Counted from the first letter of the stretch, positions 1-35,105 are shown. The stretch: DNA of 35,105 bases from Thermoplasmata archaeon (GCA_021792655.1 JAJYUG010000001.1:77090-112194), one strand, 5' to 3'. Translations and numbers: made by a program. The notes: generated by a model not told the origin, from the sequence alone.

Positions 1-344
1 TACGCTTAATTATTTTTGTACTATCCCTGTCTAACTACCAATATGGGATACTGTTGTGATCCTTACTATCTTTCCATGCTATAGATTTATTTACCATCAT
101 TGATAGCGATTGCGTGTCTCCGGAGTATACATAGCGGATAAATACTATGTTTGTACTCATTTAGGCAGGTAATGGTTTTCCACTCAATACCATCCTCTTT
201 GATTCTAGCTGCTCATTATGATGCATATTCTACTTCGTTTCAACAACGATTCTACCGTATTTCGGCCTATTCCATAAAATAAGATCAATAGCTGAAGGAT
301 AGAACATGGCATACTAATCGCCGCAGAACATTGAAGAACCCTAA

Positions 345-353
345 TTTATATAT
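345..353 (+). promoter_or_regulatory. TATA box for the 46-aa ORF (leaderless spacing)
   Basis: TTTATATAT, ~25 nt upstream of the ATG at 373. Confidence 0.45.
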
Positions 354-372
354 TCGGGCGGCATTTACTCGT

Positions 373-513
373 ATGACCGAAGAAGATGTTCCCGAAGGAA
401 AACTCTGGGTATGTCTGCATTGCGGCAAGCGGGTCAGGCGCACTTCACACCCTGGAGATTTTACCGGCGGGGCGTGTCCAGCACGAAGTGACGGCCGCCA
501 CAACTACAGTTGA
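373..513 (+). CDS. 46-aa zinc-ribbon-like microprotein
   Basis: The ORF at 331..513 has an internal ATG at 373, giving MTEEDVPEGKLWVCLHCGKRVRRTSHPGDFTGGACPARSDGRHNYS (CxxC, later CP and H). The TATA-like TTTATATAT at 345-353 lies ~25 nt upstream of the ATG, the spacing expected for a leaderless transcript. Confidence 0.55.
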   Translation: MTEEDVPEGKLWVCLHCGKRVRRTSHPGDFTGGACPARSDGRHNYS

Positions 514-787
514 ATACGCAGGCAGTAGTTTTAAAAGGCGTATAATTCAGATTATAAACTTTCTGAGTGTCGGGATAGACTCCAGATCTGGATTCCCTTT
601 GAGAAAATACTATCGTTGATATGTCCCTTTCTGGGGCAGTAACTTTTATACTTCTTTTTTTGTTTATCCATCACCTGAAAAAGCCATCATAGTTGTTCCA
701 GTTAGAACAAATGTAGCGAAAATGTTTCTACTTATAAATCAAATTGATACATGCACATTTTAGGGCATCGTATCACTCTAAACATAA

Positions 788-861
788 CGGGTCTGCCGGG
801 ATTTGAACCCGGGTCTCCGGCTTCGAAGGCCATAAGGATATCCTGGCTACCCCACAGACCC
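788..861 (-). tRNA. tRNA-Arg (TCG anticodon)
   Basis: The minus strand folds as a cloverleaf: acceptor GGGTCTG/CAGACCC, anticodon loop CTTCGAA (anticodon TCG), T-arm CCGGG-TTCAAAT-CCCGG. Confidence 0.9.
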
Positions 862-1137
862 ATTCCTCATTGCACACTTTCATAAAGAATTGATCTTGCA
901 GGGATCAGAATTTAAGTGTGGACTGAACTTCATTCCCATGAGGAAATAGGTTGTCTATGTTACCTTCTGATTCAATATAATCAAACAAAGAGTATAACGG
1001 CTTCACTTTCTTTGACCTCTCTGGTCTGTACGGCGTAAGGAAATTGAAACAGATTGAGCATTTTGTCACAAACGATGATACCATGCGGCAATTCCCGTCT
1101 GAATTGTAGATACAGAGTTCGGTATTCGGAATGTAGT

Positions 1138-3756
1138 TCACCGCCTGAGGATTTCGGCTATCTTGGCCATCTCTGCAGAAGCCTTCTTCCCCGTAAATAT
1201 TCCCTTTATGAGTCCTATGACAGAATCATCGTCTGCAAATTTGGCCCTCGCAAGCCCGAGGATAAGAAATGGATAAAATATCACGTTGTAAAGCGCGCTT
1301 CCATCCCATAGGTCAGATACAATTTTCCTTGACTCACTATAGAACGTTTCGGAATCTCCTCTCTTCAAGGCCATTGCAGCATCCAGTGCCCTGGCTGAAT
1401 AGTCAAATTTCATAACACCTGTGCCGGTTGGAAGAGGGCTCAATTTTAGTATTTCATCGAATCTTTCAGTTGCGATAAGGTATATTATCTTGTTCAGTAG
1501 CGTTGTCAACTTGCTGCTGAAGTCCCCCATCTCTTCAGAATACTTCTCAGAAGCCTTTAAAGCCATTTCAGCTTCATTTTTCATTCCTTTCATAACAAAT
1601 ATGTTTGACCAGAAACCAAGGTAAAGAGGTATAAAATCTTCCAGCGAATTGAAAACGGTATTGAAATACTTGAGGTCTAGTTCCGAAACTTTGCCCATTT
1701 TAACCATTATGAGGTGTCGCAGGCTTTCGGACGCGTTTTTCCAGTCAGGGTTTTCCGTCAGGTTGGAAATTTCTACAGCTCTCTCCGAGAAGGGCAATGC
1801 CTTTGCAAAGTCCAGGGCCTCAGTATAGAAAGCAGCTATGTACCTATTATAGATAAATCGTATGTCATTGTCCTGAACAATATCCAAAAGACCGTCCATG
1901 GTCTTCTCATACGACAGGGACTCTTGATTTTTGCCAATAATGTGTAGTATGTCCATGATATTGTAAACGGCGTAGGTCCTGATTCCTACGTCTCCATTTA
2001 TATATGTATTCTCCAGCAACTCCCTGAGCATGTCTAATGCCTTCTGGAAATTGCCTTCGAAACTTTCAATGATTGCAAGGTCGTGCATATTCCTGTTCAT
2101 CTGGCGGATTTTTCCGCGCTTCCTTTCAATCTCCAATGCTTCGCCATACAGCTTCTTTGCCTTGTCAAGCTTGAATATATCGGCATTTGCCGCAGCCATT
2201 GTCGTAAGTACCTCATCAATCTGTTCATTTACGCTATATGCTTGTGCTATTTCCATCGCTTCACTTGCCATTATAAGGGCTTGCGACGATTTCTTGGTTC
2301 TGAGAAGATAAGACCCCTTGGCAACCATTGCCATTACCCTTTCCTCCGGTGAGAGACTCTTGTCGGCAAGCAGCCTCTCTATTATTGTGGCTGCTTCATC
2401 ATTTCTTCCCAGGTAGATGAGAGCAGAAGCTGCCTTCAGCTCGGGTTCCTTTCCAGCGATGTCGCTGAAGTCGTTTTCCCTGAAGCATTTGAGAGATTGT
2501 TCAAACTTGCCCACAAAATAAAGGGAATTGCATTTGATCAACACAGCATAGCGTTTAGTACCGGAATCCAGCTTATCCTCTACAAGATCAAGGAACGCAA
2601 TAAGATCCATGGGTGAAACAAAGGAGTTGATAAGCTGCTTCCATTTGCTTCTTAAAATTTCTCCTATCCTATCGTAAAGCCCTCTCTCTCTCAGTATATT
2701 CAGTTTTGTCTGGAGTGATAATTCATCAAATGAAGAACTGTTGATCAACTGATCTGCAATGTCGAGTTTCCTTACATCTGAAACTTTTGAACGTATTATG
2801 TCCGTCATCCTGCGCCCGGAGATTCTATATTTAAAATTGTTGATGGCTATTATCCCGTTGCTGTCCAGTGATTCCATTACCTTGTAGAGGTCTGATTTTG
2901 ATACCGAAGTTATCCTGCTTATGACATCGAGATCGAGTTCCTCCCCGCTCAGTGCCATGGTCCCTGCGACTTTCATCTCAGTCTCGGAGAGATCAGCGAT
3001 CTTCTTTGCGTAATAATCATCTATTGCAGGCGGTATGGGAAGAAACCTGAAAAGGGCCTCATTCACTTCCTTTCTGTCGTTGATAATTCCTATATCTTCA
3101 TAATATTTCATAGCATAGTTTATCGTGTTAAGGTCTCCAGAGGATAGCCTGAAAAGGTCCATCGTAAAGTTCTCAGGAAGTTTGTAGCCCATCATCTGGG
3201 TGTAAAATCTGGCATCATCATAGTTCGGTTCCCTGAGGTTAATTATGTGTATCTGTGGTTCCGTTGCAGAAACGATGATAAAATTAAACTCTGAGGTATA
3301 CCCCTGGTTTCTCTTTGGCTCATTGTATGTACCAATCAATGAAAATCCTTGTTTAAGTGCAGTTCTGGAAAGGTACAGGAAAAGGTCCTGGCTTGAAGTG
3401 TTCAGCCGTTCAATCCCCTCAATTATTACAAGAATTCTCAAGCCTTTATTATCCGTGAAAAAATTATCGAATTTCCTTATTATTTCATTCATACCTCGCT
3501 CTTCAACCGTGTCATACATTGCGTTGAGTATATAGTTAAACGGCTGGTACGGCATCGATTCCTGGGCTATGTTCCCGGGGAACCTGTATACGAGGTACCC
3601 GTGTTCAGTTGCCAGTGTCTGTGCCATGTCCATAATTTTTTTCTTTCCTCCCGGAAATTTTCCGGATACTAAATGTGTGGAAATCCCCTGTTCTCCTTCC
3701 GAAAGGAATTTCCTGATATGATCCCATGTGGATTGCAGGGAATCTAATTTTTCCAT
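1138..3756 (-). CDS. Large AAA/STAND-like protein with N-terminal NTPase-like domain and TPR-like repeats
   Basis: 872-aa ORF. N-terminal P-loop-like SGKFPGGKKKIMD and Walker-B-like LRILVIIEGIERL, followed by a helical winged-helix/TPR-like region (e.g. AKKLYGEALEIERKRGKIRQMNRNMHDLAIIESFEGNFQKALDMLRELL). Confidence 0.75.
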   Translation of the reverse strand: MEKLDSLQSTWDHIRKFLSEGEQGISTHLVSGKFPGGKKKIMDMAQTLATEHGYLVYRFPGNIAQESMPYQPFNYILNAMYDTVEERGMNEIIRKFDNFFTDNKGLRILVIIEGIERLNTSSQDLFLYLSRTALKQGFSLIGTYNEPKRNQGYTSEFNFIIVSATEPQIHIINLREPNYDDARFYTQMMGYKLPENFTMDLFRLSSGDLNTINYAMKYYEDIGIINDRKEVNEALFRFLPIPPAIDDYYAKKIADLSETEMKVAGTMALSGEELDLDVISRITSVSKSDLYKVMESLDSNGIIAINNFKYRISGRRMTDIIRSKVSDVRKLDIADQLINSSSFDELSLQTKLNILRERGLYDRIGEILRSKWKQLINSFVSPMDLIAFLDLVEDKLDSGTKRYAVLIKCNSLYFVGKFEQSLKCFRENDFSDIAGKEPELKAASALIYLGRNDEAATIIERLLADKSLSPEERVMAMVAKGSYLLRTKKSSQALIMASEAMEIAQAYSVNEQIDEVLTTMAAANADIFKLDKAKKLYGEALEIERKRGKIRQMNRNMHDLAIIESFEGNFQKALDMLRELLENTYINGDVGIRTYAVYNIMDILHIIGKNQESLSYEKTMDGLLDIVQDNDIRFIYNRYIAAFYTEALDFAKALPFSERAVEISNLTENPDWKNASESLRHLIMVKMGKVSELDLKYFNTVFNSLEDFIPLYLGFWSNIFVMKGMKNEAEMALKASEKYSEEMGDFSSKLTTLLNKIIYLIATERFDEILKLSPLPTGTGVMKFDYSARALDAAMALKRGDSETFYSESRKIVSDLWDGSALYNVIFYPFLILGLARAKFADDDSVIGLIKGIFTGKKASAEMAKIAEILRR

Positions 3757-3839
3757 GGCATAACTCTAAACAATGGGTGGTATTAAATGTTAACGAGTAA
3801 GCTAGCCAATCTTTATAGTCTCAACAAAAATTATACAAG

Positions 3840-4775
3840 GTGGAAAGATTAGAAAATAACATCCTCGATATGGAATGCAATCTTTCTGTAACCGGAAACC
3901 TGCAAATGTTTCAGATATCGAAAAAATTTCAGATATTTGCACCAGCTATGCCCTTAATCAGGAAAAACAAGGCCGAGATTTTCTTTTTCTTGCCGGAAGA
4001 ATCCAGCCAGAATATTGAAAGGAGGATATTCCTCGAAAAGTACCAGGCTAAACTTTCCAACAAAACCTGGTTCATTTTGATAAGTAGCGATAATCTAGCA
4101 GATATCCTGCCACTTGTTCAGCTTTCGGAGATAAAATCGGTCTATTTCGAAATGATGTACATGCAGGAAGGTGTCTTTAACATTAACTTCAAATTCCACA
4201 GTTCTGACATAAAAACTGTATCGAGCTACATAATGGAGGCTCTATCCTCAAGCACTCAAAACCTGTCCATAAAACTGGCGTATATGGGATCAAGGAAAAG
4301 TGTCGAGGATTCATTGAGAGTAATTTCCTCACATTTCATGCTTTATTCAGTTACATTTGCATCCAAGCCGCCTTCGCAGAACAAGCTGATTGAAGAAAAC
4401 CCCCTTGGTCTTGAATGGAGGAGATTCATCAGATTTCCCAGTGAGGAGGAAAACATACACGGGTTATATAAGATAATGGGAAAGCCCCACTCACTCAACA
4501 GTGTTAACGTAATAAGCGAGGCGGATGGAATCTATGAGACTGTCACAACAAACCCTGTTCTTAACGAATTTTCCCTTATGGCTAACTCCCAGTCTCTGGC
4601 AAGATTCTGTGAAAATCAGGAGTTCGACGGAAACATCCTCCTGTCTTCTTTTGTAACTATGGAGAGCCATCTTCACTCATATATATCGCTGGTTGACGAA
4701 CTTAATAAGAAGTTTAAGGACTGGTCTATTTACATTGAAAGAGTGATTCCAGTTTCTGATATCACTTCTCAGTAG
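3840..4775 (+). CDS. Uncharacterised protein, paralogue of the protein at 17545..18456
   Basis: 311-aa ORF with GTG start. TATA-like CTTTATAG at 3811-3818 is ~25 nt upstream. It aligns by eye with the 303-aa ORF at 17545..18456. Confidence 0.8.
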   Translation: MERLENNILDMECNLSVTGNLQMFQISKKFQIFAPAMPLIRKNKAEIFFFLPEESSQNIERRIFLEKYQAKLSNKTWFILISSDNLADILPLVQLSEIKSVYFEMMYMQEGVFNINFKFHSSDIKTVSSYIMEALSSSTQNLSIKLAYMGSRKSVEDSLRVISSHFMLYSVTFASKPPSQNKLIEENPLGLEWRRFIRFPSEEENIHGLYKIMGKPHSLNSVNVISEADGIYETVTTNPVLNEFSLMANSQSLARFCENQEFDGNILLSSFVTMESHLHSYISLVDELNKKFKDWSIYIERVIPVSDITSQ

Positions 4776-5518
4776 TTGAGATATATGCGCCTGCCGGATT
4801 CAGTCAGCTTGGTCCTACCAAATTCTGTCATTCCCCGCATTTCCTCAATTGAGAATATTGATCCATCCCTGCACAGTTGAAAGCCGTCAACCGAGCAGGA
4901 GTCGCAGACACCTATTCCACACTTCATCAGGCGTTCCATGGCGAATTCAGCTCTGATTTGCCTGCTGTTAAGGAAATCATATATTTTCTTTAGCATGATC
5001 TCAGGTCCGCACACATATGTCATTTTATATTTCTCCAGATCTATGGTACCGAGGGCATCGATGGGATTTCCACGAATTCCAGCAGAACCGTCATCCGTAA
5101 CCTCAAAAACCTTCCCCCCCTTTATTCTGTCACTGAAGAGAAGTTCAGCAGCAGTTCTCGCGGAGACTATGGCATCACTATCCTTTGTGATGAGAGGTCT
5201 GAGGGAAGCCATTCCAGAACCGCCCCCTACCAGAAGTGTTGGTCCCCTGACAGTTGAGAAAGGCCTTCCATAGGGTCCCCTGAAAAAAATCCTGGATCCT
5301 TTAGTGAGCTTTGTGATAGCGTCTGATGCTGGCCCATAGCTCTTTACAGTGATTGATTTTATTGTGTCGGTTGAGGACAGTGAGATAGGTATTTCGCCTG
5401 TTCCAGGGACCCAAGCCATAATGAACTGCCCTGGCTTTGCCTCCTGTTTCCACTCAAAGTATATTGTTTTCACTGTGGGTGTGTTTTCTTCCACGTTGAT
5501 GACTTCAGAGTGCATCAT
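4769..5518 (-). CDS. pyrK: Dihydroorotate dehydrogenase electron-transfer subunit (FAD/2Fe-2S)
   Basis: 249 aa. FAD/NAD-binding motifs and a C-terminal cluster MKCGIGVCDSCSVDGFQLCRDG. It overlaps the upstream pyrD by 4 nt. Confidence 0.9.
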   Translation of the reverse strand: MMHSEVINVEENTPTVKTIYFEWKQEAKPGQFIMAWVPGTGEIPISLSSTDTIKSITVKSYGPASDAITKLTKGSRIFFRGPYGRPFSTVRGPTLLVGGGSGMASLRPLITKDSDAIVSARTAAELLFSDRIKGGKVFEVTDDGSAGIRGNPIDALGTIDLEKYKMTYVCGPEIMLKKIYDFLNSRQIRAEFAMERLMKCGIGVCDSCSVDGFQLCRDGSIFSIEEMRGMTEFGRTKLTESGRRIYLNY

Positions 5519-6423
5519 TTTCTGATCGCCGCTCCGATGATCTCACGTATGGACTCAATCTTTTCTGCCTTCATTATCTTACCAGTTTCCAGAGACAGTT
5601 GTTTGAAAATATCCCTTCCATCTGAATGTACAGCAGTTCCAACTTCGACGCAGGATGCTCCAGCCATTATGTATTCCAGGGCATCTTCGCCGGTACGGAT
5701 TCCTCCGACCCCTATTATTTCCTTCCCGGTTTCCCGCTTCACCTCATATACATATCGAATGCCCACAGGTTTTATGCAAGGCCCAGACAGTCCCCCATAG
5801 GAATTGCTGAGTACAGGCATTCTTGCGTAGATGTCAATAGCCATTGCCTTTACCGTATTTATGAGGACGTACGCATCAGCTTTCTCTGCCGCCTTTGCGA
5901 TTTCCAGGATGTCACTAATATTCGGGCTCAGCTTAGCAAAAACCGGTATTTTTACCGATCGCTTCACTTCGCCAACTATGGACTCGACAAGATCCGGATC
6001 AGATCCTACCTCCTGGCCGAATCCCTTCACGTGCGGACAGGAGAGGTTAAGCTCAATTGCAGAAGCCCCATATTCTTCCATCTTCCTGGATAATAAGGCA
6101 AACTCTTCTGCAGTTGATCCAAATACACTTCCAATTACCGGCTTCATGGATTCTCTTGCAATCTTCATCTCTTCCCCGAAATTGTCGATTCCAGGATTCG
6201 CAAGCCCAATTGCATTGATCATGTTCCTCCCGTCAATCTCTACGACAACAGGAGTACGGTATCCGCTCCTTTCAGAGATACCGATGGATTTAGTCACAAC
6301 AGCTGCAGCTCCTTCGTCCAGTACTCTCTTCATCGTGTAGCCATTTTCATCCAGTATGCCTGAAGCGAGAATAAATGGGTTATCGAGCCTGATACCGGAT
6401 ATCTGCGTATTTAATCTGTTCAT
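5515..6423 (-). CDS. pyrD: Dihydroorotate dehydrogenase, class 1
   Basis: The track ORF 5515..6495 likely starts at the internal ATG at 6423 (MNRLNTQISGIRLDNPFILASGILDENG). Contains ELNLSCPHVKGFGQ and GVGGIRTGEDALEYIMAGASCVEVGTA. Confidence 0.92.
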   Translation of the reverse strand: MNRLNTQISGIRLDNPFILASGILDENGYTMKRVLDEGAAAVVTKSIGISERSGYRTPVVVEIDGRNMINAIGLANPGIDNFGEEMKIARESMKPVIGSVFGSTAEEFALLSRKMEEYGASAIELNLSCPHVKGFGQEVGSDPDLVESIVGEVKRSVKIPVFAKLSPNISDILEIAKAAEKADAYVLINTVKAMAIDIYARMPVLSNSYGGLSGPCIKPVGIRYVYEVKRETGKEIIGVGGIRTGEDALEYIMAGASCVEVGTAVHSDGRDIFKQLSLETGKIMKAEKIESIREIIGAAIRK

Positions 6424-6523
6424 GGTGTCCTTCTTCAGCAGATCATCGCTGGTTATAAAAGGGTTAGGAGCAGTCCAGATAAAATACGCGAACATCCCCT
6501 TGAATGAATGATGGCATTGAGAT

Positions 6524-7045
6524 CTATTGGAATTCTTCTGCAGGGAAATGATCCAGGATTATTATCTTCTGTGAATCTCTTTTTGTGATTGCGGTATTAG
6601 TCTGTATCCTGATTCCATAAGCATAGAGGGTCGAATATATCATGTTGACTTCTATATTTGACAGGAACATGTTTCCACCAAGAAGCGAAAAGGCCCTGCA
6701 GGCGGTATTGTTAGCATACTTCATCACCAGCTGGTCGGAAACGGATAGGTACTCGCGGATAAGTTTATCCGTGATATCGTTGCTGATAACCACGCGAGAC
6801 GCTCCGGATACAAAGGTGTCAATAAGATCTGGAACCCTGTATGGGTAATTCATCACGACAAGCTCAAAATATTTTGACAAATTGCCATATAGCTTCAAAT
6901 TTGGAGCCCCTGACCTGATCGAATCCAGATCTACAACAAATAGGTCTTCAATACCACTTTTAAGCAGGTCTTCAAGTGTACGGTTATCTCTTATTTCTCC
7001 ATTCTGAATTGTGATGCATTCCATTGGACAGATATGGATGTTCAT
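6524..7045 (-). CDS. HisA/proFAR-isomerase-related protein, half-length
   Basis: 173 aa. IEDLFVVDLDSIRSGAPNLKLYGNLSKYFELVV and DTFVSGASRVVISNDI resemble HisA-type (beta/alpha) strand-loop motifs. Confidence 0.55.
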   Translation of the reverse strand: MNIHICPMECITIQNGEIRDNRTLEDLLKSGIEDLFVVDLDSIRSGAPNLKLYGNLSKYFELVVMNYPYRVPDLIDTFVSGASRVVISNDITDKLIREYLSVSDQLVMKYANNTACRAFSLLGGNMFLSNIEVNMIYSTLYAYGIRIQTNTAITKRDSQKIIILDHFPAEEFQ

Positions 7046-7235
7046 TCTATATAAATAGATGAATCATTATCTGCAGTGATAAGGAATGTCATAGGAAATT
7101 TATCCGTTGGAAAGATATATGTTAAGATTTATAAGAATTTTTAGATGCCTGCTGCACTAAGCACCAAAAAATTATAACTGCATATGTGCAGTCGTGGAAA
7201 GAAAACATTAAATTTGCGTTGCCGTTAGCTTATCC

Positions 7236-8054
7236 ATGGTAGAAGCTCCCCCGCCATATGCCATAAGGCTGCAGAAGCTCCTGGTTCCAATGGGGAAAGG
7301 CTACCGTTCCAAGCGCGTGCTTCAGATTGCCTTTGACCTAGCGCGTTCATATGATTCTGAAGTCACCGCATTCACAGTGAAGGAAACAACACAGGAAATT
7401 ACGTGGAGCGACAAGGTATCCCTCGTTACTGGCGCATTCAAGGACGGGAAGGATGAGCGGATAAAAGTTGTTCCCAGGATCCGGATGGCTGACTCGGTGA
7501 GAGAAGGCATTGTCGCGGAGAGCCTGGCCCATAATTATGATCTTCTATTCATAGCAACGTGGAAGCGGTCTTCGCTTTCAGCTTCACTGTTTGGGGGTAT
7601 TGGCGACTACGTGATCAAGAATTCTGGTACGACTACTGCTGCACTGAGTGTGAAGAATAACCAGTATCCTTACAGGAGGATACTTGTTCCCATATCGGAG
7701 GACATAAACACGAGAACTGCTATCGCTTTTTCCCTTTACCTGAAAAAAGCGATTAACGCTTCGCTTTACCTTGTGGATATGAGGAAGTACGACAAAACCA
7801 GGACCCATGGATTCAGGATGCTGTTCGAGAACATGGATAGGATAGTGGGAAGTTACGGTCCAGAAATAAATTTCACAAGATCAGGTATGACGACATCTTT
7901 CAAGGACGAGATACTTTTTCACTCCAGGCAGATCAAACCCGACCTGATAGTGCTGGGAATCCGTCGCGGCAAAGGGGGAAAAGTTCGCATTAATGCTGCC
8001 ATAAAATCCGTGATCAAGGATACGGATCAGGATGTCTTTCTAATCAAGAAATGA
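7236..8054 (+). CDS. Tandem universal stress protein (Usp) domain protein
   Basis: 272 aa with two repeated Usp-like units (LQKLLVPMGKGYRSKRVLQIAFDLARSYDSEVTAF and YRRILVPISEDINTRTAIAFSLYLKKAINASLYLV). TATA-like ACATTAAATTT ~26 nt upstream. Confidence 0.8.
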   Translation: MVEAPPPYAIRLQKLLVPMGKGYRSKRVLQIAFDLARSYDSEVTAFTVKETTQEITWSDKVSLVTGAFKDGKDERIKVVPRIRMADSVREGIVAESLAHNYDLLFIATWKRSSLSASLFGGIGDYVIKNSGTTTAALSVKNNQYPYRRILVPISEDINTRTAIAFSLYLKKAINASLYLVDMRKYDKTRTHGFRMLFENMDRIVGSYGPEINFTRSGMTTSFKDEILFHSRQIKPDLIVLGIRRGKGGKVRINAAIKSVIKDTDQDVFLIKK

Positions 8055-8687
8055 AGGTTGAACAAAACCGCCTTGCATAAGCTTGTCTATAATTTCGAAG
8101 TTCAGCGTAACGGTGTTCACATATGGTGACCCGAAAATTGGAAAATTATACATTATATCCGAGGCAGTGATGTTAACAACGAAGTTCTGTGCATCAGCAT
8201 AGGAAAAGCTGCCATTCGTCAAAACTGAAAGGTTCGTCGCAATCCTGTTGATCTGGTCTATGGCACCCTGAAGTGGAATGTTGGGATCAAGTCCTGATCC
8301 TGAATACGCTACCATTGCTTCAGGAATCTGGGAGGCGTTAGAAAGGTTGTTTTCTTTCTCGAAGTCCTTCAGGTAACTCTTCGTCTGGTTAAGGAGCTGG
8401 CCGCTGTCAAGGGAGTAGGAAGGCCCACCCGACTGTGACAGGTTGAAACCGATACCGGATGGTCTGGCCTGAAAGAATATTGATGAGTTGAACGCCTCGG
8501 CAAGCAGGTATGATCCATATACCTTTCCATCTATTTTTACCGGGGACCCGGTGGCAGAATTTGGATCAACCTCCTGTGTTATAAGGGCAGTTATGGTCGG
8601 AAATGCAAAGCCGAGAAGGAACATTGCAATTATCGCTAGTGCAGTCGTCTTCATTATCATCTTACCGAATGAATTCTTCTTCACCAT
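8040..8687 (-). CDS. kdpC: K+-transporting ATPase C chain
   Basis: 215 aa. N-terminal TM segment, then KVYGSYLLAEAFNSSIFFQARPSG and NIPLQGAIDQINRIA. It lies directly downstream of kdpB and overlaps it. Confidence 0.92.
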   Translation of the reverse strand: MVKKNSFGKMIMKTTALAIIAMFLLGFAFPTITALITQEVDPNSATGSPVKIDGKVYGSYLLAEAFNSSIFFQARPSGIGFNLSQSGGPSYSLDSGQLLNQTKSYLKDFEKENNLSNASQIPEAMVAYSGSGLDPNIPLQGAIDQINRIATNLSVLTNGSFSYADAQNFVVNITASDIMYNFPIFGSPYVNTVTLNFEIIDKLMQGGFVQPSFLD

Positions 8688-10672
8688 CCCACCCCCAAAA
8701 TTGAAAGCAGTACATATATAACTTTGATAGCTAAAAATGGAACAATTATTCCTCCGAGTCCGTATATGAGTATATTTCTTCTGAAAAGCTCTGCAATGCT
8801 GGACGGTCTGTATCTGACGCCCCTGATTGCCATCGGAACCATAAGCGGTATGATTATGGTATTGAAGATCAGTGCGGATGTTATCGCCGTCAGGGGATTC
8901 TCAAGCCCAAGTATGTTTAGCGCACCGAGCGCTGGAATGAAATAGAACATGGCTGGGATTATTACGAAATACTTTGACACATCGTTAGCTATGCTGAAAG
9001 TTGTCAGTGCGCCTCTAGTGATCAGTATCTGCTTTCCTATGAATATAACATCCATCAGCTTTGTGGGGTCGGAATCCAGGTCAATCATGTTGGCTGCATC
9101 CTTGGCCGGCGCAGTTCCCTTGTTCATGGCCATTCCAACGTCAGCCTTTGCCAGGGCTGGAGCATCATTGGTTCCGTCACCCACCATTGCCACCATCCGC
9201 TGCTTTGCCTTCTCAGATATCACAACATTGAATTTGTCCACTGGCGTGCTATTGGCAACATATTCATCGATTCCGCTGAGGTTCGAGAAATATGATGCAG
9301 TGACTTCGTCATCACCGGTGCACATTATAGTTTTTATATTCATCTTCTTTAGGAGGTCCAGACGCTGTTTTATTCCAGGTTTCAGGGTGTCATTAAGTTC
9401 AATTACGCCAACAAATTTACCGTCCTTAACGACAGGCAATGCGGTGCCACCCCTAAGTGATATCTCCTTACAGAGTGCGACAATAAAAGTATCGCTGAGC
9501 TTGTGATTCTTGAGCATTGTTGAAAGCGCCCCCTTATAGATGTATGTATCTTTACCCTTAACTCCGCTGAACCTCGTATCTGCAGAGAACGGCAGGAATT
9601 CAAACCCAGCCAGATCCGCATCAGAAACTTCTACTCCCTTTTCCCTGGCCAGTTTCACTATGGACATACCTTCCATTGTGTTGTCTTGCAGGGAAGCCAG
9701 CGCACAGTACTTTATAAAATCCTTCTCCTGCACGCTGGAATTCGGATAAAACCGGATGGCCTCCCTGTCCCCCATTGTGACTGTGCCGGTCTTGTCCAGA
9801 ATAATGGTGTCCACATCTCCGGCATTTTCCACAGCTCTGCCAGATTTGGATATGACGTTGAATTGTGATATCTTGTTTACAGCTGCAATACCGATTGCCG
9901 GCATCAGCCCTCCGATTGTTGTGGGGATGAGCGCAATTAGCAAGACTATCAATATGTCCGTGTTGGAAGTGAAACCAAGGAAATCAGATAAAGCAAATAT
10001 TGAGGCGGTGACCATGAGGAATATGAGAGTCAGGCCCGATAATAGGGTGGATAGGGCAATTTCATTTGGCGTCTTTTCCCTGACTGCCGCCTCAACTATT
10101 TCGATCATCTTGTCTATATACGTTTCTCCAGGGTTTGCGGTGATCCTGATTACAAGTTCATCGGTCTGCAGGGTCGTTGACCCCGTAACGCTGTCTCCCT
10201 GTATCTTACGGACGGGCCTGGATTCCCCCGTTACATTGGATTCGTTAACATAGCCAGATCCGGAAACAACTTCGCCATCTCCGGGAATGACCTCACCTGC
10301 ACTTACTATCACCAAGTCACCGGATCTCAGTTGATCCGATGGGACTGTCTCCTTTACGCTGTCATTGACCCGAGTGGCATTTGTCTCTGTCTTCATTTTT
10401 TTCAGGGATGCGGAGATCGTTTTGCTCTGCTCCTCAGACAGGGTGGTACTTAGATTTGAAAAGAGCAGGGTCAGGAAGAGCAGTATCGCCACTGCAATGT
10501 AGAAGCTGATATATACCCCAGTTGAAGGGGCATCAAAATATGAAGGGAAAAACACTACAAAAATTGAGATTATGAAAGCAATTTCGGTCACAAACATGAC
10601 CGGGTTCTTCATCTGGAAATCCGGCCTGAATTTCTCCATCGTCCCTCTAATGACCGCTCCATATCCTTTCAA
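8681..10672 (-). CDS. kdpB: K+-transporting P-type ATPase B chain
   Basis: 663 aa. P-type motifs DKTGT, TGES and GDGTNDAPALA, with Kdp-specific context (ALIPTTIGGLMPAIGIAA). Confidence 0.98.
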   Translation of the reverse strand: MKGYGAVIRGTMEKFRPDFQMKNPVMFVTEIAFIISIFVVFFPSYFDAPSTGVYISFYIAVAILLFLTLLFSNLSTTLSEEQSKTISASLKKMKTETNATRVNDSVKETVPSDQLRSGDLVIVSAGEVIPGDGEVVSGSGYVNESNVTGESRPVRKIQGDSVTGSTTLQTDELVIRITANPGETYIDKMIEIVEAAVREKTPNEIALSTLLSGLTLIFLMVTASIFALSDFLGFTSNTDILIVLLIALIPTTIGGLMPAIGIAAVNKISQFNVISKSGRAVENAGDVDTIILDKTGTVTMGDREAIRFYPNSSVQEKDFIKYCALASLQDNTMEGMSIVKLAREKGVEVSDADLAGFEFLPFSADTRFSGVKGKDTYIYKGALSTMLKNHKLSDTFIVALCKEISLRGGTALPVVKDGKFVGVIELNDTLKPGIKQRLDLLKKMNIKTIMCTGDDEVTASYFSNLSGIDEYVANSTPVDKFNVVISEKAKQRMVAMVGDGTNDAPALAKADVGMAMNKGTAPAKDAANMIDLDSDPTKLMDVIFIGKQILITRGALTTFSIANDVSKYFVIIPAMFYFIPALGALNILGLENPLTAITSALIFNTIIIPLMVPMAIRGVRYRPSSIAELFRRNILIYGLGGIIVPFLAIKVIYVLLSILGVGW

Positions 10673-12447
10673 CGAATCACCATCCAGATTGACTGCTCAA
10701 AGGCCCTGGCCCACGAGAGTATGGGTCCCAGGGCGAGGATCGGAAAGAAAGAAAGCAGTCCTACAAGCAGCATTACACCAAGAAGCATGAGCCCAAAGTA
10801 GAACGACCCAGTATCAATGCTCTTCCCGATCTCAACCTTTGGCTTCTTGTTTGAAAAGAGATCGGCTATCTTCAGCTGGAACCCCATGATCACGTATCTT
10901 CCAAGGATCATAATTATGCCGTCCAGCACGTTGAAGTAGACCTGGTTTGTAAGAAACCCACCGACCTCAGAACCGTTGTTTGAGGCGGAGGTCGCAAACT
11001 CGTATAGGAGTTCCGTGATGGCATCCGGTTTTGGATTCGTGAATGAGGCCATTATGCTCGGGATCATGAGGGTAACACCCAGAGGAATTATTATCAACAG
11101 GGGATGGGTAATAAGGGAGAGCGTAGAATACTTGATCTCCTTAGATCCAATTTTAATGCTCATCAGTTCAGGAAGCTTCCCTACCATGAGGGATGCAATG
11201 AACACTGTAAAAATCACTGAGGTGAAAATATTAAGGACACCCGTACCTATTCCGCCGACCGGATCATTTATCAGGAGGTTGACTAGGTTTCCCAGAAGCC
11301 CAGCCGGAGAATATGCAGCCAGTATTGCATTGGATGCGCCGGTGGATGTGATGGTGGCCCCAATGCTGAAAATGGAAGAACCTGCTATTCCTATGGCAGT
11401 TTCCTTCCCTACCATGTTTCCATTGTAGATGACGCCAAGCGTGGATAGGGATGGTATTCCGGTTATTTCACCGTAGAAAGTGAGAAATGCGGTAAAAACA
11501 AAGAAAATCATCAGGACAGAAACAAGCATGACCATGAACCGGCGATTGCTGAAAACCCTGCCAAGCGCTATTATAGACCCAAGTGGGATGAGAAGGAAAG
11601 AGGTAAACTCCGTAATGTTTGTGAACCAGTTCGGATTCTCGAATGGGAACGCTGCGTTCGCTCCATAAAACCCTCCGCCGTTTGTTCCTATGTTCTTGAT
11701 AGCTTCCAGAGTTGCAACGGAGCCAAGCGGCACCCTGTACGTAACCGAGGAAAATACTGGCTGCACACTGATGTAGGACAGAGTTGTTTCGGGAATTCCA
11801 CTTATTATCAGTATAACAGTTACCAGAAGGGTGAGAGGGAGTATAAGGTAGAATATTGAGACGAGGAAGTCGTGGTAGAAGTTTCCAATCGTACCCTTAT
11901 CCTGAAGAATTCCCCTTATGAAGGCCATTGATGCGGCAAAACCGGTTCCTGCGGATAGGAACATAAGGCCGGTAATTACGAATGTCTGGCTCAGGTAGGA
12001 GAGATCGAAAGGGTTGGAATAGTGCTGCAGGTTGGTATTGGTCAGGAAACTGCTTACGGTGTTGAATGTCAGGCTCACCGTCATGTGATTGTTTGCAAAT
12101 GCAAAGGGAAAATCTCTCTGGTAAAAAATAAAAATGAATGATATTACGCCGGCAGCAGCATTGAAAAATAGCAAGGTAAGAAAATACTCCCTGAATTTCA
12201 TCTGCCGTTCAGATCCCTCGCCTATGATCTTCTCGAAAAAGCTCACGATCCGACCAGAGATGGGCGTGAGCCAGGTGTCCTGATCTCTGTATATCTTAGA
12301 GATGAAGCTGGAGATTATCACCCCGAATATAATCACGATTGCAAGGTAGATAAGTATGATGACTACCCCGGATGCAACTCTGTTTACCTGCCAGAAAGAG
12401 TTGCCATATCCGGACAGGGATGAGATGCCAAATGGATCATAACTCAA
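10669..12447 (-). CDS. kdpA: K+-transporting ATPase A chain
   Basis: 592 aa, multi-TM. Selectivity-type motif NIGTNGGGFYGANAAFPFENP. TTG start overlapping the kdpF stop codon. Confidence 0.96.
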   Translation of the reverse strand: MSYDPFGISSLSGYGNSFWQVNRVASGVVIILIYLAIVIIFGVIISSFISKIYRDQDTWLTPISGRIVSFFEKIIGEGSERQMKFREYFLTLLFFNAAAGVISFIFIFYQRDFPFAFANNHMTVSLTFNTVSSFLTNTNLQHYSNPFDLSYLSQTFVITGLMFLSAGTGFAASMAFIRGILQDKGTIGNFYHDFLVSIFYLILPLTLLVTVILIISGIPETTLSYISVQPVFSSVTYRVPLGSVATLEAIKNIGTNGGGFYGANAAFPFENPNWFTNITEFTSFLLIPLGSIIALGRVFSNRRFMVMLVSVLMIFFVFTAFLTFYGEITGIPSLSTLGVIYNGNMVGKETAIGIAGSSIFSIGATITSTGASNAILAAYSPAGLLGNLVNLLINDPVGGIGTGVLNIFTSVIFTVFIASLMVGKLPELMSIKIGSKEIKYSTLSLITHPLLIIIPLGVTLMIPSIMASFTNPKPDAITELLYEFATSASNNGSEVGGFLTNQVYFNVLDGIIMILGRYVIMGFQLKIADLFSNKKPKVEIGKSIDTGSFYFGLMLLGVMLLVGLLSFFPILALGPILSWARAFEQSIWMVIR

Positions 12448-12533
12448 AATTTCTCAGCTCCAATTATGGTGTAAAGCAGGTATATGGCTGTAAAGAGCAA
12501 CACCAGCCCTAGAATGACATAGACTGCAAGCAT
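12444..12533 (-). CDS. kdpF: K+-transporting ATPase F subunit (29 aa), absent from the ORF track
   Basis: Minus-strand translation is MLAVYVILGLVLLFTAIYLLYTIIGAEKF*: one TM helix ending in YTIIGAEKF, like the KdpF ending YALINAEAF. Its TGA overlaps the TTG start of kdpA. Confidence 0.9.
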   Translation of the reverse strand: MLAVYVILGLVLLFTAIYLLYTIIGAEKF

Positions 12534-12554
12534 CGCAGAATGCCAATGCAATGG

Positions 12555-12563
12555 GATATAAAA
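12555..12563 (-). promoter_or_regulatory. TATA box of the kdpFABC operon
   Basis: Minus-strand TTTATATCC, centred ~26 nt upstream of the kdpF ATG at 12533. Confidence 0.6.
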
Positions 12564-12652
12564 GTATTGTCCAGCATAATCATCCCTACGCAGGACTTAA
12601 TGCGCTCATTAGCCACTCCCGTTAACCAGAAAGGAATCCTTGATCTCCCTTC

Positions 12653-14191
12653 TCATATGGTCTTGCCCATGTAAGGGCCAACACGTTCGTAGCCCAGCTT
12701 TCTGAAATAGTTTCTCACACCGATACCACTAATTACAAGCATTCTTTTCAAGCCGCAGTCTGAGCTTATCTTTTCAGCTTCGTTAAGAAGTTCAGATCCC
12801 AGACCCTGGTGTTGCCACCCATTTATGGCGTGCCTGCCCAGCGGTACCACGTTTCCAAATATCTTCAATTCCCTTATGATAGACGAATCCACAATTTCCT
12901 TCCTATGGGCATTTGCCGAAGGTATCCTCAGGCGGACAAAACCGATTATCTTGTCTTCTGAATCCTCATAAGATAGAAAGTGTTCAGTGCCTCCGGCAGC
13001 ATCGTAACTACCTTTTTTCAGTTTAAAATCGCTGGAGAAGAGTTCACCAGCAACTTCTCTTCCCCTGATTTCCATGCTCCTGATCCCTCTCCTCTCCAAT
13101 TCATCGGTCACAAGGTTCCTGATATCGCTTCTCTTAACTCCAGCTTCGATGAATTTAACCGGAATATCGCGTTGCATTCTCTGCACCCTGATCCATGGCG
13201 GCATCCTCTCCATAAGATAGGTTATCAGGTCCACAGCTGTCCCAGTGTCAAGCGGATCGTATCTTCCCAGCTTCCACAATCTGTAAAGGGATGTCCCCCT
13301 GGTGACCAGGGTCGGATAAATTTTCAGCATATCAGGCTTGAAAGCGGGATCATCGAGCATCAGGTCAAAGCTTTTTAAGTCCTGCTCGTAGCTGGATCCG
13401 TACATACCTGGCATTATATGGTATACTATTTTCAATCCAGCATCCCTGGACAGCTGAGTTGATCTCCTTATATCATCAAGTGTGTGCCCACGCATGTTTA
13501 TTTTAAGGATTCGATCGGATAGGTTCTGTACTCCGAGCTCCACCTTCGTTGTACCATAGTTAAGGGCTGTGTCTATCTCGCGCTCAAAGAACCAGTCCGG
13601 CTTTGTCTCCACTGTTAGGCCTATGCATCTCTTTCCAGCACTTTCGTTGGCTAGAACAGACTCTTCGAGGTTCCTGCTGATTGTGCCATTCATTGCATCG
13701 ATGCAACCCTTGATGAAGCTGGTCTGGTATGCCTCTTCCCTGGCGGTGAAAGTACCACCCATAATTATCAGATCTATCTTTGAGGTGTCATGGCCAATGA
13801 GATCCAGTTGCTTTACGCGGTTGAAAACCTGGTTGTATGGGTCGTAATTGTTATTTCTTCCCCTGAGAGCAGCAGGCTCGTGCCCTGTATAGGACTGAGG
13901 TGAATTGTTGTCCACTCCTCCGGGGCAGTAAATGCATTTGCCATGGGGGCAGTTGTCAGGTGAGGTCATTGCCGCAACAACCGCAACTCCAGATATTGTT
14001 CTGGTGTTTTTTATGCGCAGCAGGTCTCTCTCTTCCTCGGAGAAGTTGCCTGAATTAAGAATCTCCACATCGCTGGGGATAAAGTCCAGTGACAACTCCT
14101 TTGCAAGCCTGATCTTCAGGTTCTGCAAATCCTTCTTGTTTCGGACCTGCCCGGATTTAATCTTTTCCCCTATGACTTCATAGAAATCCAC
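12653..14191 (-). CDS. elp3: Elp3-type tRNA uridine-34 modification enzyme (radical SAM + GNAT)
   Basis: 512 aa. CPHGKCIYCPGG, GGTFTAREEAYQ, ELGVQNLSDRIL, and a C-terminal GNAT domain ending WQHQGLGSELLNEAEKI...GVRNYFRKLGYERVGPYMGK. Confidence 0.95.
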   Translation of the reverse strand: MDFYEVIGEKIKSGQVRNKKDLQNLKIRLAKELSLDFIPSDVEILNSGNFSEEERDLLRIKNTRTISGVAVVAAMTSPDNCPHGKCIYCPGGVDNNSPQSYTGHEPAALRGRNNNYDPYNQVFNRVKQLDLIGHDTSKIDLIIMGGTFTAREEAYQTSFIKGCIDAMNGTISRNLEESVLANESAGKRCIGLTVETKPDWFFEREIDTALNYGTTKVELGVQNLSDRILKINMRGHTLDDIRRSTQLSRDAGLKIVYHIMPGMYGSSYEQDLKSFDLMLDDPAFKPDMLKIYPTLVTRGTSLYRLWKLGRYDPLDTGTAVDLITYLMERMPPWIRVQRMQRDIPVKFIEAGVKRSDIRNLVTDELERRGIRSMEIRGREVAGELFSSDFKLKKGSYDAAGGTEHFLSYEDSEDKIIGFVRLRIPSANAHRKEIVDSSIIRELKIFGNVVPLGRHAINGWQHQGLGSELLNEAEKISSDCGLKRMLVISGIGVRNYFRKLGYERVGPYMGKTI

Positions 14192-14273
14192 ATAAACACC
14201 ATCACATTCAGAATTTAACGTTTTTGAGGCTTCTGGTGCGTAAGGTTAAAATCTACTTTCCATATAACAAGGT

Positions 14274-14762
14274 ATGGCGGTAGAAACCTATTCTGTGCCG
14301 CTGGATTTTCCCGAGGGGACAAACGCCATCCTGGGATATTCACATTTTATTAAGACGGTTGAAGATTTGACGGAAATCATCTCAACTGCGGTACCAGGGG
14401 CGAAATTCGGGGTTGCTTTCTCGGAAGCTTCCGGGGACAAGCTGGTAAGATATGATGGAACCGACGCAGAACTTGAGAAGATAGCGGTTGATAACATATT
14501 ACGTATTTCCGCCGGTCATACATTCATGATCATACTGAAGAACCTTTATCCGATCAATGTCCTGAACGCAATCAAGGGATGCCAGGAAGTGGGCAGCATC
14601 TTTGCAGCAACTTCAAACCCTGTTGAAGTGATAATAGCAAAGGGAACGAGAGGAAACGGGGTTATCGGAGTGATTGACGGGTTCTCTCCAGTTGGTGTCG
14701 AGAATGAGAATGATAAAAATACCAGGAGAAAATTCCTCAGGGAGATAAACTACAAGAAATAG
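14274..14762 (+). CDS. Adenosine-specific kinase-like protein (PF04008-type)
   Basis: 162 aa. Family-typical GAKFGVAFSEASGDKLVRYDG, AGHTFMIILKNLYPINVLNAIK and RGNGVIGVIDGFSPVGVE. TATA-like GGTTAAAA ~26 nt upstream. Confidence 0.88.
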   Translation: MAVETYSVPLDFPEGTNAILGYSHFIKTVEDLTEIISTAVPGAKFGVAFSEASGDKLVRYDGTDAELEKIAVDNILRISAGHTFMIILKNLYPINVLNAIKGCQEVGSIFAATSNPVEVIIAKGTRGNGVIGVIDGFSPVGVENENDKNTRRKFLREINYKK

Positions 14763-14834
14763 GGCCCGTAGTGTAACGGATTATCATATAGGCCTCCGGA
14801 GCCTATGATCCGGGTTCGAATCCCGGCGGGCTCA
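14762..14834 (+). tRNA. tRNA-Arg (CCG anticodon)
   Basis: Acceptor GGGCCCG/CGGGCTC, anticodon arm TAGGC-CTCCGGA-GCCTA (anticodon CCG), T-loop TTCGAAT, discriminator A. The first base is the last base of the upstream TAG stop codon. Confidence 0.92.
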
Positions 14835-14988
14835 CTCATTGGCATTATGCACTTCATATAACTTCAGCAAGCTACAATATCTTTCCAGACTTACTCCATG
14901 TGTAACCTATCAATAATAGAGAAATGGGGATCATTAATGGAAGAACTACGAAAGTCCAGAAGTCATTCCCCATAATAGTACTAATAGT

Positions 14989-15408
14989 TTGCTGACAATG
15001 CATTTTGGAGTTGACATGGTAGATGGTCTCAAAGAACAAATCATTGATGATAGGGAATTGTCTCCCGATAAATCTTCGGTAACCTACAAACTTGCAGATA
15101 ATCTCGATTTCTCACGATCTAGGGAATTTACGAGGATCCTCGCAGATATATTCTTCGAGAAAGATTATTCATTAAAGAAGAAGAGAACGGTAAGATCAAA
15201 AAAAAAAACATGAAGGACTTTGAAAAGGGTCTTAAGGATGAAATGTTCAAGAATTTTTATAGAGAGCTGCAGTTTTCATCGATTCTTTCCCCATTCAATA
15301 TCGATATGCGCGCTTCCTCTTTTTTCCCATGGAGCAAATGGAACCCCCCTTCACATCCAAAAGCTGTTGGATGAAGTCATGAAAAATACCACCATCAGGT
15401 ATATTTGA
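14989..15408 (+). pseudogene. Disrupted or frameshifted small gene around an A11 tract
   Basis: The 74-aa ORF ends right after A11 (AGATC-A11-CATGA). The -1 frame continues MKDFEKGLKDEMFKNFYRELQFSSILSPFNIDMRASSFFPWSKWNPPSHPKAVG*, and a further frame ends ...KLLDEVMKNTTIRYI*. Confidence 0.4.
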
Positions 15409-15561
15409 ATGAGTGCCTCTGCCGAATCATCGAAAGCGCTTCTGATAAAACATATAGCATTCAGCGGATTAACGTTTTTATGATCATACATTTTCAGAAT
15501 TGCTTTGGGAACAAACTATTTTTTGAAAATTAACCCATCTTTCACCTCGATGGAAAGACAT

Positions 15562-15867
15562 TCAGGACAGAAAGGGATCATTGGCATATGAGATCCCCAG
15601 TGTATCGTATGGGAACGGTGAATAGAAAGCCGAATAGGAGAACGTGATAAGCTGTGTATTCTCATCCGGCATTATCCCATCTGGTAACCACAAGCCGTAA
15701 CAACTAGCAAGGAAGTAAACGGAGTATCGCGGATAGGTCATGCCGCTCTTTGTCCATGCTTCACGGATTTTATCTAAGACGTCACGATAAAGTTTCAAAC
15801 CTATTTCATTTGCTGCATTAGAGATAGATCCGACTTTCCGGGATAAGTTATTTAGAATAGTTATCAT
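15562..15867 (-). CDS. Uncharacterised ~101-aa protein
   Basis: C-terminal part of the 171-aa track ORF from the internal ATG at 15867 (MITILNNLSRKVGSISNAANEIGLKLYRDVLDKIREAWTKSGMTYPRYSVYFLASCYG...). The upstream part is antisense to the ORF at 15944 and is probably not coding. Confidence 0.45.
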   Translation of the reverse strand: MITILNNLSRKVGSISNAANEIGLKLYRDVLDKIREAWTKSGMTYPRYSVYFLASCYGLWLPDGIMPDENTQLITFSYSAFYSPFPYDTLGISYANDPFLS

Positions 15868-15943
15868 GGCAGGTTTTATGTGGGATTCAGGAATATTGAC
15901 GAAATGCATTGTTGCTAGGTTCGACACAAGTCTTCCCAGAATA

Positions 15944-16879
15944 ATGGCAGATCGCAAGTTGGAAGTCAGGTTGAACAACAGATTCGTGATGCTTGCAGAA
16001 GAAAATGGAGAATATTCTCTATTCACCAACCTTGGCAGGGATATTTCTGATACAGAAAGAAAGATAATTGAAGGCAACGTGGATTCTAATGGGCAACGAA
16101 TGATTTATTTTGTTGCGCCAACCGTATTAAAGATTCCCATGTCAAACAGTGAGAGACATCGAAGATTCCAGCAAAGAATCCGCACTATCAACGCCATTCC
16201 TGGGTTCAGGGCTAACGCGTGCATGCTGCTGCATTCCCAGAAAATATACCTGGAGATTGATTACGATGAAATGGCCATGATGGAGCATCCCGAGGAAGCG
16301 ATGCAGCTTATCACCTCTATAATCGGGGAAAATGAAATCGTGTACATTGGAGACCAGCCAGATCAGTACCCGTACATAATCAAACTCTTTCTGGAACATG
16401 GTGGTAACCTCCAGGACTTTTCAGAGGTAAGGACTGAGTGGAACATGACACAGGCTGAGATAGAACAGGAGAACACCGGGATATTCAGTACTCAGTCAAC
16501 ATTTGCCCTCAAGTTATTCAGCTCTGGGCCATCCAATAAACTTATTCTTAAGTGCACTGATAAAGAACCCGGAAAAGAAACAAGGGGATCCATCATCAAT
16601 AAGGACAAGCTGATATGGGAATTAGATCTGAGCAGCAGCTTTTTCCAGGATCTATTCAGCGAGGTTTTTAAGTCGTATTTTGGGGCTATATTTTTCTGCG
16701 CCAGCGTTTCAAGAGACACATTAGCTACAAGTTACATCGTTGAATCCAATCTAATCAATGATTTTCTTTCCGGTCTGAGCAAGCACTGGAATAAGGATCG
16801 CAGGAAATTGCATCACAATGCCATAATCGGGGTCGATACATTGATCAAGGGGCAAAAGGTAAAATATCCCATTATATAG
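15944..16879 (+). CDS. Uncharacterised protein, possible distant relative of the 3840/17545 pair
   Basis: The track ORF 15866..16879 has a plausible internal ATG at 15944 (MADRKLEVRLNNRFVMLAEENGEYSLF...). Similar length, with no recognised domain. Confidence 0.65.
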   Translation: MADRKLEVRLNNRFVMLAEENGEYSLFTNLGRDISDTERKIIEGNVDSNGQRMIYFVAPTVLKIPMSNSERHRRFQQRIRTINAIPGFRANACMLLHSQKIYLEIDYDEMAMMEHPEEAMQLITSIIGENEIVYIGDQPDQYPYIIKLFLEHGGNLQDFSEVRTEWNMTQAEIEQENTGIFSTQSTFALKLFSSGPSNKLILKCTDKEPGKETRGSIINKDKLIWELDLSSSFFQDLFSEVFKSYFGAIFFCASVSRDTLATSYIVESNLINDFLSGLSKHWNKDRRKLHHNAIIGVDTLIKGQKVKYPII

Positions 16880-17051
16880 TGAAAAATGTATTGTGTTTCA
16901 TTCCATTTTCCTTGTGGAAAAATTATCGGCATTTATGGTGTCTAACGTGATATTCAGGTTTAGGGGAATATGAGAAGCTATTGAAAAAAGGATGGCAGAT
17001 TGTGCCAGTAGATTGGCTTGTCACAGATGCGGCAGTGCCATGGTGTGTAGT

Positions 17052-17456
17052 TCAGGAGAATGGCCATTGGCTTGAGGCAGTTGTTTTCTGTTTGGACAAT
17101 TCTGCAACAACATCAATTTCAACCAGCACATCAGGGGACGGAAATCCAGTGACGATGGTGGTTCTTGCTGGAGGATTCTTTGTGAAATATTTTGCGTACA
17201 GTTCATTCATTTTCTGAAAATCGCTGGAATTGGCGAGATACACATTGCATTTCACCACTGAATCCAGAGATGATTCACTTAGTTTCAGGATGTTCGAAAT
17301 CTTTTCCATTGCTCCCTGAAACTGTTCATTAAATGATGATTTAATCCCGGCGGTGTTGCCCGTTTGTCCGGAAAGAAAGACAAGGCCATTGGAAATCACT
17401 GCATGTGAGTATGCTCCAGCCTTCAGTACCTCAGGAGAATTTATTGTCTGTGCCAT
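17052..17456 (-). CDS. RidA/YjgF/YER057c family protein
   Basis: 134 aa. GAYSHAVISNGLVFLSGQTG, VVKCNVYLANSSDFQKMNELYAKYF and PARTTIVTGFPSPDVLVEIDVVA. Confidence 0.93.
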   Translation of the reverse strand: MAQTINSPEVLKAGAYSHAVISNGLVFLSGQTGNTAGIKSSFNEQFQGAMEKISNILKLSESSLDSVVKCNVYLANSSDFQKMNELYAKYFTKNPPARTTIVTGFPSPDVLVEIDVVAELSKQKTTASSQWPFS

Positions 17457-17544
17457 GGTTTACTTAGACAGATCAGACTAATAAGGATTCTTAAGCAAAC
17501 CCCCCTAATTCCAGGCGACTGCATGCTCAAACCCGGATCTGTAA

Positions 17545-18456
17545 CTAAAAAGAGTCTGGATTATCCCTGAATTTCCAGAAGCCTGTAATCCGTATTTTCC
17601 ATTCCGGGAACCTTAAAGCAGTCATAGTCAGGAGCTTTATGGGCATATTCCCGAAGCTTTCCGGAAAAATATTTAATACGGTAAGCAGACGGTCATTGAG
17701 GTCATGAATTCTCATAACGTGTATCATGCCGTATTTACGGTCTTCCCGTGTCAGGTTTTCAGTTACGGGGTTACGAGTCTCAGCCTCGAAAATCCTGTCG
17801 TATACCATCATCCCGGAACCTGCCGCTGGTTGTGCGTTGGTAAAGTATACTGCAGATATGTCCTCTCCTGAGGGAGTTATTTTTATTATTCTGGTCCATC
17901 TGTTTCCGATCGGATTGCGTTCCGGTGTCATTTCAAAGTCAGGTGCAATGCCAGTCGATTTCATAACAAGCAGGGGGACCCTCTCATCAATTCTTCCCAG
18001 TATGTGCTTCAGTCCACGCGATTTGCCAAGATATTCAACCATCAGGGGGACATGGGCTGATATGTCCAGGAGGTGAGACGAAACAGAATCCAGCACCGAA
18101 CTGTGGAACACGAAGGCAAACCTGTAGGTGCCATTGTCAAGAATTGCGGAGACCAGCACAAGCGAAGGGATTGATACGAAATCAAAGAAAGCGCCAGAAA
18201 GGTTTTCATCCTCGAGAGATCGTCTCACTATGTACATATTCTCCCGCTTCTCGGCGGAAAATTCCTTCAGGAAAACGGCCCCATCTCTCTCTTGATCAAG
18301 TTCCGAAGGAAGGTAATAAACAATCTGTCCTCCATTCATTTCTTTAAAAAGGCCACAGCTACTCCTTATCCCGAATTTTCTCGAAAGCTGACAGATGCGG
18401 TTTTTTGCTTCCCACAAAATGACAAGTTCCGAATCAAGGAAATCCGGTAGCTGCAC
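17545..18456 (-). CDS. Uncharacterised protein, paralogue of the protein at 3840..4775
   Basis: 303-aa ORF. Shares FHSSxxxxVSSxxxx, xxYxGxxxxxxxxL and ENP[LI]GxxWxRxI with the 3840 ORF. Confidence 0.8.
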   Translation of the reverse strand: MQLPDFLDSELVILWEAKNRICQLSRKFGIRSSCGLFKEMNGGQIVYYLPSELDQERDGAVFLKEFSAEKRENMYIVRRSLEDENLSGAFFDFVSIPSLVLVSAILDNGTYRFAFVFHSSVLDSVSSHLLDISAHVPLMVEYLGKSRGLKHILGRIDERVPLLVMKSTGIAPDFEMTPERNPIGNRWTRIIKITPSGEDISAVYFTNAQPAAGSGMMVYDRIFEAETRNPVTENLTREDRKYGMIHVMRIHDLNDRLLTVLNIFPESFGNMPIKLLTMTALRFPEWKIRITGFWKFRDNPDSF

Positions 18457-18566
18457 TTTTCAGTATGATTAGTGCCATATAATAATGTTCTCTGATTATT
18501 GTTTTCCTGATGACAAACGATTGTTCGTAATTAAAGAAAATATATGCAGTAATTCACTACCTGTGG

Positions 18567-19076
18567 TTACTGCTCGCTTTCGTTTGTAATCTGTTTTCCA
18601 TATATGCTGACAAGATCTCTGTATCCATTTTTCTTGTAGAAACCGAGGGCTATGAGGTTCAACGAGGGGAATTCAGCTGAAATGAGTGAAATTCCTCTCT
18701 TCCTAAGTATTGAACTTACCTCGTCCATGAGGGCATGGCCAACCTTTGTTCTTCTGAATTCCGGCATTACATAGAATTCGACAATTCTTGCCTCCTGTCT
18801 TGGCTCATAGCAGATTCTTTCCAGTATATCCACCTTTATTATCCCTACTGCCTTCTTCTTCCACTCCGCGACAAGCAGAATATATTTTTCCGGATCCTTC
18901 ATGGTGTCCGTGAGGTACTTCTCTGCTTCGCTTTTGATATCATCCCTCACTATGAAGGAAGAATCAAATTCCTCGTTGATCTTCTTGAGTCTTCTCACCA
19001 TCTCTATGACGCTTTCCATGTCTTCCGGCTTCATTCTTCTTACTTTCAGGTTATCTTCCACTTTTATCATCTCCAA
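18567..19076 (-). CDS. GNAT family N-acetyltransferase
   Basis: 169 aa. IVEFYVMPEFRRTKVGHALMDEVSSILRKRGISLISAEFPSLNLIALGFYKKNGYRD is a GNAT acetyl-CoA binding and C-terminal signature. Overlaps the end of the malic enzyme gene. Confidence 0.88.
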   Translation of the reverse strand: MEMIKVEDNLKVRRMKPEDMESVIEMVRRLKKINEEFDSSFIVRDDIKSEAEKYLTDTMKDPEKYILLVAEWKKKAVGIIKVDILERICYEPRQEARIVEFYVMPEFRRTKVGHALMDEVSSILRKRGISLISAEFPSLNLIALGFYKKNGYRDLVSIYGKQITNESEQ

Positions 19077-20409
19077 AATAATTCTTTATCATCCCAGTCT
19101 CCATCATCCTGGTATAGATCTTTCTATTGCTCTCAATGATTTCGGTAGCTGTCTTCAAAAAACCCTGTTTTGAATCACTTTTTCTAGCTAGGTTCATCTC
19201 CACGGTCTTGTATGCAACTGCCGCGGCTACTCTGGGATAGAGTTCCCACTCGTCCATGGTTGGAACTATCCTTTCCGGGGATGGCTGTGCGACAAAATTA
19301 GCGATCTCATAGGCAGCCTCCACCATGATCTGGAAATTCACTCCTCTCGCCCCGGCGTCAAGAACGCCTCTGAAAACTCCCGGGAAGATAAGGCTGTTAT
19401 TGATCTGGTTCGGAAAATCCCCTCTTCCTGTCGCTACTATTTTTGCACCTGCTTCAATGGCTGCGTGTGGCCATATTTCTGGAACCGGATTTGCCAAGGC
19501 AAACACTATCGGGTCGCTGTTCATGGAAGTGATCCACTCTTTCTTGATGGTATCCGGCCCGGGTTTAGAAGCAGAAATCACCACATCCACTCCCTTGAAT
19601 GCATTCTCAATGTTGCCCTTGATGCGACCTTCATTGGTTGTCATGGCAAGCTGATATTTCCATGGGTTATTGATCATCAGGGAATCCATATCCTGACGTT
19701 CTGGTTCCAGGACTCCCTTTGAATCTGCCATTATGATATTTCCGGGTTTAAACCCCGCAGCGAAAAGCAGATGGGCAGCAGCTATGTTTGCAGCCCCTGA
19801 TCCCATGAGCAAAACCGTGGAATCAGCTATTTTTCTTCCAGTAACCCTGAGCGAGTTGATCAGCCCAGCAAGTATTATTGAGGCGGTCCCCAGCTGGTCA
19901 TCGTGCCAAACCGGGATGTTTAATGTCTTCTGTAACTTTTCCAGTATGAAGAAACATTTGGGAGATTCAATGTCTTCCATGTTGTATCCTCCAAATGATG
20001 GCTCAAGAGCCTTCGCCACAGCTATGAACTCATCCTGGGTTTTGACGCGCATGGGAATTGGAACTGCATTAACTCCTCCCAGGTAATTGAAAATCAGAGC
20101 CTTCCCCTCCATTACCGGCATAGCTGCCTCAGGTCCAACATTTCCAAGCCCGAGAACCCTTGTCCCATCAGTGAGAATCGCAACACTGTTCCACCTTCCA
20201 GTCATGTTGAAAGACTGTTCAGGGTTCGCCGCAATTTTTAGCGAAACTGCAGCGACACCTGGAGTGTACCATATGGAAAAATCTCTCAGATCGCGAACCG
20301 GGACCTTGGATACGGTATTAATCTTTCCTTTATATAACTCGGATAGGCGAATTGCGGATTCGTTGAACATCCGGGTCCTTTCCTCGTCGTTCATTCTGAT
20401 CGTACCCAT
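19051..20409 (-). CDS. NAD(P)-dependent malic enzyme
   Basis: 452 aa. SIWYTPGVAAVSLKIA, ILTDGTRVLGLGNVGPEAAMPVMEGKALIF, VWHDDQLGTASIILAGL and ATGRGDFPNQINNSLIFPG. Confidence 0.95.
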   Translation of the reverse strand: MGTIRMNDEERTRMFNESAIRLSELYKGKINTVSKVPVRDLRDFSIWYTPGVAAVSLKIAANPEQSFNMTGRWNSVAILTDGTRVLGLGNVGPEAAMPVMEGKALIFNYLGGVNAVPIPMRVKTQDEFIAVAKALEPSFGGYNMEDIESPKCFFILEKLQKTLNIPVWHDDQLGTASIILAGLINSLRVTGRKIADSTVLLMGSGAANIAAAHLLFAAGFKPGNIIMADSKGVLEPERQDMDSLMINNPWKYQLAMTTNEGRIKGNIENAFKGVDVVISASKPGPDTIKKEWITSMNSDPIVFALANPVPEIWPHAAIEAGAKIVATGRGDFPNQINNSLIFPGVFRGVLDAGARGVNFQIMVEAAYEIANFVAQPSPERIVPTMDEWELYPRVAAAVAYKTVEMNLARKSDSKQGFLKTATEIIESNRKIYTRMMETGMIKNYFGDDKSGR

Positions 20410-20483
20410 ATTGCCGGTTCTGTTATATACATCTGCTCTAATAACTGAGGTTACTGATTTATTATACTTCTATATTACATATC

Positions 20484-21419
20484 ATGGAAATCAGGAATGT
20501 AAAACTTGACTGGAATCTCATACTTAAAAATTACATAGAATACACGGAATCTAAATACCCTGACTATCCCGTGAGGAAATCATTTGAACCGATTATACAA
20601 AAGCTATCCAGTAACCAGTTGCGATCAAGGGTGGTCATAGCTGGAACAGAAGTAGCGGGTTACGCTTACCTTTTGGATTCGACAGAAATGCCTGATGGAA
20701 TATATGCTTCTGCCGGTTTTTTGGACGAGAAATATTATTCTGCAGAAAGGCTTAAGAATCTCGTGGAATGGATACGCTCAGAGTCAGGTCGCGAGAGAAA
20801 GATCCCAATGTTGAACGAGATTTTCAATGCGACAGGAGAGTGGGAAAAAGTGCTTTACAATGCAGGATTCAGAAGAATGAAAAGGACGAGAATGCTGATA
20901 GACCTGCATAAAATGGAGTTCGGAGAGATTGAGACTCCAGAATCCATTAAGATTCTTCCATTCGGGGTTCTAACCCCTGAGTCCTATGCTGATTTCAACT
21001 TTCACTCATATCTCGGAACAGAAGACGCAATACTTTATAGTTTCACACCAGAACAGAGCCTTGCAACGGCAAAATCTCTTTTCAACGGAGAGTATGGGAA
21101 GGTAATCACGGAAGCTTCTTTTTCAATATACTCCGGGGACAAACTTTCCGGATACATAGTCTTCACTTCCGGCGAAGGGCCAAAATCTGGTGGAGGAGTG
21201 CCTCTTCTCGCGGACATAGCCATTGGGAGTGAACTGAGAGGTAAGGGGATAGGTAAAGCTCTTCTGATGCGTTCTCTTTTTGAGATGCAGAGACTTGGCT
21301 ACCTGAAAGCAATTCTGTGGGTATCTGAAACAAATCCTGCAAAACAGCTTTACAAAGCTGTGGGATTCACTGATGCCAGTCAGCCAGATGAGATATTCTT
21401 CTACATACCAAGGTCTTAG
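20484..21419 (+). CDS. Acetyltransferase with C-terminal GNAT domain (probably tandem GNAT)
   Basis: 311 aa. C-terminal LADIAIGSELRGKGIGKALLMRSLFEMQRLGYLKAILWVSETNPAKQLYKAVGF. The N-terminal half resembles a degenerate GNAT domain. Confidence 0.82.
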   Translation: MEIRNVKLDWNLILKNYIEYTESKYPDYPVRKSFEPIIQKLSSNQLRSRVVIAGTEVAGYAYLLDSTEMPDGIYASAGFLDEKYYSAERLKNLVEWIRSESGRERKIPMLNEIFNATGEWEKVLYNAGFRRMKRTRMLIDLHKMEFGEIETPESIKILPFGVLTPESYADFNFHSYLGTEDAILYSFTPEQSLATAKSLFNGEYGKVITEASFSIYSGDKLSGYIVFTSGEGPKSGGGVPLLADIAIGSELRGKGIGKALLMRSLFEMQRLGYLKAILWVSETNPAKQLYKAVGFTDASQPDEIFFYIPRS

Positions 21420-22360
21420 ATGAAAAAAGACATTACAGCGAGAACCAGTGGAATCATGTAGTTGTCATCCAGCGGGTATCTCGCAGCACTTTCAACCACT
21501 GAACCAATCGCAGCAAATGCTATGCCGGCATATCCTAAGAGGAAGAATGCGAAGACAGCTGCAGGAATAAAATTTGCAAGCAAACCGGCAACCGATTTTC
21601 TCCTGTTGTATGGAAGCTTCGGGGACCTAACTGACGATCCAATAATTGTCGCCAGAGAATCACCCACCATTAGTATGAATATAATTATGGCCAGCACTTC
21701 CAGGTTCCTGACTATCCCCACGGCCAAAAGGAGACCAGCGGCGAGCCATATGGCCCCTATACCGAGCGGGGTGCTCTCCCTCTCAAGTGAATTCAGAAAA
21801 TTTCCCAGATAGTTTGATCCATTATTGGAAAAGTAGTTCCCCAAAAGATAAAGTGCAAGCACCGCGACGGTCAGGAGCCATGCAGAATCGTGCAGGCCCA
21901 GTGAAAGGACGAAAATAAGCACAATTATTCCTATGCCTATTTGTACATAGTCCCGGTTAATTTCCCTTTCCTTTGATATTCCTCTCGACTGATCGTTGTT
22001 GTGGGAAAAATCCCTTATTCTCTTGTCCTCAAGCATGACAAGGATAGTTGCGAGTGAAATTGTTATGTCTATGGGGGTAGCGCTATAGGTTTTTCCATAA
22101 GTGACAAGGAAATAAAGGATTAAACCGAAATCAACAGCGAACGGAAGATAGAACTGCAGGGAATAGATCAAGGATGCTGAGATCAGGGAGAGGACAAAGA
22201 TTGGAAACACAAGAAATGAATGGTATACAAAAAATATAACTGCAATCACAGGGACGGATATGGCATATTTCCTGAGGAATAACCTCCAGTTGTATGCAAG
22301 GGATACCGAAACTGCAATTAATGACAATACCACAAGGGCAACATCGTCTATCGTTATCAA
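21416..22360 (-). CDS. Integral membrane polyprenol/dolichol-kinase-like protein
   Basis: 314 aa, multi-TM. GDSLATIIGSSVRSPKLPYNRRKSVAGLLANF resembles the CTP-dependent dolichol/phytol kinase motif region. Confidence 0.6.
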   Translation of the reverse strand: MITIDDVALVVLSLIAVSVSLAYNWRLFLRKYAISVPVIAVIFFVYHSFLVFPIFVLSLISASLIYSLQFYLPFAVDFGLILYFLVTYGKTYSATPIDITISLATILVMLEDKRIRDFSHNNDQSRGISKEREINRDYVQIGIGIIVLIFVLSLGLHDSAWLLTVAVLALYLLGNYFSNNGSNYLGNFLNSLERESTPLGIGAIWLAAGLLLAVGIVRNLEVLAIIIFILMVGDSLATIIGSSVRSPKLPYNRRKSVAGLLANFIPAAVFAFFLLGYAGIAFAAIGSVVESAARYPLDDNYMIPLVLAVMSFFI

Positions 22361-22405
22361 ACTAGAGGTTAGAGCAAGAATCGAATAAAAATGTATTGTA
22401 TACGA

Positions 22406-23716
22406 TCAATGAAGTTCACTTCCATCCCGTGCATAGATGAAACTTAGCACAGTCTCAGCGCCGATCGGAGGGTGATTTGATCCACCCAATTTGTTGTTTT
22501 TCACAGCATACTCTCCCGGCACCTTCTGAAGAAGGAAAAGTACAGGGCTCAGGCTCAGGCCATATGCTCCGGCCTTAAATATCAGAACTGGGTCTCCCTC
22601 CCTTACGCAATCCGGTATGAGAATATTCTTCCCGAAACAGTCTATCGGCGTGCAAAGTGGTCCACAGACAGTGGCAGGCTTAAGTGTGAATGTGGTACCG
22701 CTTCCAATGGCCCTGATTGGGTGATCCGCGCCAAGGAAGGCGATCCTGAAAAAATTGTTCATTCCACCATCTGTTGTCAGCATTGTGCCACCATTACCGG
22801 CAGTCTTTATGTCCACTATCCTTGTTACAAACAGGCCGCAATCCGCAACTAGGAATCTACCAGACTCAAACCATATTTTCTTTCCATCCAGGCCATTGTC
22901 TCTTAGTATCCTGTTAAGCCCGGAGGAAAACGACCCGAAATCAAATTTCAAATCCTTCGGGGTCATGGGCACGCCAAATCCGCCTCCAAGATCTATGTAA
23001 TCCACGCGTTCCCTGAATCTCTGCATATACGATAGCATTTTTTCATGAAGCCGCAGTGACTCCTTGTAGTCCAGGACCTGGCTACCGAGGTAGTACTGGA
23101 ATCCAAATTTACCTTCGGGAACAAAACGGGATCTCCTGACAATCTCTTCCAGGTTCTTTACGTCAATCCCGAACTTGCTTTCAGAACCGGACATGCTCTC
23201 AAGTGCCTTTGAAGTCTCATCCTCCATGTTAAGCCTGACCAAAACCACCATATTTCCATCATAATATTTACTTATCAATTCCAGCTCCCTGAAGGATTCG
23301 GCAATTATTCCCCTGATATGCATTTCTGAAGCTCTCCTGATCAGGTCCTCCTCCTTGCCAGGGCCAAGAAGAATTATTCTCTCTGGGTTGAATCCTGTCT
23401 TCAGGACATGATCCAATTCTCCCATTGATGAGACTTCAACATTCAGGCCACTTTCCAGTATAGCAGTAAGGATCTGGGTTGCCGGGTTCGCTTTCACTGA
23501 GTAGAAAATATCAGTCCCTGATCCGTTTATTGATGTAGAGAAATCCCTTAATTCCTGTATCTTTCGGGCCAGGATATCCAGGAAATAGATGTAGGATGGG
23601 GTTTCTACGCGGGATATAACTGAGGACAGGCTTAATCCATTGTATGTATAATCACAGCCCTCTCTCTCGAAACCTTCGCTGTGCAGAACATGATCATCGT
23701 AAGCATTTTTTTCCAT
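22406..23716 (-). CDS. Fold-III PLP-dependent decarboxylase (LysA/BtrK/PvsE-like)
   Basis: The track ORF starts at 23860, but an ATG at 23716 has a TATA-like GTTTTAACC ~26 nt upstream. Motifs FYSVKANPATQIL, DLGGGFGVPM, CGPLCTPIDCFGKN and FKAGAYGLSLSPVLFL. Confidence 0.85.
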   Translation of the reverse strand: MEKNAYDDHVLHSEGFEREGCDYTYNGLSLSSVISRVETPSYIYFLDILARKIQELRDFSTSINGSGTDIFYSVKANPATQILTAILESGLNVEVSSMGELDHVLKTGFNPERIILLGPGKEEDLIRRASEMHIRGIIAESFRELELISKYYDGNMVVLVRLNMEDETSKALESMSGSESKFGIDVKNLEEIVRRSRFVPEGKFGFQYYLGSQVLDYKESLRLHEKMLSYMQRFRERVDYIDLGGGFGVPMTPKDLKFDFGSFSSGLNRILRDNGLDGKKIWFESGRFLVADCGLFVTRIVDIKTAGNGGTMLTTDGGMNNFFRIAFLGADHPIRAIGSGTTFTLKPATVCGPLCTPIDCFGKNILIPDCVREGDPVLIFKAGAYGLSLSPVLFLLQKVPGEYAVKNNKLGGSNHPPIGAETVLSFIYARDGSELH

Positions 23717-23828
23717 GGTTACTTCATTTTCAGGCGTGGTTAAAACTTTGTTAGTTAATGAAGGAAATTTCTGAAACGTCCGTGAACCTCCGATAAAGGT
23801 TAAATGGAAGAATGCCATCAGTTTTATT

Positions 23829-23876
23829 ATGGCGCTGTTCAAGCGGTGCCCTTTTGACATTATGGTGCTTTTATGA
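23829..23876 (+). CDS. Putative 15-aa leader peptide overlapping the DUF364-like gene
   Basis: ATG GCG CTG TTC AAG CGG TGC CCT TTT GAC ATT ATG GTG CTT TTA TGA = MALFKRCPFDIMVLL*. The stop overlaps the next ATG (ATGA). TATA-like GGTTAAATGG is ~27 nt upstream of the leader ATG. Confidence 0.4.
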   Translation: MALFKRCPFDIMVLL

Positions 23877-24715
23877 GTGATAGGGAAAAGATTTATGATT
23901 TGCTTCTTGCGAGAGCCAGGAAAGAAAGAAACTTTGATGAAATATCAATAAAGGGCATATGGGAAATCAATCTGAATTTCAAGCCCTCAAAGAACGAGCG
24001 GTTATTCACGTACAAGGTTATCGTTGTCCAGACGACATACGGCCAGGGTTCATGCTATGCTGCTCCAAACGAATCCTTTGGAATAGATCGTACCATAATT
24101 GGCAAAACGCTTAACGAAGTCGATATGGATAGTGATTCTGCCTTCCCCCTGAAGATTGCAATTCTCGACTCTGTCTATGATACCCCAAGGATCAAGCCCG
24201 ATCTGGAGGTGGAGATCAGCGGCGATTCGACATCAAAGTCAAGATACAGGGCTGAAATTATAGCAAGTGAGGTTTCCAGGATCATAAACGGCAAACAGGC
24301 AAGGTCTGAACTAAAATCCAAGGTACCCGTTGTTTTGAATATCGGATATGTGGGCACATTCTACACAATCCTGACAAAATCATTCAACCCGGAGTACCTT
24401 GTAACTGATTTGGAAGAGGAATTACTGAGCACGAAGGGTCAGGTTGACATATTTGATGGAAACCGGTATAATAAGGAGTTCCTGAAGAAAGCAGATGTTG
24501 CCATAGTTACAGGAATGGTGATATCCACACGTACACTGAGTGAAATAATCGAAACTGCCAGGGAAAATAACACATCTGTGCTGGTTTTCGCTGAAACAGG
24601 ATACAATTTGGCTCCTTATTATAGGGATTACGGTGTCGATGTTTCAGTCAGCGAGCCATTTCCGTATTATATATTCGACGGGACTTCAACGATGAGGGTT
24701 TTCAGGAAGCAGTGA
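23873..24715 (+). CDS. DUF364-like (putative heavy-metal chelation domain) protein
   Basis: 280 aa. VPVVLNIGYVGTFYTILTKSF and FLKKADVAIVTGMVISTRTLSEIIETARENNTSVLVFAETGYN resemble the Rossmann-like half of PF04016 proteins. Confidence 0.55.
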   Translation: MSDREKIYDLLLARARKERNFDEISIKGIWEINLNFKPSKNERLFTYKVIVVQTTYGQGSCYAAPNESFGIDRTIIGKTLNEVDMDSDSAFPLKIAILDSVYDTPRIKPDLEVEISGDSTSKSRYRAEIIASEVSRIINGKQARSELKSKVPVVLNIGYVGTFYTILTKSFNPEYLVTDLEEELLSTKGQVDIFDGNRYNKEFLKKADVAIVTGMVISTRTLSEIIETARENNTSVLVFAETGYNLAPYYRDYGVDVSVSEPFPYYIFDGTSTMRVFRKQ

Positions 24716-24732
24716 TTTTGATTCTGGGGAAA

Positions 24733-25563
24733 TTATCTCTCCATCAACTCTATCCTGAAGCCGCACTCGAAGGTTTTTTCTGGTTCAATCATTACCAGAC
24801 CGATCTGGTTGTTGAAAGCATCTGGAGCGCCGGTCATGGGCTCTATGGCCACAGATTGCCCGCGTGAATACTGGCCGTTATACAGGACAAAATAATCCAT
24901 GTTTCTCCTGTTGATCTTGAGGTCATAATTGCCCGTCGAAAAAACTAAATTTCCGCCGCCGACAAAACAATTATCAAAGCTTCTCTGGTACATTGCTTCA
25001 TCATCATTGAAATTCATCTGCAAGGTAGATCCGTCCGGAAAGTACCGATCCCTGTAGTTTAACATCATTATTCCTGAGTCATGCCGGAGTTGCCATTTTC
25101 CCTGGAAATTGAAATAGGGATGAAATCCAACCACCAGAGGCGACCTGACTTCTCCGATGTTTTTGATAGTTGTGGCGATATCGAAGAAGTCTCTTCCTAG
25201 GGAGTAGGAATTCACCATATCAAGGATAGTAGGATAACCAGTACTCGCCAGCCTGTAATGTAGCGTTGTTGAATTGTGATCCTGTTCCTCCTCGTTTGAA
25301 TGCTCCCATTTTTCATGCCTCACCAAGCCGTGGATACTGTTAAGTCCATCGTTCCTGGGTAGGCTGTATGTACGGCCTTCCCAGCTATATACTCCATTTC
25401 TTATGCGATTGGCAAAGGGAATCATTACTGCACATCCGCCATGGGTTTCCCGGCCATCAGGTGATGGCATGAGTATCTGTCTTCCTTTAAGCTGTAGGGA
25501 ATCTATATATGCACCAACCCTGTCTATCCTTGCCAGGCTCCCTCCATCTACCAGAGTAACCAT
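24733..25563 (-). CDS. Aldose 1-epimerase family protein
   Basis: 276 aa. THGGCAVMIPFANRIRNGVYSWEGRTYSLPRNDGLNSIHGLVRHEKW, VGFHPYFNF and VAIEPMTGAPDAFNN. Confidence 0.93.
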   Translation of the reverse strand: MVTLVDGGSLARIDRVGAYIDSLQLKGRQILMPSPDGRETHGGCAVMIPFANRIRNGVYSWEGRTYSLPRNDGLNSIHGLVRHEKWEHSNEEEQDHNSTTLHYRLASTGYPTILDMVNSYSLGRDFFDIATTIKNIGEVRSPLVVGFHPYFNFQGKWQLRHDSGIMMLNYRDRYFPDGSTLQMNFNDDEAMYQRSFDNCFVGGGNLVFSTGNYDLKINRRNMDYFVLYNGQYSRGQSVAIEPMTGAPDAFNNQIGLVMIEPEKTFECGFRIELMER

Positions 25564-25657
25564 AGGCAGATAATTCCACAGCCCTATATTATTATTGAAG
25601 AAGTTCCGGCTGAATTGTCAGGGTCTACAGTTATTATCGCCGTCCTGATTATCAAAC

Positions 25658-26461
25658 ATGATACTTTCTTTCATAGGGAAGGGCGGAGTCGGCAAGACTT
25701 CAATAGCTGCAGCCTATGCCCTGGAACTGGCAAGTATCGGCAGGACTATTGCAGTTTCAACGGATTTCATGCCATCTCTTAAGTATGTTCTTACAAAAGA
25801 TGAGAAACTGGAAATAGTTGAGTTGACGGAAGGCGAAATTGCCGAAAAATGGATTCAGAGATACGGTGAAGATGTCTTTACCATACTGAATGAATTCATA
25901 AACACGGATCGTTCCATACTCAGCCACGTTGCAAACGCCCCTGGAGTTCCGGAGGAATTCATGATATCAAGCATCGTAGATCTTGATGATTCAGGAAAAT
26001 ATGATTACGTGGTCTGGGACACCGCAGCCTCATCAGCTACAATGCATCTCCTCGCTCTGGAACGGGATTTTTATAGCCACCTTGGCAGGGATATACAATT
26101 CTATCTGAAGGTTAAGGACAAGTTCGGATCGCACAAGGTACTGCAGGTGCTGAACCAGTGGAGAGAACTGGCTGATCATGTCTGGAACAGACTTGAAAGT
26201 TCGCATTTTTTCCTCGTCACCACAGATGATGATCTGAGCATAATACAGGCCGGTGAAATAGAGAGAGATTTTCATAGAATGGGTCTTCCGGTTGATTTCA
26301 GAATATGCAACAGGTTTGGGCACAGGCATGTTGATAAGCCGGATTGTAGGATTATACTCCCTGAGTTTGATGGAAACAGCCGTGAAGTGGTGGATTCAAT
26401 TCGCAGAACTTCCGGACCGTTGTTTCTTTCACGCATTGGCATTGATCGTAAAAATTCTTGA
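25658..26461 (+). CDS. ArsA/Get3-like P-loop ATPase
   Basis: 267 aa. Deviant Walker A GKGGVGKTS and switch-II-like YDYVVWDTAASSATMHLLALERDFYSHL. Confidence 0.8.
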   Translation: MILSFIGKGGVGKTSIAAAYALELASIGRTIAVSTDFMPSLKYVLTKDEKLEIVELTEGEIAEKWIQRYGEDVFTILNEFINTDRSILSHVANAPGVPEEFMISSIVDLDDSGKYDYVVWDTAASSATMHLLALERDFYSHLGRDIQFYLKVKDKFGSHKVLQVLNQWRELADHVWNRLESSHFFLVTTDDDLSIIQAGEIERDFHRMGLPVDFRICNRFGHRHVDKPDCRIILPEFDGNSREVVDSIRRTSGPLFLSRIGIDRKNS

Positions 26462-26481
26462 AATAAACAAAGCACCAGAGA

Positions 26482-26554
26482 TGCGGGTGCCGGGATTTGG
26501 ACCCGAGGCACGAGCTTGGCAAGCTCGCGTGTTACCAGGCTACACCACACCCGC
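26482..26554 (-). tRNA. tRNA-Gly (GCC anticodon)
   Basis: Minus-strand cloverleaf: acceptor GCGGGTG/CACCCGC, anticodon arm CGAGC-TTGCCAA-GCTCG, T-arm TCGGG-TCCAAAT-CCCGG, discriminator A. Confidence 0.92.
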
Positions 26555-26800
26555 TCGGGCACTGTATACACTCAGAGGTATTTATTCTTTAAGATTTGCG
26601 ATAAGTGAAATCAATATTATTATCCAATTATTGTAGCTTAAAATCAGAATGGAACTCCAGTATTGTTACCTAAATTATGATCTTTATAATTCACATGACT
26701 CACCAGCCACTTGATTGGGTTTCCTGGAGTAAACAGAAAAACAGGTGATTTAAATTCACAGGATCGTATATTGCAATTGTTAACGAATTATGGTAGTTTT

Positions 26801-26810
26801 TTATATATAA
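26801..26810 (+). promoter_or_regulatory. TATA box upstream of the Tes-like gene
   Basis: TTATATATAA inside TTTTTTATATATAAATTT. It is ~120 nt upstream of the CDS start, unlike the ~25-nt spacing elsewhere in the window. Confidence 0.5.
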
Positions 26811-26926
26811 ATTTCTGCTTTGTATGTCTGGTAGCTAATTGCCATGGAGACTAATTAGTTTTGTTACCTACAAAATTCTTTTAATATGAGTAAAGTTGTT
26901 CCCTAAAGCAATAGGTGAAATGAAAG

Positions 26927-28744
26927 ATGATCACTGAAGAGATGAATAAGTATCCCGAAATCCGTTTTGCAAGCGATTTCGAGATAAGCAAGAACGCGCC
27001 ATTCAAGACAGTTGACGAATTTGTAAAGCGTCTTGGCCATCTCATTACATCAGACATGATGGTCCTTAGGGTAACAGAGAGTCTGTGCCCGCTTTGCGTT
27101 GATGACGAGAAATTTGATCAGATGAGGATTCCGGCTGTGGTTTATGAGAATGGCGGAGAGGTAAAGCTAATAAAGGAATGCGCTGAGCATGGCGTAACAA
27201 AGGAAAAATACTGGGAAGACTACGACATGTACCAGGAAGCAAAGAAATTCCAGGACAAGGGAGTTAAGATCCTTAACCCGCACGTTGCATTCCTTGAGGA
27301 GAAAATTATCTGCCCCACTCACTGTGGTCTCTGTGTAAAACACAAGTCACATACTGGTCTGGGCAATGTGGTTGTAACAAACCGCTGTGATCTTTCGTGC
27401 TGGTACTGCTTCTTCTATGCGAAGGAGAATGAGCCAATATACGAGCCGTCGCAGGACCAGGTAAGAATGATGCTCAGGAGAATGAGAAACGAGAAACCTG
27501 TTGGTGCAAACGCTGTTCAGATAACTGGCGGAGAGCCTACCATAAGGGATGACATCATAGATATCATAAAGATAGCTAAGGAAGAGGGATATGAGCACAT
27601 ACAGCTGAACACAAACAGCATCAGGGCTGCTTTCGATCCGGATTTCCCCAAAAAAGTCAGGGAAGCTGGCTCCAATGTTATATACACTAGCTTTGACGGC
27701 CCGACCCCCAGATCTAACCCGAAGAACTTCTGGGAGATACCCGCAGCTCTCGAGAATTACAGGAAAGCTCCTCTCGGTGTTGTCCTGGTGCCTACAGTTA
27801 TAGGCGGAATCAACGACAGTTACCTCGGTGACATAATAAGATTCGGACTGTCAAACATAGATGTGGTAAGGGCAGTTAACTTCCAGCCTGTTAGTCTTGT
27901 TGGCAGGATGCCTGACAGGATGAGGGAGAAGCAGAGAATAACAATACCCGGAGCGATAAAGAAGATAGAGCAGCAGACCGATGGAATGATAGGAAGAGAG
28001 GACTTCTTCACGGTGCCAGCTACAACAAAGGTGTCAAACTTCGTTGAGGCACTGAAGGGCCAGGAAACCTATAAACTGTCTATTCACTTCGCCTGTGGAA
28101 TGGGTACGTACATCTTTAAGGATGGGGACAAGGTTACTCCGATCACGCGCTTCATTGATGTAAAGGGCATGTTCGAGTACATGGGTGAACTTGGAGATGA
28201 GATCAAAGCATCCAGCTACAAGAGACTCAAGAAAACCGAGTCTGTTGCAAAGCTGCTCCTGAAGCTGAAGAAATTCGTCGACTACGAGAAGGCTCCAAAG
28301 GACTTCAAGCTGAAGGATATGGTCTACAACGCTTTCACAGAGGGTGATTACCATGGCCTCAAGGCGTTCCACTACAAGTCTATGTTCATAGGATTCATGC
28401 ACTTCATGGACCCATACACATACGATGTCGACAGGGTCGAGAGATGTGATATCCACTATGCAATGCCAGATGGAAGAGTTGTGCCATTCTGTGCCTTCAA
28501 TGTGATACCTGAGCTTTACAGGGATGCAACCCAGAGAAAGTACTCCATCCCGGCAAAGACATACGAGGAGAGAACCGGGAAGATACTCAAGAAAGACAAA
28601 TATTTCAGGGACTACACAAAGGAAGACAAGAAGAACATAATCGACTTCTACGAGAAGAGCATAGGAAGGAAACTCGCAACAGATGAGATCGGTCTCAACC
28701 TTGATGAGCCCATTCCTGTGATATCGTCTGAGAAGCCACAGTAA
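26927..28744 (+). CDS. tes: Radical SAM protein resembling tetraether lipid synthase (Tes; MJ0619-like)
   Basis: 605 aa. Radical SAM CDLSCWYC, ITGGEPT, N-terminal CPLC, a second cluster CPTHCGLC, and C-terminal CDIHYAMPDGRVVPFCAFN. Confidence 0.8.
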   Translation: MITEEMNKYPEIRFASDFEISKNAPFKTVDEFVKRLGHLITSDMMVLRVTESLCPLCVDDEKFDQMRIPAVVYENGGEVKLIKECAEHGVTKEKYWEDYDMYQEAKKFQDKGVKILNPHVAFLEEKIICPTHCGLCVKHKSHTGLGNVVVTNRCDLSCWYCFFYAKENEPIYEPSQDQVRMMLRRMRNEKPVGANAVQITGGEPTIRDDIIDIIKIAKEEGYEHIQLNTNSIRAAFDPDFPKKVREAGSNVIYTSFDGPTPRSNPKNFWEIPAALENYRKAPLGVVLVPTVIGGINDSYLGDIIRFGLSNIDVVRAVNFQPVSLVGRMPDRMREKQRITIPGAIKKIEQQTDGMIGREDFFTVPATTKVSNFVEALKGQETYKLSIHFACGMGTYIFKDGDKVTPITRFIDVKGMFEYMGELGDEIKASSYKRLKKTESVAKLLLKLKKFVDYEKAPKDFKLKDMVYNAFTEGDYHGLKAFHYKSMFIGFMHFMDPYTYDVDRVERCDIHYAMPDGRVVPFCAFNVIPELYRDATQRKYSIPAKTYEERTGKILKKDKYFRDYTKEDKKNIIDFYEKSIGRKLATDEIGLNLDEPIPVISSEKPQ

Positions 28745-28780
28745 TCACAAATTTTTTATTTTACCATTATATCTTTTTTA

Positions 28781-29185
28781 TTGAAATTTGAAATTATCGA
28801 TCATACTGGCGATGTTGGTATTATTGTTTACGGTTCCGATTTTAGCGAGATTTTGAAAAGCTCTGTCTTTGCACTCTCTGAACTTGTCTTCCCCGACACT
28901 GGATTTCAAGCGGATGTCACGGAGATAATACAGGTGGAAGGGGCCACAAACGAGGATCTGCTTCTGAATCTACTTTCTGTGGTCATACAAAGAATCGATT
29001 CGGATGGAGTGATATTTTATGACATTAATAACCTCTCAGTAACAGCAGGAAGCATTAATGCAGAGTTGAAAGGTATGAAAATAAGGGAGGAAATGAATTA
29101 CGAATATGTGCTGAAGGCTGTAACCTATCATGATCTGGAAGTAAATGAAACAAAGGGATACGCAAGGATAATTTTTGATATTTGA
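28781..29185 (+). CDS. Archease (RtcB-ligase activating family)
   Basis: 134 aa, TTG start. FEIIDHTGDVGIIVYGSDFSEILKSSVFALSELVF, EDLLLNLLSVVIQRID and VLKAVTYHDLEV. Confidence 0.92.
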   Translation: MKFEIIDHTGDVGIIVYGSDFSEILKSSVFALSELVFPDTGFQADVTEIIQVEGATNEDLLLNLLSVVIQRIDSDGVIFYDINNLSVTAGSINAELKGMKIREEMNYEYVLKAVTYHDLEVNETKGYARIIFDI

Positions 29186-29253
29186 GACCCGGGAACAGCC
29201 CAATCTATACGGAGTTATGAAAAAGCATTTAAAAGGGGTAATGATCAGCCCAT

Positions 29254-29799
29254 ATGTCTGCACTAGTTCCAAAGAAGATATTCTTTACCCGTGGCGTGGG
29301 CCGCGGTGAGAGCCAACTTCAGTCATTTGAGGAGGCTTTGAGGGATGCTGGAATAGCTCCTTACAACTTATCCAGCATAAGTTCAATTTTCCCGCCCTTT
29401 GCAGAGACTGTTACAAGAGAGGAGGGAATAAAGCTCCTCTCTCCAGGCCAGATATTATTCTCTGTTCTTGCCAGAAACTCTACAAATGAACTCAACAGGA
29501 TGATATCGGCTGCAATCGGCTACGCTATTCCCAGGGACCAGAGCAAGTGGGGATATCTTAGCGAACATCACAGTTTTGGGGAGACAGAAAAGGTAGCTGG
29601 TTACTACGCTGAGAAGCTCGCGGCAGAGATGCTGGCTAGCACAATGGGGCTGATGGACAAATTGGTCTGGGATGACAACAAGAAGGAATATGTTCTTGAG
29701 GACAAGATACTGACCACTCGCAACATTTGCTCAACCGCCGTGGTTCTTAAATCTGGCGAGTGGACCACAACCGTTGCTGCCGCTGTCCTGATAGTCTAG
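29254..29799 (+). CDS. pdaD: Pyruvoyl-dependent arginine decarboxylase
   Basis: 181 aa. [41 protein letters not shown] (self-cleavage SS context) and [25 protein letters not shown]. Confidence 0.93.
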
Positions 29800-32538
29800 G
29801 TGCTTTCAATGGACCAGTATACTGAAAAGAAATGGCAGGAAGCCTGGTCCAAAAGCAAGATTTTTCAGCCAGCCCTGGACAAGAATAAAAAAAAGTTTCT
29901 GATTACAGTACCGTGGCCATACACCAACGGTTCATTGCATGTTGGCCACGGGCGAACATATACCCTAGGAGACGTGATTGCAAGATACAAGAGAATCACC
30001 GGTTACAACGTTCTTTTTCCCATGGGCTTTCACCAGAGTGGAACTCCCATACTTGCACTTGCAAGCAGACTGAGAAACGGGGATGTGAAAGCCATATCTC
30101 AACTTACCAGGGATATAGCCACATACGAGCCGGAACAAAACATCCAGAAGATACTCAAGACAATGGTAGAACCAAAGAACATAGCTGATTATTTTTCCGA
30201 TGCAACTGTTAAGGACTTTTCCTCGATGGGTTACTCCATAGACTGGTCAAGGCGCTTTACTTCAGCTGATGATTTCTATCAGGATTTTGTCCGCTGGCAA
30301 TTTCTTAAATTACAAAGGCTTGGAATGATTCGTCAGGAAAGGTATCCGATTCTTTTCAGCCCGGCTGAGAATAACGCCGTTGGAGAGGATGACATAAGTG
30401 ATGGAGATATAGACAAGGTATCTATCGAGGAGTTTACCGCAGTGAAGTTCAGGTCTGAGGATTTTTCTCTTCTTGCAGCCTCCATAAGACCAGAAACAAT
30501 ATTCGGCATCACTAACCTGTGGATCAGCAGTGCTGGGAATTATGTTCTTATAGATCTTGACGGTGATCCCGTAGCCGTATCCACCGAAGCATACACTAAA
30601 CTGTCGTATCAGCGTGATGGGGTTAAATTCATCAGGGAAATGGAAAAGCGGGAGATACTTGACAGGGAATTCTACACGCCAATTGAAAGGTTGAAGATCA
30701 AGGTACATGAAGCTGATTTTGTAAACCCATCAAACGGGTCTGGAATTGTCTATTCAGTACCGGGACACTCCATAATTGATTATGCAGAGGTAATCAGGCA
30801 GGGGCTTGACATTCAGCCAAGGGTCATAATATCTATCGAGAATCCAGCTGATACAGTACTGCAGAGGGCGCATTCCATTGATCTATCAAATTATGGGAAG
30901 CTGAGGGATGTTAACGTAGAATTGTACCGTACAGAATACTACGGGGGAATAATGGTAGAGGGTCTTCCTGTTATTTCCGGCGAGCCCGTGGCCATAGCAC
31001 GTGAAAAAATAAGGGAAACACTCATTGAAGGCGGGGACGCACTGATATTTTATGAAACGTCCCGGCAGGCAGAGACCAGGACTGGCGACCGGGTTATAGT
31101 TGCGGTTCTTAAGGATCAGTGGTTTCTGGATTACTCCCTGGAATGGCTCAAGACGAAGGCTCATGAACTTGTGGATAGGATGCAGTTCGTACCCGATCAT
31201 TACAAGAGTTCAATGCAGGAAACAATTGACTGGCTTAAGCAGAGGCCATGCGCAAGACTTCGCGGGCTAGGAACGCACCTTCCCATGGATGAACGGTGGA
31301 TCATCGAATCACTATCAGATTCCACGATCTATCCCGCAGTGTATACAAATTCAAACTATCTGAGGAAAATTAAAGATGTAGCTGGTGAAATAGATCCCGG
31401 AATACTGGAATATATCTTCACCGATGCATCAGCGCTTGAAAAAAACAGGTATTCCGAGGAAATCCTGAAACTTGCAAATGAAGCAAGGAAAGAGATGGAG
31501 TACTGGTACGGGGTCGATGTAAGGCTCACTTCCTACCCTCACCTGACAAACCATCTCGCGTTCTATATCCTCAATCACGTTGCCATTTTCAGCGGAAGTT
31601 ACCTCCCCTCTGCACTGATCATTTCCGGGATAATTACCGCTGACGGGCGCAAGATCTCAAAGAGCAAGGGCAACGGTGAGTCTTTAATGACTGTGTCGAG
31701 GAAATATTCTGCCGATATCTATAGACTCTATGTGGCTGTCGGGGCAGACTTTTCGTCAACTCTGGACTGGAATGAAGCTGACGTAAATGCGCTGAAGAAG
31801 AGGTATGACAGCTTTATCCAGATACTTGACAATTACAGGCCGATCAATGGCGATCTGAATGGCGCAGAGAAGTGGTTTGTCTCATCTTTCTATATGCATC
31901 TGAAGAGTTACATTGAGAACATGGAAAAATACAACATCCGATCTGCTTTCGTTTCCATATTCTATGAGGTACTTAATGATCTAAGGCGGTGTGAGACCAG
32001 GGGGGGCAGGACGGACCTCGCAATCGGAAAAGTGATGAAGGACTGGCTCATAGCACTTTCTCCTGCAATACCGCACACAGCCGAGGAATACTGGCACAGG
32101 CATATCGGTGACTCATTTGTCTCCATCCAGCAGCTAAACCTTCAGCCCGAACTGTCTATCGATACTGTGGTAATTGAGGAAGACAACTATGTACAGAAAC
32201 TGATTTCAGATATCAGATCCATAATGGCTGTCACTAAAATAACACCGAAAACTGTTGAAATTTACACATCCGGAAAGGAAACCGCGGAACTTGCCAGGAC
32301 CCTCACGGGTGGGGATTACGGGAAGGTGGACAAGGCGCGCAGGTTCATGATCCAGGATTTTACGAGAAACCGGAAGAGCATTTCCCTCAATGGCCTGGAA
32401 GAATATGCTGCAATAGAAGCTAACAAGAGCTTTATAGAATCAATCTTAGGTGCAAAGATAGAAGTAAGGAGAGTTGACGATCCTGTAAATGGAAAAATAG
32501 CCTGGCCGGGCAGACCCGTGATTGTCCTGAACAAATAG
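29800..32538 (+). CDS. leuS: Leucyl-tRNA synthetase, archaeal type
   Basis: 912 aa. HIGH-type PYTNGSLHVGHGRTYTLGD, KMSKS-type GRKISKSKGN and CP1 editing domain features. GTG start directly after the pdaD stop (an ATG at 29809 is an alternative). Confidence 0.97.
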   Translation: MLSMDQYTEKKWQEAWSKSKIFQPALDKNKKKFLITVPWPYTNGSLHVGHGRTYTLGDVIARYKRITGYNVLFPMGFHQSGTPILALASRLRNGDVKAISQLTRDIATYEPEQNIQKILKTMVEPKNIADYFSDATVKDFSSMGYSIDWSRRFTSADDFYQDFVRWQFLKLQRLGMIRQERYPILFSPAENNAVGEDDISDGDIDKVSIEEFTAVKFRSEDFSLLAASIRPETIFGITNLWISSAGNYVLIDLDGDPVAVSTEAYTKLSYQRDGVKFIREMEKREILDREFYTPIERLKIKVHEADFVNPSNGSGIVYSVPGHSIIDYAEVIRQGLDIQPRVIISIENPADTVLQRAHSIDLSNYGKLRDVNVELYRTEYYGGIMVEGLPVISGEPVAIAREKIRETLIEGGDALIFYETSRQAETRTGDRVIVAVLKDQWFLDYSLEWLKTKAHELVDRMQFVPDHYKSSMQETIDWLKQRPCARLRGLGTHLPMDERWIIESLSDSTIYPAVYTNSNYLRKIKDVAGEIDPGILEYIFTDASALEKNRYSEEILKLANEARKEMEYWYGVDVRLTSYPHLTNHLAFYILNHVAIFSGSYLPSALIISGIITADGRKISKSKGNGESLMTVSRKYSADIYRLYVAVGADFSSTLDWNEADVNALKKRYDSFIQILDNYRPINGDLNGAEKWFVSSFYMHLKSYIENMEKYNIRSAFVSIFYEVLNDLRRCETRGGRTDLAIGKVMKDWLIALSPAIPHTAEEYWHRHIGDSFVSIQQLNLQPELSIDTVVIEEDNYVQKLISDIRSIMAVTKITPKTVEIYTSGKETAELARTLTGGDYGKVDKARRFMIQDFTRNRKSISLNGLEEYAAIEANKSFIESILGAKIEVRRVDDPVNGKIAWPGRPVIVLNK

Positions 32539-32580
32539 TCCTGCCTGGAGATCAACGATTATAAAGTTCAAGGTTATTCC

Positions 32581-34548
32581 ATGCCAATGCAATCCGATGG
32601 TTCACGATCAGAAACCATGGTAGACCTGGTAAAATATTCAAGAAAACTCGGCTCGAACGAAAATCTCGTACTGCACGGTGGAGGAAACACTTCAGCCAAG
32701 ACACATGAGGTTGATCATACTGGCAGGAATCTTACAGTTCTCCGCGTGAAGGGGAGCGGATCAGATCTCTCAGCCATAGAGGAGAGTGGATTCACAGGGT
32801 TAAGGATCGACGATCTGGCAGCCGCGGAAAAGATAGAGAGCATGACTGACGTAGCCATGGCTGATTACCTGAGAAAAAGCATGGTGGATCCGTCAGAGCC
32901 ATCTCCGTCGGTTGAGTCATTTCTTCATGCATTCATTCCTTACACCTTTGTTATGCATTCCCACGCAGATGCCATTCTGTCAATAACCAACACGGATCTT
33001 TCCGCAGATGATGTCAGGGATATACTGGGAAATGTGATAGTGCTGCCTTACATAGCGCCCGGGTTCACTCTGGCAAGGGCGATCCTTTCCCTCGGAAGAG
33101 AAGCAATTGGAAAGGTGGATGGTATTGTGCTTTCCAGGCATGGGCTGTTCACATTTTCAGATAAGGCCGACGAAGCCTGGAACAAGCACCAGAAAATTGT
33201 TTCAGCCGCGGATAAGTACATAGGCAAAAGAGTAAGCTCCAGGTTCAAGGCAAAATTTGAGTCAATTCCGGAAGCGGAAGTGGAGAAAGCAATTCCAGTC
33301 ATTCGCGGCAGCTTATCCCGACGCGGAAAAAAGATACTGAACATTGATGCATCCGGTATTTCCAGGGAAATAGCTCATTCAGTCGAGGGTCAACAGTTTG
33401 CTGCGTATGGTCCTGCGACTCCCGACATGCTCATCAGGACGAAATACGACTATCTCTACCTGGAGAACCTGGACAACATCCAGAGGTCAATTGAAAAGTT
33501 TGCCGATCAATACGCGGAGGACTACAGAAAATATGTTGATGGGTATCCGATGCACGATCCTTATCCGTCAATCATTGTGATAAGGGGATATGGTATCGTG
33601 ACAGCGGGAATAACCGAAAGGGAAGCCAGGATTATTCATGATCTTGCCCTTCACTCATTCATAGTCAACGCAAACGCTGATGCAATTTCGCATCATGAGT
33701 TTATTTCCAGGCAGGAAGCCTACAACATGGAATACTGGCCATTGGAGGAGGCAAAACTCAAGAAATTCAGGCCAAAGAAGCTTCAGGGTAGCATATCCCT
33801 TGTAACCGGTGCAGCAAACGGAATAGGGCTTGAGGCATTCCGAAAGCTATCACAAAATGGTTCTACCGTTATTGCGTGCGATCTGGACGGAAAAATCAGT
33901 GAAATTTCCAGAGAAATTTCAGCCCAAACCGGAATCGCAAGTCTTCCAGCGGTCGTAGATCTTTCCAGGGAGGACCAGATAAGGGGAATGTTCCGGGAAG
34001 TGATAAGAACATATGGTGGGCTCGATATCGTGTTCAGCAACGCAGGCATCCTGAAAAGTGACATGATAGACGATGTAAGGATCGAGGACCTTGACTTGCA
34101 CTACGCCGTCATAGGACGTGCCAGTTTCATCATAACACAGGAGGCTCTGAGGATAATGAAGGCACAGCGGATCGGGGGAAATCTGGTTTACAACATTACT
34201 AAGAATCTTCTGCATCCCGGTGCTGGCATGACTTCATACGGTTCATCCAAGGCATTCGCAGCACACGTCTGCCATTATGCTGCAAAGGAGGGCGGCCCTT
34301 TCGGAGTTAGGGCCAATATCATAAATCCCGACAAGATCTTCCGTGGCTCCCGGATATGGGATAATGGGGTTCTGGAGGCCAGGGCCATGGCAAAGGGACA
34401 GACGGTTGAGGAATACAAGACGCAGAACCTGCTCAGGCGAGAGGTTCTTCCAGATCATGTTGCAAATGTGCTCCTTTCACTGATCGACGAGGAAGCATTC
34501 GGTGCAACTACCGATGCAATGATACCGGTTGACGGCGGCGTAATCTGA
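32581..34548 (+). CDS. Bifunctional class II aldolase (rhamnulose-1-phosphate aldolase-like)/short-chain dehydrogenase
   Basis: 655 aa. Aldolase domain (HGGGNTSAK, MHSHADAILSITNTD, LSRHGLFTF) fused to an SDR domain (SLVTGAANGIGLEAF, SNAGIL, YGSSKA). Confidence 0.93.
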   Translation: MPMQSDGSRSETMVDLVKYSRKLGSNENLVLHGGGNTSAKTHEVDHTGRNLTVLRVKGSGSDLSAIEESGFTGLRIDDLAAAEKIESMTDVAMADYLRKSMVDPSEPSPSVESFLHAFIPYTFVMHSHADAILSITNTDLSADDVRDILGNVIVLPYIAPGFTLARAILSLGREAIGKVDGIVLSRHGLFTFSDKADEAWNKHQKIVSAADKYIGKRVSSRFKAKFESIPEAEVEKAIPVIRGSLSRRGKKILNIDASGISREIAHSVEGQQFAAYGPATPDMLIRTKYDYLYLENLDNIQRSIEKFADQYAEDYRKYVDGYPMHDPYPSIIVIRGYGIVTAGITEREARIIHDLALHSFIVNANADAISHHEFISRQEAYNMEYWPLEEAKLKKFRPKKLQGSISLVTGAANGIGLEAFRKLSQNGSTVIACDLDGKISEISREISAQTGIASLPAVVDLSREDQIRGMFREVIRTYGGLDIVFSNAGILKSDMIDDVRIEDLDLHYAVIGRASFIITQEALRIMKAQRIGGNLVYNITKNLLHPGAGMTSYGSSKAFAAHVCHYAAKEGGPFGVRANIINPDKIFRGSRIWDNGVLEARAMAKGQTVEEYKTQNLLRREVLPDHVANVLLSLIDEEAFGATTDAMIPVDGGVI

Positions 34549-34551
34549 AAG

Positions 34552-35105
34552 TCATAAGAAGTGCCGGATAACTTTTCTTATGCTGAAATCGATGCCGAAG
34601 CCAATCAGGTCCCTTCTCGCCTGCAATGAAGTACGCAGAGCGGATAAACCCAGCGTCCTTCCGTTCTGTATTGCCGAAACCAGGTCGTACAGATGCTCAT
34701 AGTAGCCATATGCTTTCATTATTTGTTTCCGGTAGGCCATCTTGATCATATCAGGATCATCCTGCCTTTTCATTATCTGAACAAGAATTTCAGCTGATTC
34801 CAGCGCAGGCAGTATTCCTTCTCCGGTTATGGGTGAGACCAGCCCTATGGATTCACCTACGCCGATAACCTTGTCTCTTACCATGTTTTCAAAGAGCGGT
34901 TTCATCCTGATCTTCCTTCCAACCGTGAAACCCGGCTGTACATAACGAAGTGCTTCATCAACCATATCAAGAGTCAGAGATCCAGCTCCAATGTGATAGC
35001 CTCCCGCAATTGGGAATTCCCAGTAATAACCCGTTCCTTTCTTAAAGAATTGAAAATAGAAATCTTTGTGATCTGCCTTCTTTGAAATAATTTCCCTGGC
35101 ATACA
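34552..35105 (-). CDS. Geranylgeranyl reductase family FAD-dependent oxidoreductase, C-terminal part (runs off the window)
   Basis: The frame is open to the window edge: ...FYFQFFKKGTGYYWEFPIAGGYHIGAGSLTLDMVDEAL...VIGVGESIGLVSPITGEGILPALESAEILVQ.... Confidence 0.85.
   Translation of the reverse strand, partial: YAREIISKKADHKDFYFQFFKKGTGYYWEFPIAGGYHIGAGSLTLDMVDEALRYVQPGFTVGRKIRMKPLFENMVRDKVIGVGESIGLVSPITGEGILPALESAEILVQIMKRQDDPDMIKMAYRKQIMKAYGYYEHLYDLVSAIQNGRTLGLSALRTSLQARRDLIGFGIDFSIRKVIRHFL

Follow-up and report, generated by a model that had tools for sequence, protein, structure and literature searches.

The closest described relative of the proteins treated here is Ta1207 of Thermoplasma acidophilum, after which Pfam family PF19020 is named. 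The family has a solved structure (5m86, with ten identical chains in the deposited structure) and no assigned function, and no papers on Ta1207, 5m86, or PF19020 were found in the openly accessible literature. Two groups of regulators also enter the comparison. The archaeal Bat/HTH_10 regulators (PF04967) occur in the same genomes as the Ta1207 family, and the ACT-domain or tandem ferredoxin-like regulators (2nyi and the ACT domains of aspartate kinase) are resembled by the two canonical proteins of this locus in their repeated beta-alpha-beta-beta-alpha-beta units.

The locus lies in a 35,105-nucleotide stretch of a Thermoplasmata archaeon genome (GCA_021792655.1 JAJYUG010000001.1:77090-112194), which we call the window. 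Its relevant features are given below; here and throughout, neighboring genes are named by inspection of their sequence, except where a family search named them.

1138..3756, minus strand: NTPase/winged-helix/TPR protein of 872 aa, head-to-head with P1; a candidate partner only
3811..3817, plus strand: CTTTATA, resembling a TATA box, in an 83-bp divergent spacer, some 25 bp before the P1 start codon GTG
3840..4775, plus strand: P1, canonical (type A) Ta1207-family protein of 311 aa, GTG start; PF19020
15866..16879, plus strand: member of a divergent subfamily, type B, of 337 aa, with a profile-profile match to type A
17052..17456, minus strand: RidA-like gene of 134 aa between B and P2, named by sequence inspection and syntenic beside the P2 ortholog in genome G128
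17545..18456, minus strand: P2, canonical (type A) Ta1207-family protein of 303 aa, GTG start; PF19020

P1 and P2 lie where the preliminary description had placed them, and all five pairs of matching blocks that it quoted were found in the translations. Its proposal that the two are divergent paralogs was borne out by BLASTP, which aligned them over nearly the whole length of both (295 columns, 22% identity, 74.7 bits, E = 7e-20). Of 1000 composition-matched shuffles of P2 used as a control, the best scored 25.0 bits, compared with 74.3 bits for the real sequence. The accompanying statement that neither protein contains a known domain did not survive the Pfam search, as both belong to PF19020: P1 covers model positions 1 to 275 of 277 (E = 4e-72, 243 bits) and P2 the full model (E = 4.3e-60, 203.5 bits), each above the curated cut-off of 26.3 bits for the whole-protein score.

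Structure comparison leads to the same family. AlphaFold models, built from alignments of the window proteins and fetched relatives, had a mean pLDDT of 84.8 for P1 and 86.1 for P2, and for each model the only strong PDB match found by Foldseek was 5m86_A (E = 1.1e-22 and TM 0.80 for P1; E = 5.8e-20 and TM 0.82 for P2). A sequence search of solved structures likewise reached 5m86 alone (4.9e-9 with P1; 7.7e-56 with the family profile). P1 and P2 therefore share with T. acidophilum Ta1207 a full-length profile, a fold, a length, and a lineage. They differ from it in that 5m86 falls in a separate ortholog group, its sequence resembling the DIDxIFDSQ group of L041/L008 and not the clades of P1 or P2. 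The identity of the two proteins is thus not new, since the Ta1207 family is lineage restricted, already catalogued, and structurally solved. This is half of what a match to a well-characterized family would be: the family has a name and a structure, but it is not functionally characterized.

Comparison with sister genomes showed that the two genes have long been retained separately. An ortholog of P1 occupies the same place in G128 (69% identity) and G180 (58%), where it faces the AAA/TPR gene head-to-head and a PyrK-like gene tail-to-tail, and an ortholog of P2 is found in G128 (62%) with the same RidA-like, GNAT-like, and malic-enzyme-like neighbors. The tree agrees with high support, grouping P1 with its G128 and G180 orthologs and P2 with its G128 ortholog. 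Because these orthologs (69% and 62%) are far closer to P1 and P2 than P1 and P2 are to each other (22%), the pair is, as judged from sequence comparison, one of ancient, separately maintained paralogs, and a recent duplication is excluded. The same orthologs diverge rapidly for their surroundings, as the identities of 69% for P1 and 62% for P2 are the lowest or near-lowest in their synteny blocks, where most neighbors show 66 to 91%.

The family is larger than the pair with which the preliminary description began. While the paralogy of P1 and P2 stands, the two-copy count does not: their own genome has 12 places matching PF19020 above the cut-off, 2 of them contig-end fragments, and a third relative lies between P1 and P2. 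Two of the 12 precede the window by a short distance on its contig (C74), so that four canonical copies fall within about 20 kb. Across the order, PF19020 matches were found in 89 of 117 genomes, 75 in family f1 and 14 in family f4; each of these genomes has between 1 and 14. At about a dozen copies per 1.4 Mb, PF19020 would make up an estimated 1% or so of the genes in some streamlined genomes of the Thermoplasmatales. The suggested restriction to Thermoplasmatales was upheld and narrowed to those two families of the order: there were no matches in the listed genomes of families f2 and f3, none outside f1 and f4 in 390 genomes of the phylum, and none in 14 well-known control genomes. Some copies are decaying, such as the shattered one at G128:C1:1574012-1574777.

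Variable copy number, the decaying copy in G128, and the low identities within synteny blocks are traits that could be expected of a defense or counter-defense family engaged in genetic conflict. Against this stand the lack of any PADLOC match, the absence of the family from plasmid and phage collections, and the genomic setting, which consists mostly of ordinary metabolic genes (by inspection) beside which the positions of family genes are kept vertically within the genus. Of the explanations weighed here, we find genetic conflict the least credible. NCBIfam, like PADLOC, gave zero matches to the Ta1207 family. PHROGs gave scattered one-member matches near E = 0.001 to 0.1, which we judged to be due to chance.

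The new part of this analysis is the reading frame at 15866-16879, which had no Pfam or NCBIfam match, did not reach the PF19020 cut-off, and gave no signal in a direct BLASTP against P1 and P2. Profile-profile comparison nevertheless joined its family to type A over 274 to 296 columns (E = 1.8e-10 to 2.8e-10, probability 97%), and its homologs in sister genomes coincide with PF19020 matches, some of them above the cut-off (1.5e-37 in G128). By these profile comparisons the frame belongs to a divergent sister subfamily of the Ta1207 superfamily, which we call type B, and is not a direct member of PF19020; it is more divergent than the canonical proteins and is missed by the Pfam model. To date, the subfamily has been neither recognized nor annotated. 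Type B is present in 49 of the 117 genomes of the order, mostly as a single copy, and it is better conserved than type A. Among the sequences aligned, P169, W192, G205, and N318 are invariant (numbering of the window protein) and K216, D262, R313, and H316 are nearly so; the four invariant positions are the residues to mutate.

The genomic relationship between the two types is more informative than either type alone. In 8 genomes from 5 genera (G239, G450, G171, G128, G207, G396, G413, and G151), B directly follows a type A gene on the same strand, and in some cases the two overlap. In 4 others, A and B form one open frame of 656 to 681 aa. Three of these fusions (G142, G316, and G416) belong to one genus, g6, and are thus present in three genomes, whereas the fusion in G406 comes from a single genome and could be an assembly error. 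On the tree, the A partners in tandem group in a single clade (SH-aLRT 100), together with the A half of G406. In the g6 fusions, the A half falls elsewhere, in the clade holding P2. Since the two sets lie in separate clades, A and B became associated, or their association was fixed, on at least two occasions. Repeated origin of an operon or fusion association is a classic signature of interacting partners. The pattern suggests that A and B work as a complex, and given its repeated origin they probably form one. For a family with a structure and no assigned function, this is a concrete and testable prediction of a partner. Not every B gene shows this arrangement, which weighs against the regulatory reading proposed below. 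In the window itself, B and P2 lie on opposite strands, separated by 665 bp that contain the RidA-like gene; in G411, one contig carries a B copy and a P2-like copy with comparable spacing. Of the 49 genomes that have B, 37 showed no adjacent A in the part of their flanks that was read.

The preliminary description had also likened P1 and P2 to the N-terminal region of Bat/HTH_10 regulators, while seeing no C-terminal HTH. The second observation was correct. Neither P1 nor P2 has an HTH match, B likewise has none, and the open frames of family members stop after the Ta1207 region, with the exception of the A-B fusions. The resemblance to the Bat N-terminal region, on the other hand, went undetected by profile-profile comparison: hhalign of the HTH_10 N-terminus with Ta1207 A and B gave 22 columns at E = 0.02 and a probability of 2%. 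On one reading, Ta1207 proteins would be Bat/HTH_10-derived sensor modules that lost their HTH. HTH_10 proteins occur in all 61 family genomes sampled, and by eye the N-terminal 150 aa of HTH_10 proteins could consist of two beta-alpha-beta-beta-alpha-beta units, an order of secondary structure possibly similar to that of the Ta1207 proteins, with the 22-column start aligning. No solved structure of an HTH_10 protein of this type was found. However, the profile similarity does not extend beyond those 22 columns, no family member was seen with a fused HTH, and the N-terminus of one HTH_10 protein scanned matched Pfam HVO_A0563_N (PF24280), which P1 and P2 do not. We consider such a derivation very unlikely.

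What the fold does show is a chain of ferredoxin/ACT-like units. In the models of P1 and P2 alike, beta-alpha-beta-beta-alpha-beta units follow one another, with weak evidence of an internal repeat between units 2 and 4 (E = 0.0016, 45 columns). Further Foldseek matches, all weak, include ACT/ferredoxin-like proteins such as 2nyi and aspartate kinase, none individually exceeding a TM of 0.24 on the query beyond 5m86. P1 and P2 have no Pfam ACT match and no significant Foldseek match to the ACT family (TM about 0.2), so that, unlike the likeness to Ta1207, the likeness to ACT-domain regulators is one of analogy only. In type A, no residue is invariant; the positions that are conserved seem to serve structure, and there is no conserved catalytic set. 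We give a probability of about 0.4 to the reading that Ta1207 A and B proteins are oligomeric tandem ferredoxin/ACT-like regulatory subunits that lack a DNA-binding domain and respond to ligands. They would be soluble and non-enzymatic, and their repeated ACT-like units would assemble into homo- or hetero-oligomers, with which the ten identical chains of 5m86 are compatible. Each canonical A paralog may be dedicated to one neighboring metabolic or regulatory locus, while B, the better conserved of the two types, would pair with some of the A proteins. A small molecule bound at the interfaces between units could then alter the contacts of the oligomer and provide a regulatory output.

The ten chains of 5m86, the A-B operon and fusion, and the lack of a conserved catalytic set in type A would also suit a scaffold of abundant oligomers that form rings or shells and sense no ligand, with the paralogs varying the composition of hetero-oligomers. 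Scaffolds are usually conserved, but the family genes rank at or near the top of their synteny block in speed of divergence (69% versus 73 to 91% for most neighbors), and their copy number ranges from 1 to 14, so that a scaffold role appears possible but doubtful. The reading of the proteins as ligand-responsive subunits can also be carried further, to a modular sensor system specific to the Thermoplasmatales and built of hetero-oligomers, in which a dozen fast-diverging ACT-like A subunits are each tied to a pathway and some share the conserved B. We think this extension unlikely. If it were true, it would mean a post-translational or transcriptional signaling network that dispenses with classical kinase and DNA-binding domains.

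Divergent orientation to the upstream neighbor is common for local regulators, and family genes show it in 35 of 61 cases, compared with 237 of 639 other genes (Fisher p = 0.002), a modest excess that lends some support to the regulatory reading but was obtained with crude ORF calls in related genomes and weakens to p = 0.03 when family-family neighbors are included. This enrichment, along with weak Foldseek matches to Cas6 (E near 0.04), could mean that the ferredoxin-like units contact RNA or DNA directly, in the manner of the tandem ferredoxin folds of Cas6/RAMP proteins. However, the family proteins are acidic, with a median pI of 5.7 versus 6.4 for other genes, a property that speaks against direct contact with DNA. 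Type A also has few conserved basic residues (position 118, 70% Arg; His 120), and the Foldseek probability for Cas6 is only 0.09 to 0.11. Nucleic-acid binding thus seems decidedly unlikely.

Apart from A-B pairs and A-A clusters, no single neighbor recurs across the family. The 872-aa gene upstream of P1, which matches TPR_12 (8.6e-13) and, below cut-off, a TrmB-like wHTH (4e-4), was considered as a general partner of Ta1207 proteins and rejected: other, more distant homologs that were checked have no adjacent family gene. Its pairing with P1 is local. All three genomes compared within the window's genus have the head-to-head arrangement, with a spacer of 82 to 84 bp, and a homolog adjoins a family gene in two more genomes; overall, the pairing covers the window's genus and one near-identical bin. 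Within this spacer, the CTTTATA box is kept in G128 and G180, and it is probably a promoter element of P1.

Immediately left of the window, on the same contig (G000:C74:75127-77005, locus L128), two further Ta1207 copies lie end to end on opposite strands, which brings the canonical copies of this family (PF19020) to four, with one copy of the divergent type B subfamily, in about 20 kb. In other genomes some copies are damaged: one copy is broken across three frames (G128:C1:1574012-1574777), and others, in G093 and G245, carry a single internal stop. These broken or interrupted copies reflect the birth and death of copies.

The canonical copy at 3840-4775 (+) stands head-to-head with a regulatory gene:

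1138-3756, (-), AAA/TPR regulator of 872 aa (NTPase, TrmB-like winged helix, TPR)

The regulator is widespread (39 of the 61 genomes of the archaeal family), and its head-to-head arrangement with a Ta1207 gene is confined to the window's genus and one near-identical bin. The blocks on G398:C102 and G411:C44 are near-identical, with PF19020 scores of 243 and 235.6 in both and AAA/TPR proteins that each match the window's at 92%; given this near-identity between bins placed in different genera, binning contamination in G398 is possible.

A SAM-methyltransferase-like gene lies near type A copies, or near type A genes directly upstream of type B, at three loci (L146, 11137-11877; L130, 8967-9707; L089, 11028-11825), a recurrence that may be due to chance. 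Within the window, a universal-stress-like gene (+) adjoins a kdpC-kdpB-kdpA-like potassium ATPase set (-) at 7236-12447 (names by inspection), and there are three tRNA genes:

787-862, (-), tRNA-Arg (tcg)
14762-14835, (+), tRNA-Arg (ccg)
26482-26554, (-), tRNA-Gly (gcc)
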